From Nitrospira sp. (GTDB lineage Bacteria; UBA10199; SBBF01): a DNA stretch of 41,184 bases. A program made the position numbers and the translations under genes. Below, piece after piece: positions 1 through 41,184 of the stretch. Numbering within the stretch: position 1 is the stretch's first letter; each line of letters opens with the position of its first letter. The notes beneath the pieces are model-generated. The model was not told the origin of the DNA, did not search any database, and saw only the letters and a list, made by a program, of their open reading frames with translations. The stretch lies in contig SBBF01000092.1 in NCBI GenBank assembly GCA_005240075.1, positions 1-41,184 of the forward strand, read 5' to 3'.

Positions 1-100
1 AACGTCCTGTTGTCAATCTTCCGACACTTTATTTGTCAGTGCTCAGATGGGGGAATTTGAGGTGGCCATAGATGGGGGATTTTGAGTGGCCACCGGGGGC
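1..100. mobile_element. Probable IS21-like element end (remnant)
   Basis: Two imperfect direct copies of a motif that begins gatgggg and ends gtggcca lie at 46-68 and 71-92. They follow a segment (11-44) containing cttccgacacttt and tgtcagtgctc. Closely spaced ~20 bp repeats of this style are typical of the ends of IS21-family elements, so this may be the terminus of an element lying mostly left of the window. No transposase frame is visible in these bases. The rest of the stretch, 101-279, shows nothing I can assign. The family name rests on memory of similar ends and is uncertain. Confidence 0.35.
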
Positions 101-279
101 AAACCGTATCAAGCCTCGATACAGGCATGGAAGGGGCTTTGATTCTTGCTGTTATCCCCTTGGAGTTTGTTAAACCAACTGATTTATAAAAATCTGGGTT
201 TTGTTCTCAATCCTTTCAATCGTACCCTGCAACCGATGCGGATGATGCTGGCCTGAAAAAATCTTACCAAAAAATATCC

Positions 280-309
280 TTGATTTTTAATTATAATTCA
301 ACTTATACT
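280..309 (+). promoter_or_regulatory. Predicted sigma70-type promoter of the toxin-antitoxin pair
   Basis: A -35 like TTGATT (280-285) is followed after 18 bases by a -10 like TATACT (304-309), 30 bases before the antitoxin ATG. The surroundings are AT-rich. A second perfect -10 word, TATAAT, lies at 292-297 but lacks a good -35. Predicted by eye only. Confidence 0.4.
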
Positions 310-338
310 TTATAAGTGGAATGAGGAGACAGGTGTTT

Positions 339-569
339 ATGGGACAAGTTACTGTTTATCTTGACGAAAAAACAACCAAAAAGATGAAAAGTGCGGTTAA
401 AAAATCTCACATCTCACAAAGCCGATGGCTCTCTCAACTGATCCAAAAAGAAATAAATTCCCAATGGCCTCGTGATATCGAAGAGTTGGCTGGGGCTTGG
501 AACGACTTTCCATCTCTGGAAGAAATCAGATCGCACCAGGGAAAAGACATGTTGCGGGAAGAGTTCTGA
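339..569 (+). CDS. VapB-type antitoxin, ribbon-helix-helix-like
   Basis: This is a 76-residue protein placed directly before a PIN-domain toxin, so it is probably the antitoxin that binds and silences the toxin and represses the shared promoter. Its N-terminus (MGQVTVYLDEKTTKKMK) has the short beta-strand plus helix layout of ribbon-helix-helix DNA-binding proteins. The acidic C-terminal part (GAWNDFPSLEEIR) fits a toxin-neutralising tail. I chose the ATG at 339 because AGGAG at 324-328 is well spaced for it. An upstream in-frame ATG at 321 would add six residues but would place the ribosome site inside the gene. The stop is two bases before the toxin ATG, consistent with coupled translation. 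The family assignment is from context and fold pattern, not a close match. Confidence 0.75.
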   Translation: MGQVTVYLDEKTTKKMKSAVKKSHISQSRWLSQLIQKEINSQWPRDIEELAGAWNDFPSLEEIRSHQGKDMLREEF

Positions 570-571
570 AC

Positions 572-967
572 ATGTACGCCCTGGATACCAACACCGTTAT
601 TCATTTTTTCAAGGGAAAGGGCCAAATTGCCCAAAAACTGCTCGGCAAGGCGCCCAAACAGATATTCGTTCCCATTATTGTTGTTTATGAATTGGAAGTA
701 GGGGTTTTAAAATCAAAAGAAAGAAGCAGGGAAAAAGTAGAACAGTTGGAGCGGTTTCTTGACTTTTGTTCTCTTTGTCCCTTTGAAAGAAAAGAAAGCA
801 GGATGGCGGCAAAAATTCGGACAGAACTGGAAGAAAAGGGAAATAGTATTGGTCCCATGGATATTCTGATTGCCGGATCTGCCATGGCCAATGGTCTGAT
901 TCTTGTGACTCACAATACTGATGAATTCGGAAGAATCAAGGGGCTCAAACTGGAAGATTGGTATTAA
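572..967 (+). CDS. vapC: VapC-type PIN-domain ribonuclease toxin
   Basis: This 131-residue PIN-domain protein is a metal-dependent ribonuclease that acts as the toxin of a type II pair. The acidic residues of the family are visible: Asp5 in the opening LDTN motif, Glu40 in VVYELEVG, Asp97 in GPMDILIAG, and Asp117 in the closing HNTDEF block. The length is normal for VapC. The ATG at 572 is chosen because the frame's upstream ATG (497) would overlap the antitoxin extensively and add 25 residues ahead of the conserved LDTN start. Transcription is probably from the promoter at 280-309, with repression by the toxin-antitoxin complex as is usual for the family. The RNA target cannot be inferred. 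Confidence 0.9.
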   Translation: MYALDTNTVIHFFKGKGQIAQKLLGKAPKQIFVPIIVVYELEVGVLKSKERSREKVEQLERFLDFCSLCPFERKESRMAAKIRTELEEKGNSIGPMDILIAGSAMANGLILVTHNTDEFGRIKGLKLEDWY

Positions 968-999
968 CGGGTTCTCACCAAATTCCAGGGACTTTCTCC

Positions 1000-1027
1000 T
1001 TGACACCAACGGACATTCCTATGAAAT
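1000..1027 (+). promoter_or_regulatory. Predicted promoter of the malic enzyme gene
   Basis: A perfect TTGACA (1000-1005) is followed after 16 bases by TGAAAT (1022-1027). Transcription would start near 1034, about six bases before the ATG at 1040. The mRNA would be nearly leaderless, which would fit the absence of a Shine-Dalgarno sequence. Predicted by eye. Confidence 0.35.
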
Positions 1028-1039
1028 TGATTCCCCTTT

Positions 1040-2362
1040 ATGTCCTATAAGCAGAAAATTGTCCGGACTCTGCGCTTCAAAAACAAGCAAAAAATTGGGG
1101 TGTTGGCCAGACTGATTTCCGTCATGAGTTCCCTGGGGGCGGAGATGGGAAATATTGCCACCTTGAGCGCCGGCGAGCTTTTCATGGTGCGCAACATCAC
1201 CATTATTGTTGATGATGAAGAGCATCTCAAAAGAATAGTGGCTGAAGTCAAAAAACTTCCAGACATCGAATTGGAAGAAGTGGTCGATGATGTCTTGGAA
1301 TGGCATGAAGGGGGAAAAATCCAGGTTGTTCCCCGGCGCCCTGTCAAATCGGTTGACGATCTTCAAAAAATTTACACGCCGGGGGTGGTGACTGTCAGTC
1401 GATTGATCAAGGAAAATCCGAAAGCGGTTGCCAAATATACCTCCATTTCCCGAACGGTAGCGCTAGTGACCAACGGGAGCCGGGTGCTGGGGCTTGGAAA
1501 CATTGGACCGGTGGCTGCCATGCCGGTCATGGAAGGGAAGGCGGCCCTCTTCACGCAGTTTTCAGGCTTGCAGATGATTCCCATTCTCATCAACACGCTC
1601 GATGTCAATCGCCTGATTGATTCTGTCGCTGCTATCGCGGATACATTTGCCGCGATTCAGCTGGAAGATATCCGGACGCCTGATTGTTTTGAGGTGGAAG
1701 ATCGCCTCACGCAGATGCTTTCAATTCCGGTCATGCATGACGATCAACATGGAACCGCGACCGTTTCACTGGCCGCTTTGATGAACGCGAGCCAAATGAA
1801 GAATGTGAATCTCAAAAAAGTATCTATAGGCCAGATTGGATTGGGAGCCGCTGGCAGCGCCATTGCCCGATTAATCATGCATTATACCGGTCAGCCTGTT
1901 TACGGGACCGATTTGAATCCGGACTGCTTGAAACGGCACGAATCGGCAGGCGGAATTTGCATGGAACTTGAAGAGTTGATGAAAAAATGTCAGGTCATTG
2001 TAGCGACCACCGGCATTGGGGGATTGATCAAACCGGAATGGGTTCAGAAGGGACAAATTATTTTGGCTTTGTCCAATCCTCTTCCGGAAATTACAATTCG
2101 CGAAGCGCTGGATGCCGGCGCTGCTTTTGCGAGTGACGGCAAAAGGGTGAACAATCTTTTGGCTTATCCGGGATTATTAAGAGGGGCCATTCAGGCCCAT
2201 GCCAAAAGAATGCATACGGATATGTACATTGCGGCGGCCATAGCCATCGCTAGTCATACTCCAGAAGGAGAACTCATTCCGGATGTTCTTGATATGACCT
2301 TGCATGATGCGGTAACAAAAGCGGTCGCAAAAGCGGCTCTGCACGCGGGGGTTACGAAATAA
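1040..2362 (+). CDS. ACT-domain NAD(P)-dependent malic enzyme
   Basis: The enzyme decarboxylates L-malate to pyruvate and CO2 with reduction of NAD(P), in the cytoplasm. Residues 1-80 form an ACT-like regulatory domain (SLGAEMGNIATLSAG), a common place for allosteric amino-acid or metabolite binding. The malic domain begins near residue 107 with the catalytic-tyrosine motif YTPGVV and continues with the substrate lysine region VMEGKAALF. Metal-ligand motifs are QLEDIRTPDCF and PVMHDDQHGTA. The dinucleotide-binding loop is GLGAAGSA, followed by SNPLPEI and RVNNLLAYPG. At 440 residues it has the short bacterial form without a phosphotransacetylase domain. No Shine-Dalgarno is seen, and an in-frame stop at 1028 excludes a longer start. 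Six bases separate it from the carboxylase gene, so the two are probably co-transcribed. Cofactor preference cannot be read by eye. Confidence 0.92.
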   Translation: MSYKQKIVRTLRFKNKQKIGVLARLISVMSSLGAEMGNIATLSAGELFMVRNITIIVDDEEHLKRIVAEVKKLPDIELEEVVDDVLEWHEGGKIQVVPRRPVKSVDDLQKIYTPGVVTVSRLIKENPKAVAKYTSISRTVALVTNGSRVLGLGNIGPVAAMPVMEGKAALFTQFSGLQMIPILINTLDVNRLIDSVAAIADTFAAIQLEDIRTPDCFEVEDRLTQMLSIPVMHDDQHGTATVSLAALMNASQMKNVNLKKVSIGQIGLGAAGSAIARLIMHYTGQPVYGTDLNPDCLKRHESAGGICMELEELMKKCQVIVATTGIGGLIKPEWVQKGQIILALSNPLPEITIREALDAGAAFASDGKRVNNLLAYPGLLRGAIQAHAKRMHTDMYIAAAIAIASHTPEGELIPDVLDMTLHDAVTKAVAKAALHAGVTK

Positions 2363-2368
2363 ATCATT

Positions 2369-3922
2369 ATGCCAACAAACAACGACATGATCGAACTTCT
2401 CCACAAAAAATCGGCCGAGGCTGATAGGGGGGGAGGAAAAGAGCGAATCGAAGCTCAGCACAAATCAGGCAAACTGACAGCCCGGGAGCGGATCGATTTC
2501 TTGTTCGACCCGGGAACTTTTGTTGAGATCGACAAGTTTGTAACCCACCGATGCTCCGATTTTGGAATGGAGAAAAAGAAAGTGCTGGGAGACGGGGTGA
2601 TTACCGGTTACGGCAAAATAGATGGACGGACCGTTTTTGTTTTTTCACAGGATTTTACCTCTTTTGGCGGCTCGCTGGGGGAGGCTTTTGCAAAAAAAGT
2701 ATGCAAAATAATGGATCTAGCGATGAAGAATGGCGCGCCGGTGATTGGTTTGAACGACAGCGGCGGAGCGCGAATTCAGGAGGGGGTTCAATCGTTGGCG
2801 GGGTATGCCGATATTTTTCAACGGAATGTTATGTCTTCAGGAGTCATTCCCCAGATTTCGGTGATCATGGGCCCCTGTGCGGGAGGGGCCGTTTATTCCC
2901 CCGCCCTGACCGATTTTATCTTGATGGTCGAAAACACAGCCCACATGTTTATTACCGGTCCAGACGTGATCAAAGCGGTAACCCACGAAGTGGTTTCGAA
3001 GGAAGATCTGGGGGGAGCGGTGGCGCACAACAGCAAGTCGGGCGTCTCTCTTCTTCGGGCGCCTGACGACAAATCGGCTCTTTTAAAAGTGCGGGAGTTG
3101 TTGAGTTTTATTCCTTCAAACAATCTGGAAGATCCTCCAGTGGTGGCCAGCAAAGATGATCGTGAGCGTGTTGACGAAAAACTCAATACACTCATTCCCG
3201 ACAGCCCGAACAAACCTTACGACATGAAAGTGCTCATCAAAACAACTCTGGATGACGGTTATTTTTTTGAAATCGGCCCTGATTACGCCAAAAACATGTT
3301 GATTGGTTTTGGCCGCTACAATGGAAAGACTGTAGGACTGGTTGCCAATCAGCCGAATGTTCTGGCCGGTTGTCTGGATATTTCGGCTTCCCTCAAAGGG
3401 GCGCGGTTTGTCCGGTTTTGCGATGCCTTCAATATTCCGGTGGTGACTTTTGTGGATGTCCCCGGTTTTTTGCCGGGAACCGATCAGGAATATGGGGGAA
3501 TTATTATGCATGGGGCTAAACTGCTCTATGCCTTTTGCGAGGCGACCATCCCCAAAGTTACGATCATTACCCGCAAGGGATATGGAGGGGCCTACGACGT
3601 GATGAGCAGCAAGCATGTTCGTGGAGACATTAACTATGCTTATCCCTTTGCGGAGATTGCGGTGATGGGTTCAGAAGGGGCGGTGAATATTATTTTCCGG
3701 AAGGAGATTGCCGATGCGAAAAATCCGGATGCCGAGCGGGTTCGGCTGACGGAAGAGTATCGAAGCACTTTTGCGACTCCCTACAAAGCGGCTGAATTGG
3801 GTTATATTGATGAAATTATCGAACCGAAAGATACCCGCGTCAAAATCATCCAGGCTTTGGAAATGCTCAAAAACAAGGTGGACAAAAATCCCCCCAAGAA
3901 ACATGGGAATATTCCGTTGTAG
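2369..3922 (+). CDS. pccB: Propionyl-CoA carboxylase beta subunit (carboxyltransferase)
   Basis: This 517-residue biotin-dependent acyl-CoA carboxyltransferase transfers CO2 from carboxybiotin to propionyl-CoA, giving methylmalonyl-CoA. Both crotonase-like halves are present. The N-terminal half has the oxyanion and acyl-CoA motifs GGARIQEGV and [12 protein letters not shown]. The C-terminal half has the signature [16 protein letters not shown] followed by [13 protein letters not shown] and [14 protein letters not shown]. Length matches PccB. The biotin carboxylase/biotin carrier partner is not in the window. Methylmalonyl-CoA decarboxylase alpha subunits look nearly identical, and no decarboxylase membrane subunits are adjacent, so the carboxylase role is preferred. 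The gene follows malic enzyme by six bases and converges on the acyl-CoA mutase gene with only five bases between the stops. Confidence 0.9.
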
Positions 3923-3927
3923 GGGAA

Positions 3928-5883
3928 CTACCTTTCGAGAGCTGTTTCCGCGATCTCTTTCATCATTCGATTCAACTCAAAATCCTTTGGTGTGTAAACG
4001 CGGGCGACCCCCTGTTTCAAGAGAATCTTGCGGTCGGCATCGGGGATAATGCCGCCGACAACCAGGGGGATATGATCCATCTTTTTTTGCTTCATGAGTT
4101 TGATCATGTCGCCTACCAGGTCGAGATGAGAACCGGAGAGAATCGATAGTCCAATCACATGCACCCCTTCCTGAAGGGCCGATTCGACGATCTGTTCCGG
4201 AGTGAGACGGATTCCCTGATAGATTACTTCCATCCCGGCATCCCGTGCCCGGATGGCGATCTGTTCCGCTCCGTTGGAATGGCCATCCAATCCCGGCTTT
4301 CCAACCAGAATCCGAAGTTTTTCGCCGGTTTTTTTCTCAAATTCTTTTACGGCCACTTGTGCCGCTTGAAGCCCTTCGGTCAAAACCGCTGAACTCACTC
4401 CCCCCACTCCAGTTGGAGCCCGGTATTCCCCAAAAATTTCCCGAAGAGCCGTTCCCCACTCCCCCGTTGTGACTCCACTCTTTGCCGCCTGAATCGAAGC
4501 TGGCATGATATTTGTTTTGTTTTGAGCGGCCTCTTTAAGTCCTCGAATCGCCTGATCGACCTCTTTTTGATTCCGTTTTTTTCGGAACGCCTTCAAGGCT
4601 TCAATTTTGTTTCGAACGTCATCCGGGTTGATCTTTAAAATACCCGAATCGCCAGTTTCCGTGAGAGGAGAAGGGGCCGATTCAGTATAGCAATTGATTC
4701 CAACGACTTTAATGTCTCCTTCCTCAATCGCTTTGACGCGGGCGGCATGGGAGGTCACGATCCCCTGTTTCATCATCTCCAAGGCCTTGACGGAACCCCC
4801 CGCTTTCAAGATCCGATCGAGTTCCTTTTCCGCCGCGTCTATGAAATTCTTCGTTTTTGCCTCAATTACTTTTGAGCCTTCAAAAATATCTTCATGCTCC
4901 AAAAGATCGGTCTCGAGCGCCAAAACCTGCTGGATCCGAAGCGACCACTGCTGATCCCAGGGGCGGGGGAGCCCCAACGCCTCATTCCAGCAGGGGAGCT
5001 GGATCGCCCGGGCGCGAGCATGACGAGATAAAGTGACCCCCAACATTTCAAGAACAATCCGTTGAATGTTATTTTCCGGCTGTTTTTCGGTGAGCCCCAG
5101 CGAGTTGACCTGAACCCCATAACGGAAGCGACGATATTTGGGATCTTTCACTCCATATCGCTCTTCTGTGATTTTATCCCACAGATGATTAAACGCCCGG
5201 ACTTTGCAGATCTCTTCAACAAAGCGAATACTGGAATCCATAAAAAAAGAAATCCGGCCAACCGCTTTTTCAAAATCGTCCCCTTGAACCTGTTTGGAAT
5301 CTTTGAGCGCATCCAGAAAGCAGATCGCGTTGGCCAGGCCATAGGCCAATTCCTGCACTGGAGTCGCTCCTGCTTCTTGAAGATGATAGGGGCAGACATT
5401 CACTGGATTCCATTTGGGAACATGATGAACCGTGTAGGCAATCATGTCGGTTGTCAGTCGGATTGAAGGTTCCGGTGGAAAAATATAAGTGCCCCGCGAG
5501 AGGTATTCCTTCAGAATGTCATTCTGTGTCGTTCCTGAAAGTGATTTTTTGTCAATCCCTTGCCTCTCCGCGACGGCAATATAGAGAGCTAAGAGCCAAG
5601 CCGCGGTCGCGTTGATCGTCATGGAGGTATTCATTTTGTCCAGCGGAATGCCGTCAAAGAGAGTCTGCATATCTTCGATATGGGAGATGGGCACTCCAAC
5701 TTTACCAACTTCAGCTAAAGCGAGTGGATGATCGGAGTCATAGCCGGTTTGGGTGGGAAGATCGAAGGCGACCGATAAGCCGGTTTGCCCCTTGGCCAGG
5801 TTTTCGCGGTAAAGCTTATTGGAGGCTTTGGCGGTGGTATGCCCCGAATAGGTTCGCATCAGCCATAGATCGTCTTTAGCCAT
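3928..5883 (-). CDS. B12-dependent acyl-CoA mutase, MeaA/ethylmalonyl-CoA mutase type
   Basis: This single-chain adenosylcobalamin mutase rearranges the carbon skeleton of a branched acyl-CoA. Most databases would call it methylmalonyl-CoA mutase. Three features are closer to MeaA/ethylmalonyl-CoA mutases than to classical MutB: the short N-terminus beginning near LWLMRTYSGHTTAKASN, the block SVAFDLPTQTGYDSDHP, and the length of about 650 residues. The substrate is therefore uncertain (ethylmalonyl- or methylmalonyl-CoA). The C-terminal B12-binding domain (about 520-651) carries the Asp-x-His-x-x-Gly motif in GKPGLDGHSNG, then LSILSGSH and VVGGIIP. I place the start at the ATG ending at 5883. 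A TTG two codons upstream (5889) is the alternative. A predicted promoter lies just upstream (5896-5924). No B12 riboswitch is seen. The neighbouring carboxylase suggests a shared acyl-CoA pathway. Confidence 0.9.
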   Translation of the reverse strand: MAKDDLWLMRTYSGHTTAKASNKLYRENLAKGQTGLSVAFDLPTQTGYDSDHPLALAEVGKVGVPISHIEDMQTLFDGIPLDKMNTSMTINATAAWLLALYIAVAERQGIDKKSLSGTTQNDILKEYLSRGTYIFPPEPSIRLTTDMIAYTVHHVPKWNPVNVCPYHLQEAGATPVQELAYGLANAICFLDALKDSKQVQGDDFEKAVGRISFFMDSSIRFVEEICKVRAFNHLWDKITEERYGVKDPKYRRFRYGVQVNSLGLTEKQPENNIQRIVLEMLGVTLSRHARARAIQLPCWNEALGLPRPWDQQWSLRIQQVLALETDLLEHEDIFEGSKVIEAKTKNFIDAAEKELDRILKAGGSVKALEMMKQGIVTSHAARVKAIEEGDIKVVGINCYTESAPSPLTETGDSGILKINPDDVRNKIEALKAFRKKRNQKEVDQAIRGLKEAAQNKTNIMPASIQAAKSGVTTGEWGTALREIFGEYRAPTGVGGVSSAVLTEGLQAAQVAVKEFEKKTGEKLRILVGKPGLDGHSNGAEQIAIRARDAGMEVIYQGIRLTPEQIVESALQEGVHVIGLSILSGSHLDLVGDMIKLMKQKKMDHIPLVVGGIIPDADRKILLKQGVARVYTPKDFELNRMMKEIAETALER

Positions 5884-5895
5884 AAACAATTTAAG

Positions 5896-5924
5896 TTTCT
5901 AAGAGATTTCGAGCGAAGGGTCAA
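5896..5924 (-). promoter_or_regulatory. Predicted promoter of the acyl-CoA mutase gene
   Basis: Read on the minus strand, TTGACC (5924-5919) is followed after 17 bases by TAGAAA (5901-5896). Transcription would start near 5889, leaving only about six bases before the ATG at 5883, so the transcript would be almost leaderless. Upstream lies a direct repeat of gaatgattca (from about 5929 to 5948), a possible operator. Confidence 0.35.
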
Positions 5925-5953
5925 ACGGAATGATTCAGAATGATTCAGTCATT

Positions 5954-6367
5954 TCAAGGATTGAAAATTTTCACTCCGCTTGCCTGAACATCCTGGATAT
6001 TCCGGGTGACCAAAACCAGATCATGCGTCAAAGCAGTCGCAGCAATAAGCCCGTCGATAACTGGAATTTTTTGACCGATCCTTTCGCTTTTAGCCTCGAT
6101 TCCCCCCCACCGGAGAGCTATTTCCCTGTTTATTTCTAGAAGACGCCCTTCAAAACGTTTGATTAAGTCGGTCTGAAGCCAGTGCCGAAGTTTTTTTTCT
6201 CGATGGAAATCTTTTAATTTGTCGATTCCTTTTTGAATCTCGCCCCGTGTGATAACGCTTAAGAAGAGAATATGTTCCGGAATGGCGTCGATCCATTTGA
6301 CAACTTTCCGTGAGGGAGTTTTTTTGATCAATTCAGAAACCGCACAGGTATCCAGAAGATACGTCAA
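5954..6367 (-). CDS. PIN-domain ribonuclease toxin (VapC/FitB-like), apparently orphan
   Basis: This 137-residue PIN-domain protein is probably a metal-dependent ribonuclease toxin. The acidic residues of the fold are visible: the Asp in the opening YLLDTCAVSEL, the Glu in ITRGEIQKG, the Asp in PVIDGLIAATA, and the closing TRNIQDV block. The start is a TTG at 6367 whose first bases overlap a TGA stop in another frame, as in coupled antitoxin-toxin pairs. The frame that ends at that TGA has an antitoxin-like tail but no intact start (separate entry). The gene lies on the same strand as the acyl-CoA mutase, 64-70 bases upstream of it. With no intact antitoxin visible, the toxin may be inactive, kept silent, or neutralised from another locus. 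Confidence 0.82.
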   Translation of the reverse strand: MTYLLDTCAVSELIKKTPSRKVVKWIDAIPEHILFLSVITRGEIQKGIDKLKDFHREKKLRHWLQTDLIKRFEGRLLEINREIALRWGGIEAKSERIGQKIPVIDGLIAATALTHDLVLVTRNIQDVQASGVKIFNP

Positions 6368-6447
6368 AGGTCAATCTCCCGTCCAGAATCAGGGTTTCTC
6401 TCAAGATCAAGATCAACCCCTTTAAGGGGGGAAGTATGATTCCCACT
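6364..6447 (-). pseudogene. Possible antitoxin C-terminal remnant
   Basis: A minus-strand frame of 27 codons ends in ERNPDSGREIDL and TGA (6366-6364), and the stop overlaps the TTG start of the PIN toxin. Acidic, Arg-rich tails ending in xxIDL are common in Phd/RelB- or VapB-type antitoxins, and the stop-start overlap is typical of such pairs. A TAA lies immediately upstream in frame and no start codon is available, so only a stump would remain. It could be coincidence, since the segment is short. Confidence 0.25.
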
Positions 6448-6516
6448 TTAGAATCAATAAGAATCAGAGGTTATCTATGAAAATTTTGGGGTATTGCCAG
6501 AATCTTTAAAAATAAT

Positions 6517-6545
6517 TTGACAGAGTCCCTTTCATTTAATACAAC
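6517..6545 (+). promoter_or_regulatory. Predicted promoter of the radical SAM lipid cluster
   Basis: A perfect TTGACA (6517-6522) is followed after 17 bases by TACAAC (6540-6545), giving a leader of about 70 bases. The gene has a strong ribosome site, AAAGGAG at 6608-6614, six bases before the ATG. The remainder of the 253-base gap (6368-6620) shows only a short palindrome at about 6417-6429. Confidence 0.45.
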
Positions 6546-6620
6546 GCCTTGAATTAAAAAGTTGAGTTAATTCAATTGTTTAGAACGTTTTAAAATCAAT
6601 AAACGTTAAAGGAGATTCTC

Positions 6621-8525
6621 ATGAATCATCTATTTAATAGAGCCATCGAATATGGATTGGCAGGGGGAGCCCGCGTGGCTTGGCCCGTTTTTCAGTTCAT
6701 CAACAAGAAAATCAGGGAAGGCAAAACCTTCAAGCCAAAGTGGGCTGATCGAAAACTTTTGAAGAGTTATGAAAAAGTAAAGCCGACGCTTGGTTGGCCA
6801 CGCGAAACCGATTCCTTGTGTCCCGAATGCGTCAAGGAAGTGAGAAGCAAAATCATTTCGGGGGAAACGAGCGTTGATATTCTGCGGACCGGCAATCCGG
6901 GTGAAATCAAAGCGAAGATTGTTGAACGGGATGGAAAGGTCTGGATGATCAAGGATTGTCCCCAGCATGGCCGGTTTGAAGATGTGATGGCTCTGGACGC
7001 CCGTTTTCTGGAACGAATGGAAAAACTTTATCCCGGAAGCGACTTTTACGCTCCCGACACAAAACTTCGCAATCATGGAAGCTCTTCCATCCGTTACGGA
7101 CGGGGATCCGTTCTCACGATTGACTTGACCAATCGGTGCAACATGATGTGCGAACCCTGCTTTATGGATGCCAATCAGGTAGGCTACGTTCATGAACTTG
7201 AATTGGCAGAAGTGCAACACATTCTTGATAACGCCATCTCCATCAAGCCCAAACGCCAGCTCTCCGTTCAATTTTCAGGAGGGGAGCCGACGTTATCCCC
7301 TCTGTTTATCGATGCCATCAAATATGCCAAAAAAGTGGGCTACTTTTCCGTTCAGGCGGCTACCAACGGAATCCGTTTTGCCGAAAATCCGGAATTTGCC
7401 AAGGAGGCTTACGACGCCGGCTTAAGGATTGCCTATCTCCAGTTTGACGGGGTGGGGAATGAGAACAACGCCCATCGCAAAATCGGCAATTTGTTCGATA
7501 TCAAACTCCGGGCGATGGAAAACCTCTATCGCGCTGGTATTGATATTGTGCCGGTCGTCACCATTGTCCGGACAGTCAACGATCATCAGGTGGGGAAGAT
7601 TTTTGATTTTGTTGTCCAAAACTCCGATAAAATCAGTTTTATTTCGTTTCAACCGGTTTCTTTTACAGGACGGGACGAAGATATCAGTGTGGAAGAACGG
7701 ATGCAAAAGCGTTATACTCTGGCTCATCTCGCGCATGATTTCAAAAAACAGACCGGATTGACCGAACCGTTGCGCGACTGGTTTCCTCTGTCGGCAGTCA
7801 GCGTTTTCAGTGATTTTGCCGACATGATGGCCGGCCCCAAGGCGGAATGGGGAAACCTCAAATGCGGCTGTCATCCCAACTGCGGGGTCGGAACCGTTTT
7901 TCTGGTTGATAAACAGAAAAAACAGCAGGTGCCTCTGGGAGCAATGTTGAACATCGAGCAGTTCATGAAAGATGTGGCCATCATCAACGATACATCGCGC
8001 GGACGCAAGCTGTCCGGTTTTCAAATGTTATTGGCTCTCCTCAAAAATTACAATCCCTCCAAAGCTCCGAAAGATTTCAGGTTCAAAGATCTGATCCAAA
8101 AGCTGGATAAGCAAACGGGGGCTTCCTTATCGGACAAGGATTATGGATTGGGATCGGAGCGCAAAAAAGACCGCTGGCTTTTTTTGTTTGTCGCCGGCAT
8201 GTGGTTCCAGGATTTGTGGAACTATGATTTCCGAAGAACCGAGCGATGCATTATCCCCTACGGCACGCAGGAAGGGGAAATTTCCTTCTGCGCCTACAAT
8301 ACCGGCATTGGATGGAGGAATATCATCGAAAACATGTACAAGAATGCTTCCGTGGGAGAATGGTACAGGCAAAAAGGGCGGCATGCCGTTTATGCCAGCG
8401 GAAAGCCGGTAGCGCTCCCCTCGTTTGATAATTCCTTGAAAGTTCCTGGCCAGCCACAGTATGATGCTGCGGCCGCTTACGATCATTCAGCCCCTCTTGA
8501 AGTCAAGCGAGCGGTTGGGATGTAA
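6621..8525 (+). CDS. Radical SAM enzyme, COG1964 / tetraether-synthase (Tes)-like
   Basis: This 634-residue iron-sulfur protein cleaves S-adenosylmethionine to start radical chemistry. The core motif Cys173-x3-Cys177-x2-Cys180 lies in TNRCNMMCEPCF, followed by SGGEP at 219-223. An N-terminal cysteine module has CPEC (67, 70) and KDCPQHG (113), as in COG1964 proteins and archaeal Tes, where a rubredoxin-like iron site is known. C-terminal cysteines at 415, 417, 421, 543 and 557 (CGCHPNC, RCIIPYG, SFCAYN) could hold auxiliary clusters. Archaeal Tes joins lipid tails by C-C bond formation. Whether this protein does so is inference, supported by the CDP-alcohol phosphatidyltransferase gene 11 bases downstream and the SCP2-like gene after it. 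The ATG at 6621 has a strong Shine-Dalgarno and its own predicted promoter. No membrane segment is obvious. The substrate is unknown. Confidence 0.85.
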   Translation: MNHLFNRAIEYGLAGGARVAWPVFQFINKKIREGKTFKPKWADRKLLKSYEKVKPTLGWPRETDSLCPECVKEVRSKIISGETSVDILRTGNPGEIKAKIVERDGKVWMIKDCPQHGRFEDVMALDARFLERMEKLYPGSDFYAPDTKLRNHGSSSIRYGRGSVLTIDLTNRCNMMCEPCFMDANQVGYVHELELAEVQHILDNAISIKPKRQLSVQFSGGEPTLSPLFIDAIKYAKKVGYFSVQAATNGIRFAENPEFAKEAYDAGLRIAYLQFDGVGNENNAHRKIGNLFDIKLRAMENLYRAGIDIVPVVTIVRTVNDHQVGKIFDFVVQNSDKISFISFQPVSFTGRDEDISVEERMQKRYTLAHLAHDFKKQTGLTEPLRDWFPLSAVSVFSDFADMMAGPKAEWGNLKCGCHPNCGVGTVFLVDKQKKQQVPLGAMLNIEQFMKDVAIINDTSRGRKLSGFQMLLALLKNYNPSKAPKDFRFKDLIQKLDKQTGASLSDKDYGLGSERKKDRWLFLFVAGMWFQDLWNYDFRRTERCIIPYGTQEGEISFCAYNTGIGWRNIIENMYKNASVGEWYRQKGRHAVYASGKPVALPSFDNSLKVPGQPQYDAAAAYDHSAPLEVKRAVGM

Positions 8526-8536
8526 GGTGTCCTTTC

Positions 8537-9319
8537 ATGGATATCAACTCTGTCTGGTTTACTCTGATTCCTCTGGCGGTTTTTAACGTACTTTTTCTGG
8601 GGACGGTGTTGGCTTTTCGTCCTGTCTATCGGAACAGCAAGAGACTCAAAGAGGTTGAAGAGCGCCCCGCCTCCAAATTCCTCAATCGCTGGATGCGTGA
8701 GTATTGGCTCTGGTTGACCGATCCTTTTGTCCATCTTTTTGTCCGCCTGCGGCTTTCCCCCAACACCTTGACAACGATGGGGGTGTTGATTGGATTGGCG
8801 TCCGGCTATTTTTTTTGGAAAGGGCATTTTGGTTTGGGGGGGTGGCTGATGATTTTTGGGGCGACCTTTGATACTTTTGATGGACGGGTTGCCCGTGCCA
8901 CGCATAACGAAACCCGATCGGGAGCTTATTTTGATTCCATCATGGATCGCATTTCTGAAGGGGCCTTCTTTGCAGGGCTTGTTCTGTACTATCGCCATCA
9001 TTGGGCGTTATTGATTGTCATCGTTTGTTTGATTGGCTCCTACATGGTGAGCTACACCAAATCGAAGGGGGATGAAATGGGGGCCCATTATGAGGGGGGC
9101 TCCATGCAACGGCCGGAGCGGATTGTTTATCTGGGGGTCGGTGCGATTTTTTCTCCTGTTTTTGCCTGGCTCGTTCAGTTCTTCTGGCTTAAAGAAATGG
9201 ATTTTGTTCTGTTGACCAACACCCTCTATCTGGTTCCTCTCTCTTTCGTTACTCTCATGACTTGGGGCACTTCTTTTGACCGGATGAGAAATGTGATGAA
9301 GATGTTGAGTGTAAAATAG
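8537..9319 (+). CDS. CDP-alcohol phosphatidyltransferase family membrane protein
   Basis: This 260-residue integral membrane enzyme of the CDP-alcohol phosphatidyltransferase family joins a CDP-activated lipid to an alcohol, releasing CMP. The full metal and CDP signature is present: Asp112-x2-Asp115-Gly116-x2-Ala119-Arg120-x8-Gly129-x3-Asp133-x3-Asp137. About six hydrophobic segments can be seen (roughly 8-28, 78-95, 99-111, 140-151, 156-172 and 200-245). The acceptor could be glycerol-3-phosphate, inositol, inositol phosphate or another alcohol, which the sequence does not decide. It starts 11 bases after the radical SAM stop and is almost certainly co-transcribed. A housekeeping PgsA or PssA role is possible, but those genes are usually not paired with a radical SAM enzyme, so a specialised lipid is suggested. 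Confidence 0.88.
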   Translation: MDINSVWFTLIPLAVFNVLFLGTVLAFRPVYRNSKRLKEVEERPASKFLNRWMREYWLWLTDPFVHLFVRLRLSPNTLTTMGVLIGLASGYFFWKGHFGLGGWLMIFGATFDTFDGRVARATHNETRSGAYFDSIMDRISEGAFFAGLVLYYRHHWALLIVIVCLIGSYMVSYTKSKGDEMGAHYEGGSMQRPERIVYLGVGAIFSPVFAWLVQFFWLKEMDFVLLTNTLYLVPLSFVTLMTWGTSFDRMRNVMKMLSVK

Positions 9320-9405
9320 ATACGCGGTCAAGAGAGTTTATCAAGATTGATGTGACCATGGAATATTTTGACCCGATTCTGCGGGTGTGCTAAGCATTAA
9401 ATGCC

Positions 9406-9807
9406 ATGTCCCTCTTTCATTCATCCGATCATCTCAAAGAAGTCCTGGGGGGGTTTTTTGAAATGCTTGGGCATCATCCGGAAGTGGGCCCGAAACTTTT
9501 GGCCTCCCGGTTGATTCTCAAATTTATTTATCGGGAGCCCGATCTGGCCATCACCATCGATTTGACCGGCGAACAAGTGGTTCTCTCCTTCAATGATACC
9601 GAAAAAAAACCGGTTGTGGAGATGAGCATGAAAGCTGACACCGCCCACAGATTCTGGATGGGGGAGTTGAATCTGGTAATGGCGTTGGCCCGTCGGGAGA
9701 TGACCGCCAAAGGCCCCATTCCCAGAATTCTTCAGTTGTTGCCGATCATTAAACCGGCCTATAAAATTTATTCGGAGTATATTAAAGAGAAAGGTCTAGC
9801 TTCTTAA
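9406..9807 (+). CDS. SCP2-like lipid-binding protein
   Basis: This 133-residue soluble protein resembles the sterol carrier protein 2 fold, which holds a lipid in a hydrophobic tunnel. Visible signs are a beta-rich central part (DLAITIDLTGEQVVLSF, then KPVVEMSMKADTAHRFWMG) followed by helices and a segment RREMTAKGPIPRILQLLPI, the 'scaled activity' region seen in bacterial SCP2 proteins. No catalytic motif and no signal peptide are seen. It follows the phosphatidyltransferase by 86 bases, a gap with no terminator, so it may be the lipid carrier of the same cluster. Its start has no clear ribosome site. Its stop overlaps by four bases the stop of the convergent acyl-CoA dehydrogenase gene. Confidence 0.72.
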   Translation: MSLFHSSDHLKEVLGGFFEMLGHHPEVGPKLLASRLILKFIYREPDLAITIDLTGEQVVLSFNDTEKKPVVEMSMKADTAHRFWMGELNLVMALARREMTAKGPIPRILQLLPIIKPAYKIYSEYIKEKGLAS

Positions 9808-10955
9808 CAACCAAGATAGCGGGAGATCACAATCCTCTGAATTTCGCTAGTTCCTTCCCCAATCTCCAGCAATTTCTGGTCGCGGTAGAATTTGGCGGCC
9901 GGATATTCTTCCATCAATCCATACCCCCCATGGAGCTGAACGCAATGGTTGGCGACCCGGTGAAAAACCTCCGATGTATAGAGCTTGGCCATCGCCGCCT
10001 CCTTGCCGAAAGGACGCCCCTGGTCTTTAAGCCAGCAGGCTTTGTAGAGAAGATTGCGAGCTGCCTCGATTTCAAGAGCACAGTCAGCCAACTTAAAGGC
10101 ATTGACTTGAAACTGGGAGATCGGTTTGCCAAAAGCCTTTCGTTGTTTGGCATAATCCAGAGCCGCTTCGAAAGCCCCTTGAGCCCCCCCCAGTCCCATG
10201 GCGGCAATCCCCAGCCGGCCAGAATCGAGAGTGGTCATCATCTGCTTGAATCCTCCCCCTCGCGGCCCGAGAAGGTTTTCTTCCGGAACGGTCACGTTAT
10301 CAAAATAAAGTTCCCCGGTATTGGAGGAACGCCAGGTGAGTTTGCGGTGCATTTCTTTTGCGGTAAAACCGGGAGTGCCGCTTTCCACAATAATGCAGGA
10401 AATTTCTTTTCTCCCCTCGGAGCCTGCTCCGGTAACCGCCTGGACTGTAATTCCTGCTGTAATTTTGCTGGCCGAATTGGTGATAAAAATTTTGGAGCCG
10501 TTAATAACCCACTTTCCATTCTTAAGCTCGGCGCGCGTTTTGGAATTTTGGGCATCGGAACCAGCATCGGCCTCGGTTAATCCAAACCCCCACAATTTTT
10601 TTCCACTGCAGAGATCGGGCAAAAATTTTCTTTTTTGATGTTCATTTCCAAAATTGTAAAGAGGACCGATCCCCAATGAATTTTCAGCCGCTACAGTAGC
10701 CGCTTGACAGCCATCCACGCGGGCCAATTCCTCAACCGCTATACAATAGGTTAAATAGTCAACTCCCTGCCCCCCATACTCGGGGGAAACGGTCATTCCA
10801 AAAAGCCCCAGTTCCCCCATTTTTTTCACCAGATCATAGGAAAACTCCTCCTTTTCATCCAATTGGGCTCGCACCGGTTTGATTTCCGCTTCGGCAAAGT
10901 CACGGACTGTTCTTCGGAGCATTTCCTGTTCGGGAGTCAAATCGTAATTAGCCAT
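9804..10955 (-). CDS. Acyl-CoA dehydrogenase (short/branched-chain type)
   Basis: This FAD enzyme oxidises acyl-CoA to trans-2-enoyl-CoA and passes electrons to ETF. The 383-residue length is standard. The protein begins MANYDLTPEQEMLRRTVRDFA. The flavin/substrate block GFGLTEADAGSDAQNSKT is followed by KIFITNS, RKAFGKPISQFQ, and QLHGGYGLMEEYP. The catalytic base is the Glu in the C-terminal EIGEGTSEIQR motif, its position in butyryl-CoA and medium-chain dehydrogenases. I reject the longer frame to 11090, because its extra N-terminus translates a repeat element. The ATG at 10955 has GAGAGG about ten bases upstream. It is divergent from pyrR and convergent with the SCP2-like gene. Chain-length preference is not deducible. 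Confidence 0.94.
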   Translation of the reverse strand: MANYDLTPEQEMLRRTVRDFAEAEIKPVRAQLDEKEEFSYDLVKKMGELGLFGMTVSPEYGGQGVDYLTYCIAVEELARVDGCQAATVAAENSLGIGPLYNFGNEHQKRKFLPDLCSGKKLWGFGLTEADAGSDAQNSKTRAELKNGKWVINGSKIFITNSASKITAGITVQAVTGAGSEGRKEISCIIVESGTPGFTAKEMHRKLTWRSSNTGELYFDNVTVPEENLLGPRGGGFKQMMTTLDSGRLGIAAMGLGGAQGAFEAALDYAKQRKAFGKPISQFQVNAFKLADCALEIEAARNLLYKACWLKDQGRPFGKEAAMAKLYTSEVFHRVANHCVQLHGGYGLMEEYPAAKFYRDQKLLEIGEGTSEIQRIVISRYLGC

Positions 10956-10973
10956 GGAATAAAGCCTCTCTTC

Positions 10974-11002
10974 TTGACTCCTATCGACTAATTCGGTATG
11001 AG
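10974..11002 (+). promoter_or_regulatory. Predicted promoter of the pyr operon
   Basis: TTGACT (10974-10979) is followed after 17 bases by TATGAG (10997-11002), so transcription would start near 11009. The whole palindromic element at 11014-11149 would then form the 5' leader of pyrR. Predicted by eye. It overlaps the upstream region of the divergent acyl-CoA dehydrogenase gene. Confidence 0.35.
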
Positions 11003-11013
11003 TCACCAACTTT

Positions 11014-11149
11014 TTAGCAGGCTGTTGACAAAGGCCCATCTGCGTCGTTGCCCGCAATCGGCCGCTCCCTGCGGCGTACCTGTGAGTCACGCCTCAGTCG
11101 GGCCTCAGCGGGCGCCTAGCATCTGGGACCTTTCTCAACAGCCTGCTAA
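11014..11149. repeat. MITE-like palindromic element in the pyrR leader
   Basis: Perfect 15-base terminal inverted repeats (ttagcaggctgttga at 11014-11028, its complement at 11135-11149) bound a 136-base unit. The interior continues the symmetry imperfectly: aaagg/cctt-type arms inside the ends, gcccgc (11050-11055) against gcgggc (11108-11113), and an inner stem near ctgcggcgt against acgcctcag. The unit can thus fold as one long hairpin. Ends of the type 'tcaacagcctgcta' are familiar from repeats of deltaproteobacterial genomes (from memory). It stops 12 bases before the pyrR ATG and leaves pyrR without a Shine-Dalgarno. Confidence 0.8.
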
Positions 11150-11161
11150 GAAAACACCACC

Positions 11162-11683
11162 ATGAAGCCAGTCCTGGATGCTGAAGAAATAAAACAGGCC
11201 ATCCAAAAAATAGCTCGCGAAATTTTGGAAGAGGAAGAGTTGCTGGAAAAAGTAGTTCTGGTGGGGATCACCACGCGGGGGGTTCCCTTAAGCCAAAGAG
11301 TGGGCGCTTTGCTCAAGGAGGCCAAAGGGATTGAGGTGCCTGCCGGTGTTTTGGACATGACTCTTTATCGGGATGACTTGTCCCGTCTATCCACTCATCC
11401 CGTGGTCAGAAGAACTGAAATTCCTTTTTCAATCGACGGCAAATCGGTTTTTCTTCTGGATGATGTTCTGTACACCGGCCGGACGATTCGGGGGGCGCTC
11501 AATGCCCTGTTTGATCTGGGGCGCCCTGACCGGGTGGGATTGGCTGTTTTGGTCGACAGAGGGGGGAGAGAAATTCCAATTGAGGCGGGGATTGTGGGAA
11601 TTCATGTCGAAGCCAAAAAGGAAGAAAATGTGGTTGTCAAATTGAAGGAAACCGATGGAGAAGAGGGAGTGTTTATAGAATAG
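11162..11683 (+). CDS. pyrR: Bifunctional pyr operon regulator / uracil phosphoribosyltransferase
   Basis: PyrR binds pyr mRNA in response to UMP/UTP in many bacteria and has weak uracil phosphoribosyltransferase activity. The 173-residue protein carries the phosphoribosyl-diphosphate loop [13 protein letters not shown] at 96-108, the GITTRGVPL block near residues 36-44, and DMTLYRDDL. It heads the pyrimidine operon and ends seven bases before pyrB. The spacer before it is the palindromic element, not a recognisable PyrR-binding anti-antiterminator, so the regulatory mechanism is not evident from the sequence. No good ribosome site precedes the ATG. Confidence 0.95.
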
Positions 11684-11690
11684 GGAGTTC

Positions 11691-12626
11691 ATGCAGTTAA
11701 AAAGAAAAGATCTTTTAGGAATTGAAGAACTAAACCGGGAAGAAATTGAATTAATTCTGGAGACGGCCCGGAGTTTTCAGGAAGTTTCCGGGCGCGAAAT
11801 CAAAAAAGTTCCTGCTCTTCGCGGCAAAACGGTGGTGAATCTTTTCTTCGAAGATTCAACACGAACCCGCATTTCTTTTGAAATTGCCGCCAAACGGCTG
11901 TCGGCTGACCTTCTCACCATTACCAAAAGCGGTTCTTCCGTTGCCAAGGGGGAAACCCTGCTTGATACCGCCCGTAATCTGGAAGCGCTCGGGGCCAACC
12001 TGATTGTCTGTCGGCATAGAGCTTCCGGGGCTCCCCACTGGTTGGCCAGAAATTTGCACGCGTCGGTCATTAACGCGGGGGATGGTTCGCACGAGCATCC
12101 CTCCCAGGCCCTGTTGGATTTGTTGACCGTCGCCGACCGCAAAAAGAGAATGGATGGTTTGCAGGTCGCCATCGTGGGAGATATTGCCCACAGCCGGGTG
12201 GCCCGGTCCAACATTTATGCTTTTTCCAAAATGGGGGCTCAAGTAAGGGTTGTAGGGCCGGCGACCATGATTCCCAGGGGAATAGAAAATTTTGGAGTGA
12301 GGGGACAGTGTCCCCAAGTTTTTTATGACCTGGGGAACGGAATTCAAGACTGTGATGTGATCATGATGCTGAGAATTCAGCAGGAACGGATTATCTGGAC
12401 CCCCTTTTCTTCGCTGACGGAATATTCCCGCTTTTATGGATTGAACCGGGAGATTTTAAAAAGGGCAAAGGAGGATGTGATTGTCATGCATCCGGGGCCT
12501 GTCAATCGGGGGATTGAATTGGAGCCAGAAGTGGCTGACGGCCCCCATTCGGTCATTCTCGATCAGGTGGCCAACGGCGTCGCGGTCAGAATGGCGATTT
12601 TGTATTTGTTATCGGGACATTCATAA
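11691..12626 (+). CDS. pyrB: Aspartate carbamoyltransferase catalytic subunit
   Basis: The enzyme condenses carbamoyl phosphate with aspartate to carbamoyl aspartate, the committed step of UMP synthesis. The carbamoyl-phosphate loop Ser56-Thr-Arg-Thr lies in [13 protein letters not shown]. His136-Pro-Ser-Gln lies in [10 protein letters not shown]. Further motifs are [21 protein letters not shown] and the aspartate-loop motif HPGPVNRG. The 311-residue length is normal. No pyrI regulatory gene is adjacent, so it is likely the unregulated trimeric form or a PyrC-associated form. The ribosome site GGGAG overlaps the pyrR stop region, and pyrC starts one base after its stop. Confidence 0.96.
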
Positions 12627-12627
12627 C

Positions 12628-13896
12628 ATGCGTCTTCATATTAAAAACGGATTTTTGATCGACCCCAAAAACAAGCGGGATGGCCGGTTTGATTTGGTTA
12701 TTTGCGATGGATGTGTGGAAGATGTTTTGCCTCCCGGTCAAAAAGTGGCCGAGGCTGACATAATCGATGTCTCCGGTTTGATTGTTTCTCCCGGATTTAT
12801 TGATCTGCATACGCATCTTCGGGAACCGGGGTTTGAATACAAAGAAACAATTCAAACCGGAACCCGGGCGGCGGCGGCGGGAGGATTTACATCGGTTTGC
12901 TGTATGGCCAATACCTATCCGGTCAACGATAATGCTTCCGTTACTCAAGATATTCTGAAAATTGCGCAAGAATCGGGATGCGTGAATGTTTATCCCATTG
13001 GAGCAGTAACTGTTGGACTTAAGGGGGAAAGGCTCACTCCGATGGGAGAGCTTAAAGAAGCAGGGTGCGTGGCTCTTTCAGATGACGGTCAGACAATTGC
13101 CAATAGTCAGGTGATGAGGCTGGCGATGGAATATGCCAAAAGCTTTTCGTTGCCAATTATCAGTCATGCCATCGATCCTGTTTTAGCGGGGGAAGGGGTC
13201 ATGAATGAAGGACTGACCTCCACCCGTTTGGGACTTTTGGGAATTCCCCACGCGGCGGAAGACATGATGATCGCCCGTGACATCTACCTTGCCAAATTAA
13301 CGGGAGCCTCCCTTCACATCGCTCATCTGTCGACCCGCGAAGGGGTTAATCTGATCAAACGAGCCAAAGAAGAGGGAGTTGCTGTAACGGCGGAGGTCAC
13401 TCCGCATCATTTAACACTCACCGATCAAGCGGTTGGCGACTACAACACCTCTGCCAAAATGGCTCCCCCTTTAAGAAATAGTGAGGATCAGGAAGCACTG
13501 ATTGAAGGAGTGAAATCAGGGATTATTGATGCCATTGCCACCGATCATGCCCCTCATGGTGTGATGGATAAGGAGATTGAATTTGATCAGGCGGCCTCTG
13601 GAGTTATCGGTCTAGAAACGGCATTAAGTATACTATTACAACTATTTGAAAATAAATCATTATCAATTAATAGAATAATTGAATTATTGACGGTCAATCC
13701 CGCCCGGATTGCCGGTTTAAAAAGGGGAAGTCTGGAGAAAGGGGCCATGGCCGATCTGGTAATTTTTAACCCAAAAGAAGAATGGGAGATTGATCCATCA
13801 AAATTTTATTCGAAGAGTCGGAATAGCCCTTTCACTGGAATGAAAGTGAGAGGAGTTGTCACCCATACTTTTGTCTCGGGAAAGAGGGTCTTATGA
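12628..13896 (+). CDS. pyrC: Dihydroorotase, class I
   Basis: This zinc amidohydrolase cyclises carbamoyl aspartate to dihydroorotate. The protein is 422 residues long. The metal motif [10 protein letters not shown] places His61 and His63. His180 lies in IISHAIDP, a second histidine lies in [10 protein letters not shown], and the catalytic aspartate is in ATDHAPH. The class I (PyrC/allantoinase-like) length and the pairing with pyrB fit non-classical ATCase-DHOase arrangements. I start at the ATG at 12628 ([10 protein letters not shown]), one base after the pyrB stop. The longer frame from 12481 runs antisense-like through the pyrB end and is rejected. Its TGA overlaps the carA ATG in ATGA, so translation is probably coupled. 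Confidence 0.95.
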
Positions 13897-15038
13897 CGAA
13901 GGCTGATCTCACGGAGGCGCATCTCATTTTGCAGGATGGCACGATTTTTTCCGGTAGTTCATTTGGCTATCAAGGGGGATCTTCCGGCGAAGTGGTTTTT
14001 AACACCTCCATGACCGGTTATCAGGAAATTTTAACCGATCCTTCTTATCAGGGACAGATTGTGGTGATGACCTATTCTCAAATTGGAAATTATGGGGTCA
14101 ATCCGGCTGATGTAGAATCCAAAAAAATTTATCTCTCTGGATTTGTGGTGCGGGAGTTAAGTCCGCTGGAGAGCAATTTCAGATCGAGAGGATCGTTATC
14201 GGCCTACTTGAAAAAAAATAAAGTTCCAGGTGTAGAGGGAATTGATACGCGGGCTCTCGTTCGGCATATCCGCGAAAAGGGGGCGATGCCGGCCCTGATT
14301 GTCACAGGAAAAATCAGAAATCAAAAAAAATATTTGCATCAGGCGATGAATCTCCCCTCCATGGATGGGCAAGATTTGGCAAAAGTGGTTTCGTGCAAGA
14401 AACCGTATGTGTGGGAGCGTGGATCGTGGATCGTGAATCGTGAATCGGAAAAGAAAAAAAAACGATCAACAATCAACGATCAACGATTCAAAATTATCGC
14501 CTACGATTTTGGCATCAAACAAAATATCCTCCGGATGCTGGTGGACAGTGGTTGTCGGGTTAAGGTTGTTCCCGGAAATTATCCCGCCGAAAAGGTTCTT
14601 CAAGAAAATCCGGACGGTGTTTTTTTATCCAATGGTCCCGGTGATCCGGCTGTCTGTACCGACGCAATTGATAATGTCAGAAAATTGCTCGGCAAAAAGC
14701 CGCTTTTTGGGATTTGTTTAGGGCATCAAATCATGGGGTTGGCGCTGGGGGGGAAAACCTTTAAGCTTAAATTTGGTCATCATGGGGGAAACCAGCCGGT
14801 GATGGATTTGAGGACCCGCAAGGTGGAAATTACCGCTCAAAATCATGGTTTTGCCATTGATAGTCAGAATCTTCCAGCCGATGTGGAAATAACTCATATT
14901 AATTTGAATGATCAGACGGTTGAAGGGTTACAGCATAAAACTCTTCCGGCTTTTAGCGTTCAATATCATCCGGAAGCAAGCCCCGGGCCGCATGATTCGC
15001 ATTATTTGTTCAAAAGATTTATCGAGATGATGAGATGA
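13893..15038 (+). CDS. carA: Carbamoyl-phosphate synthase small (glutaminase) subunit
   Basis: The subunit hydrolyses glutamine and passes ammonia to CarB. The N-terminal domain (about 1-170) starts with [16 protein letters not shown]. The class I glutamine amidotransferase domain (about 200-381) has the nucleophile Cys275 in [28 protein letters not shown], and His359/Glu361 in QYHPEASPG. The interdomain linker (residues 177-199, [19 protein letters not shown]) is encoded by two arrays of 7-base repeats in inverted orientation, an odd origin for a coding linker. Linker length still matches that of E. coli CarA, so function is probably kept. It overlaps pyrC by four bases, and a palindromic spacer separates it from carB. 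Confidence 0.96.
14421..14490. repeat. Inverted pair of 7-base tandem-repeat arrays inside carA
   Basis: Four copies of g(g/a)atcgt (14421-14448) and four of c(g/a)atcaa or a close variant (14463-14490) flank an A-rich 14-base loop. Paired against each other, roughly 21 of 27 positions match, so DNA or mRNA could form a long imperfect hairpin. Both arrays are read in frame as the CarA linker. Confidence 0.8.
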
Positions 15039-15099
15039 TGTAGGGGCAACCTTTATGATTGCCCTTTCAAATCGGGCGAACACAAGGTTTGCCCTTACA
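15039..15099. repeat. Palindromic intergenic repeat between carA and carB
   Basis: The spacer begins tgtaggggcaacc and ends ggtttgcccttaca, imperfect complements, with inner arms attgccc and gggcgaac. It resembles the widespread 'tgtaggggc...gcccctaca' palindromes of many genomes (from memory). It begins directly after the carA stop and ends five bases before the carB ATG, so it fills the spacer and may act as an mRNA hairpin setting the carA:carB ratio. Confidence 0.75.
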
Positions 15100-15104
15100 T
15101 CAAT

Positions 15105-18100
15105 ATGCCCAAGAGAACAGACATTCATAAAGTCATGATTATCGGCGCCGGGCCAATTATTATCGGTCAGGCCTGTGAGTTTGATTATTCAGGAACCCAG
15201 GGAGTCAAGGCGCTCAAGGAAGAGGGCTACCATGTTGTTCTGATCAATTCCAATCCGGCCACCATCATGACCGATCCCAATCTGGCTGATGCCACCTATA
15301 TTGAACCGATTACCCCTGAAATTGTCGCGAAAATTATCGAGGTGGAAAAACCGGACGCTCTTCTTCCGACATTGGGGGGGCAAACGGCATTAAATACGGC
15401 TGTCAGATTAGCCAAAAGCGGCGTGCTGGAAAGACAGGGAGTGGAACTGATTGGCGCCAAACTCCCCGCTATTGAAAAAGCGGAAGACCGCGACTTGTTC
15501 AAAAAAGCGATGAAAAAAATCGGCCTTTCTGTTCCCCGAAGCCGGCTCGCACATAACATGAAAGAAGCGTTGAGCGCGCTTCGCGTTGTTGGTTTTCCGG
15601 CCATCTTGCGTCCTGCCTTCACCCTGGGAGGGACTGGCGGAAATATCGCGACCAACATGAAAGAGTACAAAGAGCATGTGAAATGGGGGTTGGAATGTTC
15701 TCCTGTCTCCCAACTCTTGATTGAACAATCGATCATTGGATGGAAAGAGTACGAACTGGAAGTGATGCGGGACTTAAAGGACAATGTGGTGATTGTCTGC
15801 TCGATTGAAAATTTTGATCCGATGGGAATCCACACGGGAGACAGTATTACGGTGGCGCCGGCGCAGACGCTGACCGACAAGGAATACCAGATCATGCGGA
15901 ACGCCGCGATTGCGATCATCCGCGAAATTGGGGTGGATACCGGCGGATCGAACATCCAGTTCGCCGTCAATCCGAAGAATGGGGCGATGATGGTGATTGA
16001 GATGAATCCCCGCGTCTCCCGCAGTTCGGCTCTGGCCTCGAAAGCAACCGGTTTTCCGATTGCCAAGATTGCCACCAAACTGGCGATCGGCTACACGCTG
16101 GATGAAATCAAAAATGACATCACCAAAGTGACCCCCGCCTGTTTTGAACCAACCCTCGATTACGTGGTGACCAAAATTCCCCGATTTACGTTTGAGAAAT
16201 TTCCGCAAGCGGATGACCGGTTGACAACGCAGATGAAATCGGTGGGGGAGGTGATGTCGATTGGCCGGACCTTCAAGGAATCGCTCCAAAAGGCCATCCG
16301 GTCCTTGGAGATTGGTTCGTATGGGTTTGAAGAGCGGGAAAGGGGCGGGATCAAAGAGCATCTCCGCGTTCCCCGCGCCGATCGGCTCTGGTGGATCGCC
16401 CAGGCTTTTCGTGAAAAATGGAGTCTTAAAAAAATCCATCGGGAGACCTTCATTGATCCCTGGTTTTTAAGACAGATTGAACAGATTGTGGAGATGGAAA
16501 AAGAAATTAAACGGGGGGGAAATCTCGCCCCTACATTATTGCGTGCCAAACAAATGGGTTTCTCCGACCGTCGCATCGCCCAATTAACCGGTCAAACCGA
16601 AGATCATATTCGTGGTTTGAGAGAAAAAAATGGCATTGTCCCTGTGTATAAAAGAGTCGATACTTGCGGCGCCGAGTTCGAAGCCCATACTCCCTATCTT
16701 TATTCCACCTACGAACAGGAAAATGAAGCAGATCCGACAATGAAGAAGAAAGTGATGATTCTGGGGGGGGGACCCAACCGGATCGGTCAGGGAATTGAGT
16801 TCGACTACTGTTGTGTTCATGCCAGTTTTGCCTTGTCCGAAGAGGGGATTGAGACGATCATGGTCAACTGCAATCCTGAAACGGTCTCCACAGACTACGA
16901 CACCTCTGATCGCCTCTATTTTGAACCGTTGACCAAGGAAGATGTCATTCGAATTCTACAGGAAGAAAAACCGATGGGAGTGATTGTCCAGTTCGGAGGG
17001 CAGACCCCTCTTAAGTTAGCGGTCCCTCTTCAAAAATTTGGGGCAAAAATTCTGGGGACTTCCCCTGATTCCATTGACAGGGCGGAAGATCGTAAACGAT
17101 TCTCCCAACTTTTGAATGATTTAAAACTCCGTCAGCCGATCAATGGTCTGGCCACGAATCTTGAAGAGGCCAAAGAAGTGGCGCAATGGATTGGCTATCC
17201 TGTTCTTCTCCGCCCTTCCTACGTTCTGGGGGGGAGGGCGATGGAAATTATTTATGATGAAACCGGACTCACCTCGTACATGGAAAAAGCAGTGACTGTT
17301 TCTGAAGACCGGCCGGTTCTTATTGATCAATACCTGATGGGGGCCACCGAAGTGGATGTGGATGCTCTGTCCGACGGAACGGATGTGGTGGTAGCCGGTA
17401 TCATGGAACATATTGAGCATGCTGGCATTCATTCGGGGGATTCTGCCTGTTGTCTGCCTCCTCATACTCTTTCGAAAGAGATTGTCGGAGAAATCAAGCG
17501 TCAGACCAAAATATTGGCGGGTGCTCTTCAGGTTTGTGGACTGATGAATGTTCAGTACGCGGTGAAAAACGAAGTGGTTTATATTCTGGAAGTGAATCCT
17601 CGCGCTTCCAGAACGGTCCCCTTTGTTTCCAAAGCCATTGGCGTTCCTTTGGCTAAATTGGCCGCGAAGGTCATGGTCGGCAAAAAACTTGCTGAACTGG
17701 GGTTTACCGAAGAAATTGTTCCCCCTTATCTTTCAGTCAAGGAAGCGGTTCTTCCTTTCACGAAGTTTCCGGGAGTGGATCCTCTTCTGGGTCCTGAAAT
17801 GAAATCGACCGGAGAGGTGATGGGGATCGACCGGAATTTTGGAATGGCCTTTGCCAAGGCGGAAATAGCGGCCGGAACGATTCTCCCCACCACCGGAAAA
17901 GCGTTTATCAGCGTCCGTAATGAAGACAAGGAGCAGATTGTTCCTGTGGCGCGCAAACTGTGCGCCTTGGGGTTTAAAATTGTGGCCACCAAGGGAACTT
18001 CCCTTTATCTCAACGGGAAGGGGATTGTGTCGGAAGCAACCAATAAAGTTTATGAGGGATCGCCTCATATTCTCGATCGGATTGAGGCGGGGGATATCGC

Positions 18101-18296
18101 GATGGTAATCAATACGCCGGCGGGGGGGAGGGAGGCGAAGGACTCCTCTTCCATTCGCCGGCAGGCCTTGATGGCGGGCGTTCCTTATTTTACCACCGTG
18201 GCGGCGGCCCAGGCGGCCACAGCCGGCATTGAAGATTTGATTTGTTTGCCATTTCAGGTTACTCATTTGCAGGATTTTAGGAAACTTCTTTTATGA
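15105..18296 (+). CDS. carB: Carbamoyl-phosphate synthase large subunit
   Basis: This 1063-residue ATP-grasp enzyme makes carbamoyl phosphate from bicarbonate, ammonia and two ATP. The two homologous synthetase halves are visible. The first begins [20 protein letters not shown], and the second begins [20 protein letters not shown] near residue 547. Each half has ATP-grasp motifs ([12 protein letters not shown] and [12 protein letters not shown]). The oligomerisation linker contains [14 protein letters not shown]. The C-terminal MGS-like allosteric domain (about 930-1063) ends with the [14 protein letters not shown] block. The linker segment [10 protein letters not shown] (469-478) is encoded by what looks like half of a palindromic repeat. 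No Shine-Dalgarno is seen ahead of the ATG. The TGA overlaps the dnaJ ATG. Confidence 0.97.
16513..16535. repeat. Half-palindrome repeat within carB
   Basis: The stretch ggggggg-aaatctc-gcccctaca (16513-16535) is an imperfect match in reverse to the tgtaggggc arm of the carA-carB spacer repeat. It encodes GGNLAPT in the CarB oligomerisation linker, where it takes the place of a non-conserved part of the family sequence. It is probably a repeat captured into coding sequence. Confidence 0.5.
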
Positions 18297-19387
18297 TCAA
18301 GAAAGACTACTATCAAGTTTTGGGCCTGGATCGCAGCGCTACTGACGGGGAAATCAAAAAAGCCTACCGGCAGATGGCGCTCAAGTTTCATCCGGATAGA
18401 AACCCGGGAGACAAGCAGGCTGAAGAGCGGTTCAAAGAAGCTTCCGAGGCTTATGAGGTTCTCTCCGATCGGGAAAAAAGGGAGATCTATGATCAGTTCG
18501 GCCACAGCGGTTTGCAGGGGACTGGCTTTGCCGGTTTTCAGGGGGTCGACGACATTTTTGAGACTTTTAGCGATATTTTTGAGGATTTTTTTGGAGGAGG
18601 GCGGCGAGGAGGGAGAAGAGCCCAGCGGGGGAGGGATCTTCGTTATGATCTTCAGATTGAATTTGCCGAGGCTTTCTTTGGAGCCGAGAAGCAGATTCAG
18701 GTAACCAAAAATGGGATTTGTGAAAATTGCGGCGGTCGGGGGGCCAAAGATTCCACGGCTATTCGGACTTGTCCCCGATGTCATGGCCGGGGCCAAATCA
18801 GCCATAGTCAGGGTTTTTTTACCATCAGCACTACCTGCCCCCAATGCCGGGGGAATGGTACCTTTATCGCGGAACCTTGCTCGGAGTGCCAGGGAGCTGG
18901 TTTTGTCAAAAAAACAAAAAAACTCTCCGTAAAAATTCCGGCAGGAGTCGATAGCGGCGTCCGATTGATGCTCCAGAACGAGGGGGAGGCGGGCGAAAGG
19001 GGAGCATCGAAGGGAGATCTCTTTGTTTTTATCAGCGTGAAGAACCATGATTTCTTTTCGCGCGACGGGGATAATCTCCTCTGTGAAATTCCGATCAGTA
19101 TAGTACAGGCCTCCCTCGGTTGTCATATCACCGTTCCCGGACTTAAAGGGGATCATGAAATTGAAATTCCGCGGGGCATTCAGTCGGGAGAAACGATCGT
19201 TCTCAAAGGGGAAGGGTTCCCCCATTTGAGATCGCGCCGGCCGGGGGATTTGATAATTAGAGTCAAGGTTCAAACACCGACACAACTGACAAAGGAACAA
19301 GAAGATCTTTTAAGAAAGTTTGCTGAAACAAGCGGGGAAGGAATGGGAGAGGCAAAGAAGAAAAAGAAAAAGGGATTCTTTGGATGA
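18293..19387 (+). CDS. dnaJ: Molecular chaperone DnaJ (Hsp40)
   Basis: This DnaK co-chaperone of 364 residues has full type I architecture. The J-domain carries HPD at 33-35 in [11 protein letters not shown] short Gly/Phe region ([12 protein letters not shown]) follows. The zinc region (about 143-205) has four CxxCxGxG-like repeats ([32 protein letters not shown]), followed by the peptide-binding C-terminal domain. The tail is Lys-rich ([12 protein letters not shown]). Its ATG overlaps the carB TGA, an unusual place for dnaJ, which normally follows dnaK or grpE. It may be a secondary DnaJ, or the only one, displaced into the pyr operon. No heat-shock promoter or CIRCE element is visible upstream. 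Confidence 0.95.
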
Positions 19388-19411
19388 TGGTGTAACCTGA
19401 TTTGCTCACAC

Positions 19412-19484
19412 GCTCGTGGACGAAGGATCTGGCTTCGCCAGTCCTAAGCTCGGAAGCTCCCTTCATCGCGAAGCCGAAGGCGAG
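19412..19484. repeat. REP-like palindromic element before moxR
   Basis: It contains a tight hairpin aggatctggc-ttc-gccagtcct (about 19424-19444) and outer arms gctcg (19412) and cgagc (19480-19484). An alternative pairing is ggcttcg with cgaagcc. The hairpin core aggatctggctt(c/t)gccag recurs at 21370-21387, between the DUF58 and DUF4381-like genes. It occupies most of the 113-base dnaJ-moxR gap. Confidence 0.65.
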
Positions 19485-19500
19485 CGGGAAGGGATATATA

Positions 19501-20481
19501 ATGGATATTCAGGAACTTAATAAGGAAGTAGCTCGCTGTCAGCCGTTGATTAAAGAAGTTCTGGCGGAAGCGGGAAAGGTTATTGTTGGCCAGAAATATC
19601 TTCTCGAACGATTGTTGATAGGAATCCTGATTGACGGCCATGTGCTTGTTGAAGGGGTTCCCGGGCTGGCTAAAACCACGGCGGTCAAGACGCTCGCTTA
19701 TCTGGTTAAAGCCCGTTTTCAGCGGATTCAATTCACCCCTGATCTGCTCCCGGCCGATATTTTGGGAACGCAAATTTACAATCCGCGAACGCAGGAATTC
19801 CAGGTCAAGAAAGGGCCCCTTTTTCATCACATCATTCTCGCGGACGAAATCAACCGCGCTCCCGCCAAAGTCCAAAGTGCCCTCCTCGAGGCGATGCAAG
19901 AAAAACAGATCACGATTGGCGAGGAAACTTTCGAGCTGGAAGAACCGTTTATCGTGCTGGCCACGCAAAATCCGATCGAGCAGGAAGGGACCTATCCCCT
20001 GCCGGAAGCGCAGGTTGATCGTTTTATGCTCAAACTCAAGGTTTCCTACCCCAGCAGGACAGAGGAAATGGCGATCATGGATCGGGTTGCCAATCAAAAA
20101 CCGGCTTCCATCAATCCAATCCTGGATCCCCGAAAAATTGTCGAATTAAGGTCGCTGATTCGTGATCTGCATGTCGATCCGAAAATCAACGACTATATTG
20201 TGAATATAGTTTTTGCCACGCGCGAGCCGCAAAATTTGAAAATAGGGATTGAAAGGCAGATTCAGTACGGTGCTTCCCCTCGTGCCACGATTTATTTGAA
20301 TCTGGTCTCCAAGGTTTACGCTTTTCTTCAGGGGCGCGGCTTTGTTCTTCCGCAAGATGTTAAAACCATGGCCTACGACGTGCTTCGACACCGGGTTATT
20401 TTAAGTTTTGAGGCCGAGGCGGAAGGATTGACCACGGATGATTTGTTGAGAAAAATCCTGGATCACGTTGAAGTGCCGTAA
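19501..20481 (+). CDS. MoxR-family AAA+ ATPase
   Basis: This 326-residue AAA+ chaperone-like ATPase is typically encoded with DUF58 and VWA proteins and acts on their assembly or metal insertion in the cell envelope. Walker A is GVPGLAKT (52-59). Walker B contains LADEINRAP, with Asp115 and Glu116. The family-specific sensor block ATQNPIEQEGTYPLPEAQVDRF follows. The C-terminal lid contains GASPRATIYL. I start at ATG 19501 (MDIQELNKEV), preceded by GGAAGGGA, because the longer frame from 19402 translates a repeat element. The DUF58 gene starts two bases after the stop. Confidence 0.93.
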   Translation: MDIQELNKEVARCQPLIKEVLAEAGKVIVGQKYLLERLLIGILIDGHVLVEGVPGLAKTTAVKTLAYLVKARFQRIQFTPDLLPADILGTQIYNPRTQEFQVKKGPLFHHIILADEINRAPAKVQSALLEAMQEKQITIGEETFELEEPFIVLATQNPIEQEGTYPLPEAQVDRFMLKLKVSYPSRTEEMAIMDRVANQKPASINPILDPRKIVELRSLIRDLHVDPKINDYIVNIVFATREPQNLKIGIERQIQYGASPRATIYLNLVSKVYAFLQGRGFVLPQDVKTMAYDVLRHRVILSFEAEAEGLTTDDLLRKILDHVEVP

Positions 20482-20483
20482 TT

Positions 20484-21359
20484 ATGCTTTCTGCCGATCT
20501 CCTCAAAAAAATCCAGCACATTTATATCAAGAGCCGTTATCTGGCCAACGACATCTTTTCCGGAGAATACGAAAGCGCTTTTCGGGGGAGGGGAATGGAA
20601 TTTGAAGAGGTCCGCGAATATTTTCCCGGAGATGATATCCGGACCATCGACTGGAATGTGACTGCCCGGATGGACAAGCCTTTTGTCAAGGTTTTCAGGG
20701 AAGAACGGGAGCAGACAGTCATGCTGGTGGTTGATGGATCGGCGAGCCAGAATTTCGGGTCGAAAAACCGGCTCAAAAGGGAGATGGCGGCGGAAGTGGC
20801 GGCAGTACTGGCTTATGCCGCCGTCAAGAGCAAGGATAAGGTGGGCCTGCTTATTTTTACCGATCAGGTAGAACGCTTTATCCCCCCCAAAAAAGGGAGA
20901 GGGCATGTTTGGCGGGTCATTTCAGAAATTCTTTCGTTCAAACCGATCGGCCTCAGAACAAATCTTGATACAGCCCTGACTTTTTTAATGACGGCGATTC
21001 ACCGGCGGGCGGTTTGTTTTATCATTTCCGATTTTTTGGATACTCCTTATGAGAAATCGCTTAAAACAGGCCGGATGAAGCACGATTTGGTTCTGTTTCA
21101 CTTGACCGATCCGATCGAGGAATCGATGGACAAGGGGGGATGGATTTATATGAGAGATCTGGAATCAGGCTCCCTTCTGGCCCGGAATCTTGGTTCTCCC
21201 TCGGTCCGCAGAAGTTTTACAATTGAGCAAAACAAGGAGATTCAAAAAAGAAAAAACCGGTTTAACCAGGCGGGAGTTGATTCTCTTTTCTTGAGGAGCG
21301 ACCGGGACTATATTCCCCCGCTATTGCAATTTTTCAAGATGCGGGAGAAAAGAAGGTAA
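20484..21359 (+). CDS. DUF58 domain protein of the MoxR/Bat operon
   Basis: This 291-residue protein is of the DUF58 family, which has a VWA-like core and travels with MoxR ATPases and Bat proteins. The hallmark block GRGMEFEEVREYFPGDDIRTIDWNVTAR is present around residues 34-61 (only part of it is diagnostic: EYFPGDD and IDWNVTAR). The sequence VMLVVDGSASQNFG resembles a degenerate MIDAS motif. No transmembrane segment is obvious, so it is likely cytoplasmic and bridges MoxR to the membrane VWA proteins. It is two bases from moxR. A REP-like element separates it from the next gene. Confidence 0.9.
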   Translation: MLSADLLKKIQHIYIKSRYLANDIFSGEYESAFRGRGMEFEEVREYFPGDDIRTIDWNVTARMDKPFVKVFREEREQTVMLVVDGSASQNFGSKNRLKREMAAEVAAVLAYAAVKSKDKVGLLIFTDQVERFIPPKKGRGHVWRVISEILSFKPIGLRTNLDTALTFLMTAIHRRAVCFIISDFLDTPYEKSLKTGRMKHDLVLFHLTDPIEESMDKGGWIYMRDLESGSLLARNLGSPSVRRSFTIEQNKEIQKRKNRFNQAGVDSLFLRSDRDYIPPLLQFFKMREKRR

Positions 21360-21368
21360 GTTGTGAGT

Positions 21369-21432
21369 GAGGATCTGGCTTTGCCAGTTCGAACGAACCA
21401 AAGGGGGTTCGGGGGGCCAGCGGCCAGCCTCC
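21369..21432. repeat. REP-like palindromic element between DUF58 and DUF4381-like genes
   Basis: Outer arms gaggatctggc (21369-21379) and gccagcctcc (about 21423-21432) are imperfect complements. Inside is a hairpin ctggctttgccag and a gttcg/cgaac pair. The core is shared with the element before moxR. It lies in an otherwise tightly packed operon, in an 82-base gap. Confidence 0.6.
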
Positions 21433-21441
21433 GATATAAAG

Positions 21442-21942
21442 ATGACGGATATTCTCGACATCGAGGACATTCTGGTTTTTCCCCTCCAGAAATGGATTTT
21501 TTTCACGCTCATTTTAGCACTGGTTCTGGGAGCAAGTCTGGCCATCTGGTTGTTAGTTCGTCGATGGCTCAAGCGGCAAAGATTGGGCGAAGAGCGCTTG
21601 TCCCCCCGGGCCAAGGCTCTGCTTGAGATTGAACGGTTAAAGAAGCAGGAGCTGGCCCGAAAGGGGGAAGTGAGAAAGTTTTATTTTTTTGCCTCCGAAA
21701 TTCTTCGCCGCTATCTGGAAGAGCAATTTGCCTATCCGGCTCTGGAAAAAACAACCCCCGAGTTTGAAAGCGATTTGGATTCAAAAAAAATTCTTTCTCC
21801 TCCTCTGGCCCTTGATGCCAAAAGCCTTTTGGAAGAGGCGGATCAGGTCAAGTTTGCCTCAAGACGCCCCCCCCTTCAGGAGACGGATGATTATCTGAAG
21901 CGCCTGGTCACCATTATTTCAGCCAATACCCTTGACGCATGA
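21442..21942 (+). CDS. DUF4381-like membrane protein of the Bat operon
   Basis: This 166-residue protein has one N-terminal membrane segment (about 18-42, WIFFTLILALVLGASLAIWLLV), then a charged, helical cytoplasmic part containing RKFYFFASEILRRYLEEQF and ending in KRLVTIISANTLDA. That layout and its place between DUF58 and batA match the DUF4381 family of Bat operons. I start at ATG 21442 (MTDILDIEDI), because the longer frame from 21367 reads through a repeat. Its TGA overlaps the batA ATG. The molecular role of the family is not established. Confidence 0.75.
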   Translation: MTDILDIEDILVFPLQKWIFFTLILALVLGASLAIWLLVRRWLKRQRLGEERLSPRAKALLEIERLKKQELARKGEVRKFYFFASEILRRYLEEQFAYPALEKTTPEFESDLDSKKILSPPLALDAKSLLEEADQVKFASRRPPLQETDDYLKRLVTIISANTLDA

Positions 21943-22946
21943 AAGAACTTTTTTTTGAATTTCATTCCCCTCTCTTTTTTCTGCTCCTCCTACTTGTTCC
22001 TGTTGTTTACCTTCTGATTCACAGGGGATATGGCATTCCACGGGTCCATTTCTCCTCCCTCTCCCTTTTTTTCACTATTCCCCTCTCCCGAAGGGAGAAG
22101 TTCCGGTTTGTTTTTCCTCTCATGAGATGCATAGCCCTGGTTCTGTTGATTATCGGAATGGCCCGTCCGCAATGGGGGAATAAAACGACGGAAATGTTAA
22201 GTGAAGGAATTGATATTATGCTTTCGGTCGATACCTCCGGAAGCATGAAGGCGCTTGATTTCAAGCTGGAGGGGCATGAGTCCAACCGTCTGGATGTTAT
22301 CAAAAAAGTTTTGCAAGATTTTGTTCTCCGCCGTCCTTATGATCGGATTGGGATGATCGTGTTTGGAGACGAGGCCTATTCTCAATGCCCTTTGACTCTC
22401 GACAAGGACACCCTGAAAACTTTTATCGATTGGGTTTTTATTGGAATGGCAGGAGATGGAACCGCAGTGGGGAATGGGCTCGCCTTGAGCATCAAGCGTC
22501 TCAAAGATCAGAAGACGAAATCGAAAATTATTATTCTTCTGACGGACGGCCGGAACAACGCGGGGGAGGTGGCCCCCCTCATGGCGGCTCAAATGGCAAA
22601 CGAATTTGGAATCAAGGTTTATACCATCGGCGTGGGAACCCGCGGAGCGGTCCCCTACCCGCAGGAGACCCCTTTTGGAGTCAGAAGGGCCTATGCGCGC
22701 CTTGATTTGGATGAGGATACTTTGAAGGAAATCGCCCGAACGACCGGGGGAAAATATTTCAGGGCCACCGATACCGATGAACTTGAAAAAATTTATGGGG
22801 AGATCGATCAACTGGAAAAAACCGAAGTGCGCGTCAAGGAATACAGCGAGTATCAGGAGCTTTATTTCTGGTTTTTGCTAATGGCTCTTTTATTTTTGAT
22901 TTTTGAGATTGTGTTGTCACAGACATTTTTTTTAAGGATTCCATGA
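21939..22946 (+). CDS. batA: BatA-like VWA-domain membrane protein
   Basis: The 335-residue membrane protein has two N-terminal hydrophobic segments (about 9-25 and 55-75), a VWA domain and a C-terminal segment (about 305-325). The metal-ion-dependent adhesion site is intact: Asp98-Thr-Ser-Gly-Ser in LSVDTSGSMKALDF, followed by LLTDGRNNAGEV. BatA proteins were named for aerotolerance in Bacteroides. They present a metal-bound protein-binding domain at the membrane with MoxR and other Bat proteins. It overlaps its upstream and downstream genes by four bases each (ATGA), indicating coupled translation. Substrates are unknown. Confidence 0.92.
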   Translation: MKELFFEFHSPLFFLLLLLVPVVYLLIHRGYGIPRVHFSSLSLFFTIPLSRREKFRFVFPLMRCIALVLLIIGMARPQWGNKTTEMLSEGIDIMLSVDTSGSMKALDFKLEGHESNRLDVIKKVLQDFVLRRPYDRIGMIVFGDEAYSQCPLTLDKDTLKTFIDWVFIGMAGDGTAVGNGLALSIKRLKDQKTKSKIIILLTDGRNNAGEVAPLMAAQMANEFGIKVYTIGVGTRGAVPYPQETPFGVRRAYARLDLDEDTLKEIARTTGGKYFRATDTDELEKIYGEIDQLEKTEVRVKEYSEYQELYFWFLLMALLFLIFEIVLSQTFFLRIP

Positions 22947-24709
22947 AATTTGTTTCTCTCCATATGATCTGGCTATTCTGGATGATTCCCCTGGGGGTCC
23001 TCTTTTATGTTTTGATGGGGATGAGAAGAAAAAAGATTACTGAGGGATGCATCGAAAAAAAAATGTGGCCTTACGTTGTTCCGCAATGGAGCGCTTTCCG
23101 AAGGGGATTCAAGCAGGGGTTGATTCTTCTGGCTCTTTTGTTGATCATCACGGCCCTCATGAGGCCCCAGTGGGGTTACGAACTTCGCGATATCAAACGA
23201 AAGGGGATCGATCTTTTTGTTTTGGTGGACACCTCCGATTCGATGTTGAGCGAGGATTTCAAACCCAACCGCATGGAAAGGGCCAAGCGGGAATTGATTG
23301 ATCTCTTAAGCTATCTTCATGGCGATCGGATTGGCCTGATCGTTTTTGCGGGAAAAGCGTTTGTCGCCTGTCCCCTGACGACCGATTATGCCACCTTCCG
23401 TCTTTTTATCGATCAGCTCGATACATCAATGATTTCTGTTCAGGGAACCGATATCGGAGGAGCTCTGACAACGGCGCTTAAAACTTTTCCAGCGGAAGAG
23501 GGGCGCTCGCGGGCCATTATTCTCTTGACCGACGGCGAAGAGACGACCGGAGGAACAACGGCAGTTCTGAATCAAATCCGGGAAAAAGAGGTCCGGCTTT
23601 ATGTGATTGGTTTTGGGAGTCTGGAAGGGGCGCCGATTCCCTTGCCGCAAGGGAACGGGTTTAAAACCGATCGGGAGGGGACTATCGTTATATCAAAACT
23701 GAATGAATCTTCCCTTCAGGAATTGGCAAAAGAATCCGGCGGGAGTTATGTCCGGTCGGTCACTGGAGACCTGGATATCGAACAAATTTACTTAAAAGGG
23801 ATCAAAGAGGTTTTGGAAGCCAAAGAACTCAAAAATGAGCAGAAAATTGTAGGGGAAGAACGTTTTCAACTCCCCCTTTTTCTGGCTCTTCTCATTCTTT
23901 TATTGGAGCCTTTTGTCAAGGAGGCCAAACGAGGCAGCGATTCCATTGATTGGTTCAAGTTATGGATGAGAAAGAAGATCAGGAATTTTGTTTTGTTTCC
24001 TTTCTTTTTGTTTGTCATTTCAGATACTGTTTGGGCCGGTTTAGCCGGGGTCGAGGCATATCAAAACGGAAATTTTAAGGAGGCTCAGAAAAAATTCGAA
24101 GCGGAGCTCCAAAAAAAACCGGATCATCCTGTCAACCATTACAATTTGGGAAATTCCTATTACCGGACGGAGAATTACGAAGAAGCCTATTCGCATTATT
24201 TGAATGCTCTTAATCTGGCAGAGGATGCCTCGCTTCGTGAAAAAGCTCTTTATAACCTGGGAAACAGTGCTTATCGTCTCAACAATCTGGAAGAATCCAT
24301 TGACTATTACGATCGGGTATTGCAACTCAATCCTGAAAATGAAAAGGCGAGGGCCAACAAGGAGTTTGTTGAAAACCAGTTGAAGAAAAAAGAGCAGGAC
24401 AAGCAAAATCAGCCGGATCAGCAGTCAGACAAAGAGAAGGAAGACAATCAATCGACTGATCAATCAAAACAATCTGAGGAAAAGGAGCAGAATCCGGGAG
24501 AAAATCAAAAGCCGGATCAGAACGAAAATCCGGTTGATGAAAAAAAGGAGGAAAAGGGGGAAGAGAACTTGAAACCCACTGTTCCTCAACTGTCGGATAA
24601 AGAAATGCAGCGCTGGATAGATTCTCTGGAAGACAATCCCAAAGGGGTGTTAAAAGAAGCGATCAGAAAAGAAGGGGTTCCCAGCCAGGATCTGGAGAAA
24701 GATTGGTAA
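22943..24709 (+). CDS. BatB-BatC fusion: VWA domain plus TPR protein
   Basis: This 588-residue fusion combines two Bat proteins. Residues 1-325 are BatB-like: two N-terminal membrane segments, a VWA domain with Asp96-Thr-Ser-Asp-Ser in VLVDTSDSMLSEDF and LLTDGEETTGGT, and a membrane segment near 307-325. Residues 342-366 look like a complete signal peptide (MRKKIRNFVLF..., ending in VWAGL) now embedded inside the chain. Then come TPR-type repeats (about 367-480, GVEAYQNGNFKEAQKKFEAE, HYNLGNSYYRTENYEEAYS, YNLGNSAYRLNNLEESIDYY) and a long Gln/Lys/Glu-rich disordered tail, as in BatC. In many genomes the two are separate genes. An internal start at Met342 is possible but has no ribosome site. 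Confidence 0.9.
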   Translation: MKFVSLHMIWLFWMIPLGVLFYVLMGMRRKKITEGCIEKKMWPYVVPQWSAFRRGFKQGLILLALLLIITALMRPQWGYELRDIKRKGIDLFVLVDTSDSMLSEDFKPNRMERAKRELIDLLSYLHGDRIGLIVFAGKAFVACPLTTDYATFRLFIDQLDTSMISVQGTDIGGALTTALKTFPAEEGRSRAIILLTDGEETTGGTTAVLNQIREKEVRLYVIGFGSLEGAPIPLPQGNGFKTDREGTIVISKLNESSLQELAKESGGSYVRSVTGDLDIEQIYLKGIKEVLEAKELKNEQKIVGEERFQLPLFLALLILLLEPFVKEAKRGSDSIDWFKLWMRKKIRNFVLFPFFLFVISDTVWAGLAGVEAYQNGNFKEAQKKFEAELQKKPDHPVNHYNLGNSYYRTENYEEAYSHYLNALNLAEDASLREKALYNLGNSAYRLNNLEESIDYYDRVLQLNPENEKARANKEFVENQLKKKEQDKQNQPDQQSDKEKEDNQSTDQSKQSEEKEQNPGENQKPDQNENPVDEKKEEKGEENLKPTVPQLSDKEMQRWIDSLEDNPKGVLKEAIRKEGVPSQDLEKDW

Positions 24710-24710
24710 G

Positions 24711-26507
24711 ATGAGATATCCCATTTCGTCAACGTTTTTTTGTCTCTTGATGGCAATCGGTTTGTCAGCTCCTGCCCAGATTTCCGTTTCGGCGCGCATT
24801 GAACCTGAGCAGGCAACCCTCGAAGATGAATTAACACTGACTGTAAGCATCAAGGGGAGCATGAAGGGGAGCGAGCCGGTATTGCCTAACATGCCGGCCT
24901 TTAAGGTTATTGCTTCAGGCACCAGTTCCAGTTTGCAGATCATCAATGGAGACGTTGAATCACGGAAGGAATATAGTTATGTCCTGATTCCCCAGGAAGA
25001 AGGGACTTTCACCATCGATCCAATTACTCTTTTTCTCGACGGCAGGGAATACAAATCAGAACCGGTTACGGTAACCATCGGAAAAGCGCTCTCCCAGTCC
25101 CCATCAGCGCGTCCCACTGGTCCCCTTCTTCCTCCATCTGGATTTCCCCTTGATCAAAACGAACCTCAAGCCCCTTCTCCCCCTTTCGTTGAAAGAAAGG
25201 GAAAAGACTATTGGATCACCGCTTCCGTTTCGAAGAAAAATCCCTATATCAACGAACAGATTCTTTACACCTTTCGATTTTATACACGTGTGAGGGTGCG
25301 CGAAGCGACATTGACAATTCCTGAATTCAAGGATTTCTGGTCGGAGGAGGTGGTGCCGGAAAAAAAATATTACAGGGAAATTGAAGGGGACCGGTTTGTC
25401 GTTTCGGAAAAGGTCATCGCACTTTATCCGCTTAAAACGGGGGAGGTGACCATCCCGGAGACCGTTTTAAAGATCGAAGTTCCCGAAGGGATGGACAACC
25501 CCTTTTTTAATGATCCTTTTTTTGGGTTTGGTTCGCTGAAAACAAGGCCCAAAAATCTGAAATCGGATTCCCTGGTTTTGACCATCCTGCCTCTTCCCGA
25601 TCCCCCTCCTCAAAATTTTGCGAATCTGGTGGGACAGTTTCAAATGAAAAGCGCACTCTCATCCCGCCAGGTCAAGGAAGGGGAAACCACCACACTGACT
25701 GTTGAGATTTCAGGCAGAGGGAATATCAAAGATGCCGTTCTGCCCCCTGTATCGCTGGATGGTTTCAAGGTTTATGATGACAAGCCGGTTACTGAAACAG
25801 TCAGGAGCGAAGAGGGAATCTTGGGAAAAAAGATTTTTAAAAAAGCTCTCGTCCCCTTGACATCGGGAGAGCTGGTCTTGCCCCCTTTGAGCCTCGATTA
25901 TTTTAATCCCATGACCGGGAAGTTTGAATCTCTTCAAACGGAACCCGTCACAGTTTCTGTAGCTCCATCGGATGGCGAACAGTTGAATGACGCCTTCTCT
26001 CAAGTTCCGCAAAATCGGGATTGGCACCTCCCGGTTCATGAGGAAATTGCGACGATTCATACCCATCCTTCGGTTTTAATGGTCCGAGAGCCGATCATCT
26101 CCAGCCGGTTAGTGTTGGTATTTTTATTTGGAATTCCTCCCCTCGTTTATCTGGCCAATCTTTTGGTTGGGCTGATTCGCTTGCGGCGGCTTCAAAATCC
26201 GCAAGCTTACCGCAAGAAAAGAGCCTTCAGGATTTTTTTGAAAAATATGTCGCGGGAAGGAGTGCATGACCTGGAGCAGATCAGGGACTATTTTGGGGCA
26301 AAATGGGGATTGAGAGGATCGGGTCTGACGACAGCGGAAGTCATCGACAGGCTGGAGGCGAGCGGCATGGACAGAAATCTCCTGAATGATTTGAGATCCC
26401 ATTTGCATGCTTTGGAGAGGTCGAGTTATGGGGGGGAGATTTCAACTCCTTCTTTAAGATCAAAGACGGTGGAGTTGATTCAAAAAATGGAAAGAAAAAA
26501 GGTATGA
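24711..26507 (+). CDS. batD: BatD-like periplasmic protein
   Basis: This 598-residue BatD-family protein begins with a signal peptide (about 1-21, FFCLLMAIGLSAPAQIS), continues with repeated beta-sandwich modules and ends with one membrane segment near 465-488 and a cytoplasmic tail. The N-terminal ARIEPEQATLEDELTLTVSI is a typical BatD opening, and later modules repeat the pattern (KSALSSRQVKEGETTTLTVEI). It is thought to be periplasmic with a membrane anchor and to work with BatA and BatB. It starts one base after the batBC fusion and overlaps the next gene by four bases. Confidence 0.9.
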   Translation: MRYPISSTFFCLLMAIGLSAPAQISVSARIEPEQATLEDELTLTVSIKGSMKGSEPVLPNMPAFKVIASGTSSSLQIINGDVESRKEYSYVLIPQEEGTFTIDPITLFLDGREYKSEPVTVTIGKALSQSPSARPTGPLLPPSGFPLDQNEPQAPSPPFVERKGKDYWITASVSKKNPYINEQILYTFRFYTRVRVREATLTIPEFKDFWSEEVVPEKKYYREIEGDRFVVSEKVIALYPLKTGEVTIPETVLKIEVPEGMDNPFFNDPFFGFGSLKTRPKNLKSDSLVLTILPLPDPPPQNFANLVGQFQMKSALSSRQVKEGETTTLTVEISGRGNIKDAVLPPVSLDGFKVYDDKPVTETVRSEEGILGKKIFKKALVPLTSGELVLPPLSLDYFNPMTGKFESLQTEPVTVSVAPSDGEQLNDAFSQVPQNRDWHLPVHEEIATIHTHPSVLMVREPIISSRLVLVFLFGIPPLVYLANLLVGLIRLRRLQNPQAYRKKRAFRIFLKNMSREGVHDLEQIRDYFGAKWGLRGSGLTTAEVIDRLEASGMDRNLLNDLRSHLHALERSSYGGEISTPSLRSKTVELIQKMERKKV

Positions 26508-27265
26508 AACTTGTTTTTGCGATTCTGGTTTTGTCTCTTCTCACAGGGGAGTCGGTCTTTGCCGACCAGCGGGAAGACAACTTCCGACGAGCCAGTGAAG
26601 CCTATTATAAAAACAGGTGGGATGAGGCTTTGTCCCTTTATCAGGCATTGTTGAAAGAATTCCCCACCAACGCTCATCTCTATTTTAATTTGGGAAATGT
26701 TTATTTCAGAAAGGGGGAAATGGGAAGAGCTCTCCAGCATTATGCAAAGGCTTTGAACCTTAAACCGCGTGAACCTGACATCAGAGCCAATCTCAAATTT
26801 GTTCAAAAAAAAACAGGGGTGGAACTGCCTGTCCCTTTTTCCACCACTTTGAAAAAAAATTTGTTTTTCTGGAATTCCTATTTTACCCTTCACGAACTTG
26901 TTTTGAGCCTCCTCATGGTTGCGGCTGTTTTCTGGAGTTCATTAACCCTGCGGTTATATATCAAACGTCCTCTGTTGAAAGGGGGCGTCTGGGGTTTTGG
27001 CATTCTGCTGGCTCTTATGCTGGTTTCAACAGGAATCAAATATGACGAGACTTTGGCCAGAAGGTGGGGTATCTTGATCAAGCCGGAGGTGGCGGTCAGG
27101 CCGGCCTATCTTAAATCTGTTGAACCTTTTGTTAAATTGCCTGATGGAGCCAAAGTTGAAATATTGGGAGATCAGGAATTCAAGAATGAAGAAAAATGGA
27201 TTCAAATCAGACTTCCGAACGGAACACGCGGATGGATACTGGAAGAGGAAATTGGGGTGATTTAA
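26504..27265 (+). CDS. BatE-like TPR and SH3-domain membrane protein
   Basis: This 253-residue protein has a signal peptide (about 1-20, ending VFADQ), about two to three TPR repeats (residues 24-100, HLYFNLGNVYFRKGEMGRAL), two membrane segments (about 134-152 and 160-180), and a C-terminal bacterial SH3-like domain (about 190-253, GAKVEILGDQEFKNEEKWIQ and GTRGWILEEE). This TPR-TM-SH3 order is that of BatE proteins. It closes the Bat block: its ATG overlaps the batD TGA and the next gene starts four bases after its TAA. It probably presents TPR surfaces to periplasmic clients, which is inference. Confidence 0.85.
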   Translation: MKLVFAILVLSLLTGESVFADQREDNFRRASEAYYKNRWDEALSLYQALLKEFPTNAHLYFNLGNVYFRKGEMGRALQHYAKALNLKPREPDIRANLKFVQKKTGVELPVPFSTTLKKNLFFWNSYFTLHELVLSLLMVAAVFWSSLTLRLYIKRPLLKGGVWGFGILLALMLVSTGIKYDETLARRWGILIKPEVAVRPAYLKSVEPFVKLPDGAKVEILGDQEFKNEEKWIQIRLPNGTRGWILEEEIGVI

Positions 27266-27269
27266 AAAC

Positions 27270-28094
27270 ATGATTGAATCTTACTTCAAGTCCCACGACC
27301 ATCATCGACTCTATTACCAAGAGTGGAAAGCCGATCCGTCGAAGGCTGTTTTGATTTTTGTTCATGGCTTGAACGAACATTCGGGGAGGTATGTAAATCC
27401 GGTCAACTTTTTTTCAAAAAAAGGGTACACCCTTTATCTGTTTGACCATCGGGGGCATGGACGATCCGATGGTCTTCGCAGTTTTATCGATAACTTTGAC
27501 ACTTATCTCAAAGATCTGGACGAATTTACTCTCTATGTAGCCAATCGGGAAAAGCGAAAAAAAATTTTCATGATTGGCCACAGCATGGGGGGACAGATTG
27601 TTTTGAATTATGTCGGCCGCTATGATCATTCGTTGTCCGGTTTTATGGTTTCTTCCCCCAACATTGAAGTGGCGGTCAAGATTCCTTGGATTAAAAAGAC
27701 CATGGCTTGCCATCTCTCCACTTTTTTACCCAAAATGAGGTTTGCCAATGAAATCGACCCGAAGTGGATTTCGCGCGACCGGGCGGTGGTCAAGGCCTAT
27801 AAAAGCGACCCTCTGGTATCCAAGGACATTACCCTCAAGTTGGCCTCTGAAATTTTCAAGAACCAGGACAAAATCATGGAATTCGCCCCCCGCATCAAAC
27901 TTCCGGCCTTGATGATGCATGCGGGAGATGATCGGATCTGTTCTGCAAGGGGGACCGAAAAATTCTTTCAAGGAATGAGTTCCAAAGACAAGACGCTTAT
28001 TATCTACGACAAATTCTACCATGAACTCTTCAATGAATTCGGCAAAGAAAAAGTCTTTGCCGATATGGAAGGGTGGTTGAAGAAACATCTTTAG
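27270..28094 (+). CDS. Alpha/beta hydrolase, lysophospholipase/monoacylglycerol lipase type
   Basis: This 274-residue serine hydrolase of the Hydrolase_4 family cleaves acyl esters such as monoacylglycerol or lysophospholipid. The nucleophile Ser105 lies in GHSMGG. The oxyanion block VHGLNEHSGRY is near residue 31, and DHRGHGRSDG lies at 59-68. The catalytic Asp is in HAGDDRIC and the His in the YHELFNE motif near residue 250, typical of this family. There is no signal peptide, so it is probably cytoplasmic or peripheral. It lies in the bat-to-permease run, four bases after batE and nine before the MMPL gene. The natural substrate is uncertain. Confidence 0.92.
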   Translation: MIESYFKSHDHHRLYYQEWKADPSKAVLIFVHGLNEHSGRYVNPVNFFSKKGYTLYLFDHRGHGRSDGLRSFIDNFDTYLKDLDEFTLYVANREKRKKIFMIGHSMGGQIVLNYVGRYDHSLSGFMVSSPNIEVAVKIPWIKKTMACHLSTFLPKMRFANEIDPKWISRDRAVVKAYKSDPLVSKDITLKLASEIFKNQDKIMEFAPRIKLPALMMHAGDDRICSARGTEKFFQGMSSKDKTLIIYDKFYHELFNEFGKEKVFADMEGWLKKHL

Positions 28095-28103
28095 ATCGTT
28101 TTT

Positions 28104-30545
28104 ATGGCCAGCTTTCATTCTCCTTCCCGTCTGGAAAGTTTTATCCGTCGTCTGATTCCCTATTCTTGGGTTGTTATTCTGATTTGTCTCCTGTTAACTG
28201 GACTTTCGGTAAAACCGGCAGTTCGCCTCCTGGGGAATGTGAGTACAGAACTTTCAAAACTCCTGCCCGATGACAATCATAATGTTGTTCTGACAGGCGA
28301 GATCAAAAAAAAATTCAGAAAAAAAGGGGGAGGGGATCTGGTGATTTTGGTTTCTTCATCGGATCCCCAGGCCAACAAGCGGGGAATTGATTCATTGGTT
28401 GACTCTCTTTCGAAATTGCCGCAAGTGGAACGGGTCAAATATCAGAAGGATGGTTTTCAGTTTTTAAACGACCACAAACTTCTCTACATTGAGGTTGACG
28501 ATCTGGAAAAAATCAGGGACCGGATCAACCGCAAAATCCAGCAGGAAAAATTAGGGGGGCTTTATATTGATTTTGAATCAGGAGAGGCCAAAGAGCAGGA
28601 GAAAGATCCGTTTCAGTTTGAAGATTTGAGCGAAAAATACCGGAACGAATATATCCGTTCCATCAAAAGCCCCTACTATACCAACGACGACGAAACCACC
28701 TATGCCCTCTGGGTCTATCCTGCAAACAAGGACAGCTCTTTGACCTATTTCAGAGAATTTTATAGCCTCATCACCGATCATCTTTCCCGGTTTGACCCCC
28801 AACAATTTGGAACCCCTCTCACCATCTCCTATGCCGGATCCATTCGGACCCGTCTGGATGAATACACTACTCTGATGAATGATCTCAAAAAAGGGGGGAT
28901 AATTTCACTGTCGGGCATTCTTCTGGTTCTTTTTCTTTATTTCAGGCGGATCGCTTCCCTTTTTCTGATTTTTATTCCGCTTGCTTCCGGCATTTTGGGA
29001 GGATTTGCCATCTGTTCTTTTTTTCTTCCTCATTTGAACGTGGTCACCTCGTTTTTGTTTGCCATTCTGTCCGGACTGGGAGTGGAAATCGGCATTCACC
29101 TCTATGCCCGCTATCAGGATGATCGCGAGTCGGGAATCGGGCGGGATGACGCCCTGATCAACTGTCTGATGAAAACCGGGAGGTCTGCCATCGCCGGGGT
29201 CACTTTAAACTGTGTCACTTTTTTTATCCTGGTTTTGAATGAGTTTCGTGGTTTTTCTGAATTTGGCTGGATAGCCGGTATTGGACTGTTGATCTCTCTG
29301 GTCAGCTTTCTGGTCTTTTTTCCCGCTCTTCTTGTTTTCGCGGAGCGGATCCGTTTTTTGAGATTCCATCGCGAGAGAAAACGGATCGTTGACTGGCTGA
29401 AAAAACGTTTTCCTGTTTTTCCCTGGCCGCGAACAGTCATGGTTTCCTGCGTTGTTTTGTTTCTCCTTTTTTTGGGATCTCTTCCATTTCTGGGATTTGA
29501 ATGGAACTACGGTGTTCTCAAAATCCATATTCCCGAAACCGACCAGGCCAAAAGTCTTTTGCGGGACATTACCGGGCGGGTCAACAGCGCGGCCGCTATC
29601 ATGATTCCGGATGAACCGACAGCGGCATTGATTCGGCAGGAGTATCAACGGCGAAAAGAGAGCGACGACCAATCTCCCACCATCGATTTTTTCCGATCCC
29701 ATTATGATCTGTTTCCGAAGGAACAGGAGAAAAAAATGGCGCTTTTAAGAGAAATCGAGGAACTCTTAAACGATGATGCCTTAAATGCGGTCAAAGGGGA
29801 GAAAAAGGTCATGATTGATGATTTCCGATCGGCCATTGCCCGAACCAAAAAAGTCAAATCGGAAAAGGATATTCCCCAGGGGCTTAAGGATGCTTTTTTT
29901 GGACGGGGCGAGTTTTTCAAAGAGCAGGTGGGATTTGTCAATCCGCTTCCCCATCTGGAACTGGATGATGGACGAAACGCGGTGGCTTTTCATGACGACG
30001 CGCAGGAGGTCAAGGTAGGGGGAAAAACTTATTATGCCGTATCCGATGCGATGATCTTTGCCGATGTTCTGACCACGATGTTCAAGGATAGCCGGCGCGT
30101 GATTATTTTATCCATTCTGGTTTTGATTATTGTGATTTATCTTGATTTCAGGAACTGGCAAAAATCCCTTTTGGCTTTTGGATCGGTTTTTTGGGGGGTG
30201 ATGGGGATGTTGGCCCTGATGGCCCTGTTTGAATTTAAATTTAATTTTTACAATATGATTATTGTCCCTCTCGTTTTGGGAATGGCTGTTGACAACAGCG
30301 TTCATTTAATCCACCGTTTTGATGAATTTAAAAGAACCTCTGTCATGAATGCCCTGTTTACATCGGGCACTGCGGCGGGGTTGTCCTCGTTGACGAACAT
30401 GCTCGGTTATTCAGGTTTAGTCATCGCGCATCATCCGGGTCTTAATTCGATAGGAAATCTCGCTGTGATGGGGATGATGACTTGCATGATCGGCTCGCTT
30501 GTTTTTTTGCCAGCCGCTTTGCAGTTTATAAAAAATCGGAGTTGA
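28104..30545 (+). CDS. MMPL/RND-superfamily membrane protein
   Basis: This 813-residue protein has the RND two-fold layout: a membrane segment near 20-36, a large periplasmic loop, a bundle of five segments at about 262-415, a segment near 440-460, a second periplasmic loop, and a closing bundle at about 662-808. The family motif around TM4/TM10 appears as GLGVEIGIHLYAR in the first half and GMAVDNSVHLIHR in the second. The Asp of the second copy may take part in proton relay, with Glu in its place in the first. MMPL proteins often move lipids, for example HpnN and hopanoids. Its neighbour is a lipid hydrolase, so a lipid substrate is plausible but not shown. Confidence 0.9.
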   Translation: MASFHSPSRLESFIRRLIPYSWVVILICLLLTGLSVKPAVRLLGNVSTELSKLLPDDNHNVVLTGEIKKKFRKKGGGDLVILVSSSDPQANKRGIDSLVDSLSKLPQVERVKYQKDGFQFLNDHKLLYIEVDDLEKIRDRINRKIQQEKLGGLYIDFESGEAKEQEKDPFQFEDLSEKYRNEYIRSIKSPYYTNDDETTYALWVYPANKDSSLTYFREFYSLITDHLSRFDPQQFGTPLTISYAGSIRTRLDEYTTLMNDLKKGGIISLSGILLVLFLYFRRIASLFLIFIPLASGILGGFAICSFFLPHLNVVTSFLFAILSGLGVEIGIHLYARYQDDRESGIGRDDALINCLMKTGRSAIAGVTLNCVTFFILVLNEFRGFSEFGWIAGIGLLISLVSFLVFFPALLVFAERIRFLRFHRERKRIVDWLKKRFPVFPWPRTVMVSCVVLFLLFLGSLPFLGFEWNYGVLKIHIPETDQAKSLLRDITGRVNSAAAIMIPDEPTAALIRQEYQRRKESDDQSPTIDFFRSHYDLFPKEQEKKMALLREIEELLNDDALNAVKGEKKVMIDDFRSAIARTKKVKSEKDIPQGLKDAFFGRGEFFKEQVGFVNPLPHLELDDGRNAVAFHDDAQEVKVGGKTYYAVSDAMIFADVLTTMFKDSRRVIILSILVLIIVIYLDFRNWQKSLLAFGSVFWGVMGMLALMALFEFKFNFYNMIIVPLVLGMAVDNSVHLIHRFDEFKRTSVMNALFTSGTAAGLSSLTNMLGYSGLVIAHHPGLNSIGNLAVMGMMTCMIGSLVFLPAALQFIKNRS

Positions 30546-30549
30546 TTCT

Positions 30550-32394
30550 ATGCCTCAGTTTTTTTTCTGGATCTTGAATATTCTTTTAATGGCCGGAGCC
30601 CTCTGGCTTTTTTCCAAAAAAGGTTTTTTGAGTTATGCCAGGGGGGGGCGTTGGTGGCTCACCTGGCTCGCCATCGGAGTCATCACCCTGATGGACGAGC
30701 TCACCAGCATCTTCTACGCCCCGAGCGAGGCCTATCGCTACATTGGACGCCATGCCATTTTCTTTATTCCTTTGACCGCATTTTTTGTCCATTTCATGAC
30801 CACCCGGATGGTGGAGATTGCGGAAATCCTGGATGCCCATGGTCTGAAAGGGGGAGGGGTCTACAATTTTTCCTACTTTGTCCTGGGGCCTGTTATTTCA
30901 TTTGTCGCGGTAGCCTCGATTATGGTCGCCTATGTCTTGACAGCTGCCATTTCAAGCGTGAGCGCTGTGGAGAATGCCGGTTATTTTTTCAACCCCTCAA
31001 CGGAAACGAAACTGATTCTTGAAATAGCCGCCATCTGGGGGGTAGCTGGTTTGAACATTCTGGGTATTCGCAACAATACCCGTGTGACCTTCGGTATCTT
31101 CCTGGTCACAGCCATTGTTTTTATTAATTTAATCGTGGCCGGAATTGTTGGATTCGACATCAGTCATTTTTCTGTCCTGGAACAAAGTATTCAGGAAAGC
31201 ACGGCCCATTGGAGCTCGGGAGGCATCGGGCGGGGCTATCTCTTTCTGATCGCTTCTGTCTCCAGTTGTATTTTGGCCTATTCCGGTGTTGAATCCGTTC
31301 TTCAAACCGCCAGTTTGGTGCAGAACTGGAAAATCATCGGCCGGGCTTATATATTCCTGGCGGCTACCGTGGGGATTGTCATTCCTCTGGTGGCGGTGAT
31401 GGTTTTGTCCCACCCGCAAATCGATGTAGCTCATCATGAAACCGATCTGATCATTCATTTTGCTACCTTGCTCAACGGAAAAAATTTCGGCGTGGCGATG
31501 GCGGTTGTGGCCAGTGTTACTCTTTTAATGGCCATAAACACCGCCTTTGTCGCTTCCAGCGAACTTCTGGAACGAATAGCGCACCGCTATGGATTTAATT
31601 GGATTGTCGAGACCAACCGTTTTGCTTCTCTTTATCGCATTCATGTGGCTAATGCGCTTTTTTTCTCTCTGGTCATCATCGGCACTCAAGGCCAGCAGAT
31701 GGCTTTGGCAGAAATGTACGCTGTGGGACTTGTTGCCAGTTTTGTGATCAATCTTCTCTCCCTGCTGATTTACCGCTATTCCATGGGAACCAAGGAGGTG
31801 AGGGCCTTTAATGTTAGCCGCCTGGGGACTCTTCTGTTTTTTATCTTGATGTTGAGCTGTTTTATTTATTTGTCGTATCATAAAACAACCGGTTTTTTGC
31901 TTTGGTTTTTTGTCACACTCATTTCTCTTTTAATTGGAATCTATGGAACGCGAAAGAGAGCTCCTGAACTGGCGGCCGTTGAAAAGGGAGAGACGCCGAT
32001 GGATATTATTTTGTATCTTGCCGAATCGAGCGAGGAACATGTTAATCTCTACTTTAAAAGGCCCTTTGATTCTGCCCAGGATAAAACTTACGGAATTTCA
32101 TTGTTTGTCACTTTTTATTCTCCCCGGCAAAAGCTCCCCTCCCGAATTTCTCCCAATCATTTTCGGATTCCCTTCAAACGGGCTAGTATTTTTAACAATA
32201 TTGCCGCTATTCTGGACCTGTTGATTTACGAAATCCCCAACAAAAATATTACGGTGCATTTTGGATGGCCCACCTCCAGCTGGTTTGACCGCCTCTCCAC
32301 GGGAGTCATGGTCTTTCAGTTCATGAAATTTCCCCGCCTGTTTCCCAAAATCAATTTCAAGATTGAAAAATTCAAGTCGAAGTATCGCGAATAA
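30550..32394 (+). CDS. APC-superfamily amino acid permease-like transporter
   Basis: This 614-residue transporter has about 12 hydrophobic segments over residues 1-470, followed by a soluble C-terminal domain of about 130 residues. APC-type signatures include the TM1-like region GVITLMDELTSIFYAPSEAY, GLKGGGVYNFSYFVLGP and the mid-protein SCILAYSGVESVLQTA. Substrate cannot be told; it could be an amino acid or amine. The unusual first segment (LNILLMAGALWLFSKKGFLSY) precedes the APC core. In the C-terminal domain residues 505-512 (PFDSAQDK) look like a translated repeat insertion. It starts four bases after the MMPL gene and ends the long plus-strand run. The hairpin downstream lacks a plus-strand T-run. 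Confidence 0.85.
   Translation: MPQFFFWILNILLMAGALWLFSKKGFLSYARGGRWWLTWLAIGVITLMDELTSIFYAPSEAYRYIGRHAIFFIPLTAFFVHFMTTRMVEIAEILDAHGLKGGGVYNFSYFVLGPVISFVAVASIMVAYVLTAAISSVSAVENAGYFFNPSTETKLILEIAAIWGVAGLNILGIRNNTRVTFGIFLVTAIVFINLIVAGIVGFDISHFSVLEQSIQESTAHWSSGGIGRGYLFLIASVSSCILAYSGVESVLQTASLVQNWKIIGRAYIFLAATVGIVIPLVAVMVLSHPQIDVAHHETDLIIHFATLLNGKNFGVAMAVVASVTLLMAINTAFVASSELLERIAHRYGFNWIVETNRFASLYRIHVANALFFSLVIIGTQGQQMALAEMYAVGLVASFVINLLSLLIYRYSMGTKEVRAFNVSRLGTLLFFILMLSCFIYLSYHKTTGFLLWFFVTLISLLIGIYGTRKRAPELAAVEKGETPMDIILYLAESSEEHVNLYFKRPFDSAQDKTYGISLFVTFYSPRQKLPSRISPNHFRIPFKRASIFNNIAAILDLLIYEIPNKNITVHFGWPTSSWFDRLSTGVMVFQFMKFPRLFPKINFKIEKFKSKYRE
32062..32085. repeat. Short repeat-derived insertion in the permease gene
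   Basis: Bases 32062-32085 encode PFDSAQDK (residues 505-512). This peptide is a frequent translation of the repeat ctttgactccgctcaggataaa that is scattered through coding regions of several bacterial genomes (from memory). Here it reads cctttgattctgcccaggat and is in frame in the soluble C-terminal domain. Confidence 0.45.
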
Positions 32395-32406
32395 GTCTCA
32401 ATCAAT

Positions 32407-32437
32407 AAAAAAACCCGGGCTTATTTAAAACCCGGGT
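32407..32437 (-). terminator. Intrinsic terminator (minus strand), distal to the tRNA
   Basis: Stem acccggg (32413-32419) with cccgggt (32431-32437) around an AT-rich loop. On the minus strand it is followed by seven T (32413-32407). On the plus strand it has no T-run, so it would be a weak end for the permease transcript. Confidence 0.7.
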
Positions 32438-32469
32438 CCGGTAACTCAGAAAACCACTCCTTCGCAAGA
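32437..32469 (+). repeat. Degenerate inverted copy of the tRNA 5' half
   Basis: Plus-strand tccggtaactcag (32437-32449) and cactccttcgcaaga (32455-32469) match the tRNA's ccggtagctcag and cacttccttcgcaaga in order, with a shortened D-loop between. The tRNA lies 83 bases further right on the other strand, so this is an inverted partial copy, probably a remnant of duplication or rearrangement. Confidence 0.6.
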
Positions 32470-32504
32470 TGTTTATATTTTATACCCTATAAACAATCAT
32501 GGTC

Positions 32505-32547
32505 AATAAAAAATACGAAGAAGCCTTCGCCGCGTGATCCTTCTTCG
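32505..32547 (-). terminator. Intrinsic terminator of the tRNA transcript (minus strand)
   Basis: An 8-bp stem cgaagaag (32516-32523) with cttcttcg (32540-32547) is followed on the minus strand by TATTTTTTATT. It starts five bases after the tRNA 3' end. An alternative stem (gccttcg at 32523-32529 with cgaaggc at 32546-32552) would involve the tRNA's discriminator position. Confidence 0.75.
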
Positions 32548-32551
32548 AAGG

Positions 32552-32623
32552 CGCCCCGGAAGGGACTTGAACCCCTGACCACTTCTTGCGAAGGAAGTGC
32601 TCTATCCCCTGAGCTACCGGGGC
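32552..32623 (-). tRNA. Irregular tRNA gene; isotype uncertain (Arg-TCG or Ala-CGC)
   Basis: A 72-base cloverleaf is readable on the minus strand. Its acceptor stem GCCCCGG/CCGGGGC is perfect, the D-arm is GCTC-AGGGGATA-GAGC, and the T-arm is AGGGG-TTCAAGT-CCCTT. The anticodon arm is one base short of standard. Read as ACTTC/GAAGT it has an eight-base loop CTTCGCAA, giving TCG (Arg) after U33. Read as CTTCC-TTCGCAA with one missing G it gives CGC (Ala). The absence of a G3-U70 pair argues against Ala, and the GATAGAGC D-arm resembles Arg tRNAs. CCA is not encoded. It may be co-transcribed with the amidohydrolase 50 bases upstream. It could be a decaying or non-standard tRNA. Confidence 0.75.
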
Positions 32624-32673
32624 GCTTCCATAGAAGTATGCAATAATCATGCCACGACCTTTTTTGATAGAAA

Positions 32674-33909
32674 TCAGGAATTTAGATTTCTGACAAATTG
32701 TTCGCCGTCCAAATATCGGACTATTTTTCCATCAATCATCACAAAATCAACCTGATCGGCCTTCAAAACAATGTCTTCCGGTGCTGTTTTTCCATCCCAC
32801 TTGAATCCAATCATATCGGCTTTTTTTCCCGGAGTAATAGATCCGATCTGATTTTCCATTTTAAGGGCCTTGGCTCCCGTGAGAGTGGCCATTTCCAGAA
32901 TAGTGGAGGCTGAAAGAGAGGGGTGAGTTTTTTTGACAAGACGGAGTTCTTCCAAAAAATCGAGTTTCAAATTACTGGCAAGGCTATCGGTGCCCAGAGC
33001 GACATTGAAACCGCAAGAAAGATATTTTTCTAGGGGAAAGGGACGGTGGCCAAAGTAGGCGTGAGATCCGGGACAATGAACAAGACTTAAATTGTTTTTT
33101 TCGATCAGAGCCTGGTCGGATGAATTCAAATAATTTCCATGAACGATCATCAGCGAAGAAAGATTGAGATTCAGCCGAAACAGAACATCGAGGCCGCTTA
33201 TTCCCTGATGGGGAGCATCGATCCCCCGCTCTTGAATGAACTTCATCAATTCCCCTCCCTTTCTTTTGAAATAGTCTTCTTCCGCCAAACTTTCAGCCAG
33301 GTGACAGGAGAGAGGGGGAGGTTCATTCTCCAGAATTTTTTCAAGTACCAAGGGATGGACGGCGTAGACGGAGTGGGGAGAAATATGCATTTTAAACAGG
33401 GAGTCGGTTGCGGACAATTGCTCTTTGATTTGCTTGAACGTGGAATAAATGTCGGCGCAGATTTCGGGCAAAATACCCAGGACCTCGCCAAACAATCTTC
33501 CGCGCAATGGGGAACCTGTAATTTCTTCCCATTCCGTATTAAAGCTGATCTGATCTCCGATCGTTGTGACGCCGCTGTTAATGAATTTTTTTACCCCTTC
33601 CCGAATTCCCTTTTTTTGTTCTTCCGGATCCAGGAGCGTTTTTTTTTTGACCAACTGCCGAATCCATGAAACAAAATCAGGCTTGCCATCAATCGGCCCG
33701 ATGGCTGTTAATTCCAGATGGGAATGGGCATTCACAAAACCGGGAAGCAAAACAAAGCGGGAGAGATCAAGAACCGGTTCCTCCCCCTTTTTTTTGACCC
33801 GTAGTTCAGCGCTTTCCACTTCCGCAATCTGATTCCCAGCAATTCTGACGACAGCCGGGGAGCGGGGGGGGCCTTCCATCGAGAGTAAAGAACCTGCCTG
33901 AATCAGCAT
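32674..33909 (-). CDS. Metal-dependent amidohydrolase, nucleoside-deaminase-like
   Basis: This 411-residue member of the amidohydrolase superfamily belongs to the group with ATZ/TRZ hydrolases, MTA/SAH deaminases and aminodeoxyfutalosine deaminases. Metal ligands are His-x-His in FVNAHSHLE, a His in the CHLAES motif, a His in the later MIVHGNYL and HCPGSHAYFGH blocks, and the Asp in LGTDSLASN. The N- and C-terminal strands (LIQAGSLLSMEG, GKKADMIGF) complete the composite beta domain. The HCPGSHAYFGHRPF block differs from typical MtaD, and an aminodeoxyfutalosine deaminase role (menaquinone via futalosine) is one possibility I cannot confirm. The gene is divergent from the ccm operon and is followed by the tRNA gene on the same strand. 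Confidence 0.88.
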   Translation of the reverse strand: MLIQAGSLLSMEGPPRSPAVVRIAGNQIAEVESAELRVKKKGEEPVLDLSRFVLLPGFVNAHSHLELTAIGPIDGKPDFVSWIRQLVKKKTLLDPEEQKKGIREGVKKFINSGVTTIGDQISFNTEWEEITGSPLRGRLFGEVLGILPEICADIYSTFKQIKEQLSATDSLFKMHISPHSVYAVHPLVLEKILENEPPPLSCHLAESLAEEDYFKRKGGELMKFIQERGIDAPHQGISGLDVLFRLNLNLSSLMIVHGNYLNSSDQALIEKNNLSLVHCPGSHAYFGHRPFPLEKYLSCGFNVALGTDSLASNLKLDFLEELRLVKKTHPSLSASTILEMATLTGAKALKMENQIGSITPGKKADMIGFKWDGKTAPEDIVLKADQVDFVMIDGKIVRYLDGEQFVRNLNS

Positions 33910-33997
33910 AAAGCGACTCTAACCCCCATTTGTTTTAAACGCCAATAAATTTCCAGATTTCATCTTGACCAGTCATGAATAATGTGGCGCTATCAGG

Positions 33998-34396
33998 ATG
34001 ATGAAACAAAAAAAATATCTCATCGGTTTTCTCATTATAGCAGGGGCTTTAATTTATCTTTTGCTCACCACCTTTCGTTCGTCCCTGCAGTACTATGTGA
34101 CTGCCAGTGAATTGAAGGCCCGCACTTCTTTTTATCAGGACAAAATTGTCAAGGTGGCGGGGAGGGCCAGCGGGATCAAAAAACAGGAAGGGGGCACGTA
34201 TGAGTTTTTGGTGGAAGAGGGGGGGGCTTCTTTTTCTGTCTTCTACAAGGGGATGACCCCCGATACTTTTCGCGAAGGTTCCGACGTTGTGGTGACCGGC
34301 CAATTGAATCCCGATGGCTCCTTTACTGCCACCGAAATTCTGGCCAAATGTGCTTCCAAGTATGAAGCGAAATTAAAATATCAGAGAAATCCATGA
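33998..34396 (+). CDS. ccmE: Cytochrome c maturation heme chaperone CcmE, cysteine variant
   Basis: CcmE carries heme covalently in the periplasm and hands it to CcmF/CcmH. The 132-residue protein has an N-terminal anchor (about 8-24) and a small beta-barrel, with VTASELKAR and VVVTGQL blocks. In the classical HxxxY motif the heme-binding His is replaced by Cys118, with Tyr122 (KCASKYEAK). Such CxxxY CcmE proteins are known from archaea and some deltaproteobacteria. It opens the operon and overlaps ccmF by four bases. A second in-frame ATG at 34001 is an equally possible start. Confidence 0.93.
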   Translation: MMKQKKYLIGFLIIAGALIYLLLTTFRSSLQYYVTASELKARTSFYQDKIVKVAGRASGIKKQEGGTYEFLVEEGGASFSVFYKGMTPDTFREGSDVVVTGQLNPDGSFTATEILAKCASKYEAKLKYQRNP

Positions 34397-37017
34397 ACAT
34401 TTCCTTTCTTGGAAAGCAGGTTTTGGCTCTGGCGTTCCCAACCGCTCTACTCAGTTTATTGATGTATCTGATTGGAGCTCACCGTCGGCGATTCTCTTTG
34501 ATAGTCATGGCCCAGAGGGGGACAATTCTGGCTTTCATCCTGCTCTCCCTTGCAGTTGTTCTTCTTGTTTCTGCTTTTATTGCCAGCGATTTCAGCCTCC
34601 ATTACGTTGCCAACTATTCCAGCAGATCACTCCCCCTCTTTTTCAAAATCACCGGTCTTTGGGCCGGACTTGACGGATCAATTCTGTTCTGGGTGTGGCT
34701 CGTTTCCCTCTATTCCGTGATTGTCCTTTTTCAGAATCGCCAAAAAAATTCTGACTGGATGCCGGTGATGAATGCTGTTTTCATGGTCATTGTTCTCTTT
34801 TTTCTCTCCATGATTCTTTTTGCCAACAACCCCTTTACCGTACTCCCGATGGTTCCTCCCGACGGCAAGGGATTAAACCCCCTTCTTCAGAATATCGCGA
34901 TGGTGGTTCATCCCCCTTCCCTCTATCTGGGGTATACCGGCTTCACCGTCCCCTTTGCCTTTGCCATGGCCGCCTTGGTGACCTGCCGGTGTGACTCCGT
35001 ATGGATTGAAGATTCCAGACGCTGGACATTGGTCGCCTGGTTTTTTCTGACGCTGGGAAATATTCTGGGAGCCGCCTGGGCCTACGTCGAGCTGGGATGG
35101 GGGGGATTCTGGGCCTGGGATCCGGTGGAAAATGCCGCGCTGATGCCCTGGCTCACCGCATCGGCTTATATTCATTCCGTTCAAATCCAGAGGAAAAGGG
35201 GGATGTTAATGGTCTGGAATGTGTCGCTCATTTGTCTGACTTTTCTGTTGACGATTCTGGGAACCTATCTCACCCGGAGTGGTGTGGTTCAATCGGTTCA
35301 TGCTTTTTCCGATTCCAGGCTGGGTCCCTTTTTTCTTGTTTTTATGGCAGGAGTTGTTCTGGTTTCAGTCGCTTTGATCGTCTCCCGCAGAAAAGAACTG
35401 CAATCGATCAACTCACTTCAATCCTATCTTTCAAAAGAGAGCGCGTTTGTTTTCAACAACATTATTCTGGTTGTCGGAGCGGTTTCTGTTTTGTGGGGAA
35501 CTCTTTTTCCGACTCTGTCAGAGGCGGTGACGGGGGAACGCATTACCGTCGGGGCCCCTTTTTTCAACAAAATGATGGCCCCCATCGGTTTAAGCCTTCT
35601 TTTATTGATGGGCATCGGCCCGATGATTTCCTGGAAAAAGGCAAACTGGCAAAATATCAAATGGACTCTCCTGGGTCCTTTTCTCTTGGGGATGGGAATA
35701 GCGATACTCTTTTGGATGGCCGGCAGACGGCAATGGTATATGGTTTCATCAATCCTCCTGATTACTTTTGTTATGGGAACCATTACTCTTGAATTTTACA
35801 GAGGTTTAAGAGTCGTCAGACTGCAAAAAAAATTGGGAGTCCTTGCCTCTCTTGTCGATCTGGTGATTCACAACAACCGCCGATATGGGGGCTATCTGGT
35901 GCATATCGGCATTCTGATGATTTTTCTGGCCATTGCCGGGACTGTTTTCAAAACGGAGAGGGATTTTACCCTGACTCCCGGTGAATCATTTTCTTTTGAC
36001 AATTACCGTTATTTTTATCGAGAACCTCAAATCACGGAAGATCAGCACAAAACAAAATTGGTTGCTGTTGTTGATTTATTTAAAAATGAAAAAAAAATTG
36101 CCGAATTAAAACCGGCCAAATTCTTTTACCATGCCAGCGAACAGCCAACCACCGAGACCGATATTTATCATGCTCCCTTCAGAGATATTTATTTGATCAT
36201 CGGAAGCCTCACCCCCATCAATGGAAAGGCCGAATTTAGGGTGACCCTCAATCCCTTGATCAGTTTTTTGTGGCTGGGGGGTTTAGTCATTCTGACGGGG
36301 AGTCTGATTATTATTCTTCCTAGAACGAGAAGGACGATTTCACAGCAGAGTCCTTCTACTGACCTGCCGCTTCACGATCACCTCATGGAATCACCGGGCA
36401 ACGGACCCTCGGCCAGTACTGCGCCGTTTCCATTACCCGCTGATTCTCATGAGGTGCCGATCGCTCCCGCGGACGGTCAGTTTCAGGACTCTGCTGCTAA
36501 ATCTTTTACTCATTTCAAGATTTTATTCTTCATAGGAATAGTTTTATCTCTTGAAAGGCCGGTTTTTGCCCATGTTGAAACCGGCATTCCTCCGTTTAGC
36601 GATGAGGCACTCCAAGATCCTGTCATTCAGAGGCAAAAGGGGATTGCCGAAAAACTCAATTGTTTGTGCGGCGATTGCGTCCGAACGTCGCTCAAGACTT
36701 GCACTTGTTCCCGGGCAAAAGAGGAGCGTGACCATATTCTTGCCTTGATGGAGCAGGGTAAAGGTGACGATGACATTATCAATGCTTATATTACCAAGTA
36801 TGGATTGAGAACACTGGTTGAACCGCCCAAAAAAGGTTTTTTTAATTCAAGTTACTGGCTCCCTCCTTTGTTATTCACGGTTGCTCTGTTATCAGGGGTT
36901 GTCATAATCCGAAAATGGTTTCGGAAGGGAAAGGGAAGAGGTGAGAATAAAATTTTTTCGGTTGAGATGAACCCTTATATTGATCGTTTGAAAGAGGAAC
37001 TTAAAGAAAATGATTGA
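34393..37017 (+). CDS. ccmF: Cytochrome c heme lyase CcmF fused to CcmH
   Basis: This 874-residue fusion carries the core of the heme-ligation complex. CcmF (about 1-650) has many membrane segments and the tryptophan-rich heme-handling motif GWGGFWAWDPVENAALMPW (about 235-253), as well as HPPSLYLGYTGF. A linker with low conservation (about 655-715) leads to a CcmH-like module (about 720-800), which begins with a signal-like hydrophobic segment (LFFIGIVLSLERPVFA). Its cysteines are Cys757, 759, 762, 770 and 772 (CLCGDC and CTC) instead of the usual LRCxxC. The end contains one more membrane segment and a charged tail. CcmF and CcmH are usually separate genes. It overlaps ccmE and the next gene by 4 and 8 bases. 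Confidence 0.92.
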   Translation: MNISFLGKQVLALAFPTALLSLLMYLIGAHRRRFSLIVMAQRGTILAFILLSLAVVLLVSAFIASDFSLHYVANYSSRSLPLFFKITGLWAGLDGSILFWVWLVSLYSVIVLFQNRQKNSDWMPVMNAVFMVIVLFFLSMILFANNPFTVLPMVPPDGKGLNPLLQNIAMVVHPPSLYLGYTGFTVPFAFAMAALVTCRCDSVWIEDSRRWTLVAWFFLTLGNILGAAWAYVELGWGGFWAWDPVENAALMPWLTASAYIHSVQIQRKRGMLMVWNVSLICLTFLLTILGTYLTRSGVVQSVHAFSDSRLGPFFLVFMAGVVLVSVALIVSRRKELQSINSLQSYLSKESAFVFNNIILVVGAVSVLWGTLFPTLSEAVTGERITVGAPFFNKMMAPIGLSLLLLMGIGPMISWKKANWQNIKWTLLGPFLLGMGIAILFWMAGRRQWYMVSSILLITFVMGTITLEFYRGLRVVRLQKKLGVLASLVDLVIHNNRRYGGYLVHIGILMIFLAIAGTVFKTERDFTLTPGESFSFDNYRYFYREPQITEDQHKTKLVAVVDLFKNEKKIAELKPAKFFYHASEQPTTETDIYHAPFRDIYLIIGSLTPINGKAEFRVTLNPLISFLWLGGLVILTGSLIIILPRTRRTISQQSPSTDLPLHDHLMESPGNGPSASTAPFPLPADSHEVPIAPADGQFQDSAAKSFTHFKILFFIGIVLSLERPVFAHVETGIPPFSDEALQDPVIQRQKGIAEKLNCLCGDCVRTSLKTCTCSRAKEERDHILALMEQGKGDDDIINAYITKYGLRTLVEPPKKGFFNSSYWLPPLLFTVALLSGVVIIRKWFRKGKGRGENKIFSVEMNPYIDRLKEELKEND

Positions 37018-37336
37018 ATCTCTCATAGCTGTTATTATTTTTTCTCTCACTCTTTGGTTTGTCGGCTCCCCTTTGTTCAAGAAAGAGGAGGAAACGCTTA
37101 TCAGTTCGGTGAACGATAATTTACGCTTGAAAAAAGAAACGGTTCTTTCAACCATCCGGGATTTGGAGCTTGATTTTGCCTTAAAAAAAATATCGGATGA
37201 TCAATACCAGGAATTAAAAAACCAGGCTTATCAAGAAGGAGCTGAAATTCTGAAGAAAATTGACAAAGATCAGGAAAACAAAGATTGGAAAGAAAGAATA
37301 GAGAAAGATTTGGAAAGGATGAAACATGAAATATAG
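37010..37336 (+). CDS. Short CcmI-like protein
   Basis: This 108-residue protein has one N-terminal membrane segment (about 4-22) and a helical, charged region (RLKKETVLSTIRDLELDFAL, ISDDQYQELKNQAYQ). That pattern is the N-terminal part of CcmI, the apocytochrome chaperone: the 'build-up' helix followed by a short coiled region. The TPR domain of full-length CcmI is missing. It overlaps ccmFH by eight bases and the next gene by eleven. It may be a minimal CcmI or a cytoplasmic anchor of the complex. The assignment rests on pattern and context. Confidence 0.6.
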   Translation: MIESLIAVIIFSLTLWFVGSPLFKKEEETLISSVNDNLRLKKETVLSTIRDLELDFALKKISDDQYQELKNQAYQEGAEILKKIDKDQENKDWKERIEKDLERMKHEI

Positions 37337-38063
37337 GCTTTTTATTTTTTTCATTCTGGCGGTCCACTTCCATGTTGAGGCCAAGTCTCCTCCCTCCATG
37401 GAACAAGCTTTTCCAGGAATGGAGATGGGAGAATTAAGGGGGACAGTTTGGGTCTCCGATACTGAGGGAAACAAAAAACCGCTCTCCCATTCCGAAGTGG
37501 CCCTCGTTGTTTTTCATAAGGGAGAGCAGGTTTTGGCTTTACACAAGCCGTCGGATGCCAACGGCGAATTTGTCTTTAAAAATATTTTTAAAGACCCTTC
37601 TTTTGAATTTGCCATTGGGGTTTTGTATGAGGACAGTCCGTATGTGATGGAGGGGCTTCATCTTGAACCTTATCAGGACTTTTTGGCCGTTGACTTGCAG
37701 GTGGGAGAGGGCTCCCCCTATCTGGTTCCTCAAAATATTGTACAGGAGGAATTGAAGACCGATTTGAATATGCCTCCCCCCTCCAGTACGGTTAAGGGGA
37801 GCTTTTCAGTTTCTAAAGCTTGGGGAGAGCCCCATCAAAAGATGGCTCTTTTTTTATCGGCGATGGTTGTGATTCTGGCCCTTTATTTCGGGCTTAAGAA
37901 AAAAAATCATCCCTCGCTCGTTTCCCAAAATTCACCACGAGAGAATGATTTGGCAATTTTATCCTGGCTCAGGGAAGAGCGCCGGAAGGGAAGCGTTCCC
38001 GAAAACGTTTTCAAAATTCAGGAGGAGAAAATTCTAGAGCGGCTCAAAAAATATTACACGTGA
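37326..38063 (+). CDS. Unknown signal-peptide, single-membrane-segment protein in the ccm operon
   Basis: This 245-residue protein is not recognised. A signal peptide (about 1-19) precedes a periplasmic part with a possible carboxypeptidase-regulatory-like beta fold (GELRGTVWVSDTEGNKKPL, KPSDANGEFVFKN). A membrane segment at about 175-194 is followed by a cytoplasmic helical tail (LAILSWLREERRKGSVPENV, EKILERLKKYYT). The domain order, with an anchor and inner tail, suggests a tethered periplasmic module. Its position between ccmI-like and ccmA genes, with overlaps on both sides, suggests a role in cytochrome c maturation or heme handling. It has no heme or Cys motif. Confidence 0.7.
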   Translation: MKYRLFIFFILAVHFHVEAKSPPSMEQAFPGMEMGELRGTVWVSDTEGNKKPLSHSEVALVVFHKGEQVLALHKPSDANGEFVFKNIFKDPSFEFAIGVLYEDSPYVMEGLHLEPYQDFLAVDLQVGEGSPYLVPQNIVQEELKTDLNMPPPSSTVKGSFSVSKAWGEPHQKMALFLSAMVVILALYFGLKKKNHPSLVSQNSPRENDLAILSWLREERRKGSVPENVFKIQEEKILERLKKYYT

Positions 38064-38656
38064 TTGTCAAATTTTATCATGTTGATCAAGCCTATGGGAG
38101 TCGGGTTATTCTTCGGGGGATCTCTTTTGAAGTAAAAAAAGGGGAGGGGATCATCCTGACAGGAGCCAACGGGGTTGGCAAAACAACTCTGCTTAAACTT
38201 CTGGCAGGGCTGATTCCTTCCCGTTCGGGAACGATCGAATCGAATCCTCACCATTTCAGCTTTTTTATGGGAGAGGCTTTTTTATACAGGGAACTGACTC
38301 TCTGGCAAAACCTCTCTTTCTTTTCATCACTGTATGGGAGTCCTTCTTCTCGTCTGTTGGAACTGATTCCTCTTTTTGGGCTAGCTCCTTTTCTGGAGCG
38401 CCGAGTCTCAACCCTGTCGCGCGGCGAAAAAATAAGAGGGGCCCTCACCCGTACTTTTTTAAAAGAATCGACCCTTTATCTGTTGGATGAACCTTTTTCG
38501 GGTCTGGACGATTCATCGATTATGGCTCTTCAAAACCATCTCATCTCTCTCAAGCGGAAGGGAAAATCATTCATGATTGCCACTCATGATCGGGAACCGG
38601 CCCGTCCTCTGGCCGACCGCTGGTTTGCTTTGAAAGAGGGGGTATTGCATGTTTAA
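38060..38656 (+). CDS. ccmA: Heme exporter ATP-binding protein CcmA
   Basis: This is the ABC ATPase of the CcmABCD complex, which releases holo-CcmE from CcmC. The 198-residue protein has Walker A GANGVGKT (35-42), the signature LSRGEKIRG (about 117-125), Walker B TLYLLDEPFSGLDD (Asp/Glu near 143) and the H-loop ATHD. The GTG start at 38060 overlaps the preceding TGA (GTGA), which decides it. It overlaps ccmB by eight bases. The protein lacks extra domains. Confidence 0.93.
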   Translation: MIVKFYHVDQAYGSRVILRGISFEVKKGEGIILTGANGVGKTTLLKLLAGLIPSRSGTIESNPHHFSFFMGEAFLYRELTLWQNLSFFSSLYGSPSSRLLELIPLFGLAPFLERRVSTLSRGEKIRGALTRTFLKESTLYLLDEPFSGLDDSSIMALQNHLISLKRKGKSFMIATHDREPARPLADRWFALKEGVLHV

Positions 38657-39320
38657 AAAAATTTTTCTGTTTGTCCGAATGGAGGGGCATCTTTTTTCCA
38701 GCAATGGGGAGGCGGCCCTTTCCTCGTTCTTTTTTGTTTTTCTGATCTTGATTCTTTTTTCCATTGGCTCTTTTTTCAAGGGGGGAGCCACGCATCAACA
38801 AGCGACTATTCTAATCTGGCTCGCTGTTCTTTTTGGAGCGATCCTCCGGATGAACCGGACTTTCGAAAGTGAAAAAGAAGGGGAGGTGACTGACATCCTC
38901 CGAATGGAAAAAGGGGCCCTGATTCCTTTTTTTCTGGCCAAATTATTTTTCAACTTTTTATTTATCGTGATCCTGGAGATAGTCACCCTCGCTTTTGTCA
39001 TTCTTTTTTTTAATCCGACCGATCTCCTCCGATACGTGAAACTCTCCTTTCTCCCCTTTTTCATGGGAGCTTTCGGATTAGCGGTCATTGGAACCACTTT
39101 TTCAGGAATGATTATCTCCCATCATCGGCGCGATTTGATTTTGCCGGTCATTTGTTATCCTCTTTTGATGCCAGTCATCGCGGGAGTCATGATGGGACTT
39201 TCCTATTCGGCGGAGGGAATGGCGCTCACCGTTAATCCTTTTTGGATCAAACTTGTGGGAATCGCCGACCTGATTTATGTGGTGGTTTCTTTGCTCGTAA
39301 TTGATTTTTTGATGGAGTAA
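38649..39320 (+). CDS. ccmB: Heme exporter membrane protein CcmB
   Basis: The 223-residue inner membrane protein has about six hydrophobic segments (roughly 27-44, 51-66, 94-118, 135-155, 160-180 and 200-218). It begins with a short positively charged region, as usual for CcmB. It partners with CcmA in the CcmABCD complex. Motifs include RMNRTFESEKEGEVTDILRM between the second and third segments, as in CcmB. It overlaps ccmA by eight bases, and its TAA overlaps the ccmC ATG by one base. Confidence 0.92.
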   Translation: MFKKIFLFVRMEGHLFSSNGEAALSSFFFVFLILILFSIGSFFKGGATHQQATILIWLAVLFGAILRMNRTFESEKEGEVTDILRMEKGALIPFFLAKLFFNFLFIVILEIVTLAFVILFFNPTDLLRYVKLSFLPFFMGAFGLAVIGTTFSGMIISHHRRDLILPVICYPLLMPVIAGVMMGLSYSAEGMALTVNPFWIKLVGIADLIYVVVSLLVIDFLME

Positions 39321-39979
39321 TGATGAAAAAAATAATCAACACTCTTGTTTATCTATCGACCCCTCTTCTTGTTTTGAGTTTGTTGCTTGTTTTTTTCTAT
39401 GCTCCCGAAGAAAAAAACCAAGGAATAGTTCAAAAGATTTTTTATTTTCATGTGGCGAGCGCCTTTGCGATGTATGCCGGTTTTGGCCTTGCGGGACTCT
39501 TTGCCCTTTTGTATCTCTGGAGGCGGCAAATTTCGGATGACTGTATGAGTCACGCCGGAGCCACCGTGGGGCTTGTCTTTTGCACTATGGTACTGGTCAG
39601 CGGCCCGATTTGGGCCAAGCCGGTCTGGGGCACTTGGTGGACATGGGATCCCCGACTGACAACCACTCTTTTGATCTGGCTGATCTTCTTTTCCTGTTTT
39701 TTGCTCCGCCGTTTTTTTGGGCAAAATCCGAAGGGGAAAATCGCCGCTGCCATTCTGACCCTTTTTGGACTGGTCGATATTCCCCTGATTTTTTTGTCGG
39801 TCAAGCTCTGGCGGGGAATTCATCCCTCCGTTTTGGGGCAGGAGGAAAGCATGCCGGTTGAAATGAGAATCACGTTGATTGTGTCCCTGATTTCAATCTT
39901 GGTCTTCTTTTTTGTTTTGTATTTTCTTTGCTATCGATTCTATCAATTAAAGGAAGAAGTGGAAGGAGGTATTTCATGA
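39320..39979 (+). CDS. ccmC: Heme delivery protein CcmC
   Basis: This 219-residue, six-segment membrane protein presents heme to CcmE. The tryptophan-rich motif KPVWGTWWTWDPRLTTTLL (about 95-113) and the two heme-axial histidines His44 (FYFHVASAF) and His168 (RGIHPSVLG) are visible. Length and order are typical. An alternative ATG one codon downstream (39323) exists. It overlaps ccmD by four bases, and a perfect AAGGAGGT within its 3' end serves ccmD. Confidence 0.94.
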   Translation: MMKKIINTLVYLSTPLLVLSLLLVFFYAPEEKNQGIVQKIFYFHVASAFAMYAGFGLAGLFALLYLWRRQISDDCMSHAGATVGLVFCTMVLVSGPIWAKPVWGTWWTWDPRLTTTLLIWLIFFSCFLLRRFFGQNPKGKIAAAILTLFGLVDIPLIFLSVKLWRGIHPSVLGQEESMPVEMRITLIVSLISILVFFFVLYFLCYRFYQLKEEVEGGIS

Positions 39980-40095
39980 ATCAGTTTTATTATCTGGCGG
40001 GCGCCTATCTTGCTTTTTGGCTGATCCCTACCTTGTTTATTATTCATCTCTACCAGAGACAGAAGAAGCTGGAAGAGATGATGAAAGGGCGATGA
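39976..40095 (+). CDS. ccmD: CcmD-like small membrane protein
   Basis: This 39-residue protein begins MNQFYYLAGAYLAFWLIPTL, with one membrane segment (about 7-25) and a charged tail (HLYQRQKKLEEMMKGR). That matches the size, topology and gene position of CcmD, which stabilises the CcmABC-CcmE complex. A perfect ribosome site, AAGGAGGT at 39963-39970, lies five bases upstream, and the ATG overlaps the ccmC TGA. Its 3' half is overlapped on the opposite strand by the end of the rlpA gene. CcmD sequences are poorly conserved, so the call rests on size, topology and position. Confidence 0.8.
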   Translation: MNQFYYLAGAYLAFWLIPTLFIIHLYQRQKKLEEMMKGR

Positions 40096-40534
40096 TCTGA
40101 TTTTTCGGAGGAGGAGGATAAACCGCCACCCAAACGGTGCCGACCCCTTTGCCGATCATCCCCAGATCACGCGCGGCGGCATAGGAGAGATCCAGAAATC
40201 GACCAGGAATATAAGGACCCCGATCGTTGATTCGAACCATAAGGGAGTGCTGATTGTCAGGATTAATGACCAGAAGACGGGTGCCGAAGGGGAGGCTTTT
40301 GTGGGCTGCCGTGTATTCATACATATTATACCGCTCCCCGTTGGCTGTCTTTCTGCCATGAAAAGGATGTCCGTACCAGGAGGCTTTCCCTTGAAGAATA
40401 AATTGTGGTTTTTGAAAAGGGGTTAGATCACGGCTTTCCTGATGAAGGGAGCCGACGTGCCCTGTCGAGCAGGAGACCATGTAAAAAAATAGAAAAAGCC
40501 CGATCAGGGTTATGGGTAATCGATTGATTGTCAT
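40040..40534 (-). CDS. rlpA: RlpA-like septal lytic transglycosylase lipoprotein
   Basis: The 164-residue lipoprotein has a double-psi beta-barrel domain that cleaves naked peptidoglycan strands during septation. A hydrophobic signal is followed by a lipobox around Cys22 (FFYMVSCSTG). The catalytic domain (about 48-150) shows KASWYGHPFHGRKTANGERYN, AAHKSLPFGTRL and VRINDRGPYIPGRFLDLS, which include the acidic and histidine residues of the family. A SPOR domain is missing, as in shorter RlpA proteins. The C-terminal tail is Ser/Pro-rich. GAGAGG lies about seven bases before the ATG. Its end overlaps ccmD by 56 bases antisense. Confidence 0.92.
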   Translation of the reverse strand: MTINRLPITLIGLFLFFYMVSCSTGHVGSLHQESRDLTPFQKPQFILQGKASWYGHPFHGRKTANGERYNMYEYTAAHKSLPFGTRLLVINPDNQHSLMVRINDRGPYIPGRFLDLSYAAARDLGMIGKGVGTVWVAVYPPPPKNQIIALSSSLPASSVSGRDE

Positions 40535-40598
40535 TAAATGCCTCTCGGCCCCCAGATTTCATTGAAGTTCGTTCAGCTCTAACCAATTTAAAGGGGTT

Positions 40599-40627
40599 TT
40601 GTCAAACATAAATCTTCCCTCAATAAT
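40599..40627 (+). promoter_or_regulatory. Predicted promoter of ftsH
   Basis: TTGTCA (40599-40604) is followed after 17 bases by AATAAT (40622-40627). Each box differs from the consensus in one position. It lies in the 157-base gap between the divergent rlpA and ftsH, and transcription would start near 40634. Nothing else stands out in this gap. Confidence 0.5.
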
Positions 40628-40691
40628 CCTTTGTTTTCCAACGATTTTTCTGTTGATTCCCCTCCAGAAACCGGCTACCCTATTAAAACTT

Positions 40692-41184
40692 GTGAAACAA
40701 TCTCAAAAGACATTGGCATTATGGCTTGTTATTCTATTATTGGCGGTTTCAACGGTTCATTTCTTTAATACCCGCCCCAAGTTAAGGGAGCCGATCAATT
40801 TCAGCGAATTTTTGGAGGCGGTTAAAAATAATGACCTGACCGAAATCACCGTATCAGGGGAGGAATATTCAGGCCGGTTTAAGGAGGGGGTAAAAGAGGG
40901 GGGTTATTTTGTCACCATTGGGCCCGCTTATAGTGAAAAGGTTTTGGACTTGATTTCAGCCTCCAAAGCACAGGTTGAATTCAAAAAAAGGGAAGACACC
41001 CCGATTTGGCAACAATTCCTCTTTTCCTGGCTTCCGATGCTGGTTCTTTTTATTTTTTTCTTTTTCTTCATGCGGCAGATCCAGATTGGCGGGGGGAAGG
41101 CGTTGTCGTTTGGAAAATCCAAGGCCCGTCTTTTGAACGAAAACCAGAAAAAAGTCACTTTTGTCGATGTGGCCGGTGTGGATG
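40692..41184 (+). CDS. ftsH: ATP-dependent zinc metalloprotease FtsH (5' part, cut by window end)
   Basis: The first 164 residues of FtsH, the membrane-anchored AAA+ protease that degrades membrane and regulatory proteins, lie before the window end. The N-terminal anchor (KTLALWLVILLLAVSTVHFF), the periplasmic domain (INFSEFLEAVKNNDLTEI) and the second membrane segment (LPMLVLFIFFFFFMRQIQIG) are followed by KALSFGKSKARLL and VTFVDVAGVD, the start of the AAA module. The start is the GTG at 40692. A TTG at 40653 in the same frame is a less likely alternative, as neither has a clear ribosome site. It is divergent from rlpA and is probably transcribed from the promoter at 40599-40627. Confidence 0.9.
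   Translation, partial: MKQSQKTLALWLVILLLAVSTVHFFNTRPKLREPINFSEFLEAVKNNDLTEITVSGEEYSGRFKEGVKEGGYFVTIGPAYSEKVLDLISASKAQVEFKKREDTPIWQQFLFSWLPMLVLFIFFFFFMRQIQIGGGKALSFGKSKARLLNENQKKVTFVDVAGVD

Follow-up and report, generated by a model that had tools for sequence, protein, structure and literature searches.

A bacterial branch of radical SAM proteins, related to the archaeal enzyme Tes along its whole predicted chain and missing the ligands of its N-terminal [4Fe-4S] cluster, is encoded in the window analysed here, one entire 41 kb contig (SBBF01000092.1, positions 1 to 41,184, forward strand; assembly GCA_005240075.1, Nitrospira sp.) of a 1.96 Mb, 96% complete host genome. In the class to which the host belongs, the gene usually lies directly beside one that probably encodes a phosphatidylinositol-phosphate synthase. 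With a probability of roughly 0.58, argued chiefly by analogy with Tes, we propose that the branch enzyme joins two phospholipid tails at their methyl ends to give a chain of the iso-diabolic-acid type that spans the membrane.

The radical SAM protein and its metal sites

The radical SAM gene (6621..8525, forward strand) is an intact open reading frame encoding 634 aa. Its product combines the domain PF04055 with the Tes zinc ribbon PF23545 (60.5 bits), and MJ0619 Tes is the only solved structure with strong sequence similarity to it (PDB 7tol, 2.4e-64). The top NCBIfam model is likewise that of Tes (NF045702, 336 bits over 63-575), the runner-up being TrsS (NF045646, 212 bits). Nevertheless, the Tes score falls short of the curated cut-off of 450 bits, and complete branch genes throughout the host's class score at a similar level (322-358 bits). 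An AlphaFold model built from 49 sequences (mean pLDDT 89, pTM 0.90) matches the Tes crystals 7tom and 7tol over nearly the whole chain, with a target TM of 0.88-0.89 and an E-value near 1e-38 (2e-38), followed by MoaA as the next-best fold (E 2e-9). Because the Tes match spans the chain while that to MoaA covers about 230 columns, the modelled structure identifies the protein as a Tes homologue beyond the radical SAM core. The resemblance to Tes on which the original prediction was built is thus borne out by family, by solved structure and by predicted fold. Membership of Tes proper is another matter: sequence comparison does not support it, since the score lies under the curated cut-off and the N-terminal cluster ligands are missing in every branch member.

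The missing ligands were located in an alignment of 42 branch members (from the host's class, Myxococcota, Acidobacteriota and Schekmanbacteria) with seven bacterial Tes-type and four TrsS-like rows for comparison, using MJ0619 numbering (PMC9433317). At the place of the [Fe4S4]N site (7062..7094, forward strand), K148, H152, S155 and R158 stand for C73, C77, C80 and H83, and equivalents of these four ligands occur in 0/42 branch members; they are also missing in 20/20 further members sampled from acidobacterial genomes. A conserved NHG(S/T)S..YGRG stretch occupies the former cluster position, H152 replacing C77. All four ligands are present in 7/7 Tes-type and 4/4 TrsS-like rows. Given that the outgroup keeps the motif, the alignment indicates that the ligands of this surface cluster have been lost in the branch.

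The remaining sites, all on the forward strand, are retained. The rubredoxin-type Fe site CX2C..CX2H (6819..6968; aligned with MJ0619 C33/H36) has C67 and C70 in 41 of the 42 members, the other showing a gap, and C113 and H116 in all; the radical SAM motif CX3CX2C (C173, C177, C180; 7137..7160) is complete in 42/42. At the [Fe4S4]C site (7863..8291), C421, C543, C557, the labile Met527 (Met439 of Tes) and Tyr547 (Tyr459 of Tes) are invariant in all 42, and two further cysteines, C415 and C417, are found there, of which C415 is invariant in the branch and not Cys in the Tes-type rows. More generally, the positions that form the radical and coupling sites of Tes (Q268, S271, R275, G145, M439 and Y459) do not vary within the branch, and K replaces Arg210 in the SAM pocket. 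In Tes, the coupling chemistry depends on the radical SAM cluster and on [Fe4S4]C, and no role has been assigned to its other cofactors (PMC9433317). Loss of the N-terminal cluster is therefore compatible with coupling, and the branch suggests that the superfamily can dispense with one of the auxiliary clusters of Tes. Tes crystals contain bacterial phosphatidic acid, and head groups are bound non-specifically (PMC9433317).

In the tree, the members lacking the N-terminal cluster form a separate bacterial clade with 100/100 support and a long stem of 2.59 changes per column, and the TrsS-like rows fall outside the Tes clade. The branch may have arisen either inside Tes or beside it, because a tree constraining Tes and MJ0619 to one side is rejected only weakly (AU p 0.03) and the branches are long.

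Pairing with a phosphotransferase gene

The next gene (8537..9319, forward strand, 260 aa) begins after a gap of 11 bp and is also intact. Its proposed identity as a CDP-alcohol phosphatidyltransferase is confirmed by a match to CDP-OH_P_transf (PF01066, 3.1e-17) and by the complete CDP-alcohol phosphotransferase motif DX2DGX2ARX8GX3DX3D at 8870-8947 (DTFDGRVARATHNETRSGAYFDSIMD). The nearest solved relatives are mycobacterial-type phosphatidylinositol-phosphate (PIP) synthases (6h5a/6h53, 5e-22), and archaetidylinositol-phosphate and PIP synthases head the NCBIfam ranking with scores of 115.6-128 bits, below equivalog cut-offs of 170-350 bits. Inositol-1-phosphate synthase (MIPS) is encoded in the host genome and in 41/46 genomes of its class. 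On sequence grounds, the enzyme is probably a phosphatidylinositol-phosphate synthase.

A third gene, SCP2-like (9406-9807, forward strand, 133 aa), follows after 86 bp. All three reading frames are intact and co-directional, as first described. The single promoter predicted for them is weak: the string TTGACA-17-TACAAC does lie 5' of the radical SAM gene (6517..6545, forward strand, read directly from the sequence), but a consensus scan found 6 sites against 5.4 expected in shuffles, no excess, and did not list this one.

The association of the first two genes was followed through 46 genomes of the host's class. The branch is present in 23 of them and Tes over the cut-off in five others, with no genome (0/46) carrying both. 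Of the 21 genomes in which both the branch and a phosphotransferase orthologue were found, 17, representing 10 families, have the phosphotransferase directly 3' of the radical SAM gene; among the four non-adjacent cases, one (G037) is uncertain, its radical SAM gene sitting at a contig end. Eleven of the adjacent pairs are on the same strand and six are convergent. The tree requires two orientation changes with adjacency retained, which argues that the pair stayed together through inversions. Conserved association, suggested earlier as a check on the three-gene cluster, holds for the radical SAM and phosphotransferase genes and fails for the SCP2-like gene. Other neighbours across the loci (UvrB/UvrC, GreA, HAD, enolase, Mrr, QueG and an FGGY kinase) are ordinary and variable.

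An alternative on this point, which concerns the pairing and not the reaction, is that the two genes share ancestral synteny only and that the phosphotransferase is a housekeeping enzyme of inositol lipids; we rate it at somewhat below even odds. In its favour, the phosphotransferase orthologue occurs in 43/46 class genomes whether the radical SAM gene is present or not, and in one genome an intact phosphotransferase adjoins a truncated radical SAM remnant. Other neighbours are kept too, such as enolase in 9 loci, and inherited synteny may therefore account for some of the linkage. Against it, adjacency has outlasted not only the orientation changes but also, within the host's own family, a turnover of the flanking genes, and chance would place two named genes side by side in only about 1 in 1000 genomes (a rough estimate for ~2000 genes). 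No such pairing was seen at the branch loci surveyed in Myxococcota or Acidobacteriota. The pairing is thus a lineage-wide association in the host's class, suggestive of joint function rather than proof of it.

Distribution, lipid context and proposed role

A survey of 101 acidobacterial genomes around one Bryobacteraceae MAG returned a Tes-family match at 1e-50 in 92. Scores of the complete genes are bimodal, at about 280-340 and 563-599 bits; over-cut-off Tes occurs in 22/101 genomes and a below-cut-off match in 86/101 (hand count). Given that all of the below-cut-off genes sampled (20/20) fall in the branch that lacks the N-terminal cluster, this branch is near-universal in this group of soil Acidobacteria around Bryobacteraceae. 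In two acidobacterial genomes, branch and Tes genes lie close together. Among Polyangiaceae relatives, 32/79 genomes (~40%) have Tes-model matches of 321-365 bits, none over the cut-off, which by score puts them at the level of the branch. Against a coupling role, we know of no report of membrane-spanning lipids from myxobacteria.

Iso-diabolic acid, two iso-C15 chains joined at their tails, is a lipid commonly present in subdivisions 1 and 3 of the Acidobacteria; in Edaphobacter it accounts for 12-30% of fatty acids (PMC13274423, PMC11354219). By analogy with these cultured relatives, the Bryobacteraceae-related genomes would be expected to belong to producers. No GGGP synthase was found in the host genome, and archaeal-type lipids were rejected on that ground; bacterial rather than archaeal tails are therefore expected, and the product, if coupling occurs, would be a bacterial coupled lipid with ester or mixed ether/ester linkages. 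In addition, two BadF/BadG domains and DUF2229 are combined in a single 1220-aa protein of the host. A two-activation-domain architecture has been linked to the ester-to-ether reductase Ger (PMC13274423), which makes this protein a candidate ester-to-ether reductase. DUF2229 occurs in 22/46 class genomes; by hand count, the Ger/PlsA-like domain is found in 12/23 branch carriers, 4/5 Tes carriers and 6/18 others, a co-occurrence with the branch that is suggestive only.

We infer the substrate, the product, the membrane role, the electron path and the meaning of the pairing as follows. The substrate tails would probably be iso-branched acyl or alkyl chains of phospholipids. As in Tes, SAM would be cleaved at the [4Fe-4S] cluster held by C173, C177 and C180, and the resulting 5'-deoxyadenosyl radical would abstract hydrogen from the terminal carbon of a tail. 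The substrate radical may then be retained on the C-terminal [4Fe-4S] cluster (C421, C543, C557, with Met527) until a second radical attacks it and the C-C bond forms. The phosphotransferase would make the head group, probably phosphatidylinositol phosphate, an arrangement that fits coupling after head-group attachment. A role in lipid tails is the best reading because three lines converge on it, namely the homology and fold shared with Tes, the C-terminal cluster site and the conserved link to the phosphotransferase. The earlier suggestion that a bacterial Tes relative beside lipid genes may make tail-linked lipids is partly supported; the third gene's part in the cluster is not.

Two other readings of the enzyme itself deserve consideration. 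In the first, which we regard as unlikely but worth keeping in view, the branch performs a changed reaction whose main product is something other than a diabolic-type coupled chain. The long stem, the lost redox cluster, the lysine at Arg210 and the added Cys415, which is invariant and lies beside [Fe4S4]C, would all sit comfortably with such a change, and several acidobacterial genomes carry both the branch and Tes, which suggests different tasks. Yet the coupling-site residues, Met439 and Tyr459 included, are invariant, and the branch is near-universal precisely where iso-diabolic acid is expected, over-cut-off Tes being present in only 22 of those 101 genomes. In the second, the enzyme would act on a non-lipid substrate such as a cofactor or a peptide. 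MJ0619 was formerly annotated as a pterin methylase, and we know of no function for the related TrsS-like proteins; but the Tes fold match runs through the C-terminal domain and the neighbouring gene encodes a lipid enzyme, and we consider a non-lipid substrate improbable.

There is very little chance that the locus is a three-gene lipid cluster including an SCP2-like carrier, as originally envisaged from genes that are co-directional and close together in the host, given that the SCP2 orthologue, present in 17/46 class genomes, adjoins the radical SAM gene in the host alone (0/16 other carriers) and in two class genomes lies ~3-4 kb or less from an acyl-CoA dehydrogenase. The carrier assignment itself has a marginal PF02036 match (22.9 bits against a cut-off of 21.3), and as a cluster member the gene was rejected because the class survey shows adjacency in the host genome only. 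Small genes downstream in Schekmanbacteria and in G037 were considered as replacements for it and also rejected, neither having a Pfam match up to E 1.

Tail coupling by the branch enzyme would have consequences for lipid biology. Temperature proxies in wide use for soils and lakes are built on branched tetraethers and iso-diabolic acid, and the tail-joining enzyme in Acidobacteria is unproven; the branch provides a specific candidate, and its distribution predicts producers in Myxococcota and in an uncultured class. A broader and more tentative proposal, which we favour less than tail coupling as such, is that the branch is the main bacterial iso-diabolic-acid enzyme in Acidobacteriota, acts also in Myxococcota and in the uncultured deltaproteobacterial class, and in the latter is genetically coupled to inositol-phospholipid synthesis. 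If true, membrane-spanning inositol lipids would occur in bacteria not suspected as producers.

Relation to known systems

Archaeal Tes (GDGT-MAS; MJ0619, NF045702, 7tol/7tom) and the branch have in common a near-whole-chain fold, the radical SAM and rubredoxin Fe sites, the C-terminal [4Fe-4S] site with its labile Met and Tyr459, and Gln268, Ser271 and Arg275 of the SAM loop. The branch protein differs in having no N-terminal [4Fe-4S] ligands, in its 29% identity and below-cut-off score, in K for Arg210, and in the addition of an N-terminal helix (residues 2-30) and of C415. TrsS (NF045646), the second-best family, is distinguished by its TrsS-like rows, which keep the N-cluster ligands, unlike the branch. 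Mss of Thermotogota and Bacillota makes diabolic-type coupled tails and is reported to share the Tes catalytic architecture (PMC13274423); judged from control scores only, the best Tes-model match of T. maritima is weaker than 1e-50, whereas the branch reaches 1e-100. Likewise, the host phosphotransferase shares the CDP-alcohol phosphotransferase motif with PIP synthases (6h53, BT1523 and archaetidylinositol-phosphate synthase) but lies below every NCBIfam equivalog cut-off, and its head group is putative.

Bacterial Tes homologues have been known since 2022, and a possible role for them in branched tetraethers is on record (PMC8941075, PMC10087280, PMC11868695); the idea that such homologues might make membrane-spanning lipids also dates from that year (PMC8941075). 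Those described by Zeng et al. 2022 belong to the same superfamily, and their matches with E under 1e-50 would include the branch. The paper gives one Edaphobacter aggregans homologue (32%, 4e-61) and homologues of 40-42% in Koribacter and Solibacter (PMC8941075). From these published numbers, as distinct from a comparison of sequences, the former would fall within the branch's range of similarity, and the latter look like the over-cut-off type. Main-text passages of that paper contain no statement on loss of the N-terminal cluster or on gene pairing. What appears to be new, relative to the literature consulted, is the branch free of the N-terminal cluster, its occurrence in nearly all relatives of Bryobacteraceae, among which Tes is rarer, and the pair that its gene forms with one resembling PIP synthases. 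The branch sets apart two types of Tes that are merged when identity thresholds are applied.

Genes upstream of the radical SAM gene

Just 5' of the radical SAM gene, a MarR/ArsR-like regulator is encoded in six class genomes (loci L056, L058, L059, L060, L063 and L064), and in the window the corresponding position is occupied by a VapC-like PIN gene; the contig carries two VapC-like PIN-domain toxin genes, at 497-967 and 5954-6367. Window 3928-5889 encodes a methylmalonyl-CoA-mutase-like protein with a fused B12 domain, which scores far under the full mutase equivalog and is possibly a different acyl-CoA mutase.

Tes-like and TrsS-like genes in other genomes

At the conserved pair in class genome G005 (contig C60), a shortened Tes-like remnant (L116:4708-4923) adjoins an intact phosphotransferase gene, reflecting either gene loss or an assembly error. 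In two acidobacterial genomes, Tes proper and the N-cluster-free branch lie near each other on the same strand (L152:1207-5126; L037:5980-12143). Three consecutive TrsS-like radical SAM genes occur in one class genome (G007, contig C216, locus L126).

A reductase candidate in the window's own genome

Elsewhere in this genome (contig C85, L114:2179-7485), a 547-aa protein with no matches in Pfam or NCBIfam is encoded immediately after a 1220-aa DUF2229 protein that carries two BadF domains and is Ger/PlsA-like.
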